Shown: positions 1 through 64,000 of the stretch, one piece after another
Layout of the letters: each line of letters opens with the position of its first letter
How positions within the stretch are numbered: position 1 is the stretch's first letter
Source of the DNA: Rhodanobacter humi
Lineage (GTDB): Bacteria > Pseudomonadota > Gammaproteobacteria > Xanthomonadales > Rhodanobacteraceae
Length of the DNA stretch: 64,000 nucleotides
Direction: 5' to 3'
NCBI RefSeq assembly: GCF_041107455.1
Contig: NZ_JBGBPY010000001.1
Location: 3,596,001-3,660,000, forward strand
Translations under genes and position numbers: made by a program
Notes under the pieces: model-generated
Seen by the model: the letters and a program-made list of their open reading frames with translations, nothing else
Database searches by the model: none
What the model was told of the DNA's origin: nothing

Positions 1-1
1 G

Positions 2-850
2 CACAGCTGGATCGACAACGGCGCGCTGCGCGCCTACCGCCACGCGCCGAACACCGGGCCGCGCAAGAGCTGGGCCGCGGGTGACGCCTGCCGCCGCGCC
101 GTCACCCATGCGATCAACGCGGTGTACCGCGGCGTAGTCGGTTATCCGTCGGCGCTGTCGGCGAAGACCTGGGGCTATTACGACGTGGCCTTCAAGGGCA
201 AGCCGTTCGAGTTCGAGCGCCCGTTCGGCAGTTACGTGATGGAGAACGTGCTGTTCAAGATCAGCTTCCCGGCCGAGTTCCACGCGCAGACCGCGGTGGA
301 ATGCGCGATGCAGCTGCACGGCCAGGTCGCCGGCAAGCTGGACCAGATCGAAAAGGTGGCGATCGAGACCCAGGAAGCCGGTTGCCGCATCATCGACAAG
401 ACCGGCCCGCTGGCCAACTACGCCGATCGCGACCACTGCATCCAGTACATGGTGGCGTTGCCGCTGATCTTCGGCCGCCTCACCGCGGACGACTACAACG
501 ACGACGTGGCCGCCGATCCGCGCATCGACGCGCTGCGCGAGAAGATGACGGTGAGCGAGAACCCGCAGTTCACCCGGGACTACTTCGACCCCGACAAGCG
601 CTACATCGGCAATTCGGTGCAGGTGTTCTTCAAGGACGGCAGCAGCACCGGGAAGGTGTCCATCGACTATCCGATCGGCCACCGCAAACGCCGCGCCGAG
701 GGCATCCCGGTGCTGCTGAAGAAATTCGAGGCGGCCATGCGCAGCCATCTGCCGGCGCACAAGGTCAGGGCGATCCTCGAAGCCAGCCGCGATCCGGCGC
801 AACTGGACGCGATGCCGATCCAGCAGTTCCTCGGCTTGTTCACGCTCTGA
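2..850 (+). CDS. prpD: 2-methylcitrate dehydratase PrpD (3' part)
   Basis: The reading frame is already open at base 2 and ends at TGA 848-850, so the window holds only the last ~282 residues of a protein that is normally about 480 aa. The visible part is typical MmgE/PrpD family sequence: a KSWAAGDACRRAV block near the edge, then WGYYDV, then a C-terminal region with IDYPIGHRKRR. PrpD dehydrates 2-methylcitrate in the cytoplasmic methylcitrate cycle that degrades propionyl-CoA. The usual partners prpB and prpC are not visible and probably lie left of the window. No frameshift is seen in the part present. Confidence 0.9.
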   Translation, partial: HSWIDNGALRAYRHAPNTGPRKSWAAGDACRRAVTHAINAVYRGVVGYPSALSAKTWGYYDVAFKGKPFEFERPFGSYVMENVLFKISFPAEFHAQTAVECAMQLHGQVAGKLDQIEKVAIETQEAGCRIIDKTGPLANYADRDHCIQYMVALPLIFGRLTADDYNDDVAADPRIDALREKMTVSENPQFTRDYFDPDKRYIGNSVQVFFKDGSSTGKVSIDYPIGHRKRRAEGIPVLLKKFEAAMRSHLPAHKVRAILEASRDPAQLDAMPIQQFLGLFTL

Positions 851-912
851 ATACGCACTGGCGGCAAATCTCGCCAAGGCTTGTGCTGCCTGGCAATAAC
901 AGACAGCGCAAA

Positions 913-942
913 TTGTCACAGACCATCTGTAACGTGTTATAT
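913..942 (+). promoter_or_regulatory. Candidate sigma-70 promoter of the first ompA copy
   Basis: TTGTCA at 913-918 and TTATAT at 937-942 are separated by 18 bp. They sit in an AT-richer patch between prpD and the first OmpA-family gene, leaving a leader of about 90 nt. No matching element is found upstream of the second copy, so the two copies appear to have different promoters. Confidence 0.45.
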
Positions 943-1038
943 TTGTGTAAAGACGAATGGATCAATCCGGTTCGAGCGAGAGTCGCCGCATCGGAAAGCC
1001 GTTGCGATTGTTTCAATACCAAAAAAGGGAGAGACCTG

Positions 1039-2106
1039 ATGAAGCACAAGGGCCTTTATTTCATGGTTGCCCTGGCCTTGGGCGGCGTGGGTGCCGTCCA
1101 TGCGCAGGACAACACGGCGACGACCGCGGCCAGCAGCGACAACGCTGCCGCACCGGCATGGCCGAACGGCTTCGATGACCGCTGGTACATCGCGCCGACC
1201 ATCGGCGGCTACTACAACGACACGGACCGCAACACCCACAGCCGCCAGTTCTACTATGGCCTCGGCGTGGGCAAGTTCATTTCGTCCAACACCTCGCTGG
1301 ATCTGTTCTTCGACCGTACCAAGCGCAAGATCGACCACAACGCCGGCAACTGGGCCAGCAACAACGTGGGCGTCGCCGTGCGCTACTACCTGGGCAGCAC
1401 CGCGTGGCGCCCCTACCTGCTGGCGGGCGTGATGGGCAGCCATCACAAGAACCCGGCGGACAGCGGCTGGGATCCGGCGGCCGAACTGGGCCTGGGTCTG
1501 TCCAAGTCGGTGACCGACAGCTCCGACGTGCGCGTGGAAGGCGGTTACCGCTACGACTGGGACAACAAGAGCCAGCCGAGCAAGAGCGGCTACGGCGACT
1601 GGTTCCTGGGCCTGAGCATCGTGTCGCGCTTCGGCGCGGTGCCGGCCGCTCCGGCTCCGGCGGCTGCGCCGCCGCCGGCTCCGGCCCCGGCTCCGGTGGA
1701 AGCGCCCGCGCCGCAGAAGGTGGTGATCGACCTGCGTGGCGTGAACTTCAAGTTCGACTATCCGAAGAAGGGCCAGGTGCACGCGTCGGAAATCGACAAG
1801 GCGCTGGCCGTGCCGACGTCGGACTCGATCGCGATCCTGGATCAGGCGGTGGATACGCTGAAGCGCTATCCGGACGTGCACGTGACGGTGGCGGGTTACA
1901 CTGACTCGAAGGGCAAGCCGGACTACAACCAGGCGCTGTCGGAGCGTCGTGCGCAGATCGTGTACGACTACCTGACCAGCCACGGCGTCACCGCGAACCG
2001 TCTGGAAGGTCCGATCGGCCACGGTGCGGACAACCCGATCGGCGACAACGCCACCGACGCGGGTCGTGCGCAGAACCGCCGCGTGGAGCTGCAGGTCCAG
2101 CAGTAA
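1039..2106 (+). CDS. OmpA-family outer membrane protein, copy 1
   Basis: This 355-residue protein starts with a signal peptide (MKHKGLYFMVALALGGVGAV, cleavage expected after VHAQ). A region of about 170 residues follows that looks like an eight-stranded OmpA beta-barrel (WYIAPTIGGYY, GLGVGKF, VRVEGGYRYDW). Next comes a [18 protein letters not shown] linker and a C-terminal OmpA/MotB peptidoglycan-binding domain with the NQALSERRAQ helix. Such proteins tie the outer membrane to the cell wall. The start is the ATG preceded by GGGAGAGACCTG; reading further upstream runs into prpD shadow sequence. A paralogue follows 351 bp downstream and is nearly identical except in a few barrel segments. Confidence 0.9.
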   Translation: MKHKGLYFMVALALGGVGAVHAQDNTATTAASSDNAAAPAWPNGFDDRWYIAPTIGGYYNDTDRNTHSRQFYYGLGVGKFISSNTSLDLFFDRTKRKIDHNAGNWASNNVGVAVRYYLGSTAWRPYLLAGVMGSHHKNPADSGWDPAAELGLGLSKSVTDSSDVRVEGGYRYDWDNKSQPSKSGYGDWFLGLSIVSRFGAVPAAPAPAAAPPPAPAPAPVEAPAPQKVVIDLRGVNFKFDYPKKGQVHASEIDKALAVPTSDSIAILDQAVDTLKRYPDVHVTVAGYTDSKGKPDYNQALSERRAQIVYDYLTSHGVTANRLEGPIGHGADNPIGDNATDAGRAQNRRVELQVQQ

Positions 2107-2124
2107 CCGAACTTGTCGCAGTGT

Positions 2125-2160
2125 CACGAAAAAGCCCGGCGCATGCCGGGCTTTTTCGTG
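2125..2160 (+). terminator. Strong intrinsic terminator after ompA copy 1
   Basis: A perfect 16-bp stem (CACGAAAAAGCCCGGC and its complement) closes around a GCAT loop and ends in a T-run inside the 3' arm. The symmetry suggests it can work in both directions. The same core hairpin follows the second copy. Confidence 0.85.
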
Positions 2161-2457
2161 AGCGGGATGACACCGGTCGATTCGACCGGATCAAGAGCAT
2201 TCAATACAAAAAATATACGTCGGCAGGAGTAGGGAAATGCCGATCTCCAACCCTGAACGTTAGTGTACTGAGTAGTGCAAAAGCTGTTGATGCCCGTGCG
2301 TGAAGTTTAACGATTTTGCTACACTTGCTTCCGCTTGCAGAGTACGGACGCCAAGCACAAAGCGTTACAAGCCGTTGAAGACGTTAAAAGCAACGCCACA
2401 GCAATGCCCGTTTGGCGTGTAACGGACGCGAAGACCAAATTGACGAGGAGAGACCTG
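2161..2457. other. Intergenic region between the two ompA copies
   Basis: About 300 bp without a convincing gene. It contains a near-perfect palindrome at 2173-2189 (CCGGTCGA, T, TCGACCGG) and an AT-rich stretch at about 2205-2330 that probably carries the promoter of the second copy; I could not settle on a -35/-10 pair. It is unlike the region upstream of copy 1 until the last ~12 bases (GGAGAGACCTG), where the duplicated segment begins. Confidence 0.5.
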
Positions 2458-3528
2458 ATGAAGCACAAGGGCCTTTATTTCATGGTTGCCCTGGCCTTGG
2501 GCGGCGTGGGTGCCGTCCATGCGCAGGACAACACGGCGACGACCACGGGCAGCAGCGACAGCGCCGCCGCACCGGCGTGGCCGAACGGCTTCGATGACCG
2601 CTGGTACATCGCGCCAACCATCGGCGGCTACTACAACGACACGGACCGCAACACCCACAGCCGCCAGTTCTACTATGGCCTCGGCGTGGGCAAGTTCTTC
2701 ACTCCGGATCTCTCGCTGGACGTGTTCTTCGACCGTACCAAGCGCAAGATCGACCACAACGCCGGCAACTGGGCCAGCAACAACGTGGGCGTGGCCGCGC
2801 GCTGGTACTTCGCCAACTGGTCGTCGTTCCGCCCGTACGTGCTGGGCGCCGTGATGGGCAGCCATCACAAGAATCCGGTGGACAGCGACTGGGCGCCGGC
2901 GGCCGAACTGGGCCTGGGTCTGTCCAAGTCGGTGACCGACAGCTCCGATGTGCGCGTGGAAGGCGGCTACCGCTACGACTGGGACGACAAGAGCCAGCCG
3001 AGCAAGAGCGGCTACGGCGACTGGTTCCTGGGCCTGAGCATCGTGTCGCGCTTCGGCGCGGTGCCGGCCGCTCCGGCTCCGGCGGCTGCGCCGCCGCCGG
3101 CTCCGGCCCCGGCTCCGGTGGAAGCGCCGGCGCCGCAGAAGGTGGTGATCGACCTGCGTGGCGTGAACTTCAAGTTCGACTACCCGAAGAAGGGTCAGGT
3201 GCACGCGTCGGAAATCGACAAGGCACTGGCCGTGCCGACGTCGGACTCGATCGCGATCCTGGACCAGGCGGTGGATACGCTGAAGCGCTATCCGGACGTG
3301 CACGTGACGGTGGCGGGTTACACCGACTCGAAGGGCAAGCCGGACTACAACCAGGCGCTGTCGGAGCGTCGTGCGCAGATCGTGTACGACTACCTGACCA
3401 GCCACGGTGTCACCGCGAACCGTCTGGAAGGTCCGATCGGCCACGGTGCGGACAACCCGATCGGCGACAACGCCACCGACGCGGGTCGTGCGCAGAACCG
3501 CCGCGTGGAGCTGCAGGTCCAGCAGTAA
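2458..3528 (+). CDS. OmpA-family outer membrane protein, copy 2
   Basis: This 356-residue paralogue of the preceding gene has the same signal peptide, beta-barrel, Pro/Ala linker and OmpA/MotB domain. The C-terminal domain is identical in amino acids to copy 1 and nearly so in nucleotides. Differences cluster in the barrel: FFTPDLSLDVFF replaces FISSNTSLDLFF, and ARWYFANWSSFRPYVLGAV replaces VRYYLGSTAWRPYLLAGV. The start is the ATG after GAGGAGAGACCTG. Its role is expected to be structural anchoring and possibly adhesion; which conditions favour each copy cannot be read from sequence. Confidence 0.9.
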   Translation: MKHKGLYFMVALALGGVGAVHAQDNTATTTGSSDSAAAPAWPNGFDDRWYIAPTIGGYYNDTDRNTHSRQFYYGLGVGKFFTPDLSLDVFFDRTKRKIDHNAGNWASNNVGVAARWYFANWSSFRPYVLGAVMGSHHKNPVDSDWAPAAELGLGLSKSVTDSSDVRVEGGYRYDWDDKSQPSKSGYGDWFLGLSIVSRFGAVPAAPAPAAAPPPAPAPAPVEAPAPQKVVIDLRGVNFKFDYPKKGQVHASEIDKALAVPTSDSIAILDQAVDTLKRYPDVHVTVAGYTDSKGKPDYNQALSERRAQIVYDYLTSHGVTANRLEGPIGHGADNPIGDNATDAGRAQNRRVELQVQQ

Positions 3529-3550
3529 CCGGACTTGTCGCAGTGTCACG

Positions 3551-3582
3551 AAAAAGCCCGGCGCATGCCGGGCTTTTTCTTT
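3551..3582 (+). terminator. Intrinsic terminator after ompA copy 2
   Basis: AAAAAGCCCGGC, GCAT, GCCGGGCTTTTT: a 12-bp stem with a T-tract. It is the same hairpin as after copy 1, showing that the duplication included the terminator; here the outer CACG/CGTG pairs are lost. Confidence 0.8.
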
Positions 3583-3608
3583 GTTTCCATGCCACTTAGG
3601 CTTGTGCG

Positions 3609-4358
3609 ATGCCTCATGCACGACAACCCGAACCGCAAGGCGGCAAGCGCCACGGCGTCGCCCGCGTGTTGAGCAAGCTGGGCGCGTGCTCGCGCAGCCA
3701 GGCCGAGGCCGCGGTGCGTGCCGGGCGCGTCATGGTCGACGGTCGCGTGGTGCACGATCCCGAGTATCCGGTCGAGGCGGAACGCCAGCGGCTCAGTCTG
3801 GATGGCGTGGCCGTGGCGGCGGCACAACGCATCTATCTGGCACTGAACAAGCCGCGGGGCGTGGTGGTGAGCGCGGCCGACGAGCGCGGACGCGGCACGG
3901 TCTACGACCTGCTGCGCGACGCCGGCCTGCCGTGGCTGGGGCCGGTGGGGCGGCTGGACAAGGCCAGCGAGGGCCTGCTGCTGCTCAGCAACGACAGCGT
4001 GTGGGCGGCCGGCATCACCGAGCCGAGCACGCACCTCGACAAGACCTATCACGTGCAGGTGGCCGGGCGGCCGGACGCGGCCGTGCTGGCCGCGATGCTG
4101 GCCGGTGTGCGCGAGGGCGATGATCTGCTCAAGGCGCGGCGGGTCGAACTGTTGCGCGCCGGCGAGAAGAACGCCTGGATGGAAGTGGTGCTGGACGAGG
4201 GTCGCAACCGCCACATCCGCCGCCTGCTGGCGGCGCTGGGCTTCGAGGTGCTGCGACTGGTGCGGGTGGCGATCGGCCCGCTGCAGCTGGGCGAACTGGC
4301 CAAGGGGCAGTGGCGCCACCTCGATCCCGCCGAGGTGGCGCCACTCAAGCGGCATTAG
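3609..4358 (+). CDS. RsuA/RluB-type rRNA pseudouridine synthase
   Basis: A 249-aa enzyme with an N-terminal S4 RNA-binding domain (about residues 17-65, [20 protein letters not shown]) and a pseudouridine synthase domain. The domain carries LNKPRG and the catalytic-Asp motif [16 protein letters not shown] at about residues 115-130, and the late motif [11 protein letters not shown]. This is the RsuA/RluB/RluE/RluF branch, which isomerises a specific uridine in 16S or 23S rRNA in the cytoplasm. Which of the four it is cannot be told safely; the short length and lack of a basic tail argue against RluB proper. Its stop overlaps the convergent kbl stop by 4 bp. Confidence 0.8.
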
Positions 4359-5551
4359 CCGATCACGCCCAGCTGCTTGCCCACCTTGGTGAACGCCGCG
4401 ATCGCGCGGTCCAGGTGCTCACGGGTGTGCGCCGCGCTCATCTGGGTGCGGATGCGCGCCTGGCCCTGCGGCACCACCGGGTAGAAGAAGCCGGTGACGT
4501 AGATGCCTTCATCCAGCAATGCCGTGGCCATCGCCTGCGCCTTGGGCGCGTCGTAGATCATCACCGGCACGATGGGGTGCACGCCGGGCTTGATGTCGAA
4601 GCCGGCCTTCGTCATTGCCTCGCGGAAATGGCGGGTGTTCTCTTTCACCTTGTCGCGCAGATCGCCGGCGGCGTCGAGCATGTCGAACACCTTGATCGCG
4701 GCGGCCACGACGTGCGGCGGCAGCGAGTTGGAGAACAGATAGGGGCGCGAGCGCTGGCGCAGCATCTCGATGATTTCGGCGCGGCCGCTGGTGAAGCCGC
4801 CCAGCGCGCCACCGAGCGCCTTGCCCAGGGTGCCGGTGAAGATGTCGATCTTGTCCAGCACGCCGTGCACCTCGGCCGAGCCGCGGCCGGTGTCGCCGAG
4901 GAAGCCGGTGCAGTGGCATTCGTCGATGTGCACCAGCGCGTGGTACTTCGCGGCCAGCGCGGTGATCTGGTCGAGCTTCGCGATGAAGCCGTCCATCGAG
5001 AACGCGCCGTCGGTGGAGATCAGCTTGGTGCGCGCGCCGGCTTCGTCGGCGGCCTGCAGCTGCTTCTCCAGGTCGGCCATGTCGCTGTTGGCGTAGCGAT
5101 AGCGCTTGGCCTTGCACAGGCGCACGCCGTCGATGATGGAGGCGTGGTTGAGCGCATCGGAGATGATCGCGTCCTCCTCACCCAGCAGCGGCTCGAACAG
5201 CCCGCCGTTGGCGTCGAAGCAGGCGGCGTAGAGGATGGTGTCGTCGGTGCCGAAGAAACGGGCGATCTTCGCTTCCAGCTGCTTGTGCAGGTCCTGCGTG
5301 CCGCAGATGAAGCGCACCGAGGCCATGCCGAAACCGTGCGTGTCCAGCGCGTCCTTCGCGGCCTGGATCACGTCTGGGTGGTCGGCCAGGCCCAGGTAGT
5401 TGTTCGCGCAGAAGTTCAGCACCTTGCGGCCGCCTTCCAGCTCGATCTCGGCCGACTGCGGCGAGACGATCACGCGCTCGGCCTTGAACAGGCCTTGCTC
5501 GCGGATGGATTCGAGTTCGCTGGCGTAGCGCGACTGGCCGGGGTAGCTCAT
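4355..5551 (-). CDS. kbl: Glycine C-acetyltransferase (2-amino-3-ketobutyrate CoA ligase)
   Basis: A 398-aa PLP enzyme that cleaves 2-amino-3-ketobutyrate with CoA to glycine and acetyl-CoA, the second step of threonine degradation after Tdh. It is full length for the family. Visible hallmarks are [11 protein letters not shown], the aldehyde-binding [17 protein letters not shown] segment and the PLP-lysine motif [14 protein letters not shown] at about residue 243. The start ATG ([13 protein letters not shown]) was chosen because homology begins there; the frame stays open further upstream with unrelated sequence. It lies 79 bp downstream of the DUF748 gene on the same strand, with tdh beyond it. 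Confidence 0.93.
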
Positions 5552-5630
5552 GAGGATTTTCCGCTGGGTCAAAAGTCTATTTTGATCCCTGGCGCTTCGG
5601 CTGGGAAGGAAGCGCGGGATCCTGGCGGGT

Positions 5631-8600
5631 TCACCCCTGGTGCAAGCCGAACTCCACGCGCGTCGTCTTGCCCTTGTCGTCGATGCCCTTGGCATCGAGC
5701 ATGGGGGCCTTGAGCGAGATGCGCTTGTCGTCCAGCTTGCCCTTCAGCCACGCCTGCACCGCGGCGGCGCGACGCTGCGCCAGCGCACGCATGGCGGCCT
5801 CGTCGACCGGGACGTTGGTCTCCATCAGGCTGCGCATCTCGTCGGGGGCGAGCGACTTCTTGAGGCCGATGAAATTCTTCGGCTTGCCCTTGAAGTCGTC
5901 CTCCTTGTACGCGCGCTTGAGGTACTTGTCGTACTCGTCCGGCGTGACGTTGACCGCGGCGAGCGCGGCGTCCGAGGTATCGGCATGCTTGCCTTCCTGG
6001 TCGAGCAGCTTCGCGCGGCGCACCAGGTTGTCCACCGTGACTTTGCGCAGTCCGTCCTGATCCTTCGACGGATCGACGCGGCCGGTGATGTCGAGGTTCA
6101 GCGAGGTCTTTTGCTTGAGCATGGCGACGATCTTGCCCAGCCGTTCCTGCGCGTTCTTGTCCACTACGGCGGAGCCGGGAGCGAACTCCACGTAGCCCAG
6201 ATCCTCGTGGTTGCTGCCGCCGAATGCCGCGCCCAGCAGGCGGAACGGTGCCGTGGCCGCCCTGGCGATGAGGTTGCCGATGGCGTGCCAGATCAGGCTG
6301 CCCAAGCTGAACTGCGGATCGTCCAGCGAGCCGGACACCGGCACGTTCACGTCGATGTTGCCCTGCGTGTCCTTCAGCAGCGCCACCGCGAGCTTCACCG
6401 GCAGATGCCGGATGCCGGGGCTTTCGTCGCGGTTGCCGAAGGTCAGCTGGGTGATGAAGATGTGGTTGTCGGCGTTGAGCTTGCGCTGGTCCAGCATGTA
6501 GTGGACATCCACCGTCAGCTTGCCCGCCGTGATCGGGTAGCCGGTGTACTTGGCGGAATACGCGCTCAGGCCGGTCAGCTCCACTTCGTCGGCCTTGCCC
6601 TTGATGTCGAGGAAGGCCACCGGCTGCAGCGGATTGATGGTGCCGTCGATGTCGACCGGCGAGTTGTCGTTCACCGCCCCCTGCACCGACAGGTCGGCCG
6701 GCGGATCGCCCGGCTTGGTGCCGAAGGCGCCGATCTTGCCGGTGAGCTTGGTGAGGTTGGCGGTGTAGTTGGGCTTGATGAAGTTGTCGGTGTAGTTGAG
6801 CTGGCCGTTGACGAGGGTGATGCCGCCGATGTGGATGTCGGCGGCGGGTGCCGTGGCGGAAGCGGCCGATGCAGGCGCTGTGGCAGCGATTTCCGGCGTC
6901 GCCGCCGCGCTGGCGGCAGGCTTGGGCGCCGGTGGCGGCGCGGCGGCGGCCGGTGTCGGCACGGCCGCGCCTGCGGGTTGCTCGTTGGCGGCGCGGGTCA
7001 CCGAAACCGGCGCAGCTGCGGGATTGGCCACCACCTCCGACAGGTTCAGCGTGCCGTTCGCGTTGACGATCACGCGCGCGTAGAACGAACTGAGCACCAG
7101 GCTGCCCACGTGCATGCGCGGCGCGCCGATGCCATAGGACACGTCGAGCCGGTTGCCGCTCAGCGTGCGCCAGCGCAGGAAGTCGTCGCCGGTGAGCTTG
7201 TCCTGCACGCGCACCTGTTCGAGCGCCGCGTCGCCCCGGTAGGTCATCCTCGGTTCGGCGTGGCGGCCGTCGTAATGCAGCCGGCCCCGGCTGCTGATGC
7301 GCGCGCTGGAAACGGTCACGTTCAGCGGCACGCTGATGTACGGCTCGAAGCTGGCAATGTCCAGGTGCCGGGTGTCGAGCTGGATGTCGGCCAGCGTCGG
7401 CAGTGGCTGCACCCGGCCGCTGGCGGTGAAGCTGCCTCGGCCGACGCTGCCTGCCAGCTTCATCGCGTTAGTCTTGTCGAGCTTGTCGCTCACGCCGTCG
7501 AGCCCGCCGCTGAGCGCATCGATCTTGATCTTCACCGGCTTGGCGCCAGCGGCTAGATCCGTGAAGGCGATCGCGGACTTGTCGAAGGCCAGATGCGCGA
7601 TGCTCCAGTGCCACGGCGGCCCGCTCGCGGCGCTCTTCTTCGCCGGCGCACCCTTGGTGGCCAACAGTTCGACAAGGTTGATGCGCTGGTTGCGGTAGCG
7701 CTCCACGTCCAGGCGCAGGCCCGACGCCTTGAGCGTGCCCAGCTGCGCCTGTTGCGTCGCGAGGTCGACCTGGTTGATCTCCGCGTCCAGGCTGTCCCAA
7801 GCCAGCGGTGAATCACGGCCCCTGGACTCGGGTTCCAGCGCGAAGTCGTTGACCGCGGCATGCGCGTCGGCCAGGTGCACGTTGAACGGCTTGCCCCAGC
7901 CCAGCTGGAGCTGGCCGGAGGCATCCAGCTTGCCCTTGGCCACGTGCGCGGCCAGCCCCGGATAGACGGCTGCCTGCAGCGGGGCCAGCCCGACCTGTTG
8001 CAGGTTCAGCACGCCGGCGAGCGTGCTCCTGGCGAGATCCAGGCTGCCCTTCAGGGCGAGTTGGCCGCCGAAGAACTGCGCGCCCATGTCCAGCCTGGCC
8101 GGCGGGGCCGGCAGCATGCTCAGGCCCTGGATCCTGCCATGCAGGTTGGACAGGTCGATCTTGCTGCCGGTGGAGTCGGCATAGTGGATGCCGCTGTCGG
8201 CGAGCGTCATCGAGGCGATGCGCAGGTCGGTCGGCTGGGCTTTCGCGCTGCCGGCCGGTTTCGCGGGAGTCGCCGTCAATGTATCGAAGTTGCTGTGGCC
8301 GTCGGCGCCGGCGGTGTAATCGAGCTGCGCGTTGTCGAGCGCGAGCGCGGCCAGCACGTAACGCGATTGCAGCGGCTGCACGTCGGAAAGGTCCGCAGTG
8401 CCCTTGCCCAGGCTCAGGATCGGCTGGCCGTCGCTGCTGCCGAGGACGAAGTTGTCCAGCTGCAGCTTGCCGGTGAGCTGCAGTTGCGGCGTGGGCTTGG
8501 CCTGCACGAAATGCAGGGTGAGATCGCCGCTGAGCAGGCCCTTGGGGATCGCGACCGGCAGCGCGGTGGGTGCGTAGGCGATGTAGCGCGCCAGATCGAG

Positions 8601-9335
8601 GTGGTCGAGCCGGAAATCGACGGTCGACTCGCGATTGTCGGCGAAGGGCTTGGTGTGGCCTTCCACGTGCAGCGGGCTGCCGTCCACCTCCATCGACAGC
8701 AGCGGCTGCACGAACACGCTGGTGTCGCTGGGCAGGTTGGCGATGAACGGGATGCCCAGTTCCAGATGGCCCACGTGGTGACTGGTCTGCAGCACCTCGT
8801 CGGTGAACTGGATGTCGCCATCGTGCACGCTGATGTTGGAGAGCGCGAAGCGGGCAGGCGACGCCTTGGGGTCAGCCGGCGTCGCGTCGAGGCGGTCGAT
8901 GATGTCGCTGAAGTTGAAGCGCTGCTCGCCCGTGCGCACGATGCGGATGCGTGGACGCTGCAGGGTCAGTTCGTCCAGCACCGGCGCCATGCGGAACAGC
9001 GAGGCCCAGGACGCGTTGACGACGGCCTCGTCGATGTCGACGAAGTCCGACTTGCCGTCGCGGTCGGCGATATGCAGCCGGTCCAGTTGCAGCCGTAGGG
9101 TGAACGGGTTCAGGTGCACGGCGCCCACGGTGACCGGGCGTTGCAGCGCGGCCGAGGCGCGCTGCTCGATCTGGCTGCGGATGATCGAGGGCGCCGCGAA
9201 GAAACCGAGCAGGCCGAACACGATCAGCACGATGGCGACGATCAGGGCGATCTTGCGCGTGCGGCGCGATCGGTAGACGGCGAGGGCGCGGTCGCGTCCC
9301 GCGGCCAGACGTGGGGGGCTGAAAAGGCCTGTCAT
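5631..9335 (-). CDS. Giant AsmA-like / DUF748 envelope protein
   Basis: A protein of about 1234 residues with one N-terminal membrane anchor ([20 protein letters not shown], about residues 29-48) and a long periplasmic region of AsmA/DUF748 type. The motif [18 protein letters not shown] is typical of the family's N-terminus. A low-complexity Ala/Pro/Thr stretch occupies the middle (around residues 770-830). The last ~200 residues contain [18 protein letters not shown] and ITGRVDP, which resemble an OmpA-like fold. Family members are proposed to span the periplasm and carry lipids or affect outer-membrane assembly; function here is inferred. The start is ambiguous: GTG at 9338 is followed at once by ATG at 9335, and GGGAG is better spaced for the ATG. 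It separates tdh from kbl. Confidence 0.85.
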
Positions 9336-9413
9336 CACGACGCTCCCATGACATCGCGTGCCGACCGTGCGTGGCTCTCGTGCCCTGCACCTTCACAATC
9401 CCGGCGATTCTGT

Positions 9414-9447
9414 CGGCCGCCCTGGCCGGAGTGTACTAGGGCGGCCG
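9414..9447. repeat. Inverted repeat between the DUF748 gene and tdh
   Basis: CGGCCGCCCT and AGGGCGGCCG form a perfect 10-bp inverted repeat around a 14-base loop. It lies downstream of tdh on the minus strand. There is no T-run, so it is more likely an RNA-processing or attenuating hairpin than a full terminator. Confidence 0.4.
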
Positions 9448-9499
9448 AACGCTCAGCGCGGATTTCCCGTGAAGGTATCGGCGCGGAGACAGGAGACGC

Positions 9500-10534
9500 T
9501 CAGTTCCAGGAACACACCACCTTGCCGCATTTGCCCGCGTCCATCAGGTCGAAGCCCTTCTGGAAATCGTCGATGTGGATCTGGTGGGTCAGCACCTTCT
9601 GCAGCGGGAAGCCGGTCAGCACCATCTGGGTCATCTTGTACCAGGTCTCGTACATGCGGCGGCCGTAGATGCCCTGCAGGGTGAGGCCCTTGAAGATCAC
9701 CCGGTCCCAGTCGATGCCGGCGCCCTTGGGCAGGATGCCGAGCAGGGCGACCTTGCCGCCGTGGTACATGCAGTCGAGCATGTCGTTGAACGCGCGCGGG
9801 TTGCCGCTCATCTCCAGGCCCACGTCGAAGCCTTCCATGTGCAGGTCCTTCATCACGTCCTTCAGCGACTGGTTCGCCACGTTCACCACGCGCGTGGCAC
9901 CCATGTCGGCGGCCAGCTTGAGCCGATAGTCGTTGACGTCGGTGACCACCACGTTGCGCGCGCCCACGTGCTTGGCGATGCCCGCGGCGATCACGCCGAT
10001 CGGGCCGGCGCCGGTGATCAGCACGTCCTCGCCGATCAGGTCGAATTCCAGCGCGCAGTGCGCGGCGTTGCCGTAGGGGTCGAAGAAGGCGGCCAGCTCG
10101 GACGGGATCTGGTCCGGGATCGGCCACAGGTTCGACGCGGGCATGGTCATGTATTCGGCGAACGCGCCGTTGCGGTTCACGCCGATGCCGATGGTGTTCG
10201 GGCACAGGTGCTGGCGGCCGGCGCGGCAGTTGCGGCAGTGGCCGCACACGATGTGGCCTTCGGCCGAGACGCGGTCGCCGATCTTGTAGCCGGTGACGCC
10301 GGGGCCGATCTCCACGATGCGGCCGACGAACTCGTGGCCGATGGTGAGGCCCGGCTTGATCGTGCGCTGGCTCCACTCGTCCCACTTGTAGATGTGCAGG
10401 TCGGTGCCGCAGATCGCGGTCTTCTCCAGCTTGATCAGCACCTCGTTCGGGCCGACCTCGGGCACCGGCACCTCTTCCATCCAGATGCCCTGCTCGGGCT
10501 TGCGCTTGACCAGGGCTTTCATCGTCTGCGGCAT
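9500..10534 (-). CDS. tdh: L-threonine 3-dehydrogenase
   Basis: A 344-aa zinc-dependent medium-chain dehydrogenase that oxidises threonine to 2-amino-3-ketobutyrate with NAD+. Seen in the sequence: the catalytic zinc ligand in [23 protein letters not shown], the four structural cysteines in [15 protein letters not shown], and the Rossmann motif GAGPIG. The first ATG (MPQTMKAL) has a weak GGA upstream; the internal ATG at 10522 ([15 protein letters not shown]) matches the usual family start, so the true protein may be 340 aa. Kbl, the next enzyme, lies on the same strand beyond the DUF748 gene. Confidence 0.93.
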
Positions 10535-10624
10535 GGGGAATCCAATGGCTGGCCCGGACGGGCGGGGAAAACGCCAATTATAGATCCTTGCCGCAGCAGC
10601 CCGTCGCTGCGCGTTGCGGCACGT

Positions 10625-11392
10625 TCAATCGACGCGCTGGTAGACGCGGCGGAACACCACGGGGTGCTGCAGGAAGCCGGGTTGCCAGCGTTCGGTGACC
10701 TGCAGCGTGCGGCCGTCGGCGGCGCGCGACCAGGTCTCGTCGATCCGGTTGCCGTCGTTGAATTGCAGGCTGAACTGCAGGTCCCCGCCGCCGGCTTGCC
10801 GGCGTGCGACGGCGTTGCCGTTGAGCGTCTGCTGGTGGCCGCCGTCGAGGCGCACGGCCAGCTGTTCGCCGTTCTCGAGCCGGGCCTGCACGGTCTTCGC
10901 GTCCTGTTGCACGACCAGGACGGCATCGTTGTCGAGCATCGGTGGCGGTTTCAGCAAGTCGTCGCTGCCGGACGCATCGCCCGATGACGCGCTCGCGCGC
11001 CTGCCGCCCCGGTCATGACCGCCGCCCATGCCGCCACCACCCATGTGGCCGCCGCCCATCCCGCCGCCACCCATCCCGCCGCCGCCCATCCCGCCGCCAC
11101 CCATCCCGCCGCCACCCATCCCGCCACCGCGCCTGCCGCCGCGGTTGCCCGCCTGCGATGTCGCGCTGCTCGACGAGGCATTGGCCGGCGCCACGGTGGG
11201 CGCCTGCTCGCGCTTGAGTTCCATGCGCAACCTCGCGGTGACCTGCACCAGGTTGTCGCTGGCCTGGTCGTCGATGCGCCACAGGCCGCTGAAATCGGAT
11301 GGCGCGGGAGGTTGCTGGGCCGGCACCTGGGAGGCGGCGAACAGCAGACTGGCGCCGATGAGCCATGAAACGGGGAGGCGTGGCGTGGGCAT
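10625..11392 (-). CDS. Secreted protein with a GGGGM repeat tract
   Basis: A 255-aa protein of unknown function. It begins with a signal peptide (MPTPRLPVSWLIGASLLFAA, cleavage near VPAQQ). A short conserved-looking region (DFSGLWRIDDQASDN) and an amphipathic stretch follow. A Gly/Met repeat of five-residue units (GGGGM) spans about residues 88-122. The C-terminal ~120 residues include VLVVQQDAKTVQARLENGE and end in FRRVYQRVD. The start was chosen because the signal peptide begins there; upstream the frame is only antisense to the next gene. Codon use matches its neighbours. It is divergent from the glycosidase-like gene. Confidence 0.6.
   Translation of the reverse strand: MPTPRLPVSWLIGASLLFAASQVPAQQPPAPSDFSGLWRIDDQASDNLVQVTARLRMELKREQAPTVAPANASSSSATSQAGNRGGRRGGGMGGGGMGGGGMGGGGMGGGGMGGGHMGGGGMGGGHDRGGRRASASSGDASGSDDLLKPPPMLDNDAVLVVQQDAKTVQARLENGEQLAVRLDGGHQQTLNGNAVARRQAGGGDLQFSLQFNDGNRIDETWSRAADGRTLQVTERWQPGFLQHPVVFRRVYQRVD
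11025..11127. repeat. 15-bp tandem repeat coding for GGGGM units
   Basis: About seven imperfect copies of the 15-bp unit CCCATCCCGCCGCCA on the plus strand, in frame with the minus-strand gene, so copy-number changes would keep the reading frame. One unit has ATG/CAT in place of ATC, giving His in the protein. Confidence 0.85.
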
Positions 11393-11496
11393 GCCCGCTT
11401 GAACGGGCGAAGTGTCAATGCGCTGACGCGCCGCCCATGCAAGCGTGTTCCGACGCTCTGCTCCGCGGGCGAGCTGCGGCACGGGTGTCCGGGAGA

Positions 11497-11526
11497 TTGC
11501 CTTGCGGGCGGCTTCATGACTATGGT
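11497..11526 (+). promoter_or_regulatory. Candidate promoter of the glycosidase-like gene
   Basis: TTGCCT (11497-11502), 18 bp, TATGGT (11521-11526), followed by CGCA. The same TTGCC...TATGGTCGCA arrangement stands before the S46 peptidase gene at 13831, and both mark a start ATGCGCTTG about 35 nt downstream of the -10. Confidence 0.55.
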
Positions 11527-11560
11527 CGCAGGCTCCAACGAAACCTCGCAGGGAAAGGCC

Positions 11561-13699
11561 ATGCGCTTGCAGTCGACGGGTCTGGTACGTGGCGTGCCGC
11601 GCGGGCAAGGCATGCGCGGGCGCTGCTTCGGCGCCATGTTGCGCCGCCGATCGGCGCTGCTGCTGGCCTTGGCCTTGGCAGGGCTGGCGCCCGCCAAGGC
11701 TGCGCAGGCCCGCGATCCGGGCGCCGCGCCGCCGCTGCAGTTCCGTGTTGCCGAGGGACGCATCGAGAACGCGTTCTACCAGCAGGGCGACATCGCCGCC
11801 CACCTGCTGTTGAGCTCCGGCGACCGTCCCCGCGTGCTGGTGGCGTTTCCGGCCGGCAACAGCGGCGTGGGCGTGTGGTTCGAGCCGACCACCACCCCGG
11901 TGCGCTGGACGCTGGGCGAGGTGCGGGGGCTGCAGCGCACGGTCGATGGCCATGCCATGAACGGCATCGTGGCCGAGGCCAGCGTGAGCTCTGCCGAGCC
12001 GCTGGTGGTGAAGGACGCGGTATTGAGCAGCATCCGCGTGCTGCGCGACTACCAGCTCGAGCAGGTCTATCCGGAGCAGGTGGCCGCCGCGCCGCAGCAG
12101 GCCGATCGCTCGGTGCGCTGGCAGCGCCGGCGGCTGGACGGCGCGCCGGGTTACGAACTGGCGCTGAGCACCAACAACGGCCGTTTCCAGCGCGACCACG
12201 GCCACCTCGTGCTGCGTCCGGACCATCCCGGCGAAGCGCTGCATCTGCGCATCGAGGCTTCCACGGGCGAACCGCCGCTCACCCCGTTCGCCCACCTGTT
12301 CAACGACCGCGTGCAGAACGACACGCGCAGCCAGGAAGTGCTGCGCTTCCTCAGCTACCGGCAGAAGTTCCTCGCCGGTTCCTGGCGCTTCGACACCTAT
12401 TTCGGCCGCGACACGCTGATGTCGCTGCGCCTGCTGATGCCGGTGCTGCAACCCGCCGCCGTGGACGCCGGCATCGCCTCGGTGCTCGTGCGGCTTGCGC
12501 CCGACGGCGAGGTGGCGCACGAGGAGGGCATCGGCGAGTTCGCGGTGCTGGATCATCTGGAGAAGGAAGGCAAGCGCTCCGACCGGCCGGTCTACGACTA
12601 CCAGATGATCGACGGCAACTACATGCTGGCGCCGGTCGCCGCGGCCTGGCTGCTGGACGATGCGCGCGGCCGCGCCGGTGCGCAGGCCTTCCTCGCCGAA
12701 GGCAAGCCGGGGCAGCGGCAGGGCGACGCGCTGGTGCGCAACCTGCTGTACGTCACCGCCAGCAGCGAGGCCTTCGTGCGCCAGCCGGTGTATGCCAACC
12801 TGATCGGACTCAAGCCCGGCAGCCAGGTGGGGCAGTGGCGCGACAGCAATGCCGGCATCGGCGGCGGGCGCTACCCCTACGACGTCAACGTGGTGTGGGT
12901 GCCGGCGGCCCTGCGCGCCATCGGCCGCTTCCTCGACGCCGGCCTGCTGGACGCCTACACCACCCCGGCCCAGCGTGCGCGCCTGCGCGCCGACGCCGCC
13001 CATGCCGACGCGTGGGAACGCCGTGCCGCGGCGATGTTCGTCGTGCGCCTTGACCGTGCGCAGGCAACGGCACAGGTGCGCGCCTATGCGGCACAGGTCG
13101 GCGTGCCTGCCGCCGCCGCGCTGGCCTCCTTGCCGGATGGGGGGCTGCAATTCCCCGCCATCTCGCTGGACGCGCAGGGGCGCCCGGTGCCGATCCTGCA
13201 TTCCGACGAGGGCTTCGACCTGTTGTTCGGCCAGCCGGACCCGACAACGCTGGATCGCTACATCGACGACATGCTGCGGCCGTTTCCCGCCGGCCTGATG
13301 ACCGGCGTGGGCATGGTCGTGGCCAACCCCGCCTTTGCGGACCGCGATGCGTGGCCCATGTTCGGCAGCAACGCCTATCACGGCACCGTGGTGTGGTCGT
13401 GGCAGCAGGCCCTGCTGGCGGCAGGCCTGCGTCGCCAGCAGGCCCGCACCGACCTGCCGGAAGCCACGCGCACGCGGCTGACCAAGGCGCAGGCCACGCT
13501 GTGGCAGGGCATCTGCGCCACCCGGTCGATGCGCGACTCGGAGCTGTGGTCGTGGACGTATTCCGGTGACCGTTACCACGTCGAGCCGTTCGGTGCGGCC
13601 GGCGCCCACGAGGACGAGGCCAACGCCGCGCAGCTGTGGAGCACGGTGTACCTCGCGATTCCCTCGCCGGCTGCGGACATCGCGCCGGCCTGTCACTGA
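11561..13699 (+). CDS. Secreted six-hairpin glycosidase-like protein
   Basis: A 712-aa protein with an extended N-terminus and an export signal (RRRSALLLALALAGLAPAKA). The mature part has a beta-rich first half. From about residue 280 comes an all-helical-looking catalytic half with WRFDTYFGRDTLMSLRLL, DYQMIDGNYMLAP, GRYPYDVNVVWVPAALRA and AYHGTVVWSWQQALLAAGL. The FGRDTLMSLRLL and VWSWQ motifs recall amylo-alpha-1,6-glucosidase / (alpha/alpha)6-barrel glycosidases, so a sugar-polymer hydrolase of the periplasm is the best guess; no substrate can be named. The start ATG 11561 was chosen because the likely -10 box ends at 11526; ATG 11636 would give a more standard signal peptide. Confidence 0.6.
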   Translation: MRLQSTGLVRGVPRGQGMRGRCFGAMLRRRSALLLALALAGLAPAKAAQARDPGAAPPLQFRVAEGRIENAFYQQGDIAAHLLLSSGDRPRVLVAFPAGNSGVGVWFEPTTTPVRWTLGEVRGLQRTVDGHAMNGIVAEASVSSAEPLVVKDAVLSSIRVLRDYQLEQVYPEQVAAAPQQADRSVRWQRRRLDGAPGYELALSTNNGRFQRDHGHLVLRPDHPGEALHLRIEASTGEPPLTPFAHLFNDRVQNDTRSQEVLRFLSYRQKFLAGSWRFDTYFGRDTLMSLRLLMPVLQPAAVDAGIASVLVRLAPDGEVAHEEGIGEFAVLDHLEKEGKRSDRPVYDYQMIDGNYMLAPVAAAWLLDDARGRAGAQAFLAEGKPGQRQGDALVRNLLYVTASSEAFVRQPVYANLIGLKPGSQVGQWRDSNAGIGGGRYPYDVNVVWVPAALRAIGRFLDAGLLDAYTTPAQRARLRADAAHADAWERRAAAMFVVRLDRAQATAQVRAYAAQVGVPAAAALASLPDGGLQFPAISLDAQGRPVPILHSDEGFDLLFGQPDPTTLDRYIDDMLRPFPAGLMTGVGMVVANPAFADRDAWPMFGSNAYHGTVVWSWQQALLAAGLRRQQARTDLPEATRTRLTKAQATLWQGICATRSMRDSELWSWTYSGDRYHVEPFGAAGAHEDEANAAQLWSTVYLAIPSPAADIAPACH

Positions 13700-13767
13700 C
13701 GGATGCTGCAAGGCGGCATGGCAACGCGGCACCCCGCCATGCCGCTCGCCTGTCGCGTGGCGACGGC

Positions 13768-13796
13768 TTGCCGTCGCGGCCGCCACGTCCTATGGT
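13768..13796 (+). promoter_or_regulatory. Candidate promoter of the first S46 peptidase gene
   Basis: TTGCCG (13768-13773), a 17-bp spacer and TATGGT (13791-13796), followed by CGCA. It closely matches the element before the glycosidase-like gene, and suggests a 5' leader of roughly 28 nt. Confidence 0.55.
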
Positions 13797-13830
13797 CGCA
13801 AGTTTCTACGAACACTTGCGGGTAAGACGA

Positions 13831-15984
13831 ATGCGCTTGAAGACGATGGGCCTGGCGATCGCCATGCTGCTGGCCCCGGCCGCCCAGGCCGACGAAGGCA
13901 TGTGGATGCCGTCGCAGTTGCCGGATATCACCGAGCAGCTGCGCAAGGCCGGCTTCCGGGGCAAGCCCGCCGAGCTGGCCGACCTCACCAAGGCACCGCT
14001 GAACGCGGTGGTCAAGGTGGGCGGCGCCACCGGCGCCTTCGTCAGCGACCAGGGCCTGGTGCTCACCAACCACCACGTGGCCTTCGGGGTAATCCAGTAC
14101 AACAGCAACGCGCAGCGTGACCTGATCCGCGACGGCTACGTCGCCGCCGATCGCAGCGAGGAACTGCCGGCCAACCCCGACTTCCGCCTGCTGGTGACCA
14201 CCGGCTTCGACAAGGTCACCGACAAGGTGCTGGCCGACGCGCATGGCAAGACCGGTCGCGCCTACTACGACGCGGTGGACGCGGCGGGCAAGGCGCTGGT
14301 GGCGGAATGCGAGCGCGCCGGTGGCGTGCGCTGCAGCGTGGTCACGATGTTTTACGGCCGCGACTTCTACCTGGTGAAGCAACTGGAGCTGCGCGACGTG
14401 CGCCTGGTCTACGCACCGCCGCGCGCGATCGGCAACTACGGCGACGAGGTGGACAACTTCGTGTGGCCGCGCCACGCCGGCGACTTCACCGTGCTGCGCG
14501 CCTACGTCGGTCCCGACGGCAAGCCGGCGGACTACGCGAAGGAGAATCGCCCGTACGTGCCGCCCGCGCACCTGCAGGTGGCCCGCGACGGCGTCAACGA
14601 GGGCGATTACGTGATGCTGGCCGGCTATCCAGGTATCACCTACCGTCACCGCAGCGCCGCCGAGTTCGCCGACCAGGTCGAGTGGCGCCTGCCCACGGCG
14701 GTGGCGACGATGAAGGCGCTGCAGGACGTGATCGAGGACGCCGGCAAGGCGGATGCGCAGGCGAAGATCCGCTACGCCTCGCAATTGCAGTCGCTGAAGA
14801 ACGGCATCAAGCGCTTCAGCGGCGAACTGGAAGGGCTGCAGCGCAGCGACGCGGTGAGCGTTCGCCGCAAGGACGAGGCCGCCATGCTGGCCTGGCTGGG
14901 CAAGCAGCCCGACGCGCGGACGCTGCGCCCGCGGATCGATGCCGCGATGGCCGAGATCGCCGCCGGCAATGTGGGCCGCGAGCGCGACCTGCTGCTGGGC
15001 CTGCTGCAGTCGCAGACCCAGCTGCTGCGCTCGGCGCTGCGCCTGCAGCGCCTGGCGCACGAGCGCGGCAAGCCCGATGCCGAACGCGAGAGCGGCTACC
15101 AGCAGCGCGACGAGGAACTGATCGCCGGCCAGCTGCGCCAGGTGCAGCGCCGCTACGACCCGGCGGTGGAGAAGCGCCTGCTGACCACGCTGCTGACGCG
15201 CTACCAGCAATTGCCCGCCGCGCAGCATCTGCCCGAGTTCGACGCCGCGTTCGGCCGCACCCCGGCCGAGCTGATGGGTACGCTGGATCGCGTCTACGCC
15301 GCCACGAAACTGGGCGAAGAGGCTCAGCGCCTGCAAGGGCTCAAGGCCGCGCCGACGGAACTCGCCGTCAGCGACGATGCGCTGCTGAAACTGGCTGCGA
15401 AACTGCAGCCGGCGCTGCTGCGCCTCGACGACGAGCGCAAGGCGCGCGAGGGCGAGCTGCTGCGCCTGCGCCCGGCCTACATGCAGGCGCTGATCGCCTA
15501 CCGCGAGCAGCAGGGCCGCGCGGTCTATCCGGATGCGAACTCCACCCTGCGCGTGAGCTACGGCAAGGTCACGCCACTCAAGGCACGCGACGCGGTGAGC
15601 TACGCGCCGTTGACCAGCACCGCGGGCATCGTGGAGAAGAACACCGGCACGGAGCCGTTCGACGCGCCGAAGCCGCTGCTCGACGCGATCGCCAAGGGCG
15701 ACTACGCGGGCTACCTTGATCCGAAGTCCGGCACGATGCCGGTGGACTTCCTCAGCAACCTCGACACCACCGGCGGCAACTCCGGCTCGCCGGTGCTGAA
15801 CGCGAAGGGCGAGCTGGTGGGGCTCAACTTCGACAGCAACTGGGAGGCGGTCAGCGCCAGCTGGATGTTCGACCCGCGCTACAAGCGCGCGATCCATGTC
15901 GACCTGCGCTACATGCGCTGGCTGATGGACAAGGTCTATCCGGCGCACTGGCTGCTGGCCGAACTGGGCACGCCCGCGCGCTGA
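13831..15984 (+). CDS. S46 dipeptidyl-peptidase, paralogue 1
   Basis: A 717-aa exported serine exopeptidase (signal peptide ending APAAQA). Mature sequence begins DEGMWMPSQLPDI, typical of the DPP7/DPP11 (S46) family. The catalytic elements are visible: the NHH motif at residues 80-82, the WPRHAGDF block at about 212-219 that holds the expected Asp, and GGNSGSP with the nucleophile Ser651. The specificity position 18 residues after the serine (FDSNWE) is Ser669. In the family Arg here goes with acidic P1 residues (DPP11) and Gly with hydrophobic ones (DPP7); Ser fits neither group exactly. It removes dipeptides from peptides in the periplasm. A second S46 gene follows 109 bp downstream. Confidence 0.92.
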   Translation: MRLKTMGLAIAMLLAPAAQADEGMWMPSQLPDITEQLRKAGFRGKPAELADLTKAPLNAVVKVGGATGAFVSDQGLVLTNHHVAFGVIQYNSNAQRDLIRDGYVAADRSEELPANPDFRLLVTTGFDKVTDKVLADAHGKTGRAYYDAVDAAGKALVAECERAGGVRCSVVTMFYGRDFYLVKQLELRDVRLVYAPPRAIGNYGDEVDNFVWPRHAGDFTVLRAYVGPDGKPADYAKENRPYVPPAHLQVARDGVNEGDYVMLAGYPGITYRHRSAAEFADQVEWRLPTAVATMKALQDVIEDAGKADAQAKIRYASQLQSLKNGIKRFSGELEGLQRSDAVSVRRKDEAAMLAWLGKQPDARTLRPRIDAAMAEIAAGNVGRERDLLLGLLQSQTQLLRSALRLQRLAHERGKPDAERESGYQQRDEELIAGQLRQVQRRYDPAVEKRLLTTLLTRYQQLPAAQHLPEFDAAFGRTPAELMGTLDRVYAATKLGEEAQRLQGLKAAPTELAVSDDALLKLAAKLQPALLRLDDERKAREGELLRLRPAYMQALIAYREQQGRAVYPDANSTLRVSYGKVTPLKARDAVSYAPLTSTAGIVEKNTGTEPFDAPKPLLDAIAKGDYAGYLDPKSGTMPVDFLSNLDTTGGNSGSPVLNAKGELVGLNFDSNWEAVSASWMFDPRYKRAIHVDLRYMRWLMDKVYPAHWLLAELGTPAR

Positions 15985-16093
15985 GCACTCAACCATGACT
16001 TGCGGCATATGCCGCGCCGGCCCGGCTCGGGCATAACTCGAAAGTTCTTGCGCCGCGGTTTCGGCCGCGGCGGTTTTCCTCTGGAGGTTTATC

Positions 16094-18256
16094 GTGCGTC
16101 GTCTCCTGCTTGCCGCGGCCGTGTCCCTCGGCCTGATCTCGTCCGCCCACGCCGTCGAAGGCATGTGGCAGCCCGCCCAGCTTCCGGGCATCGCCGCCAC
16201 GCTGAAGCAGCACGGCTTGAAGCTAGCCCCGAATACGCTGGCCGACCTCACCGCCTATCCGCTGGGCGCGATCGTGAGTCTGGGCGGCTGCACCGCCTCC
16301 TTCGTCTCGCCCGAGGGCCTGACGGTGAGCAACCACCACTGCGTCTACGGCGCGCTGCAGCTGAACTCCACGCCGGAGAACAACCTGATCGACAAGGGCT
16401 TCCTCGCCAAGACCAAAGCGGAAGAGCTCTCCGCCGGCCCGTCCGCGCGCATCTTCGTCACCGAGGAAATCCGCGACGTCACCAAGGACATCAACGCCAA
16501 GCTCAACGACAAGATGAGCGGCGCCGAACGCTACAAGGCGATTGAGCAGGCGATCAAGCAGCAGGTGAAGGACTGCGAGAGCGAGGGCTACCGCTGCGAC
16601 GTCTACACCTTCCACGGTGGCTACAGCTACCAGCTCATCAAACAGCTGGAGATCAAGGACGTGCGCCTGGTCTACGCGCCGCCGCAGTCCATCGGCAAGT
16701 TCGGCGGCGACGTGGACAACTGGATGTGGCCGCGCCACACCGGCGACTTCGGCTACTTCCGCGCCTATGTGTCGAAGGACGGCAAGTCCGCCGCTTTCTC
16801 GAAGGACAACGTGCCGTATCGCCCGAAACACGTGCTCAAGGTCAACGCCAAGGGCGTGGAGGCGGGCGACTACGTGATGGTCACCGGCTACCCGGGCCGC
16901 ACCAACCGCTACCGCCTCGCGGGTGAGGTGCAGAGTGCGATCGATTACACCTATCCCACCCAGATCGGCATCTACCAGGACACGCTGGACATCATCAACA
17001 CCGCCGGCAAGGCCGATCCCAAGGTGGCGGTGAAGTACGCCAGCATGGTCGCCGGCCTCAACAACTACCTGAAGAACTTCGGCGGCCAGCTCGAAGGCCT
17101 GCGTCGTGCCGACGCGGTGGAAGTGAAGCGCGCGCAGGAAGCGCAGCTGGAAGCCTGGCTGAAGCAGCAGGGCGGCACGGAGAACACTGCGCTGGCCGCG
17201 GACATCGGCAAGCTGCGCGCGGCGATCGCCGCCGAGCGCGACAACCGTGACCGCAACCTCGCGCTGGGCCTGGTCGAGCGCTCGTCGCTGTTCAGCACCG
17301 CGGTGCGCCTGGTGCATCTGGCGAAGGAGCGGCCCAAGGCTGATCTCGAGCGTGACGCCGGCTACCAGCAGCGCGACTGGGTGCGCATCGAAGGCGGCCT
17401 GAAGCAGCTGGACCGCCGTTACGACGCGGGCGTGGACCAGCAGCTGATGGTCTACGGCCTCACGCGCTATGTGGCCTTGCCGCAGGCGCAGCGCCTGTCG
17501 GCGCTGGACGCCTGGCTGGGCGGCGCGAAGACGCCCGAGCAGCTCAAGGCCAAGGTTGCCGCACTGTATGCGGGGAGCCAGCTCGGCAAGGTCGACCAGC
17601 GCATGAAGTGGTTCGCGGCCGACAGCCAGGCCATCGCCGCCAGCAACGACAGCATGCTCAAGCTCGCCAATGCAGTGCAGCCGGAATTGCAGAAGCTGGA
17701 GGATGCGCAGGATGCCCGCGCCGGCGAGATGAGCAAGCTGCGCCCGCGCTACATGCAGGCGATGATCGCGTGGAAGGAATCGCAGGGCCTGCCGGTGTAC
17801 CCGGATGCGAACTCCTCGCTGCGCGTCACCTTCGGCAACGTGCAGGGCGTGGCGCCGCGCGACGGCGTGAGCTACGCGCCGTTCACCACCGCGCAAGGCA
17901 TCGTGGAGAAGGCCACCGGCGTCGAGCCGTTCGACGCGCCGAAGGCCGAACTCGCCACGATCAAGGCCAAGGCCTTCGGCGGCTACGCCTCGCCCAAGCT
18001 GGGCACGCTGCCGGTGAACTTCCTCGCCGACCTCGACATCACCGGCGGCAACTCCGGTTCGCCGGCGCTGGACGCAAACGGCCAGTTGGTCGGCCTCGCC
18101 TTCGACGGCAACTGGGAGTCGGTCAGCGGCGACTGGCTGTTCAACCCGCAGCTCAACCGTTCGATCCAGGTGGACGTGCGCTACATGCTGTGGGTGATGC
18201 ACCAGCTCGACCACGCCGACAACCTGCTCAAGGAAATGGGCGTGCCGGCGAAGTAA
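16094..18256 (+). CDS. S46 dipeptidyl-peptidase, paralogue 2
   Basis: A 720-aa exported S46 peptidase (signal peptide MRRLLLAAAVSLGLISSAHA), full length. It has the VEGMWQPAQLP start of the mature chain, the NHHC motif at residues 80-83, WPRHTGDFGYF, and GGNSGSP with Ser654. The specificity position is Gly672 (FDGNWE), as in DPP7-type enzymes that prefer hydrophobic P1 residues. The start is GTG after CTGGAGGTTTATC. Family knowledge: related bacteria such as Pseudoxanthomonas carry comparable S46 aminopeptidases. It is closely related to the preceding gene but well diverged, so the duplication is old. A terminator follows. Confidence 0.92.
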   Translation: MRRLLLAAAVSLGLISSAHAVEGMWQPAQLPGIAATLKQHGLKLAPNTLADLTAYPLGAIVSLGGCTASFVSPEGLTVSNHHCVYGALQLNSTPENNLIDKGFLAKTKAEELSAGPSARIFVTEEIRDVTKDINAKLNDKMSGAERYKAIEQAIKQQVKDCESEGYRCDVYTFHGGYSYQLIKQLEIKDVRLVYAPPQSIGKFGGDVDNWMWPRHTGDFGYFRAYVSKDGKSAAFSKDNVPYRPKHVLKVNAKGVEAGDYVMVTGYPGRTNRYRLAGEVQSAIDYTYPTQIGIYQDTLDIINTAGKADPKVAVKYASMVAGLNNYLKNFGGQLEGLRRADAVEVKRAQEAQLEAWLKQQGGTENTALAADIGKLRAAIAAERDNRDRNLALGLVERSSLFSTAVRLVHLAKERPKADLERDAGYQQRDWVRIEGGLKQLDRRYDAGVDQQLMVYGLTRYVALPQAQRLSALDAWLGGAKTPEQLKAKVAALYAGSQLGKVDQRMKWFAADSQAIAASNDSMLKLANAVQPELQKLEDAQDARAGEMSKLRPRYMQAMIAWKESQGLPVYPDANSSLRVTFGNVQGVAPRDGVSYAPFTTAQGIVEKATGVEPFDAPKAELATIKAKAFGGYASPKLGTLPVNFLADLDITGGNSGSPALDANGQLVGLAFDGNWESVSGDWLFNPQLNRSIQVDVRYMLWVMHQLDHADNLLKEMGVPAK

Positions 18257-18275
18257 GCCGCACCACGCGCGATGC

Positions 18276-18307
18276 GAAGGGCCGCCTCCGGGCGGCCCTT
18301 CGTTTTT
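18276..18307 (+). terminator. Intrinsic terminator after the S46 pair
   Basis: GAAGGGCCGCC, a 4-base loop, GGCGGCCCTTC, then GTTTTT. The perfect 11-bp stem closes the S46 unit before miaA. Confidence 0.85.
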
Positions 18308-18467
18308 CGGCGCACGGTTCTATCCACAGCAGATGTGGATACCTGCTGGACAAGCATGTGGACAAGTCCGTTTCGCTCCGTCGCGACAAGCACTTGGCAC
18401 GGATTGCCGAAGTTTTGCGCAGCTGCGCTGGGTTACCCTTGCGCATCCGTTTTCCCTGCCGTGACGC

Positions 18468-19418
18468 ATGAGCCTCGACCGCCGCCCGCTCGCGATCTTC
18501 CTGATGGGCCCCACGGCCTCGGGCAAGACCGCGCTCGCCTGCGAGCTGGCGGATCGTTTCCCGGTGGAACTGGTCAGCGTGGATTCGGCGCTGGTCTATC
18601 GCGGCCTGGACATCGGCGCGGCGAAGCCCGACGCAGCCACGTTGGCGCGCCATCCGCATGCGCTGATCGACATCCGCGATCCGGTACGGCCGTACTCCGC
18701 GGCGGAGTTCCGCGACGGCGCGCTGGCGGCGATGCGCGCGATCACGGCGCGGGGCAGGGTGCCGTTGCTGGTGGGCGGCACGGGGCTGTATTTCCGGGCG
18801 TTGCAGCGCGGCCTGTCCGAGCTGCCGGAGGCCGATCCGGCGCTCCGCGCCCGACTGACCAACGAGGCCGCGTGCATCGGCTGGCCGGCCATGCACGCGC
18901 GGCTGGCACGGCTCGATCCCGCGGCCGCCGCACGCATCGGCCCGAACGACGCCCAGCGCCTGCAGCGCGCGCTGGAGGTGATAGCCCTCAGCGGGCGGCC
19001 GCTGTCGGAACTGCAGCGCGGCGGTCGCGGCGAAGCGTTCCCGTGGCGCGTGCTGAAGCTGGCGTTGCTGCCCGCCGACCGTGCGCCGCTGCATGCGCGC
19101 ATCGCCGAGCGCTTCGACGCGATGCTGGCGGCGGGCTTCCTCGACGAGCTGCGCACGCTGCGCGCCCGCGGCGACCTGCACGCCGACCTGCCGGCAATCC
19201 GCGCGGTGGGCTACCGGCAAGGCTGGGAGCATCTGGATGGGCAATCGGACGCTGCCGGCTTCCGCGAGCGCGCGATCTTCGCCACCCGCCAGCTGGCCAA
19301 GCGGCAGATCACCTGGCTGCGCGCCGAGCTGGACGCGCGGGTGTTCGATCCGGAGCGGGCACCGCCGCTGACGCGGGCAGGCGAGGCCGTGCGACTGTTC
19401 CTCGGCACGCCGGCATGA
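18468..19418 (+). CDS. miaA: tRNA dimethylallyltransferase
   Basis: A 316-aa enzyme that puts a dimethylallyl group on A37 of tRNAs reading UNN codons. It has the P-loop [12 protein letters not shown] at residues 13-24, the substrate segment [26 protein letters not shown], and the late AVGYRQGW and [13 protein letters not shown] motifs. It heads the miaA-hfq-hflX-hflK-hflC block conserved in gammaproteobacteria. mutL, the usual upstream neighbour in enterics, is replaced here by the S46 pair. Confidence 0.96.
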
Positions 19419-19569
19419 GTGGCCGTGGCGAGGCCTCGTTTTCGTGCGCCGATTCCCCAAAAAACCGCTTCCTTCAAGCCCTTGAACCCGGTTAACATCG
19501 ATGCTGTTGGGCCGGGGCGCCGCAGGCGTTTTTTCCCCGGCCGGTTCGCCGCTCAGGGGAGAACAAGAA

Positions 19570-19857
19570 ATGTCCAAGGGACAATCGCTGCAGGATCCTT
19601 TTCTGAACGCCTTGCGCCGCGAGCGCGTTCCGGTGGCCATCTACCTGGTCAACGGCATCAAGCTGCAGGGCACGGTCGAATCGTTCGACCAGTTCGTGGT
19701 GCTGCTGCGCAACCAGGTCAGCCAGATGGTCTACAAGCACGCCATCTCCACCGTGGTGCCCAGCCGCAACGTGCGCCTCGGCAATGGCCACGAGGGTCAC
19801 GACGGCCACGAGGGGCATGCCGATGCCGCCCCGGCCGCCGACGCACCGGATGCTTGA
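19570..19857 (+). CDS. hfq: RNA chaperone Hfq
   Basis: A 95-aa Hfq. The Sm core is standard: [37 protein letters not shown] (Sm1) and [14 protein letters not shown] (Sm2, with YKHAI). The C-terminal tail is unusual: a His/Gly/Glu repeat ([11 protein letters not shown]) at about residues 76-86, then an Ala/Pro/Asp tail. Hfq pairs small RNAs with mRNAs in the cytoplasm. The start ATG follows GGGGAGAACAAGAA. It lies 151 bp after miaA, leaving room for its own promoter. Confidence 0.97.
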
Positions 19858-19929
19858 TTGATCGCCGGTCGGCCCACATGAAGACGGAATCCCTCCGGTT
19901 CCGTCCACGCACAGAGGCCGTCGTCCCAC

Positions 19930-21264
19930 GTGTTTGATCGTCAGAAGAAAGGCGAGCGCGCCGTCCTCGTGCTCCCGCATGCCCGCGGTGGCGGCGACGC
20001 CGAGCGTCGCGCCGCCGAATTCGCCGAACTGGTGAAATCCGCCGGCGCCGAGATCCTGGGCAGCGTCACCGCCCGGGTCGAGGCGCCGAACCCGCGCTAT
20101 TACATCGGCAGCGGCAAGGCCGACGAACTGGCCGAGATGGTGCGCGCGCTGGACGCCGACCTGGTGCTGGTCGACCACCTGCTCAGCCCGGTGCAGGAGC
20201 GCAACCTCGAAAAGCACCTCAGTGCGCGCGTGGTCGACCGCGCCGGCCTGATCCTGGACATCTTCGCCCAGCGCGCCCGCTCGCACGAAGGCAAGCTGGA
20301 AGTGGAGCTGGCCCAGCTCAAGCACCTGGCCACGCGACTGGTGCGCGGCTGGACCCATCTGGACGCCCAGCGCGGCGGTGCGATCGGCAACCGCGGCCCC
20401 GGCGAAACCCAGCTGGAAACCGACCGCCGCCTGCTCGCCGAGCGGGTGAAGCAGCTCACCAAGCGTCTGGAGAAAGTGCAGACCCAGCGCGGCCAGCAGC
20501 GCCGTGCGCGCCTGCGCAACACGGTGCCGCGGGTGGCGCTGGTGGGCTATACCAACGCCGGCAAGTCCACCTTGTTCAACACGCTCACCGCCGGCGCCGT
20601 GTATGCCGCCGACCAGCTGTTCGCCACGCTCGATCCCACCGTGCGCCGGCTCGACGACCTCGCCTGCGGCCCGGCGGTGATCGCCGACACCGTGGGCTTC
20701 ATCCGCGAGCTGCCGCACGACCTCGTCGCGGCGTTCCGCGGCACCCTGGCCGAGGCGCGCGACGCCGACCTGCTGCTGCACGTCAGCGATGCCGCCGACG
20801 AGGAGCGCGAGCCGCTGCGCCGCGTGGTCGACCAGGTGCTGGAGGAGATCGGCGCCGGCGACGTGCCGCAGCTGCGGGTGTTCAACAAGATAGATTTGAT
20901 GGAAGGTGAAGCCGGGATGCAGCCGCGCATCGACCGCGATGCCGAGGGCAGGCCGCAGGCGGTGTGGCTGTCGGCCGCCACCGGTGCGGGCATCGAGCTG
21001 CTGCGCCAGGCGCTGGGCGAGTTGCTCGGTGGCGAGCGGGTGCAGTCCGAGTTGCGCCTGCCGCTGACGGCCGGGCGGCTGCATGCGCGGCTTAAGGCGG
21101 TGGGTGCGATCGCCGGCGAGCAGGTGGACGAGCACGGCTGGCGTCTACGCATCGACGCGCCGCGCAGCGTGATCGCGCCGCTCAACGGCGGCAGCGCGGC
21201 GGAAACCGAGTTGCTGCGTGCGCTGCTGGTCGCTCCAGCCCCGGATTCCGCCACGCTCTGCTAG
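19930..21264 (+). CDS. hflX: Ribosome-associated GTPase HflX
   Basis: A 444-aa GTPase that splits stalled ribosomes. The N-terminal HflX domain shows NPRYYIGSGKADEL and DHLLSPVQERNLEK. The GTPase domain has the P-loop GYTNAGKSTLFN at about residues 206-217, the switch DTVGFIRELPHDLV, and NKIDLMEG. The start is GTG (VFDRQKK...), 72 bp after hfq. This is the family's normal length. Confidence 0.95.
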   Translation: MFDRQKKGERAVLVLPHARGGGDAERRAAEFAELVKSAGAEILGSVTARVEAPNPRYYIGSGKADELAEMVRALDADLVLVDHLLSPVQERNLEKHLSARVVDRAGLILDIFAQRARSHEGKLEVELAQLKHLATRLVRGWTHLDAQRGGAIGNRGPGETQLETDRRLLAERVKQLTKRLEKVQTQRGQQRRARLRNTVPRVALVGYTNAGKSTLFNTLTAGAVYAADQLFATLDPTVRRLDDLACGPAVIADTVGFIRELPHDLVAAFRGTLAEARDADLLLHVSDAADEEREPLRRVVDQVLEEIGAGDVPQLRVFNKIDLMEGEAGMQPRIDRDAEGRPQAVWLSAATGAGIELLRQALGELLGGERVQSELRLPLTAGRLHARLKAVGAIAGEQVDEHGWRLRIDAPRSVIAPLNGGSAAETELLRALLVAPAPDSATLC

Positions 21265-21405
21265 AATCCCAATCGTTTGCGCGGCCGAAAAATCTTCGGC
21301 GCCACCTCGACAGGCAGCCCGGTCACGCCTCATGCGATTTCTGTTCAACCTGATGTGTTCCGGCGCGGTTTGCCGGCCTCCCCAGCGGCCCGAAGGAGAC
21401 TGACA

Positions 21406-22481
21406 TTGGCCTGGAATGAACCCGGTGGCGGGCAGAAAGACCCCTGGAACCGGCAGCGCCCGAACAGCAACAAGTTCTCGGCGGATCAGCTGCTGAAGAA
21501 CCTCGGCGATCACCTGGGCCGGCTGGGCCGCGGCCCCGGCGGCATCCTCACCGCGATCATCGTGCTGGTCGTGGTGGGCCTGCTGATGAGCAGCTACACC
21601 ATCATCGACGCTCGCCAGGTCGGCGTGGTGCTGCGCTTCGGCGAGTACTCGCGCACGCTGCCGCCGGGCTTCCACCTCAAGCTGCCGCGCCCGATCGAGG
21701 CGGTGGACAAGGTCGAGGCCACGCGCATCCGCTCGGTCAACGACCGCGTGTCCATGCTGACCCGCGACGAGAACATCATCACCGTCGATTTCACCGTGCA
21801 GTACCAGGTGGACGATGCCCGCAAGTACCTGTTCTCGGTGAACGACCCGGACGGCAGCGTCAGCGCGGCGGCCGAGGCGGCCGTGCGTTCTGTGATCGGT
21901 TCCAGCGACATGGACCAGATCCTTTCCGCCGCCGGCGCCAACCTGGTGACCGAGGCGCAGCAGGCGCTGCAGAAGACGCTGGACAGCTATCACAGCGGCC
22001 TGCGCGTCACCGAGGTGAGCTTCCAGAACGTGGCGCCGCCGGCCGAGGTGAAGGACGCCTTCGACGACGTCAACAATGCGCGCGAGGACAAGCAGAGCAT
22101 CGAGAACGCCGCGCAGGCCTATGCCAGCAAGGTGGTGCCGGTGGCGCGCGGCGACGCGGCGCGCATCGCCGCCGAGGCTTCCGGCTACCAGGCCGAGCGC
22201 ATCGCCCGTGCACAGGGCGACGCCGCCCGCTTCGATCTGCTGCTGAAGGAATACAAGGCTGCGCCCGCGGTGACCCGCAAGCGGTTGTGGCTGGAAACGA
22301 TGGAACAGGTGATGGCCGACAACCCGAAGGTGATCGACGGCTCCGGCGGCCGCAACATCATCAACCTGCCGGCCGGTGAAAAGGCGCGCGATGCCGTCGA
22401 CACCGGCGGCAAGGCCGCCGCGGCGACCTCGGCTTCGGCCGGCTCCGGCAGCGATGCGGCCGCAGCCAAGGGAGGCCAGCC

Positions 22482-22485
<4 letters not shown>
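21406..22485 (+). CDS. hflK: FtsH modulator subunit HflK
   Basis: A 359-aa SPFH/band-7 protein. A short cytoplasmic segment rich in Gly and Asn is followed by a membrane anchor (ILTAIIVLVVVGLLMSSYTI, about residues 46-65), the prohibitin-like domain (VGVVLRFGEYSRTLPPGFHLKLP), a coiled coil and an Ala/Gly tail. With HflC it encloses the FtsH protease in the inner membrane and restrains it. The start is TTG at 21406, chosen because homology begins at LAWNEPGGG and GGAGACTGACA places a ribosome site at the right distance; no ATG fits. Its stop overlaps the hflC start by 4 bp. Confidence 0.93.
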
Positions 22486-24771
<2,286 letters not shown>

Positions 24772-24799
24772 GCACCGATCGCCGCTCGCTGCACACACG

Positions 24800-24822
24800 A
24801 AAGCCCCGCCATGCGGGGCTTT
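24800..24822 (+). terminator. Terminator hairpin after purA
   Basis: AAAGCCCCGC, CAT, GCGGGGCTTT. The symmetric A/T flanks suit use by purA and by the converging Ala-rich gene. Confidence 0.75.
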
Positions 24823-24883
24823 CTGTTGCCGTGGTCACCCGGCCATCCGTGGCCGGGCCGAGAGGTTGAGAAACCGCAAACCC

Positions 24884-25870
24884 TCAGTGCTGCTGCGCGT
24901 CCGCATTGGCGCTGCCGCCGGCCTGCGCCGAGGCGGAGAGGCCGCCATTGGCCGAGCCCTGGGCACCGGCCTGACCGCTGGCGGCCGCAGACCCCTGCGC
25001 GCCCGACATCGAACCGGCACCGGCCTGCGTGCTGCCGTTGCCGGCAGCCGCGCCCGATGCATGGGCCGAACGGTTGTCGGCGCTGCTCATGGGCTTGGAC
25101 GTCTGTGACGACGGAGCGGACTGGTTGCCCGACGCCTGGCCCGACGATTGGCTCGCCGTGCTCGAGTCGACCAAACCCGCAGGCGAGGAAGCGTTGCCGG
25201 CGCCATTCGTCGCGAGCGCGCCGGCGCCTTGGGCCGAGGACACGCCATTACCGATGGTTTGTCCGGCCGCGCCCTCGGCGTTTGCCGCTGCATTGCCGGC
25301 TGCGTTGCGCGCGCCGTTCAACGCGCCGCGGGCACTGCTTGCGGCCGACGAAGCCGCGGAACGCGCCTGGCCCACGGCTTGGCCAGCCGCGCCCGTTGCC
25401 GCATCGCGCATCCCGGAACCGTCGATGCCACCGGTCGCGGCGGCGCCCAGGTTGGCCGCGGCGTTCGCCGCGGTCTGGCCGGCATGGTTGGCGTTCGCAG
25501 CGCCGGCGAGGCTGGCGACGCCGTTCGCGCTCGCCTGGCTATTCGACGGAAGGGCTGCCTGCGTCGCGGTTTGCGTCGCGGTTTGCGTCACGGCATGCGT
25601 CGTCGCAGCGGCGTTCGACGCGGCACGCTGGCGCAGGCGTTCGGCCCGGCGTTCGGCGGCGCGGCGATTGATGTCGGGCAGGTCGAGGGCGCCCATGCCG
25701 CGCGCGGAGCCGCCGATCTGGCCACCCAGTTGCCCGGTCATGGCGGGAACCTGGCCGCCCAGCCTGCCGGCGAGGCCGCCACTGCCCAGGACCTGGGCGT
25801 GCGTCGGCGTGATCGCGGCCAAGGCCAGGCTGCCGGCGAGCAGGGTGAGGTTGAGTGTCGTGTTGCGCAT
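24884..25870 (-). CDS. Ala/Ser/Gly-rich secreted protein
   Basis: A 328-aa protein of unknown function with a clear signal peptide (MRNTTLNLTLLAGSLALAA, cleavage after THAQ). The first ~80 mature residues are Gly-rich with GGLAGRLGGQ and a basic patch NRRAAERRAERLRQR. The rest is low-complexity Ala/Ser/Asn/Gln sequence, including a TQTATQTATQ tract. No cysteine and no catalytic motif are seen. It may be a surface or matrix component, or a substrate of the neighbouring protease. It starts 100 bp downstream of the S8 peptidase gene on the same strand; that protease and this protein both begin their mature parts with AQVLG, a striking match. Confidence 0.65.
   Translation of the reverse strand: MRNTTLNLTLLAGSLALAAITPTHAQVLGSGGLAGRLGGQVPAMTGQLGGQIGGSARGMGALDLPDINRRAAERRAERLRQRAASNAAATTHAVTQTATQTATQAALPSNSQASANGVASLAGAANANHAGQTAANAAANLGAAATGGIDGSGMRDAATGAAGQAVGQARSAASSAASSARGALNGARNAAGNAAANAEGAAGQTIGNGVSSAQGAGALATNGAGNASSPAGLVDSSTASQSSGQASGNQSAPSSQTSKPMSSADNRSAHASGAAAGNGSTQAGAGSMSGAQGSAAASGQAGAQGSANGGLSASAQAGGSANADAQQH
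25556..25600. repeat. 12-bp tandem repeat inside the Ala-rich gene
   Basis: Three to four imperfect copies of GTCGCGGTTTGC on the plus strand encode the TQTATQTATQ tract of the minus-strand gene. The array is in frame. Confidence 0.6.
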
Positions 25871-25970
25871 GGAAGGACCTCCTGCCGGCGGCGAATCCGC
25901 GGCTTGCAGGGTCCATTACGCGTGGGCCTGGGCGATCCTTCCGCGACGCGCGGGCGCGGTTGGAAAACGT

Positions 25971-27218
25971 TCAGTTTCCCGGCGACAGCAGGCCGTGGCC
26001 GCAGCGCGGGCCGAGCGCATGCGCCTCGCCGATCAGGGATTGCAGCACCCGGGCCGCGGCGTCCGGACGGGGCGCAGCCAGCAGGCGATCGGCCAGGCGC
26101 GCCACGATCGGCGCGGCGAACGAGGTGCCGCGCAGCATCGCGCGGCCGTGGCCGATCACGCCGGACGCGCAGAACGCCACCTGCGCGCCGCTGGCCGCCT
26201 CGGGCAGCACGCGGTCGTGCGCGTCGACGCCGCTGACGCCGATCACGCCGGGGTAGGCCGCGGGGAAGAGCGGCGGCGCCGCGGGTCCGTCGTTGCCGAC
26301 CGCGGCGACCAGCACGTGGCCGCGCGCGATCATCGCCTGCACCGCGCGCGCGAGCACCGGGTTGTCGGGCCCGACCAGACTGATGTTGATCACCGGCACG
26401 CCTGCGCCGGCCATCCACGCGAGCGCGTCGACGAGGCCGGAGGTGGTGCCGCCGACCGCGTCGCCGCACCACAGGTCGGCGGCGTACAAGGTGTCCGGAT
26501 CGCCGGCGACGAGGCGCGCGGCGACCGCCGTGCCGTGTCGCGACGGGTTGGGTTTCGTGCAGCCGTAGCGTTCGATGTGCGCTTGCGCCAGCGCGGGATC
26601 GCTCGGGTCGACGCCGCCGTCGACCAGTCCGATGCGGTGCGCTGTTGCGGTGGATGACGGCGTGGCGGGCGTGCTGGTTGTGCCTGCATCGCCGCCGCCT
26701 GCCGGCAGGTAGAGGTGCTGGTAGGCGAAGGTCGCCGCCGGTGCGGCCTGCTGCAGCGCGCGCAGTGCCGCCGCCGTGCCGCGGCCGCGGGTGTCGTGCA
26801 GGACTGCGAAGTCCAATCCCAGCGTCGTGTCCGCCGCGGTCGCGGGCGCCACCTCGAATCCCAGCGCGCGCACCGCGTCGAGCGACGCTCCCGTCAGGCC
26901 GGTGACGAGGAATTCGCCGCGCAGGATCGGCGCGCCCCGCGGATCGACGTCGACGCGGCGCGGCTCGCTGCGCAGCAGGTTGCGGATCTGCAGCTTGCGG
27001 CTGAGGGTTTGCGTCTGCTGCAGCAGGTCGTCGACGCCGCGCAGGTTCGTCGCGGGCACGCTGAGGGGCAGCGGCGTGGCGGGAAGCGGCAGGCTGCTGG
27101 GCAGGCGCTGCAGCGGGCCGAGCACCTGCGCCTGCGCCGGTGCGGCGCGGCCTAGCGACAGCAGCACGAGCAGCATCGGCACGAACAGGGTGGAAACGCG
27201 TAGCGGTGGCATCGCCAT
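25971..27218 (-). CDS. S8 family (subtilisin-like) secreted protease
   Basis: A 415-aa serine protease. A signal peptide (FVPMLLVLLSLGRAAPAQA) is followed by a putative prosegment of about 130 residues. The catalytic domain is recognisable by IGLVDGGVD (Asp), SRHGTAVAA (His), NISLVGPDNP, AAVGNDGPAAPPLFPA (oxyanion Asn) and RGTSFAAPIVA (Ser). The catalytic domain is short for the family. Expected to act in the periplasm or outside. It lies divergent from the ECF sigma/anti-sigma pair and directly upstream of the Ala-rich secreted protein, so all four genes may form one regulatory unit (inference). Confidence 0.88.
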   Translation of the reverse strand: MAMPPLRVSTLFVPMLLVLLSLGRAAPAQAQVLGPLQRLPSSLPLPATPLPLSVPATNLRGVDDLLQQTQTLSRKLQIRNLLRSEPRRVDVDPRGAPILRGEFLVTGLTGASLDAVRALGFEVAPATAADTTLGLDFAVLHDTRGRGTAAALRALQQAAPAATFAYQHLYLPAGGGDAGTTSTPATPSSTATAHRIGLVDGGVDPSDPALAQAHIERYGCTKPNPSRHGTAVAARLVAGDPDTLYAADLWCGDAVGGTTSGLVDALAWMAGAGVPVINISLVGPDNPVLARAVQAMIARGHVLVAAVGNDGPAAPPLFPAAYPGVIGVSGVDAHDRVLPEAASGAQVAFCASGVIGHGRAMLRGTSFAAPIVARLADRLLAAPRPDAAARVLQSLIGEAHALGPRCGHGLLSPGN

Positions 27219-27333
27219 GCACCTCGGGGACGATGGGGCCAGATGCTAGCATTGCCTCGCTTTATTCCCCCGAACCGCGCCGTCGCGCGCGAGGGAAGGA
27301 ATCCGCCCCGCCAGACGTAATGGAAGGTGATGC

Positions 27334-27825
27334 GTGCATTCGAGCGATGCCGTGCGCGAAGGTCTGATCCCGTTGCTGCCGCGCCTGCGCCGTCTCGCGC
27401 GGGCGTTGGCCGGGCAGGTCGCCGATGCCGACGACTTGGTGCAAATCGTGTTGGAACGCGCGCTCGCCCGATCCGCGCAGTGGCGGCCGGACGCCGCGCT
27501 GGACAAGTGGGTGTTCGCGATTGCGCGCAACGCCTGGCGGGACGAGTTGCGCGCGCGCGGCCGGGCACAGCATGTGTTCGCGCCGGAGGAAGCCGGCGAG
27601 GCGGTGGCCGATGGCAGCGAAGCGCGGCGCACGCAGCAGATGGAACTGGCGCAGGCGCTGGCGATGTTGCCGCCGGACCATCGCGAAGTGGTGGCGCTGG
27701 TGCTGGTTGAAGGCCTGTCCTACGACGAGGCCGCCGCCTTGTTGGAGGTGCCGGTGGGCACCGTCACCAGTCGCCTGGCCCGTGCCCGTGCCAGCTTGCA
27801 GGCCCATCTTGGGAACGATGCATGA
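27334..27825 (+). CDS. ECF-type RNA polymerase sigma factor
   Basis: A 163-aa sigma-70 family factor with only regions 2 and 4. Region 2 has ADADDLVQIVLERAL and DKWVFAIARNAWRDELR. Region 4 has LPPDHREVVALVLVEGLSYDEAAALLEVPVG and the helix TVTSRLARAR. The start is GTG at 27334, 6 nt after GGAAGG. Its stop overlaps the anti-sigma gene by 4 bp, so the pair is translationally coupled. The target promoter motif is not known; the divergent S8 peptidase gene is the obvious candidate target. Confidence 0.92.
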   Translation: MHSSDAVREGLIPLLPRLRRLARALAGQVADADDLVQIVLERALARSAQWRPDAALDKWVFAIARNAWRDELRARGRAQHVFAPEEAGEAVADGSEARRTQQMELAQALAMLPPDHREVVALVLVEGLSYDEAAALLEVPVGTVTSRLARARASLQAHLGNDA

Positions 27826-28565
27826 ATCCGATCGACGACGACACCTTGCAGGCTTACGTGGACGGCGAACTCGACGCCGCGGCGCGTGCGCGCGTCGATG
27901 CCGCACTGGCGCAGGACGAGGCACTGGCCCGCCGCGTACGGCAGTTGCAGGCCCTGAATGCGCGACTCCGGGCCGCGTTCGATCCGGTGCTGGACGAACC
28001 GGTGCCTGAGCATCTGTCCGCGCTGTTGCAGCCGCGGTCCGCGCCGGCGGCGACGGTCGTGCCATTCGATGCACGCGGCACGGCCGCCGTCCGTCGCCAT
28101 GCGATGCGCAGCCGGTGGTTGCCGGGGGCCGCGCTTGCGGCATCGCTGGCCATGCTTGCCGCCGGCCTGTGGTGGTGGCAATCCGGCAGCGCCCTGGTGC
28201 GCACGCAGGGTGGTCAGCAATTCGCCGCGGGCACGCTGGCCCGCGCGCTCGACCACGAACTGGCGAGCGCGCCGGATGCGCGTGCACCGGTTGCGATCGG
28301 TCTGAGTTTCCGTTCTGCCGACGGGGATATCTGCCGCACTTTCACCATCCGCATACCACCGTCGCGCGCCGGGCTTGCCTGCCATTCCGCCGCGGGCTGG
28401 GCGCTGCCCGTGCTGGGGCCTTCGGTCCTGCCCGAAGGTGGCGACTTGCGCCAAGCGGCCAGCGAGTTGCCGCCAGCGGTGCAGGCCGCGATCGATGCGC
28501 GCTTGCGCGGCAATGTTTTCGATGCGCGGCAGGAACGCACGGCGCGGGCGGCTGGCTGGCGCTGA
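27822..28565 (+). CDS. Membrane anti-sigma factor
   Basis: A 247-aa protein with a short cytoplasmic N-terminal domain of the anti-sigma type (DDDTLQAYVDGELDAAARARV), one membrane helix at about residues 98-118 (LPGAALAASLAMLAAGLWWW) and a periplasmic domain of about 125 residues. No zinc-binding HxxxCxxC is present, so it belongs to the zinc-free class. Expected to hold the cognate sigma factor at the membrane until a periplasmic signal arrives. It overlaps the sigma gene by ATGA. Confidence 0.85.
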   Translation: MNPIDDDTLQAYVDGELDAAARARVDAALAQDEALARRVRQLQALNARLRAAFDPVLDEPVPEHLSALLQPRSAPAATVVPFDARGTAAVRRHAMRSRWLPGAALAASLAMLAAGLWWWQSGSALVRTQGGQQFAAGTLARALDHELASAPDARAPVAIGLSFRSADGDICRTFTIRIPPSRAGLACHSAAGWALPVLGPSVLPEGGDLRQAASELPPAVQAAIDARLRGNVFDARQERTARAAGWR

Positions 28566-28772
28566 AGTCGCCGCGCATCGCGGTGCACCGGTGATCCAGG
28601 GGTGCAGTGCATCGGCGCCTAGGTGCGTGCCGCGAGGTGCTTCCATGGCGGTGATGCATCAACTTGCCGCTGGTCGACCAGCGCGCCATGGCTGCCGGTG
28701 CCGCGACGAGCGCGCGTCCGCCGGGAATGCAGTCGGCCATCGACCGGAAGATGGGACAGCGACGGAGCGCGC

Positions 28773-28991
28773 TTACCGCCCCTTCGCGAGAACGGCCGCG
28801 CGCATGCAGCGATCGAACGCGACGTTGCGCAAGCCGACGCCAGTGCTGTCCACGGCATAGGCGGGGGCAACGGCGGCACGTACCCGGCAGTCGCGCTGGG
28901 CGTGCAGGCGCTGCACGTCGCGATCGATGAGATGGGTGGCGCAGGCGGCAAGGCAAAGGCAGGCCAGGCCGGCAATCGTCGGCTTCAGCAT
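28773..28991 (-). CDS. Small lipoprotein, unknown function
   Basis: A 72-aa product with a lipoprotein signal (MLKPTIAGLACLCLAAC, lipobox LAAC). The mature part of about 55 residues holds two further cysteines (RDCRVRAA and FDRCMRAA) that could form a disulfide. The start is the ATG preceded by CCGGAAAACCC; a longer reading would prepend a non-signal sequence. It lies 62 bp downstream of the response regulator on the same strand. No family is recognised. Confidence 0.6.
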   Translation of the reverse strand: MLKPTIAGLACLCLAACATHLIDRDVQRLHAQRDCRVRAAVAPAYAVDSTGVGLRNVAFDRCMRAAVLAKGR

Positions 28992-29053
28992 GATGGGTTT
29001 TCCGGAGTGGTGGGGTTCATGCGCGGCTCGTGCATGGCGAGCCGCGGGCGGGG

Positions 29054-29824
29054 TCACATGTTGCGGAACAGCGCCATGAAGGGCTGGCTCACGGTGAGGG
29101 TCTCGGGGCGTTGTCGGAGGCGCACGGTGCCCTTGCCGCTGTCATCGCGGACGATGGAGGCGATCGCTTTCAGGTTGACGATGGTGGAACGGTGGATCTG
29201 CTTGAACACGGCCGGGTCGAGCTGCTCCAGCAGCTCGCGGATCGGCTTGCGCAGCAGTGCTTCGCCGTCGGCGGTCATCGCCACGGTGTATTTGTGGTCG
29301 GCGCGGAAGTAGGCGACGTCGTCCACCATGATCAGCCGCGTCTCGCGGCCGGTGCCGGCGGTGATCCAGGTGAGCGGCGGCGCGTCGCCGGTCCGCCCGG
29401 TGCCTTGCGCCAGCTCGCGCAACAACAGGGCGAGGTCGCCGCGCGCGGCCTGGCCGGCGGTGGCGCGGCGCTTCAGCCGTTCGACGGTGGCGGCCAGCCG
29501 CTCGACGGCGATGGGCTTGAGCAGGTAGTCGATCGCGCCGCGCTCGAAGGCGTCGATGGCGTACTGGTCGTAGGCGGTGGTGAACACCACCTGCGTGGCG
29601 GGGCTGGCCTCGGCTGCGGCGGCGGCCACTTCCAGGCCGCTCAGGCCGGGCATGCGGATGTCGAGGAAGGCCACGTCCGGTTGCTGCGTGGCGATGGCGT
29701 CGAGCGCGTCGGCGCCGTTGTCGCAATCGGCGATCACGTCCAGTTCCGGCCACGTTGCCTGGAGCAGGCGGCGCAGCGCATCGCGCAGCAGCGGTTCGTC
29801 CTCGGCGATCACGGCGCGGCTCAT
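29054..29824 (-). CDS. LytTR-family response regulator
   Basis: A 256-aa regulator with a receiver domain (acidic pocket EDE at residues 8-10, phosphoacceptor Asp55 in VAFLDIRMPG, TTAYDQYA, and Lys in YLLKPI) and a C-terminal LytTR DNA-binding domain (YFRADHKYTVAMTADGE, FKQIHRSTIVNL). This is the AlgR/LytR/BtsR class, which binds direct repeats. Its start overlaps the stop of the upstream kinase gene by 4 bp, so they are a cognate pair. Confidence 0.93.
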   Translation of the reverse strand: MSRAVIAEDEPLLRDALRRLLQATWPELDVIADCDNGADALDAIATQQPDVAFLDIRMPGLSGLEVAAAAAEASPATQVVFTTAYDQYAIDAFERGAIDYLLKPIAVERLAATVERLKRRATAGQAARGDLALLLRELAQGTGRTGDAPPLTWITAGTGRETRLIMVDDVAYFRADHKYTVAMTADGEALLRKPIRELLEQLDPAVFKQIHRSTIVNLKAIASIVRDDSGKGTVRLRQRPETLTVSQPFMALFRNM

Positions 29825-31083
29825 GGGCGCGATTCCGTTGCGATCAGTTCAACCTGTTGCGTCGGCACGGTGAGCGTGGCGGCCACGCCTTCCGGCGCGT
29901 TGGCGACCACCGCCAGCGAGGCGCGCGGACCGTACACGAGTTGCAGGCGTTCGCGCACGTTCTTCAGGCCGATGCCGGTGCCGCCACCGGCCGCGCCGAA
30001 GCCCTGGCCGTCATCCGCCACGGTGATCGCCACGCTGTCGCCGTCCAGGCGGGCGAGGATCCACACGGTGCCGCCGCCGGGCTTGGGTTCCAGGCCGTGC
30101 TTGATCGCGTTCTCCACCAGGGTTTGCAGCATCATCGGCGGCAACGTGATGGCGCGCAGCGCGTCGGGCACGTCGATCCTCATCTCCAGCCGCGCACCCA
30201 TGCGGATCTTCAGGATTTCGAGATAGGCGCGGGCGCGTTCCAGCTCCTCGCCGAGCGTGGACAGCGTTTCCTCCGCGCTGGGCAACGAGTGGCGCAGGTA
30301 CTGGATGAGATGGCCCAACATGCGGTCGGCCTGCGCCGGTTCGCTGCGCGTGAGGTATTGCGCGCTGGCCAGCGTGTTGTAGAGGAAGTGCGGTTCCACC
30401 TGCGCGTGCAGCAGGTTGAGCCTGGCCTGCGCCAGTTCCTTGTCGGTGGCGGCTTGGGTGGCGGCCTGCTGTTCGCGGCGGCGGCGTTCGGCCACGCGGC
30501 GGGCGAGGGCGCGGGAGATCGCCTCGGCGTTGATCAGGTTGGTGCCGTCGTCCACGCGGAACCAGTCGGTCCAGGCACCGCTTTCCGGTTCGCATACCAG
30601 GGTGACGCTGCCGATACCGTCGCCCGGCGTCACCGTGGCGAAGATCTGGTTGCGCCGGCTACCCAGCCAGCTGAACGGGTTGAGCCAGCCGAGCACGGCG
30701 CGGCCGTAGGGATTCGGGCGGCGAACCTTGGAGCGCACCTGCAGGCTGTCGCGGGCGCTTTCGATTTCCTCGGTGTGGGGCAGTTCTCGGATCGCCGCGT
30801 CCAGCATGTCGAACGCCTCGCCGGCCTCGAACGGCAGCTCGATCTGCCGGCGCTGACGGTTGCCCAGCGTGTCCAGGTTCACGTGCCCGGCGATCAGGCG
30901 CACGCGGCGCAGGTGCGAGAACGCGCCGGTGATCACCAGCGCCAGCACCACGATGACGATGATCTCCGGCAGCGGATCCATGCCATGGAACGGGCCGCTG
31001 CTGAAGATCAGGGTCAGCACCAAGGCCAACATCAGCAGCCAGGCGATGGCCAGCCTCGCCACGAAGAAAAAGCCCTTGATCAC
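29821..31083 (-). CDS. LytS/AlgZ-type sensor histidine kinase
   Basis: A protein of about 420 aa. Two membrane helices lie at the N-terminus (FFFVARLAIAWLLMLALVL and EIIVIVVLALVITGAF), with a cytoplasmic linker after them. The His_kinase domain has the phosphoacceptor motif HAQVEPHFLYNTLA, the N-box VENAIKHGLEP and the G-box ADDGQGFG. The start is uncertain: GTG at 31083 (VIKGFFFV) sits just before the first helix; an ATG at 31152 would add 23 residues. It phosphorylates the LytTR regulator that follows. The signal sensed is not evident. Confidence 0.88.
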   Translation of the reverse strand: MIKGFFFVARLAIAWLLMLALVLTLIFSSGPFHGMDPLPEIIVIVVLALVITGAFSHLRRVRLIAGHVNLDTLGNRQRRQIELPFEAGEAFDMLDAAIRELPHTEEIESARDSLQVRSKVRRPNPYGRAVLGWLNPFSWLGSRRNQIFATVTPGDGIGSVTLVCEPESGAWTDWFRVDDGTNLINAEAISRALARRVAERRRREQQAATQAATDKELAQARLNLLHAQVEPHFLYNTLASAQYLTRSEPAQADRMLGHLIQYLRHSLPSAEETLSTLGEELERARAYLEILKIRMGARLEMRIDVPDALRAITLPPMMLQTLVENAIKHGLEPKPGGGTVWILARLDGDSVAITVADDGQGFGAAGGGTGIGLKNVRERLQLVYGPRASLAVVANAPEGVAATLTVPTQQVELIATESRP

Positions 31084-31351
31084 GGTGATGCCCCCGCTGC
31101 TGGATCGATGGAGGCGAGCATAGCTGCCGCCCCGGCGGCTTTCGCCGGCCATGCGATGAAGACTGGCCTGGCGGGCGCAAAGCGGGCAAAACGCGACGTG
31201 AAGCCTCGGCGGCGCATCCGGCTCGGCCATGACTTCCGGCTGTTCCTGCCCGCCGTCGCTGGCGCGACGATGCGCGACACCCGTTTTTCCGTTTCCGTGT
31301 GCGGCGCCGCATGGCGCCGCACCCCATGCATGACCATCAGGAGAGGCTCTC

Positions 31352-34003
31352 ATGCGCAAGTCCCTGGTTTCCGCGATCGCGCTGGCGCTCGCCGTGTCCG
31401 CCGGCAGCGTGCTGGCGTTACCGGCGCAGCCGGCGGCGGCCGCGTCGTCGCTGGCCCCCACCCAGCTGCCGCGTGGCGTTCGGCCCGTGCACTACGCCGT
31501 CGGCATCACGCCGCATGCGGACAAGCTGAGCTTCGACGGCCAGGTGACCGTGGATATCCAGGTGGAGCAGCCCACCCGCAGCATCACGCTGAACGCCGAG
31601 GGCATGACGTTCTCCTCGGTGAAGCTGACGCCGGCCTCGGGCAAGCAGGGTGAAGCCGCCAAGGTGAGCGTGGACGAGAAGACGCAGACCGCCACCTTCA
31701 GTTTCGCCCAGCCGATCGCGCCGGGCAGCTACAAGCTTGCGATGGACTACACCGGCAAGATCGGCACCCAGGCCAACGGCCTGTTCGCGATCGATTACCC
31801 CAGCACTTCCGGCCAGAAGCGCGCGCTGTTCACCCAGTTCGAGAACTCCGACGCGCGCCGCTTCATCCCCTCGTGGGACGAGCCGAACTACAAGGCCACG
31901 TTCGACCTCAGCGTCACCGTGCCCGCCGACGAGATGGCGGTGAGCAACATGCCGGTGGCCAGCAGGACCGCGGCGGGCAACGGCTTGGAGAAGGTCACGT
32001 TCCAGACCACGCCGAAGATGTCCACCTACCTGCTGTTCTTCGGCCTGGGCGATTTCGACCGTGCCACCACCATGTCCGACGGCACCGAGATCGGCGTGGT
32101 GATGCAGAAGGGCAAGGCCGCGCAGGCGAAGTTCGCGCTGGATTCGGCCAAGGCGATCCTGCACGACTACAACGAGTATTTCGGCATCAAGTACCCGCTG
32201 CCCAAGCTGGACAACATCGCCGCGCCGGGCAGCAGCCAGTTCTTCTCGGCGATGGAGAACTGGGGCGCGATCTTCACCTTCGAGTACGCGATGCTGCTCG
32301 ATCCGGCGTACTCCACCCAGGGCGACAAGCAGAACGTGTTCTCCACCGAGGCGCACGAGATGGCGCACCAGTGGTTCGGCGACCTGGTGACCATGCGCTG
32401 GTGGGACAACCTGTGGTTGAACGAGGGCTTCGCCTCGTGGATGGAGGCGCGCGAGACCGAGAAACAGCATCCGGAATGGAACACCGCACTGGGCGCCGTG
32501 CGCGTGCGCGAGGGCGCGATGTCCGCCGATGCGGTGGCGTCGACCCATCCCATCGTGCAGCAGATCGCCACGGTGGAGCAGGCCAGCCAGGCCTTCGACA
32601 CCATCACCTATTCCAAGGGTGAGGCGGTGATCCGCATGCTGGAGGCCTACGTCGGCCCCGAGGCCTGGCGCCAAGGCGTGCACGATTACCTCAAGGCCCA
32701 TGCCTACGGCAACGCGGTGTCCGACGATCTGTGGCACGCGATGGACGGCGTGGCCGGCGGCAAGCCGATCACCCAGGTGGCGCACGACTTCACCCTGCAG
32801 CCGGGCGTGCCGCTGATCAACGTGGGCGCCGCCGTGTGCAGCAACGGCGAGACCACGGTGAAGCTCACCCAGGGCGAGTTCACCAAGGATCGCCCGCACA
32901 AGCAGCCGTTGCGCTGGCATGTGCCGGTGAGCGCCGAGGTCGTGGGCCATCCCGCCACCAGCACCCTGGTCGACGGCAGCGCCACTATCAAGCTGCAGGG
33001 TTGCGGCCCGGTGCTGGTGAACGCGGGGCAGAGCGGCTACTACCGCACGCTGTATGCGCCCGCCCAGCTCGCCGCGCTCAAGCAGGGCTTCGACAAACTC
33101 GCGCCGATCGACCAGCTCGGCCTGATGAGCGACGCCTGGGCGGAGGGCATGGTGGGCCTGCAGCCGGTGTCGGATTTCCTCGACATGGCCAAGGCCACGC
33201 CGGCGAACGCGAATCCCGAGATCTGGTCCGAAGTGGCCGGCAGCCTCACTGCGCTGGACAGCTACTACCGCGGCGACAAGGCGCGGCAGGCCAGCTTCCG
33301 CAAGTACGCGGTGGCACAGCTCAAGCCGGTGTTCGCGCGCGTGGGCTGGGCGCCGAAGCCGGACGAGAGCACCTCCACCACCTTGCTGCGCACGCAGCTC
33401 ATCAGCGCGCTGGCCGAACTGGGCGACAAGGATCTTCTCAGCGAGGTGCGCCGCCGCTACGCCGCGCAGGCCACCGATCCCAAGGCCGTGCCGCCGGCGC
33501 TGCGCAAGATCATCTACGCCATCGTGGCGCAGCATGCGGACGCGGCCACCTGGGACAAGCTGCATGCCGAGGCCAAGGCCGAGAAGTCGCCGATGATCAA
33601 GGACCGCCTGTACGCCTTGCTCGCCATCGCCGAGGACAAGGCACTGGCCCAGCGCGCGCTGGATCTCGCGCTCACCGACGAGCCGGGCGCCACCAACGGC
33701 GCGGGCATGATCGGCGCCGTGTCCTGGCATCACCCGGAACTGGCCTGGAACTTCGCGATGGCGCACCGCGCCCAGGTCGACAAGCTGGTCGACTCCACCT
33801 CGCGCAGCCAGTTCTATCCGCGCCTGGGCGGCAGCTCGTTCGACCCGGCGATGATCGAGAAGATCAAGGCCTACGAGGCGAGCCTGCCGGCCTCCTCGCG
33901 CCGTCCCGCGCAAGCCGCCATCGCGAACATCCAGTACCGCCAGATGATCCGCAAGGATCGCCTGCCGGCGGTGGATGCTTGGCTGGCGAAGCACGGCGGT
34001 TGA
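31352..34003 (+). CDS. M1 family metallo-aminopeptidase, exported
   Basis: An 883-aa zinc aminopeptidase with a signal peptide (MRKSLVSAIALALAVSAGSV). It carries the exopeptidase motif as SAMEN (residues 299-303, where most relatives have GAMEN), the zinc site HEMAHQWFGDLV (His335, Glu336, His339) and NEGFASW with the third ligand at about 358. The C-terminal half is the helical ERAP1-like region. It removes single N-terminal residues from peptides, likely in the periplasm. The ATG follows AGGAGAGGCTCTC. It is monocistronic, with a terminator after it, and complements the S46 dipeptidases elsewhere in the window. Confidence 0.94.
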   Translation: MRKSLVSAIALALAVSAGSVLALPAQPAAAASSLAPTQLPRGVRPVHYAVGITPHADKLSFDGQVTVDIQVEQPTRSITLNAEGMTFSSVKLTPASGKQGEAAKVSVDEKTQTATFSFAQPIAPGSYKLAMDYTGKIGTQANGLFAIDYPSTSGQKRALFTQFENSDARRFIPSWDEPNYKATFDLSVTVPADEMAVSNMPVASRTAAGNGLEKVTFQTTPKMSTYLLFFGLGDFDRATTMSDGTEIGVVMQKGKAAQAKFALDSAKAILHDYNEYFGIKYPLPKLDNIAAPGSSQFFSAMENWGAIFTFEYAMLLDPAYSTQGDKQNVFSTEAHEMAHQWFGDLVTMRWWDNLWLNEGFASWMEARETEKQHPEWNTALGAVRVREGAMSADAVASTHPIVQQIATVEQASQAFDTITYSKGEAVIRMLEAYVGPEAWRQGVHDYLKAHAYGNAVSDDLWHAMDGVAGGKPITQVAHDFTLQPGVPLINVGAAVCSNGETTVKLTQGEFTKDRPHKQPLRWHVPVSAEVVGHPATSTLVDGSATIKLQGCGPVLVNAGQSGYYRTLYAPAQLAALKQGFDKLAPIDQLGLMSDAWAEGMVGLQPVSDFLDMAKATPANANPEIWSEVAGSLTALDSYYRGDKARQASFRKYAVAQLKPVFARVGWAPKPDESTSTTLLRTQLISALAELGDKDLLSEVRRRYAAQATDPKAVPPALRKIIYAIVAQHADAATWDKLHAEAKAEKSPMIKDRLYALLAIAEDKALAQRALDLALTDEPGATNGAGMIGAVSWHHPELAWNFAMAHRAQVDKLVDSTSRSQFYPRLGGSSFDPAMIEKIKAYEASLPASSRRPAQAAIANIQYRQMIRKDRLPAVDAWLAKHGG

Positions 34004-34025
34004 TTCCTGCTGCTGACGACACGAT

Positions 34026-34054
34026 AAGGCCCCGCATGCGGGGCCTTGTTTTTT
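34026..34054 (+). terminator. Intrinsic terminator after the M1 peptidase gene
   Basis: AAGGCCCCGC, AT, GCGGGGCCTT, then G and six T. The stem is 10 bp and perfect. Confidence 0.85.
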
Positions 34055-34288
34055 CTGTTCCTTGGGGTAACAGATTCCGGTATCGCCTGACTGGACTTCC
34101 AGCGGTCGTTGATGACTCAGTCTGAAAATGCTTGCCACCGCGCTGGTGTCGATCAGCCATCGGACGCTGAAGAATTTGCGTGTTCGCTTTCGGCCATTTG
34201 AGACAGTCGCCACTTCTACCCTGTCGCCCCAATGCTGTCCTTCGAGGCTTGAATCGTTGGAACGGGTGGCGTGTACAAGCATGCCACC
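34055..34288. other. Gene-free region before the tetR cassette
   Basis: About 230 bp with noticeably lower GC than the flanks. I see no supported gene or RNA in it. It marks the left boundary of the oxidoreductase cassette. Confidence 0.4.
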
Positions 34289-34317
34289 TTGCAGCTTCAG
34301 ATTAATTTGTGTATGAT
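34289..34317 (+). promoter_or_regulatory. Promoter of the tetR gene, possibly leaderless
   Basis: TTGCAG (34289-34294), 17 bp, TATGAT (34312-34317). The expected transcription start is around 34324-34326, at or just before the ATG at 34327, which leaves no room for a ribosome-binding site. Confidence 0.55.
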
Positions 34318-34327
34318 GTACATCATA
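34312..34327. promoter_or_regulatory. Palindromic operator over the tetR promoter
   Basis: TATGAT, GTAC, ATCATA: a perfect 16-bp palindrome that covers the -10 box and reaches the first base of the start codon. The same half-sites with a 4-bp centre recur before the SDR gene, so this is probably the autoregulatory site of the TetR protein. Confidence 0.65.
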
Positions 34328-34908
34328 TGAGGAAGATCGCTGGCAAATCCAAAGAGGTCACGCACGAACGTATCGTGGAGGTTGCTGCGCGAGCAATTCG
34401 GCGTACGGGCTACGATGGCACCAGTGTCGCCGACATCATGAAGGAGGCTGGCCTTACCCACGGCGGTTTCTATGCGCACTTTCCTTCGCGCGAAGCGATG
34501 CTTGCCGAGGCGGCTGACCGCGCCGGTGCTGATGCCGTTACCGCGTCGTCCCGTGTCGCTGCATTGGCACCGCCTGAACACGCTTTGCAGTCGCTGGTGC
34601 AGGCCTATCTGTCCAAGGAGCACCTGGAGAGCGCGGAACTGGGCTGTCCGGTCGTTGCGCTCGGTTCGGAGATGCCGCGTCAAGCGCCCGAAGTACGTCG
34701 CGCAGCCACGCGGCGCATCAAGGAGATGATCGATGTCGTCGCCCGTCAGTCACCTGACTGGGGGCAGCCCGGTGCGCATGAGCGTGCACTCGTCACGGTG
34801 GCCACCATGGTCGGTGCCCTGCTCCTGGCACGAGCGGTCGACGAACCGAAACTGTCCGATGCGCTACGAAAAGCCGCGTTGAAGTATTTGTCTACTGCCG
34901 ACACCTGA
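34327..34908 (+). CDS. TetR/AcrR family regulator
   Basis: A 193-aa repressor. The N-terminal helix-turn-helix is clear (ERIVEVAARAIRRTGYDGTS, DIMKEAGLTHGGFYAHFPSRE, residues about 15-55). The C-terminal ligand/dimerisation region resembles the TetR_C subgroup that controls dehydrogenase genes (AELGCPVVALGSEMPRQAPEV). The ATG at 34327 was chosen as the first Met that leaves the usual short arm before the helix-turn-helix. It precedes three oxidoreductase genes on the same strand and probably represses them through the operator at 34938-34957. The ligand is unknown; an electrophile or aldehyde would suit the targets (inference). Confidence 0.9.
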   Translation: MRKIAGKSKEVTHERIVEVAARAIRRTGYDGTSVADIMKEAGLTHGGFYAHFPSREAMLAEAADRAGADAVTASSRVAALAPPEHALQSLVQAYLSKEHLESAELGCPVVALGSEMPRQAPEVRRAATRRIKEMIDVVARQSPDWGQPGAHERALVTVATMVGALLLARAVDEPKLSDALRKAALKYLSTADT

Positions 34909-34937
34909 TCGTGGTGGCGAATTTTCATTTGCAAACG

Positions 34938-34957
34938 AATATGATGACTATCATATT
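34938..34957. promoter_or_regulatory. Second TetR-type operator before the SDR gene
   Basis: AATATGAT, GACT, ATCATATT: perfect 8-bp arms around a 4-bp centre, the same TATGAT/ATCATA half-sites as the operator over the tetR start. A TTGCAA at 34929-34934 may be the -35 box, which would place the operator over the spacer and -10 region. Confidence 0.65.
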
Positions 34958-35052
34958 TGTACAACACAACTGGCGGCACCAATCCGTTTCGGCAAGCAGC
35001 GCCGTGCCATCGCCGCCACCCATACCATGAAGACTCACAGGCAGGTATCCCC

Positions 35053-35913
35053 ATGAAATCCAGGCAACCCATTGCGCTCGTCACGGGCGCATCGTCAGGC
35101 ATCGGCGAAGCGACCGCCGGGCAACTCGCCAAGGCCGGCTACAAGGTCTACGGCACCAGCCGGCGCGGTGCGCAATCAGGTCAGCGCGGGTTCGAGATGC
35201 TGGCGCTCGATGTGACTAGCGACGCCTCGGTCGAAGCAGCCGTCAACGCGTTGATCCATTACGAAGGCCGCATCGACCTGCTCGTGAACAACGCCGGCTT
35301 CGGCGTCGCGCCCGCCGCGGCGGAGGAGAGTTCGCTCGACCAAGCCCGCGCCATTTTCGATACCAACTTCTTCGGCATCGTCCGCATGACGCGCGCCGTG
35401 CTTCCGCACATGCGTCAGCAGCACAGCGGCCGCATCATCAATATCGGCTCCGTGCTGGGCTTCCTGCCGATGCCCTACATGGCGCTGTACTCCGCCACCA
35501 AGCACGCAGTCGCAGGCTATTCGGAAGCGCTCGACCATGAACTGCGCACCTTGGGCATTCATGTCTCCGTCGTCGAGCCTGCCTACATCAACACGCCGTT
35601 CGACGCGAACCTGATGAAACCAGACGCACCGCTCGACGTGTATCGCGGCATTTGCGGGGGTGTGGAGCGGCGGGTGAAAGAAGTACTCGTGGGCGCAGAC
35701 GGCCCAGAAGTGGTGGCCGAAATCGTGGTGAAAGCAGCCATGGCAACGAGCCCAGAAATTCGGTACGCCCCTGGACTCGCCAAGCGCATGCGCTTGCTAC
35801 GTCGGTTTGCACCAGCCAGCGTGTTGGATGCCGGCGTTCGGAAAGACCTACGGCTCGACACGTCGGCAACGATGCCACCGCGCGACGCAGCCGCCATTCC
35901 GCTCTCACGTTAA
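35053..35913 (+). CDS. Short-chain dehydrogenase/reductase
   Basis: A 286-aa classical SDR. It has the cofactor motif TGASSGIGEAT at about residues 12-22, NNAG, the catalytic Ser in INIGSVLGFLP and YSATK (Tyr and Lys). The Arg-rich SRRG after strand 2 points to NADP(H). Substrate unknown. The start ATG was taken over the open upstream frame because the SDR fold begins there. First gene of a likely three-gene operon under the TetR operator. Confidence 0.9.
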   Translation: MKSRQPIALVTGASSGIGEATAGQLAKAGYKVYGTSRRGAQSGQRGFEMLALDVTSDASVEAAVNALIHYEGRIDLLVNNAGFGVAPAAAEESSLDQARAIFDTNFFGIVRMTRAVLPHMRQQHSGRIINIGSVLGFLPMPYMALYSATKHAVAGYSEALDHELRTLGIHVSVVEPAYINTPFDANLMKPDAPLDVYRGICGGVERRVKEVLVGADGPEVVAEIVVKAAMATSPEIRYAPGLAKRMRLLRRFAPASVLDAGVRKDLRLDTSATMPPRDAAAIPLSR

Positions 35914-35935
35914 CGAGACCGGAGAAACAGACATC

Positions 35936-36937
35936 ATGAAAGCCTTCCTGCTCGATCGTTACGCAAAAAATGCCAATCTGCGGCTAGGCGACATGCCGGA
36001 GCCCATGCCGGGCGATGACGAGGTACTGGTGCAGATCCACGCCGCTGGCGTGAACTTGCTGGACTCCAAGATCAAGAGCGGCGAGTTCAAGCTCATCCTG
36101 CCGTACCACATGCCGCTCGTGCTCGGCCACGACCTCGCGGGTATGGTGGTTCGCGTTGGGTCACGCGCGCGGCGGTTCAAGGTCGGCGATGAGGTCTATG
36201 CCCGCGCGCCGGACTTCCACATCGGTAGCTTCGCCGAATCCATAGCAGTCAAGGAAAGTGCTCTGGCCCACAAGCCAAAGAGCCTGAGCATGGAGGAAGC
36301 CGCCGCCATCCCGCTGGTCGGCCTGACCGCCTGGCAGGCCCTCGTTGAAAAAGCGAAGCTGAAGAAGGGTCAGAAAGTCTTCATCCAGGCTGGTTCCGGT
36401 GGCGTGGGCACGTTTGCGATCCAGTTGGCGAAGCATCTGGGTGCGACCGTGGCGACGACTACCAGCACGGCCAATGTCGATTGGGTGAAACGCCTCGGCG
36501 CCGACGTCATCGTCGACTACAAGAAGGACAACTTCGAAACCATCCTGCGCGACTACGACGTGGTGCTCAACAGCCAGGATGGCAAGACGCTGGAAAAATC
36601 CCTGCGTATCCTGAAGCCTGGCGGCCAGCTCATTTCCATCTCCGGCCCACCCGATCCCGGTTTCGCAAAAGACATTGGCGCACCCGGCTTCGTGAAACTG
36701 ATCCTGCGCCTGTTGAGCTCCGGGACCCGGCGAAAAGCCAATGCCCTCGGGGTCGACTACGCCTTCCTTTTCATGAAAGCCAGCGGGAGTCAGCTGCATC
36801 AGATCACATCGCTCATCGACGCCGGTGCGATACGCCCGGTGGTGGACAAGATCTTTCCATTCGAATCGACCAACGAAGCCATCGCCTATGTCGAGAAGGG
36901 CCGCGCGAAGGGCAAGGTCGTCGTCAAGCTCAAATGA
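35936..36937 (+). CDS. Zinc-free quinone oxidoreductase-type MDR
   Basis: A 333-aa medium-chain oxidoreductase of the quinone reductase / zeta-crystallin type. It shows GVNLLDSKIKSG, GHDLAGMV, IPLVGLTAWQAL and the cofactor motif AGSGGVGTFAIQLAKHLGA. The cysteine ligands of zinc alcohol dehydrogenases are absent. Such enzymes reduce quinones or activated alkenes with NADPH. It starts 22 bp after the first SDR gene, with GGAGAAACAG before the ATG, so the two are cotranscribed. Confidence 0.9.
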   Translation: MKAFLLDRYAKNANLRLGDMPEPMPGDDEVLVQIHAAGVNLLDSKIKSGEFKLILPYHMPLVLGHDLAGMVVRVGSRARRFKVGDEVYARAPDFHIGSFAESIAVKESALAHKPKSLSMEEAAAIPLVGLTAWQALVEKAKLKKGQKVFIQAGSGGVGTFAIQLAKHLGATVATTTSTANVDWVKRLGADVIVDYKKDNFETILRDYDVVLNSQDGKTLEKSLRILKPGGQLISISGPPDPGFAKDIGAPGFVKLILRLLSSGTRRKANALGVDYAFLFMKASGSQLHQITSLIDAGAIRPVVDKIFPFESTNEAIAYVEKGRAKGKVVVKLK

Positions 36938-36967
36938 GCTTGGCTCCCCTCATTCCCGGAGTCTCCC

Positions 36968-37672
36968 ATGAAAGTTGAGAACGCTGTTGCCCTTGTCACT
37001 GGCGCCAATCGCGGCATCGGACTGGCATTCGCCCGCGAGCTGCTCGCCCGCGGTGCCCGCAAGGTCTACGCCGGTGCGCGCGACACGGCGACCATCACGC
37101 AAGCCGGTGTTCAAGCAGTGCGTCTTGACGTCAATCATCCGGACGATGTGACGGCGACTGCCGCGTTGGCATCGGATGTGACGCTGGTGATCAACAACGC
37201 CGGCATTGCCCAACCCGGTGGCTTTCTTCTGCCGGACAGCGAGAACGTTGCACGACGGCTCTTCGAGACGAACTTCTTCGCTGTGTTGCGCATGAGCAAG
37301 GCGTTTGCACCGATCCTCAAGGCCAACGGCGGCGGTGCCTTGCTCAATGTGCTGTCGGTCGCCTCGTGGGTGAATGGCGGCGAGTTGGCCGCCTATTCGG
37401 CTAGCAAGTCGGCCGCGTGGTCGCTCACGAACGCCTTACGCAACGAACTGGCAGCACAGAAAACGCAAGTGTTGGCGCTGCACATGGGCTACGTCGATAC
37501 GGATCTCACGCACGGATTCGATGTCCCGAAATCCAGTCCGGGGGAGATCGTCAAACGCGCGCTCGACGGACTCGAATCGGGCTTGGATGAGGTGCTGGCG
37601 GATGAGGTCACCGTGCAAGTGAAGCAGGGAATGACAGCGGCCCGGCCCAGTTACCTACCGCAGACCGCTTGA
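36968..37672 (+). CDS. Short-chain dehydrogenase/reductase, second
   Basis: A 234-aa SDR with TGANRGIGLAFA at residues 11-22, NNAG, a catalytic Ser in LSVASWVNGG and YSASKSA (Tyr-Lys). Shorter than the first SDR and not its close copy. Starts 30 bp after the quinone oxidoreductase gene. Substrate unknown. It ends the oxidoreductase cassette; the next gene is on the other strand. Confidence 0.9.
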   Translation: MKVENAVALVTGANRGIGLAFARELLARGARKVYAGARDTATITQAGVQAVRLDVNHPDDVTATAALASDVTLVINNAGIAQPGGFLLPDSENVARRLFETNFFAVLRMSKAFAPILKANGGGALLNVLSVASWVNGGELAAYSASKSAAWSLTNALRNELAAQKTQVLALHMGYVDTDLTHGFDVPKSSPGEIVKRALDGLESGLDEVLADEVTVQVKQGMTAARPSYLPQTA

Positions 37673-37775
37673 AGCCGACCTTCCATCGCGGGCTGGAAAT
37701 CCGGAAACCCGGGTCAGAGTGCACTTCCGAGCGACTGCTGAGGGTCAAAGCCATCGTTGGTTTTGGCGAATAACA

Positions 37776-38939
37776 TCAGCCCAGCGCCGCCTCAATGGCA
37801 TCCAGCGCCGCCTCGATATTCTGCCGAGGCGTGCCGATGTTCATGCGCATGAAGCCGCTGCCGCCGGGGCCGAAGTCGCTGCCGGGGTTCAGGCCCAGCT
37901 TGCAGCGCTGCACGAAGAAATCGCGCAGCGCGGCGTCATCCATGCCCAGCGCGCGACAGTCCAGCCACAGCAGGTAGCCCGCCTCGGCCGGCTGCATGCG
38001 CAGCGCGGGCAGTCGCGCACGCAGGTTTTCGGCAACGAAGTCGCGCGTGCCGGCTAGGTAGCCGAGCAGGGCGCCCAGCCATGCGTCGCCGCTAGACCAT
38101 GCGGCTTCCGCCGCGGCGATCGCGAATGGATTGGCGCCGTCGAGATGCAGGTCGTCGACCTTGCGCGCCACCGCGGCATGCAGCTCCGGCCGCGATGCCA
38201 CCAGCACGGACAGTGCCAGGCTCTGCAGGTTGAAGCTCTTGCTCGGCGAGACTATCGAAATGATGCGGTCGTCCGCGCGGGCGAGCGTGGCCAGCGGGAT
38301 GTGGCGCGCGCCGGGCAGGGCGAGGTCGCCGTGCACTTCGTCGCTGATGATGGCGAGTTCGTGGCGGCGCGCGAGCTGCAGCAGTTCGGTCAGCTCGCCT
38401 TCGCTCCACACACGGCCCACCGGGTTGTGCGGATTGCACAGCAGCAGGGCGCGGGCGCCGTCCTTCGCACATTGCTCCAGCTGCGCGAGATCCATCGTGT
38501 AGCGACCGTCGCTTTCGCGCAGCGGGTTGAACACCAGCTTGCGGCCGCTGGCGCTGGTGGCGTGGAAGAAGCCGCCGTAGACCGGCGGCTGCACGATCAC
38601 CGCGTCGCCGGGTGCCGTCACCGCCTGCAGCGCGGCGGAGAGCGAGGCCAGCACGCCGTTGACCGGCAGGGTGGCCTCGCGTGCCAGCGCCCGGCGATGG
38701 CGCCGCGCGCACCAGCCGATCAGCGCATCGGACAGGCTGGCCGGGTATTGCGTGTAGCCGTAGATGGGATGTCGCGCGCGTTCCTGCAGCGCTTCGACCA
38801 CGCACGGCGGCGCGGCGAAATCCATGTCGGCGATCCACAGCGGCATGACATCGGCCGAGCCGAACTTCCGCACACGGCCGTCGAGCTTCGTCGCGTGGCT
38901 GCCGCGGCGGTCGATGGGCTGGTCGAAGTCGAAGCTCAT
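37776..38939 (-). CDS. PatB/MalY-like PLP C-S lyase (candidate OvoB)
   Basis: A 387-aa fold-type I PLP enzyme of the MalY/PatB group. Recognisable are MPLWIADMDFAAPP at the N-terminus, YGYTQYPASL, LLCNPHNPVGRVW, ISDEVHGDLAL and the PLP-lysine region SIVSPSKSFNLQSLALS. Most relatives are cystathionine beta-lyases. Here the gene directly follows ovoA on the same strand (133 bp), and ovothiol synthesis needs a PLP sulfoxide lyase (OvoB) to cleave the OvoA product. So OvoB is an attractive assignment by context; sequence alone cannot separate it from a general cystathionine beta-lyase. Confidence 0.85.
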   Translation of the reverse strand: MSFDFDQPIDRRGSHATKLDGRVRKFGSADVMPLWIADMDFAAPPCVVEALQERARHPIYGYTQYPASLSDALIGWCARRHRRALAREATLPVNGVLASLSAALQAVTAPGDAVIVQPPVYGGFFHATSASGRKLVFNPLRESDGRYTMDLAQLEQCAKDGARALLLCNPHNPVGRVWSEGELTELLQLARRHELAIISDEVHGDLALPGARHIPLATLARADDRIISIVSPSKSFNLQSLALSVLVASRPELHAAVARKVDDLHLDGANPFAIAAAEAAWSSGDAWLGALLGYLAGTRDFVAENLRARLPALRMQPAEAGYLLWLDCRALGMDDAALRDFFVQRCKLGLNPGSDFGPGGSGFMRMNIGTPRQNIEAALDAIEAALG

Positions 38940-39011
38940 GGGCGGCCACGCGCAACCTGCCTGGCGGCAGGTAGACCGGCTGGTGCGGAGCGGTGGGCTG
39001 TGGCGAGCCCG

Positions 39012-39050
39012 AACCCTCTCCCCCGGCCCCTCTCCCGGGGGGAGAGGGGA
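39012..39050. repeat. CCCTCTCCC-type intergenic palindrome
   Basis: ACCCTCTCCCCCGGCCCCTC with a complementary GGGGGGAGAGGGGA. It lies between the PatB-like gene and ovoA and belongs to a family found at least six times in the window. It could form a hairpin in the message between the two coding regions. Confidence 0.65.
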
Positions 39051-39072
39051 GCAGGGCGGCGGCCCGTTCGAC

Positions 39073-41223
39073 TCACGCCCGCCGCCGCCACAGCGTGACC
39101 TCGGACAAGGTGTGCTGGAACTTGCGGCGCGTCTCGCGTATCACGAACGGCACGGCGCGCGGTTCGCCCAGCCGCTCGAAGTGCGCGCCGAGGATCGCGT
39201 CGAGGCCGTCCAGCGTGGTGTAGCTCTCGCCGTCCTTCTTGAAGCCGCCCAGCCAGTCCGCGCGCGGCGTGTGCTCGACCAGCCAGGTGTAGGGCGAGGT
39301 GATCATCAGGACGCCGCCGGTGTTCAGGCGTTCGTGGATCGCTTCGAGGAACTGCGCCGGGTTGTAGAGACGGTCGATCAGGTTCGCGGCGAGGATGAAG
39401 TCGTAGCCGGTGAATTGCGGCTTGAGGTTGCAGGCATCGCCCTGGAAGAACTCCACCTTCGCGGCGGTATCCGCGAGGCCCAGTTCGGCGAGGTTGCGCG
39501 ACTTGTATTCGACCAGCTCGCCTTCGTCGGCCAGCAGGTAACGCAAGCTGTCGCCACGTGCCAGCGCCACGCCCTGCCCGATGAAGCGTGCGGAGAAGTC
39601 CACGCCGGTGACGCGGCCGAAGTGGCGCGCCAGTTCGAAGCTGGCGCGGCCGGAGGCGCAGCCCAGGTCCAGCGCCGTGCGCTTCGGCGCGTCGCCGATC
39701 GCGTCGATCGCCAGTTCCGCCAGCGCCTGCGAGAAGTTCGGCACGTCGAAATAGCTGTCGCCGTAATGGAACTCGGCGTATTCGCTGAGCAGCTTGTCGG
39801 TCTCGTAGTGCGAGGCCGGGGCCGGCTTGAGGTGCTTGGACACCACGTAGCGGAAACCGGCGTGCTGGAAGAAGTGGCGGCGGAAGGCGTAGCGCGAGGC
39901 GGGTTCGGCCTCGTTGCCGGTGGCGATCCACGAGCCGCCTTTCATCAGGTTGTGGCGACCGTCGAAGCAGGGCGTGGTGAAGTCGTCGTAGATCGGGTGC
40001 ACCGCAAACCCTTCGAACGGATAGGTCGGGGTTTCCGTCCACTGCCAGGCGTTGCCGGCGACATCGAAGAACTCGCCTTGCGCGAAATGGTTCACCGGGC
40101 ATGACGAGGCCCAGTGCGCGAGGTTGAGGTTGGCGTCCGGCGTTTCACCGTGCGGCGCACCGTGGCGGCTCTCGGCGTACAGGCGGTACCACTCGTCCTC
40201 GGTGGGCAGGCGCACCGGCTGGCCGCTGTGGGCCGATTTCCAGCGGCAGAACGCCTTGGCCTCGTGGTAGTTCACTTCCACCGGCCAGTCCCATGGCATC
40301 GGTACTTCCCCGGTCATCAGGCGCAGTTGCCAGCCCTCGGCCGAGCGACGCCAGAACGTGGGGTGGGCGGCCTTGGCGAATTCACGCCAGGCATTGCCTT
40401 CCTCTTCCCAATACCCGGACTGGGCGTAACCGCCGGCCTCGACGAAGGCCAGGAATTCCTGGTTGCTGACCAGGTGACGGCTGGCCTCGAAGGCCGGTAC
40501 TTCGGCTTCGTGGTGGCCGTATTCGTTGTCCCAGCCGTAGACGGCGCTGCCGGTCTCGCGACCCAGCGCCACGCTGCCGGCCGCAACCTTCACCAGCGTG
40601 TTGTCCGGTGCTACGCCGGTCTGCGTGCATGGCTGCCATGCGGGGTGCGGCTTCACGTAGGCCAGCTTGTGCTGGCGGACCAGCACCGAGGAGGTTTCCA
40701 GGTGGATGCGCTCATGCTCGATGCCCATGACGATCGCCCACCACGGGTTGTCCCAGCTGATGGGGAGCTCCAGCGGCGCCTCGGCGATCAGGCGCAGCAC
40801 CAGCGCGCGCACCTTGTCGCGGTAGGCCTGCACCTCGGCCACGCTGGGCCACTCGTAGTGCGCATCGTTGAGGTCGTCCCAACCCATCTCGTCCACGCCC
40901 ACCGCAAACACGGATTCCAGGTACGGGTCGACGCGCTCCCCGATCATCCGCGTCAGCAGCAGCTTGTTGACGAAGAACGTCGCGGTATGGCCGTAGTAGA
41001 AGATCAGCGGGTGGCGCAGCGTGATCGACGGCTCGTACCAGGCCGCATCGACGGCCAGTGTCTGGAACAGCGATTCGTAGCGGTCGAAGGTGCTGGTGAA
41101 GTACTCGCGCAGCACCGCGCGCATGCGTGCGGGATCGGTTTCGTGAAGGTTCGGGCTGCGCGGCAGCGGCGTGGTGGCGGCGTCGGTGCGGCGGCCGGGT
41201 TCGGCGAGCGTGGAAGCGTTCAA
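39073..41223 (-). CDS. ovoA: 5-histidylcysteine sulfoxide synthase / methyltransferase OvoA
   Basis: A 716-aa three-part enzyme. An N-terminal DinB-like part supplies His79 (YYGHTATFFVNK) and HERIHLE (His170, His174), the expected iron ligands. A formylglycine-generating-enzyme fold follows (YGWDNEYGHHEAEVPAFEAS, RLPTEDEWYRLYAESR, GNAWQWTETP, MKGGSW). A C-terminal SAM methyltransferase domain starts near residue 490 (ALDLGCASGRASFELA at about 517). This is the OvoA layout rather than EgtB, which lacks the methyltransferase part. OvoA joins cysteine and histidine oxidatively, and its methyltransferase later methylates 4-mercaptohistidine to ovothiol A. The start is TTG at 41223, with AGAGG seven bases upstream; the resulting length fits the family. 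Confidence 0.9.
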   Translation of the reverse strand: MNASTLAEPGRRTDAATTPLPRSPNLHETDPARMRAVLREYFTSTFDRYESLFQTLAVDAAWYEPSITLRHPLIFYYGHTATFFVNKLLLTRMIGERVDPYLESVFAVGVDEMGWDDLNDAHYEWPSVAEVQAYRDKVRALVLRLIAEAPLELPISWDNPWWAIVMGIEHERIHLETSSVLVRQHKLAYVKPHPAWQPCTQTGVAPDNTLVKVAAGSVALGRETGSAVYGWDNEYGHHEAEVPAFEASRHLVSNQEFLAFVEAGGYAQSGYWEEEGNAWREFAKAAHPTFWRRSAEGWQLRLMTGEVPMPWDWPVEVNYHEAKAFCRWKSAHSGQPVRLPTEDEWYRLYAESRHGAPHGETPDANLNLAHWASSCPVNHFAQGEFFDVAGNAWQWTETPTYPFEGFAVHPIYDDFTTPCFDGRHNLMKGGSWIATGNEAEPASRYAFRRHFFQHAGFRYVVSKHLKPAPASHYETDKLLSEYAEFHYGDSYFDVPNFSQALAELAIDAIGDAPKRTALDLGCASGRASFELARHFGRVTGVDFSARFIGQGVALARGDSLRYLLADEGELVEYKSRNLAELGLADTAAKVEFFQGDACNLKPQFTGYDFILAANLIDRLYNPAQFLEAIHERLNTGGVLMITSPYTWLVEHTPRADWLGGFKKDGESYTTLDGLDAILGAHFERLGEPRAVPFVIRETRRKFQHTLSEVTLWRRRA

Positions 41224-41377
41224 GGCGATACCTCTCGATCCCGGGGAATGGATGGCGTCAGGCGTGGCGGGGTTTGCATTCTGGCACGCGGTGGCCGGCG
41301 CGATCCTGTCTTGCATCAGGCTGATCCAACCAAGGTACATGCGGGAAGCCGCCTGCAATTCAATATGCCGCGCCAAC

Positions 41378-41403
41378 AAAAAGCCCCGCGCATGGCGGGG
41401 CTT
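41378..41403 (-). terminator. Intrinsic terminator after gcvP
   Basis: Read on the minus strand: AAGCCCCGC, CATGC, GCGGGGCTTTTTG. It lies ~125 bp downstream of the gcvP stop and before ovoA, so the two genes are likely separate transcripts. Confidence 0.75.
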
Positions 41404-41416
41404 GCAGTGTCGAGAG

Positions 41417-41518
41417 CCCCTCTCCCGCTTGCGGGAGAGGGGTTGGGGAGAGGGCATGCTCATCGTGCGAAAAGCTGCCCTCTCCCCCGGCCCCTCTCCC
41501 ATGAATGGGAGAGGGGAG
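41417..41518. repeat. Double CCCTCTCCC-type palindrome
   Basis: Two hairpins, CCCCTCTCCCGCTTGCGGGA... and CCCCTCTCCCATGAATGGGA..., head to tail with linking GGTTGGGGAGAGGGCATGCT. They fill the space between the gcvP stop and its terminator. Confidence 0.75.
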
Positions 41519-41526
41519 TAGAGCGC

Positions 41527-44448
<2,922 letters not shown>

Positions 44449-44493
44449 GGCAGGGGCGTCCGAAATCAACGTGCGAGCCGCACGCGGGGCGCC

Positions 44494-44665
44494 CCTCTGT
44501 CCTTTTGCCTGAGAGTTTGGAGGCTTGCGCCTCGTGCCCCTTCGGCGGCGGATTCAACCGCTCTCTCCAGAGTGCTTCACGCAGGATGGTATGGGGCCTG
44601 AGCGATTACGGGCGTTGCGCCTTCGGCAGCGGCGCGTTCCCTGCGGAGGCGCCGCTTCTCCCACC
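44494..44665 (-). ncRNA. Tandem glycine riboswitch in the gcvP leader
   Basis: Read on the minus strand, the upstream aptamer shows GGGAGAAGC, CCGCTGCCGAAGGCGCAACG and ATCGCTCAGGCCCCATACC. The downstream one shows CACTCTGGAGAGAGCGG, CCGCCGAAGGGGCA and CTCTCAGGCAAAAGGACAGAG. The CTCTGGAGAG linker-helix and TCAGGCAAAAGGACAGAG elements are hallmarks of the glycine class, and both aptamers carry the CCGAAGG core. Known members switch gcv genes on when glycine is plentiful. The end of the second aptamer is about 45 nt before the gcvP ATG, so control of translation initiation is more likely than of termination. Confidence 0.88.
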
Positions 44666-44683
44666 ATGCGTTTTCAGCCGGCG

Positions 44684-44689
44684 ATTATA
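44684..44689 (-). promoter_or_regulatory. -10 box of the gcvP promoter
   Basis: A perfect TATAAT on the minus strand about 20 nt before the first aptamer. No good -35 hexamer stands 16-18 bp upstream (the region reads GGCCTGC), so an activator may be needed. Confidence 0.55.
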
Positions 44690-44729
44690 CAGGCACGGCA
44701 GGCCGTGCAGGCCGGTTCGCGCACGCGGT

Positions 44730-45911
44730 TCAGGTAGGGCAGGAGGCGCCCAGCCAAGCCAGGTTGAAGCGGGCGAAATCCAGGTTGCCGTCGCCGGCCT
44801 CCCAGAAGATGCCGAACGTGCCGTCGGGCAGGCGCGCCATCGCCGAGTACATCGCGTCGCCGGGATCGAGCACGCGGCCGGCGTTCCAGTGGCGGCCGTC
44901 GTCGCAGGACAGGCGGATGGTCAGCCGGCGGCGTTCGTCCGGGTCGGCGGTGTTGCTGAACAGCAGCCAGTGCGCCTCGGGCCGGCCGGTGTCGGCCAGC
45001 GGCGCCACGCGGATGATGTCGGCGTTGTTGTGCGGGTCGGGCAGCTGCGGGTCGGGCTCCGCGGGGCCGAACCGGACGCCGCCGTCGCGCGACCGCGCCA
45101 CCACGCGGGCATGCACCTTCGGATCGGAGGAGCGGCTGTTCTGCATCACGGTGCCGTCGGCCAGTTCCACCGCCTTGTTCTCGTCCAGCCGGCCGCCGAG
45201 CGGTTCGCCGATGCGCCAGCGGGTGCCGTGGTCGTCGCTGTACGCGTTGACGGCGTGGATCAGGTTGTCGGGGCCGCGGAACACATACGGCTGGATCAAT
45301 CGTCCGCGCGCGACGCGGTCATCGAGCAACTGGATACCGTGACCTGAGGTGGCGAACATGCCCTTCCAGTCGGGGCGCTTGATCGCCGCGAGCAGGTCGC
45401 GCGGCCCCTGCCAGGTGAGCCCGTTGTCGTCCGACCAGATGTAGCGCGGATGCTGGATACGACTGTCCGGGGCATTGCCGGCCTGCGCGTTCCAGAAACC
45501 CACGCCGGGCGGCGCCCAGGCATGGAACAGGAACACGCGGCCGGTATCGCGATCCACCAGCAGGCTGCTGTCGCCCGCGCCGGAGCCGTGGGCGTGGCGC
45601 ACCACGGTCTGCGGCGCGCTCCAGGTGCGGCCCTGGTCGCGGCTGCGACGAAGCAGGATGTCGATGTTGCCGGGCAGGTCGTGCGCCGAGTCCAGTCGTG
45701 CGTCGTAGCTCGCCAGCAAGGTGCCGTCCTTCGCCACCGCCAACGCGGGGATGCGATAGGTGTGCACGCCGTTGTCGCCCGACTTCGCCAGCGTGGTGCG
45801 CTCGAACAGCGGCGCCGCGTCGCGGCCGGGCAGGGTCGAACAGGCAGTGGCCAGCGTGCCGGCGAGCAGGATGGCAAAGGCGCGGCGCAGGTGGGCGCGA
45901 GGGCGGGGCAT
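44730..45911 (-). CDS. Exo-alpha-sialidase-like lipoprotein
   Basis: A 393-aa protein with a lipoprotein signal (FAILLAGTLATAC). The mature part shows the sialidase YRIPALAVAKDG motif and four Asp-box-like turns (SRDQGRTW, SDDNGLTW, SDDHGTRW, SCDDGRHW) expected in a six-bladed propeller. It should cleave terminal sialic acid or related sugars from glycans outside the inner membrane. No sialic-acid catabolic genes (nanA, nanK, nanE) or transporter are nearby, so the role may be scavenging, or the substrate a related acid. The start ATG is the only one that gives the lipobox. Confidence 0.85.
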   Translation of the reverse strand: MPRPRAHLRRAFAILLAGTLATACSTLPGRDAAPLFERTTLAKSGDNGVHTYRIPALAVAKDGTLLASYDARLDSAHDLPGNIDILLRRSRDQGRTWSAPQTVVRHAHGSGAGDSSLLVDRDTGRVFLFHAWAPPGVGFWNAQAGNAPDSRIQHPRYIWSDDNGLTWQGPRDLLAAIKRPDWKGMFATSGHGIQLLDDRVARGRLIQPYVFRGPDNLIHAVNAYSDDHGTRWRIGEPLGGRLDENKAVELADGTVMQNSRSSDPKVHARVVARSRDGGVRFGPAEPDPQLPDPHNNADIIRVAPLADTGRPEAHWLLFSNTADPDERRRLTIRLSCDDGRHWNAGRVLDPGDAMYSAMARLPDGTFGIFWEAGDGNLDFARFNLAWLGASCPT

Positions 45912-45987
45912 GGGGATCTCGTCGGGGCGGTGAGATGGCGGGCGTGGGCTATGCTCGGCCCTTCATCCGTCAGCCCATGGGAGCACC

Positions 45988-46392
45988 ATGATACGCATCG
46001 GCGAAATCGATCACGTCGTGTTGCGCGCCATCGACCTCGAAGCGATGCAGCACTTCTACTGCGAGGTGCTGGGCTGCCGCGAGGAGCGACGACAGGACGC
46101 GATCGGCCTGGTGCAGCTGCGCGCCGGCGTCTCGCTGATCGACCTGGTCAGCATGGACGGCAAGCTCGGTCGATCGGGCGGTGCCGCACCGGGCAGGGAA
46201 GGCCACAACATGGATCACTTCTGCCTGCGCGTGGAGGACTGGGACGAGGTGGCGATCCTCGCCCACCTCAAGGCGCACGGCGTGCGCATCGGCGAGCTGG
46301 GTTCGCGCTACGGCGCACGCGGCGAAGGCCCGTCGATCTACTGCCACGATCCGCAGGGCAACATGGTCGAATTGAAGGGGCCGGCGGTTTGA
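45988..46392 (+). CDS. VOC family (glyoxalase-like) protein
   Basis: A 134-aa vicinal-oxygen-chelate protein. HVVLRAIDLEAMQHFYCEVLG is the first beta-alpha-beta unit, MDHFCLRVEDWDEV the second, and YCHDPQGNMVELKGP the usual last motif. The metal-ligand positions His9, His74 and Glu129 (approximate) are plausible. Substrate unknown; the group includes glyoxalases, dioxygenases and resistance proteins. Single gene. Confidence 0.85.
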   Translation: MIRIGEIDHVVLRAIDLEAMQHFYCEVLGCREERRQDAIGLVQLRAGVSLIDLVSMDGKLGRSGGAAPGREGHNMDHFCLRVEDWDEVAILAHLKAHGVRIGELGSRYGARGEGPSIYCHDPQGNMVELKGPAV

Positions 46393-46468
46393 GCCCCTCT
46401 CCCTGCGGGAGAGGGGCTGCGGTGAGGGTTCGGGCGAAACATGAGCTTGAGAACCGAACCCTCATCCG
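46393..46468. repeat. CCCTCTCCC-type palindrome with GGTTCGGG arm
   Basis: CCCCTCTCCCTGCGGGAGAGG followed by GGTGAGGGTTCGGG and a complementary AACCGAACCCTCATCC. Starts 1 bp after the VOC gene stop and may serve as its transcription end. Confidence 0.65.
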
Positions 46469-46589
46469 TCGCTGCGCGCCACCCGCATTCGGCACATCCA
46501 TGTGCCTCACCCTCCGGGCGGCTCCGCCGTGCAAATCGGCCATCCTGCCGATTTGTCCCCCGGAGGGAAAAGGCGAATGCAGAAACGAC

Positions 46590-46613
46590 GAAGCCCGCCT
46601 TGCGGCGGGCTTC
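46590..46613 (-). terminator. Terminator of the tRNA-Leu gene
   Basis: On the minus strand GAAGCCCGCC, GCAA, GGCGGGCTTC followed by GTCGTTTCT, 9 nt after the tRNA CCA end. Confidence 0.75.
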
Positions 46614-46622
46614 GTCTACAAT

Positions 46623-46707
<85 letters not shown>

Positions 46708-46843
46708 AGGTGTCGCGCGAGCCTTGCGGGCTGCGTGAGCCGCGTAGATTAGGGATCACTCCGGGTTCTGTCAACACTTTGTCGACGGCCCCACTCATCA
46801 GGCTGCACCGTGCGCGGGGCGGCCATTCACACAAGGCAATTTC

Positions 46844-49474
46844 GTGACCAAGAAGAACAAGGACGGCAAGCACGCGGACAGTCGCGCGCCGGCCAGCAAA
46901 ACCCCATCCGCCCGCAAGCATGCGGACGCGGCCGCCGGCCAGCGCAAGCGCGCCGGCGGCGGCGCCGGGCGCGACCCGCAGGCCGAGCGCGAGGCGCAGC
47001 GCTACGAGCGCCCCATCCCCAGCCGCGAGGCCATCCTCGCCCTGCTGGAGGAACGCGGCGAACTGCTCACCGAGGCGCGCATCGCCGAGGCGCTGGAGCT
47101 GCACGACGCGAACGACCTCCACGCGCTGCACAAGCGCTTGGGCGCGATGGTGCGCGACGGCCAGTTGCTGCTGGGCCGTCGTGGCGGCTACGCGCCGGTG
47201 CAGAAGCTCGACCTGATCCCCGGCGTGGTGCTGGCCAATGCGGAGGGCTACGGCTTCCTGCGCCCCGACGGGGGCGGCGAGGACCTTTACCTCTCGCCGC
47301 AGCAGATGCGCAGCGTGCTGCATGGCGACCGCGTGCTGGCCAGCGTGGTGGGCGTGGATCGGCGCGGTCGTCGCCAGGGCGCGATCGCCGAAGTGCTGCA
47401 GCGCCGCTCGCCGCGGCTGGTGGGCCGCGTGGTGGTGGAGAACGGCGTGACCCTGGTGGCGCCGGACGACCGTCGCCTGCACCAGGACGTGATGATTCCG
47501 CCGGGCGAAACGCAGGGCGCGCGCGCCGGCCAGATCGTGGTGGCCGAGATCACCGATCCGCCCACGCCGCACCGCGGTCCGCTGGGTGCGATCCGCGCCG
47601 TGCTGGGCGAGCGCCTGCAGCCTTCGCTCTTGATCGAGATGGCGATCGCCAGCCACGACCTGCCGCGCGAATGGCCGCCCGAAGTGTTGCGCGCGGCGGC
47701 CGAGGTGGAGCCCGTGGTTTCCGCGGCCGAGCGCGAGGGTCGGATCGACCTGCGCAAGCTGCCGCTGGTCACCATCGACGGCGCCGACGCGCGCGATTTC
47801 GACGACGCCGTGTACGCCGAGCCGAAGCGCGGCGGCGGCTGGCGGCTGGTGGTGGCGATCGCCGACGTGTCGCATTACGTGCCGGTGGGCAGCGCACTGG
47901 ATCGCGAGGCGTTCGAGCGCAGCACCTCCACCTATTTCCCCGGCTTCGTGGTGCCGATGCTGCCGGAGACGTTGTCCAACGGCATCTGCTCGCTCAATCC
48001 CAAGGTCGACCGGCTGTGCATGGTCTGCGACATGCTGGTCGACGCCGAAGGCGAGGTGGCGAAGTCGAAGTTCTATCCGGCGGTGATGCGCTCGCATGCG
48101 CGGCTCACCTACGACCAGGTGTGGCAGGCGGTGGGCCTGCGCGAATCCGGCGCCCTCGACGCGGTGCGCGACGTGCTGCCGCAACTGGAAAACCTGCACG
48201 CGCTGTACCGGGCGATGGCGGCGCAACGCAAGCGCCGCGGCGCGATCGACTTCGAGACGCCGGAGGTGAAGTTCCGCCTCGACCAGCGCGGCGAGGTGGA
48301 GTCGGCCGGCGCCACCGCGCGCAACGACGCGCACAAGTTGATCGAGGAATGCATGATCGCCGCCAATGTGCAGGCGGCGCTGTTCCTGGAAAAGAAGAAG
48401 ATCCCCGCGCTGTTCCGCGCGCACGAGCCGCCGCCGGCGGAGAAGTACGAGGACCTGCAGCAGTTCCTGCGCGAGTTCAAGCTGCGCATGCCGCCGGTGG
48501 AGGAGGTGAGTCCCGCCGACTTCGCCGACGTGCTGCGCATGGTGCAGGAGCGCCCGGAGCGCGAGCTGATCCAGAGCGTGCTGCTGCGCGCGCAGAGCAT
48601 GGCGGCCTACCAGCCGGACAACCGCGGCCACTTCGGCCTCGCGCTGTCGGCGTATGCGCACTTCACCTCGCCGATCCGCCGCTATCCCGACCTGCTGGTG
48701 CATCGTGCGATCCGCTACGCGCTCACCGGCGGCAAGCCGTCCGGCTACGAGTACACACCGGCGCAGATGGCCACGATGGCGGTGCACTGCTCGCAGCGCG
48801 AGCGCCGCGCCGAGGAAGCCGAGCGCGACGTGGACGAGCGCTACAAGTGCGCGTGGATGGCCAAGCACGTGGGCGAGGAGTTCGCGGGGCTCGTCACCGG
48901 CGTCACCTCGTTCGGCCTGTTCGTGGAACTGGACGAGTCCAAGGTGTCGGGCCTGGTGCACATCAGCCAGCTCAGCAACGACTACTACCACTTCGATCCA
49001 CAGCGCCACCTGCTGAAGGGCGAGCGCACCGGCGCGCAGTTCCGCCTCGGCGACCACGTGCGCGTGCAGGTGCTGCGGGCTAGCCTGGAGGATCGCAAGA
49101 TCGACTTCCGGCTGGTGGCGCCGCGCGCCTCTGCCGCGCCGCCGCCGCGCCCCGGCAAGGCCTACGACTACGCCGCCGCGGGCGAGCGCTATTCGCTGCC
49201 CGGAAGCAAGGCACCGGGCAGCAAGGCACCGGGCATGGTGGGCAAGGCGGCGCAGGCGATCGGCCGCATGTTCGGCCGGCGCGAGCAGCCGGTGTCGCCC
49301 ACCGTGCCGCCGTCGCGCGATAATCCGCCGCCCGCCGCCGCGCATCCGTCCGGGCCGGTGGCGAAGAAGGCCGCCAAGAAGAGCGACGACAAGCAACACA
49401 TGAACACGCAGAAGGCGCCGCGTGCCGCGAAGCAGCCGGCCGCGCGCGCACCGAAACCCAAAGGCAAGCGATGA
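46844..49474 (+). CDS. rnr: Ribonuclease R
   Basis: An 876-aa 3'-5' exoribonuclease. A basic N-terminal extension and a winged-helix segment (IPSREAILALLEERGELLTEARIAEALEL) precede two cold-shock domains. The RNB domain has the acidic centre TIDGADARDFDDAVYAE, and the S1 domain begins FAGLVTGVTSFGLFVELD. The last ~110 residues are low-complexity and Lys/Ala-rich, with a GSKAPGSKAPG duplication. It degrades structured RNA, including faulty tRNA and rRNA. The start is GTG at 46844; the open frame allows no earlier start with good support. It overlaps rlmB by 4 bp. Confidence 0.95.
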   Translation: MTKKNKDGKHADSRAPASKTPSARKHADAAAGQRKRAGGGAGRDPQAEREAQRYERPIPSREAILALLEERGELLTEARIAEALELHDANDLHALHKRLGAMVRDGQLLLGRRGGYAPVQKLDLIPGVVLANAEGYGFLRPDGGGEDLYLSPQQMRSVLHGDRVLASVVGVDRRGRRQGAIAEVLQRRSPRLVGRVVVENGVTLVAPDDRRLHQDVMIPPGETQGARAGQIVVAEITDPPTPHRGPLGAIRAVLGERLQPSLLIEMAIASHDLPREWPPEVLRAAAEVEPVVSAAEREGRIDLRKLPLVTIDGADARDFDDAVYAEPKRGGGWRLVVAIADVSHYVPVGSALDREAFERSTSTYFPGFVVPMLPETLSNGICSLNPKVDRLCMVCDMLVDAEGEVAKSKFYPAVMRSHARLTYDQVWQAVGLRESGALDAVRDVLPQLENLHALYRAMAAQRKRRGAIDFETPEVKFRLDQRGEVESAGATARNDAHKLIEECMIAANVQAALFLEKKKIPALFRAHEPPPAEKYEDLQQFLREFKLRMPPVEEVSPADFADVLRMVQERPERELIQSVLLRAQSMAAYQPDNRGHFGLALSAYAHFTSPIRRYPDLLVHRAIRYALTGGKPSGYEYTPAQMATMAVHCSQRERRAEEAERDVDERYKCAWMAKHVGEEFAGLVTGVTSFGLFVELDESKVSGLVHISQLSNDYYHFDPQRHLLKGERTGAQFRLGDHVRVQVLRASLEDRKIDFRLVAPRASAAPPPRPGKAYDYAAAGERYSLPGSKAPGSKAPGMVGKAAQAIGRMFGRREQPVSPTVPPSRDNPPPAAAHPSGPVAKKAAKKSDDKQHMNTQKAPRAAKQPAARAPKPKGKR

Positions 49475-50217
49475 ACGAACACTGGATCGTCGGCATCAAC
49501 CCGGTCGACGGCGCCCTCAACAACGACGCCGCGCGCGTGTGCGAGCTGCTGGTCGAGAACGGCCAGCGCAACCCGCGCGTGCATGAACTGGCCGAACGCG
49601 CCAAGGCATTGAAGATCCCGGTGCACCACCGCCCGCGCGAGCAGCTCGACAAACTCGCCGGCGAAGCGCGCCACCAGGGCGTGGCCGCGTTGTACGAAGC
49701 CCCCGCGATGGCGACGGAGGGCGATCTGCCGGCCTTGCTGGAACAGGTCGGCAGCGCGGCGCTGGTGCTGGTGCTGGACGGCGTCACCGATCCGCACAAC
49801 CTTGGCGCCTGCCTGCGCAGCGCGGCGGCGGCGAACGTCACCGCGGTGATCGTGCCCAAGGACCGCGCCGTGGGCCTGACGCCGGTGGTACGCCGCGCTT
49901 CGGCCGGCGGCGCCGATCGCGTGCCGCTGATCGCGGTGACCAATCTCGCACGCACGCTGAAAGTGCTGAAGGATGCCGGCGTGTGGATCACGGGACTGGC
50001 CGGCGACACCGAGCAGTCGATCTATGGCATCGACCTCAAGGGGCCGGTGGCGCTGGTGATGGGCAGCGAAGGCGAGGGCATGCGCCGACTCACCCGCGAG
50101 ACCTGCGATTTCACGGCGAAGATTCCCATGCCGGGCGCGATGGAAAGCCTCAACGTTTCCGTGGCGACCGGTGTCGTGTTGTTCGAGGCACTGCGCCAAC
50201 GGAGCGGACTGCGATGA
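49471..50217 (+). CDS. rlmB: 23S rRNA (guanosine-2'-O)-methyltransferase RlmB
   Basis: A 248-aa SpoU/TrmH-family enzyme that methylates G2251 in the 23S P loop. The N-terminal substrate-binding domain (residues 1-75) and the knotted SAM domain are both present. Motifs are LDGVTDPHNLGACLRSAAAA (motif 1), MGSEGEGMRRLTRETCD (motif 2) and IPMPGAMESLNVSVATGVVL (motif 3). Overlaps rnr at one end and the small membrane gene at the other, each by ATGA. Confidence 0.95.
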   Translation: MNEHWIVGINPVDGALNNDAARVCELLVENGQRNPRVHELAERAKALKIPVHHRPREQLDKLAGEARHQGVAALYEAPAMATEGDLPALLEQVGSAALVLVLDGVTDPHNLGACLRSAAAANVTAVIVPKDRAVGLTPVVRRASAGGADRVPLIAVTNLARTLKVLKDAGVWITGLAGDTEQSIYGIDLKGPVALVMGSEGEGMRRLTRETCDFTAKIPMPGAMESLNVSVATGVVLFEALRQRSGLR

Positions 50218-50483
50218 CCTTCCACTGGTACGACTGGGCCGGCTACATCGGCGTGCTGCTGGTGTTGCTGGCGTATTTCCTGTTGCAGGCCCGCAAGCTG
50301 CACGGCAACAAGCTGGCCTACCAGCTCATGAACATCCTTGGCGCGTTCGGCGTGCTGCTGTCGCTGACGTTCGGCAACTTCAACTGGTCGGCGTTCCTGC
50401 TGGAAGTGGCATGGATTGCGATTGGCGTCTATGGCATTGCGCGCGGGGTGCAGTTGCGGCGTACGGGGCGGATGGTCGATTGA
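50214..50483 (+). CDS. Small CBU_0592-type membrane protein
   Basis: An 89-aa protein with three predicted membrane helices (IGVLLVLLAYFLLQA, QLMNILGAFGVLLSLTF, AFLLEVAWIAIGVYGIA). It matches in pattern the small CBU_0592 family of inner membrane proteins, whose function is unknown. The ATGA overlap with rlmB fixes the start and makes it the last gene of the rnr-rlmB unit. Confidence 0.75.
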   Translation: MTFHWYDWAGYIGVLLVLLAYFLLQARKLHGNKLAYQLMNILGAFGVLLSLTFGNFNWSAFLLEVAWIAIGVYGIARGVQLRRTGRMVD

Positions 50484-50508
50484 TGCCTGGGCCGTCGAAC
50501 GAAATGCT

Positions 50509-50586
50509 GTAGGAGCGCACCCTGTGCGCGAATGCTTTTGGCCTCGATCAAGCGCCAGAGCATTCGCGCACAGGGTGCGCTCCTAC
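50509..50586. repeat. Large GTAGGAGCGC inverted repeat (REP-like)
   Basis: Two 28-bp arms that are exact complements (starting GTAGGAGCGCACCCTG and ending GTGCGCTCCTAC) around a 22-base loop. It sits 25 bp after the small membrane gene and 30 bp before the converging phoU stop, so it likely ends transcripts from both sides. Resembles the GTAGGAGCG repeats common in pseudomonads and xanthomonads. Confidence 0.85.
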
Positions 50587-50616
50587 GGTGCGGGCGGCGT
50601 GAAGCGTTGTCGGGCC

Positions 50617-51348
50617 TCAATCCCCGCGGTCGCCCAGCTTCGGCAGCTCGGGGCTCGCGGTGAGGTCGCGCTTGGCGCGCTGGGCGGTGAGCGGTTCGCC
50701 GGTGACCTGGTACCACACGCTCTCGGCGATGTTGGTGGCGTGGTCGCCGATGCGCTCGATGTTCTTCGCCATGAACAGCAGGTGCGTGCACGGCGTGATG
50801 TTGCGCGGGTCTTCCATCATGTAGGTGAGCAGCTGGCGGAAGTAGCCGGTGTAGGCATCGTCCAGCTCCACGTCGTCCTCCCACACCTGGTAGGCGCGCT
50901 CGGCGTCGCGGTCGCGGTAGGCGCGCAGCACTCCGCGCACCTCGGCGGCGGCGAGTTCGGCGAGATGGGCGAGGCCGCTGGTGGGGTTGATCGGCGCGGC
51001 CATCGACAGCGGGATCGAGCGCTTCGCCACGTTCGCGGCGTAGTCGCCGATGCGCTCGATGTCGGCGGCGATGCGCAGCGCGGCGAACACGTTGCGCAGG
51101 TCGCCGGCCATCGGCGCGCGCAGCGCCAGCAGGCGCACCACGTCGTGGCTGATCTCCTGCTCCAGCTGGTCGATCGCGTCGTCGTTGCCCACCACGTGCT
51201 GGGCAGCACGCTCGTCGCGGCGTTCCACCACGTCGATCGCGGCCTCCAGCTGGCTCACCGCCAGTTCGCCCATGCGCACCAGCTCGCCGGTGAGGCGGGT
51301 CAGCTCGTCGTCGTAGCTCTTGATGATGTGTTCTTTGCCGGTGCTCAT
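50617..51348 (-). CDS. phoU: Phosphate signalling regulator PhoU
   Basis: A 243-aa helical protein made of two PhoU repeats, each with the E/DxxxD metal-cluster type motif (NVFAALRIAADIERIGDYAANVA and LLFMAKNIERIGDHATNIAE). It links the Pst transporter with the PhoR kinase and keeps the Pho regulon off when phosphate is ample. The start MSTGKEHIIKSYD was chosen since the frame above it is repeat sequence. Last gene of the pst cluster. Confidence 0.95.
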   Translation of the reverse strand: MSTGKEHIIKSYDDELTRLTGELVRMGELAVSQLEAAIDVVERRDERAAQHVVGNDDAIDQLEQEISHDVVRLLALRAPMAGDLRNVFAALRIAADIERIGDYAANVAKRSIPLSMAAPINPTSGLAHLAELAAAEVRGVLRAYRDRDAERAYQVWEDDVELDDAYTGYFRQLLTYMMEDPRNITPCTHLLFMAKNIERIGDHATNIAESVWYQVTGEPLTAQRAKRDLTASPELPKLGDRGD

Positions 51349-51368
51349 GGTGTGCCTCGTGTCTTGTT

Positions 51369-51518
51369 CCCTCTCCCGCTTGCGGGAGAGGGTGCCCGAA
51401 GGGCGGGAGAGGGAGCGGGCGGAGCGAAAAGCATGCCCTCTCCCCAACCCCTCTTCCTCGCTCATCAACGCAGGGCCATCCATGGCCCTTCTTCGCGTCC
51501 GCGAGCGGGAGAGGGGCT
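51369..51518. repeat. Composite CCCTCTCCC repeat between pstB and phoU
   Basis: It opens with CCCTCTCCCGCTTGCGGGAG and continues through GGCGGGAGAGGG, AAGCATGCCCTCTCCCCAAC and a GGGCCATCCATGGCCC palindrome, ending in GAGCGGGAGAGGGGC. The repeat fills nearly the whole 178-bp gap and could lower phoU expression relative to pstB. Confidence 0.75.
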
Positions 51519-51526
51519 TCATTCCA

Positions 51527-52339
51527 TCAGCCGAACCGGCCGGTGATGTAGTCCTCGGTCTGCTTCTTCGAGGGCTTGGTGAAGATCTTCTCGGTGACGT
51601 CGAACTCGATCAGCTCGCCCAGGTACATGAAGGCGGTACGGTCGGAGACGCGCGCGGCCTGCTGCATGTTGTGGGTGACCATCACGATGGTGTAGTCGTG
51701 CTTGAGCTCTTCCACCAACTGCTCGATGCGGCCGGTGGCGATGGGGTCCAGCGCCGAGGTGGGTTCGTCCAGCAGCAGCACCTCGGGCTTGAGCGCGATG
51801 CCGCGGGCGATGCACAGGCGCTGCTGCTGGCCGCCGGAGAGGCCGAGCGCGCTGTGCTTGAGCTTGTCCTTCACCTCGTCCCACAACGCGGCGCGACGCA
51901 GCGCCTGTTCCACGCGCTCGGCCATGTCGGCCTTGCCGAGCTTCTCATGGTGGCGGATGCCGTAGGCCACGTTCTCGAAGATCGTCATCGGGAACGGCAC
52001 CGGCTTCTGGAACACCATGCCGACCTTGCTGCGTAGGCGGTTGAGCGAATATTTCGGATCGAGGATGTTCTCGCCATCGAGCAGCACCTCGCCGCTGGCG
52101 ACCTGCTTCGGGTAGATCGCGTAGATGCGGTTGAAGATGCGCAGCAGGGTGGACTTGCCGCAGCCGGAGGGGCCGATGATCGCGGTGACCTGCTTCTCCG
52201 GGATGTCCATGGCTATGCCTTTCAGCGCATGGGAGCCGGCGTAGTGGAAGTGCAGGTCGCGTACCGTGATCTTGGTGCGTGCCGTGGCGCTTTCCGCGGC
52301 AGCCGTGAAATCCGCGGCATTGGCTGCGGGGTCAGTCAT
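51527..52339 (-). CDS. pstB: Phosphate ABC transporter ATPase
   Basis: A 270-aa ABC ATPase energising high-affinity phosphate import. It has Walker [10 protein letters not shown] at about residues 55-63, the Q-loop [19 protein letters not shown], signature [14 protein letters not shown], Walker [17 protein letters not shown] and the H-switch [13 protein letters not shown]. About 20 residues at the N-terminus are a non-conserved Ala-rich extension. Its start overlaps the pstA stop by 8 bp. Confidence 0.96.
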
Positions 52340-53201
52340 AACGCACCTTGTGGCGGGTGAACAGCATTCGGGTCAGCAGGCTGAGCGCGAGCACGAACAG
52401 CGTGATCAGCAATGCGCCGGCCCAGGCGATCGCGTGCAGGTCGGGACTGGGGTCGTTGGTGTACTGGTAGATCGCCACCGGCAGGCTTTCCATCTTGTCC
52501 AGCGGGTGCACGGTCATGAAATTGTTGCCGAAGGCGGTGAACAGCAGCGGCGCGGTCTCGCCGGCGAGGCGCGCCAGCGCCAGCAGCACGCCGGTGACGA
52601 TGCCGGAGGTGGCCGCGCGCATCAGTACCTGCACGGTCATCTTCCACTGCGGGATGCCGAGCGACAGCGTGGCTTCGCGCAGCGTGCCGGGCACCAGCTG
52701 CAGCATCTCGTCGGTGGTGCGCACGATCACCGGCAGGCCGATCAGCGCCAGCGCCACCGCACCGGCGAAGGCGGAGAACGAGACCTCGCCGTGGGTGAGG
52801 TTCGACATCGGCAGCACGATGATGACGTACACGAACAGGCCCAGCACGATCGATGGCGCCGACAGCAGGATGTCGTTGAGGAAGCGGATCGTGGCGCCGA
52901 GCCTGGTGCGGTTCGCGTATTCGGCGAGGAAGGTGCCGGCGAGCACGCCGATCGGCGCGCAGATCAGCAGCGCCATCAGGTCCATGATCAGGCTGCCCAC
53001 GATCGCGTTCGACAGGCCGCCCTGCTCGGCGTAGGCGGTGATCTTGGTGAACAGGCGCGGGCTGATCGCGCTGAAGCCGTTCTTCAGCGTCACCCACAGG
53101 ATCCAGGCCAGGAACACCAGGCCCAGCACGGTGGCGCAGGCGCTCAGGGCCAGCGCCATCACGTTGACGGCGCGCCGGCGCAGGTAGACGGAAGAAGCCA
53201 T
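52332..53201 (-). CDS. pstA: Phosphate ABC transporter permease PstA
   Basis: A 289-aa inner membrane permease with six expected helices (for instance [23 protein letters not shown] and [19 protein letters not shown]) and the cytoplasmic coupling loop [23 protein letters not shown]. The start [10 protein letters not shown] was picked because family homology begins there; upstream the frame is antisense pstC. It overlaps the pstC stop by a single base (TGATG). Confidence 0.95.
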
Positions 53202-54172
53202 CAGTTGCCCTCCCGCCGCGCCAGCTGGCGCAGCATCAGGCGGGCGATCAGCAGCACGATGAAGGTCACCACGAACAGCAGGAAGCCCAGCGCGATCAGC
53301 GCCGAGCGGTGCGTGCCCACCGCCTCGTTGAACTCGTTGGCGATGGAGGAGGAGATCGAGGTGCCCGGCATCAGCAGCGAGCTGGTGATGCTGTAGGCGT
53401 TGCCGAGCACGAAGGTCACCGCCATCGTCTCGCCCAGCGCGCGGCCGAGGCCCAGGAAGATGCCGCCGATCACCGCCGAGCGGGTGTAGGGCAGCACGAT
53501 GTCCCACACCACTTCCCAGGTGGTCGAGCCCAGCGCGTAGGAGGATTCCTTGAGCCGCACCGGCACGGTCTGGAACACCTCGCGCATCACCGAGCAGATG
53601 AAGGGCAGGATCATCACCGCCAGCACGATGCCCGCGGTGAGCAGGCCCAGCCCCAGCGGCGGCCCCTCGAACAGCTTGCCGATGAGCGGCAGCTTGCCCA
53701 GCGTGTCGGAAAGCGTCGGCTCGATGCTGGCCATGAACGGCACGAACACGAACAGGCCCCACATGCCGTAGATGATCGACGGGATGCTGGCCAGCAGTTC
53801 GATCGCCGTGGCGACCGGGCCGCGCAGCCAGGTCGGCGCGATCTCGGTAAGGAACAGCGCGATGCCGAAGCTGACCGGTACCGCGAGGACCAGGGCGATC
53901 AGCGACGTGACCAGGGTGCCGAAGATCGGCGCCAGCGCGCCGTAGTCGTCGGTGACCGGGTTCCAGGTGTCGCTGGTCAGGAAATGGAAGCCGTCCTTGA
54001 ACAGCACCTCGCGGCCGCCCCACAGCGTGGACAGCGCCGCGCCCAGCAGCGCCGCCAGCACCAGCAGCGCACAGAACTTCAGCAGCCCGCGGAACCACGC
54101 GTCATGGCGCGCGTCGATGCGGCTGCGCTGGTCGGCGTCGATGGCGAGGTGGGTGGCTGGAGTCGATGACAT
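53201..54172 (-). CDS. pstC: Phosphate ABC transporter permease PstC
   Basis: A 323-aa permease pairing with PstA. A cytoplasmic N-terminus is followed by a first helix (LLKFCALLVLAALLGAALS), a periplasmic loop with TSDTWNPVTDDYGALAPIFGTLV, and a transmembrane domain with the coupling loop KESSYALGSTTWEVVWDIVLP. It lies downstream of pstS, separated by a repeat-filled 149 bp. Confidence 0.95.
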   Translation of the reverse strand: MSSTPATHLAIDADQRSRIDARHDAWFRGLLKFCALLVLAALLGAALSTLWGGREVLFKDGFHFLTSDTWNPVTDDYGALAPIFGTLVTSLIALVLAVPVSFGIALFLTEIAPTWLRGPVATAIELLASIPSIIYGMWGLFVFVPFMASIEPTLSDTLGKLPLIGKLFEGPPLGLGLLTAGIVLAVMILPFICSVMREVFQTVPVRLKESSYALGSTTWEVVWDIVLPYTRSAVIGGIFLGLGRALGETMAVTFVLGNAYSITSSLLMPGTSISSSIANEFNEAVGTHRSALIALGFLLFVVTFIVLLIARLMLRQLARREGN

Positions 54173-54194
54173 GCGGTTACCACGTAGGGGGCTT

Positions 54195-54309
54195 TTCCTT
54201 CTCCCGCCGGGAGAAGGTGGCCCAAAGGGCCGGATGAGGGTTCGGGCGTGACGAAACGCTTCGCCACGCCCGAACCCTCACCCCAACCCCTCTCCCAAGG
54301 GGAGAGGGG
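54195..54309. repeat. Paired palindromes between pstS and pstC
   Basis: CTTCTCCCGCCGGGAGAAGG, then a long inverted repeat around GGATGAGGGTTCGGGCGTG and its complement CACGCCCGAACCCTCA, then CCCCTCTCCCAAGGGGAGAG. This is where pst operons often process the mRNA so that the abundant binding protein is made in excess; the hairpins could stabilise the pstS 3' end. Confidence 0.8.
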
Positions 54310-54321
54310 TTATCTTGCGGC

Positions 54322-55356
54322 TTACTGCTTGAACTCGGTCTTCCAGTAGTTCTCGATCTGGCTCACCAGCGAGGCGGGCAGCGGCACGTAGTCCAGCGAG
54401 CGGGCCTGTTCCTGGCCGTTCTCGTAGGCCCACTTGAAGAAGTCGAAGCTGACCTTGCTGTTCGTGGCGTTCTTCGGCTGCTTGTACATGATCACCCAAG
54501 AGGTGGCGGTGATCGGCCAGGCGTCGGCGCCGGGCGCGTTGGTCATCAGCAGGTTGAAGTTCTTCGCGTGCGCCCAGTCGGCGGTGGCGGCGGCGGCCTG
54601 GAAGCTGGCGGTCTTCGGCTCCACCACCTTGCCAGCGGCGTTCTTCATCAGCGCGTAGCCGATGTGGTTCTTCAGCGCGTAGGCGTACTCGACGTAGCCG
54701 ATCGAGTTCGGGATCTGGCGGATGTAGGCCGAGACGCCCTCGTTGCCCTTGCCGCCGATGCCGGTCGGCCAGCTCACTGCCGTGCCTTCGCCCACCTTGG
54801 TCTTCCAGTCGGCGCTGACCTTGGACAGGTAGTTGGTGAAGTTGAAGCTGGTGCCCGAACCGTCGGAGCGATGCACCACGGTGATCTTGGAGTCGGGCAG
54901 CTTCACGCCCGGGTTCAGCGCGGCGATCGCCGGGTCGTTCCACTTGGCGATGCTGCCGAGGAAGATGCCGGCCAGGGTGGAGCCGTCCAGCACCAGCTTG
55001 CCCGGCGCCACGCCCGCCACGTTGAACGCCGGCACGATGCCGCCGATCACGTCGGGAAACTGGCCCAGGCCGAACTTGGTCAGCGTGGCCTCGTCCAGCG
55101 GCATGTCGCTGGCGCCGAAGTCCACCGTGCCGGCCTTGATCTGGGCGATGCCGCCGCCAGAGCCGATCGACTGGTAGTTGACGCGATTGCCGGTCTTCTC
55201 TGCATAGCTGGCCGACCACTTCGAGATCACGGGATAGACGAAGCTCGAACCTGCGCCGGTGATGTCGGTGGCCTGCACGGATACGGCGCCCAGCGAGGCG
55301 GCGATGAACACGGCGAGCGCGCCGAGACGGAACATGGAACGGGATGAGGTCAACAC
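54322..55356 (-). CDS. pstS: Phosphate-binding protein PstS
   Basis: A protein of about 344 aa that binds inorganic phosphate in the periplasm for the Pst transporter. A signal peptide (FRLGALAVFIAASLGAVSVQA) precedes the mature TDITGAGSSFVYPVISKW. Phosphate-binding segments GAGSSF, IGSGGGIAQI, FGASDMPL and HRSDGSGTSFNFTNYL are intact. The start is not certain: GTG 55356, TTG 55353 and ATG 55335 are possible; AGGAG upstream favours the first two. A Pho-box-like array lies about 60 bp upstream. Confidence 0.94.
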   Translation of the reverse strand: MLTSSRSMFRLGALAVFIAASLGAVSVQATDITGAGSSFVYPVISKWSASYAEKTGNRVNYQSIGSGGGIAQIKAGTVDFGASDMPLDEATLTKFGLGQFPDVIGGIVPAFNVAGVAPGKLVLDGSTLAGIFLGSIAKWNDPAIAALNPGVKLPDSKITVVHRSDGSGTSFNFTNYLSKVSADWKTKVGEGTAVSWPTGIGGKGNEGVSAYIRQIPNSIGYVEYAYALKNHIGYALMKNAAGKVVEPKTASFQAAAATADWAHAKNFNLLMTNAPGADAWPITATSWVIMYKQPKNATNSKVSFDFFKWAYENGQEQARSLDYVPLPASLVSQIENYWKTEFKQ

Positions 55357-55414
55357 GTTGGCTCCTTGGGGTGCACGGGGCGGTGCCCGGTGCCCGCCAT
55401 TGCAGCGGTGGCGT

Positions 55415-55454
55415 GTTGCAATGAAATGAGATGAATGTTGCAGGCAGATGACAA
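55415..55454 (-). promoter_or_regulatory. Candidate Pho box of the pst operon
   Basis: On the minus strand four 7-bp units recur every 11 bp: TTGTCAT, CTGCAAC, ATCTCAT, TTGCAAC. The spacing is that of PhoB direct repeats, and the first unit is one base from the consensus CTGTCAT. The others are weaker. Confidence 0.45.
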
Positions 55455-55471
55455 TGCCGCCTGGACGGGGC

Positions 55472-56137
55472 TCAGACCGCGTCCTGGCCGGCCCCGATCC
55501 GCTCGCGCTCGAACATCTCCAGCTGGCGCCAGCGGTTGACGATGTCGCAGAACAGCAGGGTGGTGGATTCGGCGTCGTAGATCGCCGAGTGCGCCTCGCG
55601 GGTGTCGAACGTGCGGCCGGAGGCCTGCACCGCCTTGCCCAGCACGGTCTGGCCGTAGGCGAGGCCGCCCAGGGTGGCGGTGTCGAAGCAGCTGAAGGGG
55701 TGGAACGGGTTGCGCTTGTTGCCGGTGCGGCGCACCGCGGCATTGATGAAGCCCAGGTCGAACGCGGCGTTGTGGCCCACCAGGATCGCGCGCTGGCAGC
55801 CGTGGTCGCGCACGGCCGTGCGCACCGCCTGGAACACGTGCTCCAGCGCGAGGCGCTCATCCAAGGCGCCGCGCAGCGGGTTGTCCGGGTCGATGCCGGT
55901 GATTTCCAGCGCGCGCGGGTCGAGGTTCGCGCCGGGGAAGGGCTCCACGTGGGCGTGCACGGTGGCCTGCGGGTGCAGGAAGCCGTGCGCGTCCATGCCC
56001 ACGGTGATCGCGGCGATCTCCAGCAGGGCGTCGCGTTCGGCGTCGAAACCACCGGTTTCCACGTCCACGATCACCGGCAGGAAGCCGCGGAAGCGCGTGG
56101 CCATGCGGCCCGCCATGCTGTTGTTCGAAACGTCCAT
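55472..56137 (-). CDS. rnt: Ribonuclease T
   Basis: A 221-aa DEDDh exonuclease that trims tRNA 3' ends (CCA turnover) and matures small stable RNAs. Motif I is [21 protein letters not shown], motif [17 protein letters not shown], and motif [19 protein letters not shown] with His and Asp. The second basic patch FRGFLP at residues 17-22 is typical of RNase T rather than DNA polymerase III epsilon. Single gene between pstS and the porin; no link with phosphate is evident. Confidence 0.93.
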
Positions 56138-56203
56138 CGACCAAGCATATCAGCCGCCGCCCGGCTTCCGGCGGGCGGCATGATCCTGCGGCATGTCTTC
56201 ATT

Positions 56204-56221
56204 CTGTCATGTGATGTGCAT
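56204..56221 (+). promoter_or_regulatory. Candidate Pho box of the porin gene
   Basis: A perfect CTGTCAT at 56204-56210, then GTGA and TGTGCAT at 56215-56221, so two units with the right 11-bp period. It lies about 110 bp before the porin ATG. Confidence 0.5.
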
Positions 56222-56330
56222 GCAAGCGCAAAGATCGGACAGCATGCTGCGACCCGTTCGAGCCTTGCCGGCCGGCGTCAGCCAGGGGACGGTCGAGGCG
56301 GATCCCGCCATCACTACAGTGGAGAAATGC

Positions 56331-57632
56331 ATGCACTCGAAGACGCTCGCGCTCGCGATCGCCGCCGGTCTGGGCCTGACCAGTTTCGCGGCCAGCGCCG
56401 CCCCGGCGCAGAAGACGACGCACCACAAGGCCGTCGCCAAGGCTACCGTCAGCGCCGACGAGGTGGCCCAGCTCAAGACTCAGCTCGCCGTTCTGCAGGA
56501 GAAGGTGGACGCACTGCAGGCGCAGTCCACCGCGCAGAACGAGGCGCAGAGCCAGACCGCCCAGGCCGTGCAGCAGGTGCAGGCGAAGCAGGAAACCATC
56601 GCCGCCGCGCCCAGCGACGCGCTGAGCAAGCGCGTGGATGCGCTGGACAAGCTGGTCAACGACACCAAGGTGTCCGGCAAGATGTTCTTCGACTTCAGCA
56701 ACATCGACCAGAAGAACAGCGATACCGGCAAGACCGCCGCCAACGGCGTCGGGCTGGACGTGAAGCGCTTCTACCTGGGCATCGACCACAAGTTCAACGA
56801 CGTGTGGTCGGCCAACCTCACCACCGACTTCAACTACGTCAGCAGCGACGGCGAGACCAACCTGTTCGTGAAGAAGGCCTACGTGCAGGGCAAGTTCGAC
56901 AAGGCGGCGATCTTCCGCGTCGGCTCGGCCGACATGCCGTGGATCCCGTTCGTCGAGAACCTCTATGGTTTCCGCTACGTCGAGAACACCCTCACGGATC
57001 GCCTGAAGTACGGCAACTCGGCCGACTGGGGCCTGCATGCGCTCGGCGACGTGGGCGCCAACAACATGTTCAACTACGCGGTGTCGGTGGTGAACGGCGC
57101 CGGCTACAAGAACCCCAACCGCAGCAAGGGCGTGGACGTGGAAGCGCGCGTGGGCTTCGTGCCGTTCGATGGCCTCACCGTGGCGCTGGGTGGCTATTCC
57201 GGCCACCGCGGCCAGGAGACCCAGACCGCCGGTGCCGACCACACTGCGCAGCGCGGCGACTTCCTGATCGCCTACGTCAACAAGCAGTTCCGCGTGGGCG
57301 GCGAGTACTTCACCGCGAAGAACTGGAACAACGTGCTGACCCCGCAGGCCGACAAGGCCGATGGCTGGTCGGTGTGGGGCAGTGTGGCGCTGACCGACGA
57401 CCTCGCCCTGTTCGCCCGCTACGACGAAGCCAAGCTCAGCAAGGACCTGGACCACAACGCCAAGGACACCTACTACAACGTCGGCCTGCAGTACCAGGTG
57501 ACCAAGGGCTTCAAGCTGGCCGGCGTGTGGAAGCACGAGAAGGGCGACAAGTCGGTGCTCACGCCGCTGCCGCCGCACGTGCAGAACGTGAAGACCAACG
57601 AGATCGGCGTGTTCGGCGAAGTGGCCTTCTGA
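56331..57632 (+). CDS. OprP/OprO-type porin
   Basis: A 433-aa outer membrane porin. A signal peptide (MHSKTLALAIAAGLGLTSFA, cleavage near SAAP) is followed by a basic patch (KTTHHKAVAKA). A coiled coil of about 75 residues (VAQLKTQLAVLQEKVDALQAQ-type heptads) leads to a beta-barrel domain of the phosphate-selective porin group (GVGLDVKRFYLGIDHKFND, MPWIPFVENLYGFRYVENT, and a C-terminal Phe in FGEVAF). The coiled coil should trimerise or bridge the periplasm. It may import phosphate, given the neighbouring pst genes and the CTGTCAT element upstream. The start ATG follows GTGGAGAAATGC. Confidence 0.87.
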   Translation: MHSKTLALAIAAGLGLTSFAASAAPAQKTTHHKAVAKATVSADEVAQLKTQLAVLQEKVDALQAQSTAQNEAQSQTAQAVQQVQAKQETIAAAPSDALSKRVDALDKLVNDTKVSGKMFFDFSNIDQKNSDTGKTAANGVGLDVKRFYLGIDHKFNDVWSANLTTDFNYVSSDGETNLFVKKAYVQGKFDKAAIFRVGSADMPWIPFVENLYGFRYVENTLTDRLKYGNSADWGLHALGDVGANNMFNYAVSVVNGAGYKNPNRSKGVDVEARVGFVPFDGLTVALGGYSGHRGQETQTAGADHTAQRGDFLIAYVNKQFRVGGEYFTAKNWNNVLTPQADKADGWSVWGSVALTDDLALFARYDEAKLSKDLDHNAKDTYYNVGLQYQVTKGFKLAGVWKHEKGDKSVLTPLPPHVQNVKTNEIGVFGEVAF

Positions 57633-57639
57633 AGCGAAC

Positions 57640-57708
57640 GGCAGGCAGGTCGGGATTCATCCCGCCTGCCGCTTGCCGGGGCGTAGGTCGGGATGAATCC
57701 CGACCTAC
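57640..57708. repeat. GTAGGTCGGGAT palindromes after the porin gene
   Basis: A diverged copy (GGCAGGCAGGTCGGGATTC...) and a perfect 26-bp palindrome at 57683-57708 built on GTAGGTCGGGATG. A known intergenic repeat type in this group; likely mRNA 3' stabilising. Confidence 0.75.
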
Positions 57709-57840
57709 GTAACCAGAGGTTCCATGAGGCGGGTGTTTGCGTACTTGCGGCCAGTGCCTTGGCATGCCGCGGTCGCTTCGACGCTCTTGCCGGCGCCCTG
57801 AAGCATCGTTTATCGCAATGGAGTTCGACCCAGGGACGGA
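57709..57840. other. Gene-free stretch between porin and nth
   Basis: Part of a 372-bp gap filled by three repeat or hairpin elements. Between them I see no coding or RNA signal. Confidence 0.4.
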
Positions 57841-57879
57841 AAACGGCGGGCACGATGCCCGCCGTTTGCTTTGGTTTTT
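57841..57879 (+). terminator. Terminator hairpin downstream of the porin
   Basis: AAACGGCGGGC, ACGAT, GCCCGCCGTTT, then GCTTTGGTTTTT. The stem is 11 bp and perfect but lies ~210 bp after the porin stop, so the transcript would carry a long 3' end. Confidence 0.7.
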
Positions 57880-57888
57880 CTCCCTCTC

Positions 57889-57960
57889 CCAATTGGGACG
57901 CGGGGAAGGGCCACGGATGGCCCTGCTTTGAGGAGCGAGGAAGAGGGTTGGGGTGAGGGG
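57889..57960. repeat. Degenerate CCCTCTCCC repeat near nth
   Basis: Contains CCCTCTCCCAATTGGGA, a GGGCCACGGATGGCCC palindrome and GAGGGTTGGGGTGAGGG. It matches in parts the repeats at 51369-51518 and 41417-41518. Confidence 0.6.
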
Positions 57961-58004
57961 CGCACTGGCGACAAGCTTTCCGCGGACGCGGAACAGGTCG
58001 CTGC

Positions 58005-58640
58005 TCACTCCAGTGTCTTGTCCTTGTAACGGCACAAGTCGCGGATCACGCACTGCGGGCAGTCGGGCTTGCGCGCCTTGCACACGTAGCGGCCATGCAG
58101 GATCAGCCAGTGGTGGGCGTCGCGTTTGAACTCGGGCGGCACCACCTTCTCCAGCTTGTCCTCCACCGCGCGCACGTCCTTGCCGGGGGCGAGGCCGGTG
58201 CGGTTGGCGACGCGGAAGATGTGCGTGTCCACCGCGATGGTGGGCTCTCCAAATGCAGTATTGAGCACCACGTTCGCGGTCTTGCGGCCCACGCCGGGCA
58301 GCGCCTCCAGCGCCTCGCGCGTGCGCGGCACTTCACCGCCATGCTGTTCCAGCAGGATGCCGCACAGCGCGATCACGTTCTTCGCCTTGGCGTTGAACAG
58401 GCCGATCGTGGAGATGTATTTCTTCAGCCCTTCCTCGCCCAGCGCGAGGATCGCCTGCGGCGTGTTCGCCACCGGATAGAGCTTGCGCGTGGCCTTGTTC
58501 ACGCCCACGTCGGTGGCTTGCGCGGAAAGCACCACGGCCGCCAGCAGTTCGAACGGCGTGGTGTAGGCGAGTTCGGTGGTGGGCTGCGGATTCAGCTCGC
58601 GCAGGCGGGCGAACAGCTCGACGACGTCGGCGCGTTTCAT
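58005..58640 (-). CDS. nth: Endonuclease III
   Basis: A 211-aa base-excision glycosylase/AP lyase for oxidised pyrimidines. It shows LLAAVVLSAQATDVGVNKAT, the helix-hairpin-helix LPGVGRKTANVVL with the catalytic Lys at about residue 120, the catalytic Asp in VDTHIFRVANR, and the [4Fe-4S] cysteines in the pattern C-x6-C-x2-C-x5-C near the C-terminus (CKARKPDCPQCVIRDLC). Standard length. Confidence 0.97.
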   Translation of the reverse strand: MKRADVVELFARLRELNPQPTTELAYTTPFELLAAVVLSAQATDVGVNKATRKLYPVANTPQAILALGEEGLKKYISTIGLFNAKAKNVIALCGILLEQHGGEVPRTREALEALPGVGRKTANVVLNTAFGEPTIAVDTHIFRVANRTGLAPGKDVRAVEDKLEKVVPPEFKRDAHHWLILHGRYVCKARKPDCPQCVIRDLCRYKDKTLE

Positions 58641-58651
58641 GGTGCGGCGCT

Positions 58652-58731
58652 CGTCATGCCAGCGAAAGCTGGCACCCAGCGCCTTGGGCGTTCGCGAAAG
58701 TCACTGGACCCCGGCTTGCGCCGGGGTGACG
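58652..58731. repeat. GTCATGCCAGCGAAAGCTGG repeat
   Basis: GTCATGCCAGCGAAAGCTGGCA, then a spacer, then CACTGGACCCCGGCTTGCGCCGGGGTGACGG. The two GTCAT/GTGAC-ended hairpins are the common 'CGTCATCCCAGCGAAAGCTGGG' type intergenic repeat. It lies between nth and the RnfB-like gene. Confidence 0.7.
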
Positions 58732-58749
58732 GCAGGGAGTGCGAAAGGT

Positions 58750-59370
58750 TCATTCAGCCTTGTCCTGTTTCGCGCGGGCCCGTGCCAGCGCGGCCAGCAC
58801 CGGGTTGCTCGAGGCGGCGGTGTCCACCGCCACCTTGCGCGCGGCCAGCTCCGCCTCGCGTTCGGCGGCCTCGCGCGCCAGTCGTGCCTCGCGTTTCCGG
58901 AAATGTTCGCGCGCCGCATCGGCATGCGCCTGGTCGATCTGCTCCACCGGCATGGGTTCCAGCACGATGCAATCCACCGGGCAGGCCGGCACGCACAGTT
59001 CGCAGCCGGTGCAGTCGTCGGCCAGCACGGTGTGCATCAGCTTGGCCGCGCCCACGATCGCGTCCACCGGGCAGGCCTGGATGCACTTGGTGCAGCCGAT
59101 GCACTCGTCCTCGATCACCCGCGCCAGAGTGCGCGGCTTCTCCACGCCGTTGGCGGGGTTCAGCGGCAGCACCGGGCGACCCAGCAGCGTCGCCAGCTTC
59201 GCAATGCCCGCTGCGCCGCCGGGCGGGCACTGGTTGATTTCCGCCTCGCCGCGCGCGATCGCTTCCGCATAGGGTCGGCAGCCGTGGTAGCCGCATTGCT
59301 CGCATTGCGTCTGCGGCAGGAGCGCGTCGATACGGTCGGCGAGGCTATGCATGGCTTCGGCTGCGGTCAT
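58750..59370 (-). CDS. Soluble RnfB-like ferredoxin
   Basis: A 206-aa iron-sulfur protein. An N-terminal 4Fe4S domain with [16 protein letters not shown] and CPPGG is followed by two ferredoxin clusters ([18 protein letters not shown] and [16 protein letters not shown]) and a charged, helical C-terminal tail ([26 protein letters not shown]). RnfB proper begins with a membrane helix; this one has none. rnfA, C, D, G and E are not visible here. In E. coli nth follows the rsx/rnf genes, so this looks like a kept remnant of that neighbourhood that may serve as a general electron carrier. ATG 59352 (MHSLADRID) is an alternative start. Confidence 0.85.
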
Positions 59371-59376
59371 CGGGCG

Positions 59377-59439
59377 GTAGGAGCGGCTTCAGCCGCGATC
59401 ACGATTGCCAGGAAGCATCGCGGCTGAAGCCGCTCCTGC
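59377..59439. repeat. GTAGGAGCGGCTTCAGCCGC inverted repeat
   Basis: Two 23-bp arms (22 of 23 pairing) around a 17-base loop, of the 'GTAGGAGCGGCTTCAGCCGCGA' type. It lies between metG and the RnfB-like gene, which read the same way. Confidence 0.8.
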
Positions 59440-59449
59440 GAGGTGCGTT

Positions 59450-61543
59450 TCAGCGCACCGTGGCGCCCGGCTGCGCGCCCTGGTCGGCGTCGAGCAGGAA
59501 CAGGTCGCTGCCGCCGTCGCCGGCGGAGAGGATCATGCCCTCGGAGAGGCCGAAGCGCATCTTGCGCGGGGCGAGGTTGGCGATGAACACCACGTTGCGG
59601 CCGAGCAGCTTTTCCGGCTCGCCGTAGGCGGCGCGGATGCCGGAGAAGATCTGCCGCTTGCCCAGCGCACCGGCGTCCAGCTCGAAGCGCAGCAGCTTGT
59701 CCGAGCCGTCCACGAACTCGCAGGCGACGACCTTGCCGATGCGCAGATCGAGCTTGGCGAAATCGTCGATGGCGATGGTGGTGGGGGCGTCGGCAGTGGC
59801 AGGAGCGGCGGCAGGCTTGGCGGTGTCGCTCACGGTTTTCTTCTTGGCAGGTTCGGTGGCAGGCGCGGGCGCGCCCAGCGATTCCCTGGAGGCTTCGACC
59901 ATGGCCTCGATGTGCTTGGGGTCGAGGCGTGCGAGCAGCGGTTCGAAGGCGTGGATGCTGTGGCCGTGCAAGGCATCGCGCGCGTCGGCGAAGCCGGCGA
60001 TGGGCGCAGCGAGAAATTGCTCGGCGTCAGCCACGGTGGCGGGCAGGATGGGTTTCAGGATGCCGGCCAGGAGACGGAACGCGGCCAGCGCAAACGAACA
60101 CACCTGGGCGAGCTCGGCGCGACGCGCCTCGTCCTTGGCCATCGTCCACGGCGCCTTCCCGGCGATGTGGCCGTTGACCAGATCGGCCATCGCCACGAAG
60201 CGGCGGGTGAGTTCGGCGAATTCGCCATCCTCATACAGCGCCTCGACGCCCTCGTACTGTGCGAGCAGGTTCTGCCACAGCGCGGTGTGTTCGGCGTCGA
60301 AGCTGGCCGCCAGCTTGCCGTCGGAGAACTTCTGCACGAAGCCCGCGGTGCGGCTGGCGATGTTCACCCACTTGCCGACCAGGTGCGAGTTGACGCGCTC
60401 CTCGAACGCCTTGAGGTCGAGGTCCACGTCCACCGGCGTGTCGTTGAGCAGGCTGGCGAAGTAGTAGCGCAGGTACTCTGGGTTGAGTCCCGAGTCCAGA
60501 TAGGTGCGCGCCTGGATGAAGGTGCCGCGCGACTTGGACATCTTCGCGCCATTCACGGTGAGGTAGCCGTTGACGTGCAGCGCGGTGGGCACGCGCATCC
60601 GCGCGCCGTGCAGCATCGCCGGCCAGAACAGGCCGTGGAAATTGATGATGTCCTTGCCGATGAAGTGGTGCATCTCGGCGGTGCTGTCGGCGCCGAGGAA
60701 GTCGTCGAACTTCAGCCCGGTGCGCTCGCACAGCGCCTTGAAACTGGCGAGGTAGCCGACCGGCGCGTCCAGCCACACGTAGAAGAACTTGCCCGGCGCG
60801 TCGGGGATCGGAAAGCCGAAGTAAGGCGCGTCGCGCGAGATGTCCCAGTCCTTCAGGCCGCCGTCCAGCCACTCGCGCAGCTTGGCGGCGACGCCGCTGT
60901 TCGCCACCGGCTTGCCGCCGGTGTACTTGCCGGCGAACCAGTCCTGCAGCAGCGACTGGAACTTCGACAGCTCGAAGAAGTAGTGCTCCGAGTCCTTCAG
61001 CACCGGCGTGGCGCCGGAGACCACCGAGTAGGGGTTGATGAGATCGGTGGGCGCGTAGGTGGCGCCGCAGTTCTCGCAGTTGTCGCCGTACTGGTCGGGC
61101 GTGCCGCACTTCGGGCAGGTGCCCTTGATGTAGCGGTCCGGCAGGAACATCTGCTTCTCGGGGTCGTACAGCTGCTGGATGCTGCGCTTGGCGATAAAGC
61201 CTGCGTCGCGCAGACGCGTGTAGATCAGTTCCGCCAGCTCGCGGTTCTCTTCCGAATGCGTGGTGTGGTAGTGGTCGTAGCTGAAGTGGAAGTCCGCGAA
61301 GTCGGCCTCGTGGCTGGCGCGGATGCCGGCGATGAACGCCTCCGGCGTCATCCCGGCCTTCTCGGCGGCCAGCATGATCGGCGTGCCGTGCGCGTCGTCC
61401 GCCGCCACGAAATGCACCTCGTTGCCCATCATCCGCTGCGCGCGCACCCAGATGTCGGTCTGGATGTAGCCCAGCATGTGGCCCAGGTGCAGCGGGCCGT
61501 TGGCGTAGGGCAGGGCGTGGGTGACGAGCAGGCGGCGGGGCAT
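59450..61543 (-). CDS. metG: Methionyl-tRNA synthetase
   Basis: A 697-aa class I synthetase. It has the HIGH-type motif HLGHMLGYIQTD, the zinc cysteines CPKCGTPDQYGDNCENC, the KMSKS motif (GAKMSKSRGTF) and a C-terminal dimerisation/tRNA-binding OB domain starting at about residue 595 (FAKLDLRIGKVVACEFVDGS). A Pro/Ala/Lys linker sits before this domain. Charges tRNA-Met for initiation and elongation. Full length. Confidence 0.97.
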   Translation of the reverse strand: MPRRLLVTHALPYANGPLHLGHMLGYIQTDIWVRAQRMMGNEVHFVAADDAHGTPIMLAAEKAGMTPEAFIAGIRASHEADFADFHFSYDHYHTTHSEENRELAELIYTRLRDAGFIAKRSIQQLYDPEKQMFLPDRYIKGTCPKCGTPDQYGDNCENCGATYAPTDLINPYSVVSGATPVLKDSEHYFFELSKFQSLLQDWFAGKYTGGKPVANSGVAAKLREWLDGGLKDWDISRDAPYFGFPIPDAPGKFFYVWLDAPVGYLASFKALCERTGLKFDDFLGADSTAEMHHFIGKDIINFHGLFWPAMLHGARMRVPTALHVNGYLTVNGAKMSKSRGTFIQARTYLDSGLNPEYLRYYFASLLNDTPVDVDLDLKAFEERVNSHLVGKWVNIASRTAGFVQKFSDGKLAASFDAEHTALWQNLLAQYEGVEALYEDGEFAELTRRFVAMADLVNGHIAGKAPWTMAKDEARRAELAQVCSFALAAFRLLAGILKPILPATVADAEQFLAAPIAGFADARDALHGHSIHAFEPLLARLDPKHIEAMVEASRESLGAPAPATEPAKKKTVSDTAKPAAAPATADAPTTIAIDDFAKLDLRIGKVVACEFVDGSDKLLRFELDAGALGKRQIFSGIRAAYGEPEKLLGRNVVFIANLAPRKMRFGLSEGMILSAGDGGSDLFLLDADQGAQPGATVR

Positions 61544-61678
61544 GGTGGGCGGACACTCCTTGGTGACCGCGCATTATGGCATCCACGGGCGCACCACGCG
61601 TGCGTCTGCAGCAAGCTTGGAAACCGGTGGTGCAGCGTGTAGTTTTCGTGGGATCGCACGTTGCCGGGATCTGAGCCG

Positions 61679-64000
61679 ATGGTCGATACCACGCGCCGTA
61701 CCTTCATTCTTTCCAGCATGGGATTGGCAAGCTACGGGCTCTTGCCGCGTGCCTTGTGGGCCGCCGGCATCGGCGGCGGGACTGCCGCGAAGTCGTCGCT
61801 GCCCGTGCACCCTGGCGAGTCGCCGATGGCGCCGCGCGAGCAATGGCTGCTCGACTTCGACTGGCGCTTCGCGTTCGGCAACGGTGTCGATCCGACCAAG
61901 GATTTCGGCTACGGATACGGCCAGGGCGATTTTTCCAAGACCGGCGACTTCAAGATCGCCACGTCCGAATTCGACGATGCCGGCTGGCGTGCCTTGAACC
62001 TGCCGCACGACTGGGCCGTGGAACTGCCGCCCGTGCACGATGACAGCGGCGACGACGACACCCGCTTGACCTCGCACGGCTACAAGCCGCTCGGGCGCCG
62101 TTATCCCGCGACCAGCGTGGGCTGGTACCGGCGCACGTTCGAGCTTCCCGCCAGCGACCGCGGCCGCCGCATCTGGATCGAGTTCGATGGCGCGATGCGC
62201 GACGTCGTGCTGTTCGTCAACGGCTGCTTCATCGGCCGGCACGACGACGGCTACACGCCGTTCCGCTTCGACCTCACCGATTTCCTGAACTACGGCGGCA
62301 AGAACGTCGTCGCCTTGCGCGTCGACGCCAGCTTCGGCGACGGCTGGTTCTACGAAGGCGCCGGCATCTACCGCCATGTCTGGCTGACCAAGCTGGATCC
62401 CGTGCATCTCGGTCGCTGGGAGAGCGTGGTGCGCTCGGCTGTCGAGGGCAACGCGGCCAAACTCGACCTGGCCACCCTCGTCGAGAACGAAGGCGAACAC
62501 GCCGTGCAGGCGTCGCTGGAATGGCGCATCACCGACGCCTCCGGCCGCGTGGTCGCGCAGGCGACGACACCCGCGCAGGCCATCGCACCCGGCGCATCGG
62601 CGGACTGCAAGGCGACGGCACGCATCGATGCGCCTTCGCTCTGGTCGCCCGACGAACCGCACCTCTACACCGCGCTGGTCAAGGTGATCGTCGATGGCGC
62701 CACGCGCGATGCCGAGCAGTTCCCGTTCGGCGTCCGCACGGCGGCGTTCGACCCCGACCGCGGCTTCTTCCTCAATGGCAAGCCACTGAAGATCCAGGGC
62801 ACCTGCAACCACCAGGATCATGCCGGCGTGGGCGCGGCCTTGCCGGACCGGCTGCAATCGTTCCGCGTGGGCGTGCTGCAAGGCATGGGCTGCAATGCCG
62901 TGCGCACCTCGCACAACATGCCGACGCCCGAGTGGGTGGAAGCCTGCGACCGCATGGGCATGCTGATGATGTGCGAGACGCGGCACATGAGCTCCAGCCC
63001 CAGCGGCATGCAGCAGCTCGACGTGATGGTGAAGCGCTACCGCAACTCGCCTTCGATCATCCTCTGGTCGATCGGCAACGAGGAATGGCGGCTGCAGAAG
63101 GGCGCGCTGGAACAGCAGGGCGAGCGCATCGGCGCGGCGATGGTCGCGCGCTGCCACGAACTCGACCCCACCCGCGTCGTGTCGGCGGCGGTCAACGGCG
63201 ACAACGAGCAAGGCGTGTCGGACGCGCTGGACGTCATCGGCTTCAACTACAACCTGAAGTACCCGGACGCGTTCCACAAAGAACACCCCAAGCGCGCGGT
63301 GTACGGATCGGAAACCTCCAGCGCCATCGCCACCCGCGGTGAATACGTCACCGACCCGAAGAAGAACACGGTCAACAGCTACGACGGCGTGGTGGAATGG
63401 GGCGAAACGCCGGAGCAATGGTGGAGCTTCTACGCCACGCGCGACTGGCTGGCCGGCGGCTTCGCGTGGACGGGCTTCGACTATCGCGGCGAACCGACGC
63501 CGTATGGCTGGCCTTCGGTGAGCTCGCAGTTCGGCATTGTCGACCTGTGTGGCTTCCCCAAGGACTACTACCACTACTACAAGGCCTGGTGGACGAAGGC
63601 GCCCAGCCTGCACGTGTTCCCGCACTGGAACTGGGCTGGCAAGGAAGGCCAGGAAATTCCGGTGTGGGTCTACACCAACCTGGACGAGGTCGAGCTGTTG
63701 CTCAACGGCAAGAGTCTGGGCACCCAGCAGGTGCCGCGCTTCGGCCACGTGCAGTGGAAGGTGGCCTACGCCCCCGGCGTGATCGAGGCGCGCGGCCGCC
63801 GGAACGGCCAGGTCGTGCGGGTCGAGCGCCGCGAAACCACCGGCCCCGCGCGCAAGCTGCGGTTGACGGCCGATCGCACGGAAATCACGGCCGACGGGCA
63901 GGACGTGGCCATGCTCACGGTCGACGTGCTCGATGCGCATGGTCGCCCGGTGCCGACGGCGAACCACAAGCTCGCGTTCCGCATTGCCGGTGCGGGCCGG
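61679..64000 (+). CDS. Tat-exported GH2 glycosidase (5' part)
   Basis: The reading frame starts at ATG 61679 and stays open to the window edge (774 codons seen, no stop). The N-terminus is a twin-arginine signal (TTRRTFILSSMGLASYGLLP). A sugar-binding domain (YRRTFELPASDRGRRIWIEF, WFYEGAGIYRHVWL), an Ig-like domain and a TIM barrel follow in GH2 order. Visible motifs are RTSHNMPTPEW, ILWSIGNEEW (acid/base Glu) and YGSETSSA (nucleophile Glu), then an extra domain (VWVYTNLDEVELLLNGKSLG). Likely a beta-galactosidase-type enzyme folded before export. Substrate unknown. The C-terminus lies beyond the window. Confidence 0.88.
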   Translation, partial: MVDTTRRTFILSSMGLASYGLLPRALWAAGIGGGTAAKSSLPVHPGESPMAPREQWLLDFDWRFAFGNGVDPTKDFGYGYGQGDFSKTGDFKIATSEFDDAGWRALNLPHDWAVELPPVHDDSGDDDTRLTSHGYKPLGRRYPATSVGWYRRTFELPASDRGRRIWIEFDGAMRDVVLFVNGCFIGRHDDGYTPFRFDLTDFLNYGGKNVVALRVDASFGDGWFYEGAGIYRHVWLTKLDPVHLGRWESVVRSAVEGNAAKLDLATLVENEGEHAVQASLEWRITDASGRVVAQATTPAQAIAPGASADCKATARIDAPSLWSPDEPHLYTALVKVIVDGATRDAEQFPFGVRTAAFDPDRGFFLNGKPLKIQGTCNHQDHAGVGAALPDRLQSFRVGVLQGMGCNAVRTSHNMPTPEWVEACDRMGMLMMCETRHMSSSPSGMQQLDVMVKRYRNSPSIILWSIGNEEWRLQKGALEQQGERIGAAMVARCHELDPTRVVSAAVNGDNEQGVSDALDVIGFNYNLKYPDAFHKEHPKRAVYGSETSSAIATRGEYVTDPKKNTVNSYDGVVEWGETPEQWWSFYATRDWLAGGFAWTGFDYRGEPTPYGWPSVSSQFGIVDLCGFPKDYYHYYKAWWTKAPSLHVFPHWNWAGKEGQEIPVWVYTNLDEVELLLNGKSLGTQQVPRFGHVQWKVAYAPGVIEARGRRNGQVVRVERRETTGPARKLRLTADRTEITADGQDVAMLTVDVLDAHGRPVPTANHKLAFRIAGAGR

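Follow-up and report, generated by a model that had tools for sequence, protein, structure and literature searches.

A Rhodanobacter ovoA gene and its PatB-family neighbour as a probable two-gene pathway to ovothiol A

In Rhodanobacter humi, the gene for the ovothiol synthase OvoA is followed on the same strand by a gene for a PatB-type pyridoxal phosphate (PLP) enzyme, which raises the question of whether the two together encode a complete pathway to the antioxidant ovothiol A. The window analysed here is a stretch of 64,000 nucleotides from a host genome of 4.15 Mb in two contigs. From its genes and their comparison with other genomes, we consider it very probable that the pair is such a pathway. 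Ovothiol gene families, conserved residues, adjacency and shared history are documented below, and the three reactions are assigned by analogy with characterised relatives. The N-terminal non-haem iron half of OvoA would join the sulfur of cysteine to C5 of histidine, giving 5-histidylcysteine sulfoxide. The PatB-type PLP lyase, acting as OvoB, would cleave this sulfoxide to 5-thiohistidine, the carbon part of the cysteine leaving as pyruvate and ammonia, and the C-terminal methyltransferase of OvoA, with SAM, would methylate an imidazole nitrogen of 5-thiohistidine to produce ovothiol A.

OvoA and OvoB are described as already characterised in Erwinia tasmaniensis in a review passage (PMC9103826), and the pathway itself is therefore not new; an excerpt of a 2025 paper gives the same three steps (PMC12631010). 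The likeness to the Erwinia system, as far as that passage describes it, lies in the same three predicted activities, shared between a PLP C-S lyase and an OvoA to which the methyltransferase is fused (PMC9103826). The difference lies in the lyase: that of the window falls in another PatB clade and is 39% identical to the solved OvoB 5z0q, which we infer from its PDB title and the review passage to be the Erwinia protein (PMC9103826).

The ovoA gene occupies positions 39073-41223 of the minus strand and encodes 716 amino acids from a TTG start, with a possible ribosome site, a GAGAGG stretch, ahead of it. The predicted N-terminal sulfoxide synthase half (residues 23-460; 39844-41157, minus strand) scores 678 bits against the NCBIfam model TIGR04344, with a cut-off of 400. 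The fused C-terminal methyltransferase is present: the predicted 5-thiohistidine N-methyltransferase half (residues 473-714; 39082-39807, minus strand) reaches 340 bits against TIGR04345, twice the cut-off of 170, and matches OvoM 9bxl with an E-value of 2.5e-74. Pfam identifies DinB_2 and FGE-sulfatase domains, both in the N-terminal half, and a methyltransferase domain. The nearest solved structure is OvoA 8khq (E 3.2e-269), and the alignment spans residues 25-714. His79, His170 and His174, which we take to be the iron ligands, align to His71, His162 and His166 of 8khq, and Tyr412, presumably the active-site tyrosine, aligns to Tyr406. His79 is kept in 66 of 66 aligned OvoA rows with a letter there, and the other three residues in 67 of 67. 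Although 8khq has these three histidines and the tyrosine in common with the window's OvoA, it is remote from it in the OvoA tree (end branch 0.92). An identity as EgtB or SenA was rejected: the EgtB model gives 175 bits (cut-off 360) and the SenA model 178 bits (cut-off 420). The sequence-only reading had described a 716-residue OvoA with iron histidines, an FGE fold and a methyltransferase, and it is borne out by both NCBIfam halves and by the conserved residues.

The second gene, the ovoB candidate (37776-38939, minus strand), encodes a putative PatB-family PLP C-S lyase of 387 residues and is separated from the ovoA stop by 133 bp (38940-39072). It had been claimed as a MalY/PatB-type PLP enzyme at this distance and on this strand, and it scores 477 bits against TIGR04350, "PatB family C-S lyase", over the cut-off of 340. 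The protein shows a fold match to PatB/MalY PLP lyases. Asp200, Lys234 and Arg365 are invariant in the PatB alignment, and Lys234 is presumably the expected PLP lysine. Among the matches listed, the closest named relative comes from Rhodanobacter sp. C06 (87% identity). The nearest solved relative, at 40% identity, is Bacillus subtilis PatB (6qp3), deposited as a cystathionine beta-lyase, whereas the window gene stands in an ovothiol context. This relationship is one ground for the stronger of two rival explanations, in which the PLP gene encodes a housekeeping cystathionine beta-lyase and lies beside ovoA by chance, another lyase completing ovothiol; an excerpt of the 2025 paper, moreover, terms OvoB itself a broad-specificity lyase (PMC12631010). 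We regard this explanation as improbable. The host genome, in which the window's gene is the sole TIGR04350 gene over the cut-off, already holds two strong PF01053 enzymes elsewhere, which are candidates for serving cystathionine-type chemistry.

The distribution of PatB within the genus bears on the same point. Among 15 genomes of the window's genus, OvoA is over the cut-off in 12 and PatB in 11 (Fisher p = 0.009 for their association, with small numbers and related genomes treated as independent), and in all 11 PatB-bearing genomes PatB is the gene that immediately follows ovoA, in the same orientation. The twelfth ovoA genome, G011, is without PatB, and its ovoA is truncated where the contig ends, at 5449. 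PatB is over the cut-off in none of the three genomes without OvoA (G001, G007 and G013), G007 being just 85% complete. A PatB gene at the same place without ovoA was thus not seen among these three, and since PatB is absent where ovoA is absent, its role as a genus housekeeping gene is rejected. Many census genomes are incomplete MAGs, and absences are therefore weaker than presences. The census of PatB next to and away from ovoA, which the sequence-only reading had proposed, favours OvoB.

Beyond the genus, we compared the best 80 of at least 567 PatB relatives, chosen by similarity to the window's PatB. ovoA is found in the fetched flank of 54 of these 80 loci, within 361 bp in 53 and at 4.2 kb in L014, and the two genes overlap by 4 bp in 36 of the 80, the start codon being taken nearest to the alignment start. 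The pairing thus recurs in distant genera, often as overlapping genes, which speaks against a housekeeping lyase placed there by chance and, with the adjacency seen in the genus, supports the earlier claim that the PLP gene is OvoB.

Among the same best 80 of at least 567, egtB stands near PatB in five loci (L032, L033, L044, L061 and L069), and the remaining 21 have neither ovoA nor egtB in the flank. NCBIfam models confirmed EgtB and EgtD in L032, L033, L044 and L069, and EgtB for the genome of L061. PatB is not beside ovoA in 26 genomes, of which 24 are without OvoA over the cut-off and two have OvoA elsewhere; EgtB is over the cut-off in 15 of the 26, and at a threshold of E<=1e-60 an EgtB-type match is found in 22. 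Three (G018, G022 and G033) have neither OvoA over the cut-off nor an EgtB-type match at E<=1e-60. Two tested Marinobacter genomes, in which PatB is not beside ovoA, hold a SenA selenoneine synthase over the cut-off (L152:1024-2481 and L155:1489-2823). The lyase family is thus not confined to ovothiol, for relatives of the window's enzyme also occur in genomes that lack OvoA, and five of these relatives have egtB close by. The ergothioneine pathway (egtB-egtD) also needs a histidine-sulfoxide lyase. The egtB-egtD clusters with PatB, mostly from Nitrosomonadales and related MAGs, resemble the window in having a PatB of its clade and differ in the synthase, which is EgtB, not OvoA. We also note that an MsrA-like ORF, named by motif alone, recurs near PatB in seven Nitrotoga-type loci.

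In the PatB tree of 90 rows, the window's lyase lies within an 81-row clade that holds all 80 relatives (support 99/99). 5z0q is placed outside this clade on a long branch, and long branches make its place unsure. By this placement the window's lyase does not share a clade with the solved OvoB and belongs to another PatB branch than the crystallised enzyme. As OvoB is a functional name, the mismatch counts against orthology and not against function. The label "beside ovoA" changes 8 times on the PatB tree versus 28.0 in shuffles, so that linkage to ovoA is clustered, yet has been gained or lost several times. The OvoA tree comprises 67 rows, after removal of sequences scoring below 600 bits or with fewer than 560 aa. 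Rhodanobacter and Cellvibrionaceae-type sequences group together for OvoA (support 100/100) and likewise for PatB (100/98), and the window's ovoA and PatB therefore probably have a common history.

The observation most favourable to another lyase completing ovothiol comes from the wider family, in which eight genomes outside the genus have OvoA and no PatB match at E<=1e-60. In the OvoA tree, seven such OvoAs, of genus g25, stand apart from Rhodanobacter; the eighth, of G201 (g24), falls inside the Rhodanobacter group, and its contig ends about 1.4 kb downstream. An alternative PLP lyase next to ovoA was sought and rejected in six of these loci. The next gene in L183, L184, L185, L186 and L188 is of the ADP-ribosylglycohydrolase family, Pfam-tested in L184 alone, and in L190, the locus of G201, the next gene passing the GC3 filter is an alcohol dehydrogenase. 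This filter was used for gene calling in four GC-rich loci and missed the L183 gene after ovoA. The ADP-ribosylglycohydrolase-family gene thus directly follows ovoA in five of seven g25 loci (for example L184:7763-8845), and in a Nitrosomonas locus a copy with 65% identity is found some 1.6 kb beyond ovoB (L065:8743-9822); it is a possible new ovothiol-linked gene. In L190, a methionine sulfoxide reductase gene (4498-5115; PMSR, 187 bits) sits just before ovoA.

Returning to the Rhodanobacter pair as an ovothiol A pathway, the order of transcription on the minus strand is gcvP (41527-44469), ovoA and the PatB-family gene. In a comparison of 16 loci, several of them from the same genomes, gcvP, ovoA, ovoB and an aminopeptidase-like gene (named by reading) follow one another in L005-L008, L210, L211, L214 and L215, and L004 shows gcvP-ovoA-ovoB up to the locus end. 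gcvP is not near ovoA in L009/L213, L010/L212 show ovoA-ovoB alone, and L207-L209, stretches from the ovoA-less genus genomes, show gcvP alone. The Rhodanobacter loci L004-L010, which are among the 80 relatives, probably all come from genomes already in the genus census, four of them being tied to it by equal ovoA-ovoB gaps. A terminator-like hairpin between gcvP and ovoA (41381-41403, minus strand), a weak signal with two sites in the region versus 1.9 expected, suggests that ovoA-ovoB is a separate transcription unit; a search of the ovoA-ovoB gap found no terminator-like site. This gap holds one of five window copies of a CCCCTCTCCC...GGGAGAGGGG palindrome, at 39027-39049 (no strand assigned), the others being at 41417-41442, 41491-41516, 46394-46416 and 54287-54309, where chance would lead one to expect none. 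The first three are intergenic, and the palindrome resembles a REP-type element. At 34309-37672, separating ovoB from the aminopeptidase-like gene, are a TetR-like regulator, two short-chain-dehydrogenase-like genes and a quinone-oxidoreductase-like gene; a search for these genes in the 16 related loci gave no match. Family tests covered four neighbours in the window, namely gcvP, one short-chain dehydrogenase, the quinone-oxidoreductase-like protein and the TetR-like regulator. That the pair yields 5-thiohistidine or another derivative instead of ovothiol A, or that OvoA is mainly a thiol oxygenase, is more improbable still, for although N-acetylation of 5-thiohistidine is known in other bacteria according to an excerpt of the 2025 paper (PMC12631010) and the title of a reference mentions thiol-oxygenase activity of an OvoA, the methyltransferase half is intact and no acetyltransferase is among the four family-tested neighbours.

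A census of 197 genomes extends the comparison to the family, with OvoA over the cut-off in 20, PatB in 17 and EgtB in 123. OvoA and EgtB occur together in no family genome: EgtB is present in 0 of the 20 OvoA genomes versus 123 of 177 (Fisher 5e-10, related genomes treated as independent). The genera g1, g24 and g25 each hold both types, in different species. PatB and OvoA co-occur in 11 family genomes, all of the window's genus, and EgtB is present in each of the other six PatB genomes, whose PatB shares about 36% identity with that of the window. OvoA or EgtB is accordingly found in 17 of 17 PatB genomes versus 143 of 197 overall (one-sided p = 0.003, genomes treated as independent). The EgtB count leaves out G082, G156, G195 and G215, which are under the 360-bit cut-off, G156 by bits and the other three as judged by E-value; the remainder agrees with 123. 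Two loci of g26, L191 (G082) and L192 (G195), encode a divergent synthase that apparently belongs to neither family: its OvoA score is near 240 bits, where the cut-off is 400, and its EgtB E-values are about 1e-66 to 1e-69.

A broader proposal seems to us as likely as not: that the PatB clade arose as a second lineage of histidine-sulfoxide lyases, recruited independently, which works for ovothiol where it accompanies ovoA and for ergothioneine where it accompanies egtB-egtD, and that species of the family carry either pathway, never both, having switched repeatedly from one thiol to the other.

No paper treating ovothiol and Rhodanobacter together was found in the literature collection searched, and a search there for ovothiol with Xanthomonas gave nothing relevant. 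To the known pathway this locus adds the genus Rhodanobacter as a host, a PatB lineage distinct from that of the crystallised OvoB, a link to ergothioneine genes elsewhere and the either-or pattern of the family. The comparison suggests that the name OvoB is not limited to a single PatB lineage, a point of consequence since genes of this kind get named cystathionine beta-lyase. An excerpt of the 2025 paper states that the reasons for ovothiol's usefulness are poorly known (PMC12631010), and the either-or occurrence of OvoA and EgtB within one family supplies pairs of closely related organisms in which the purpose of each thiol could be examined.
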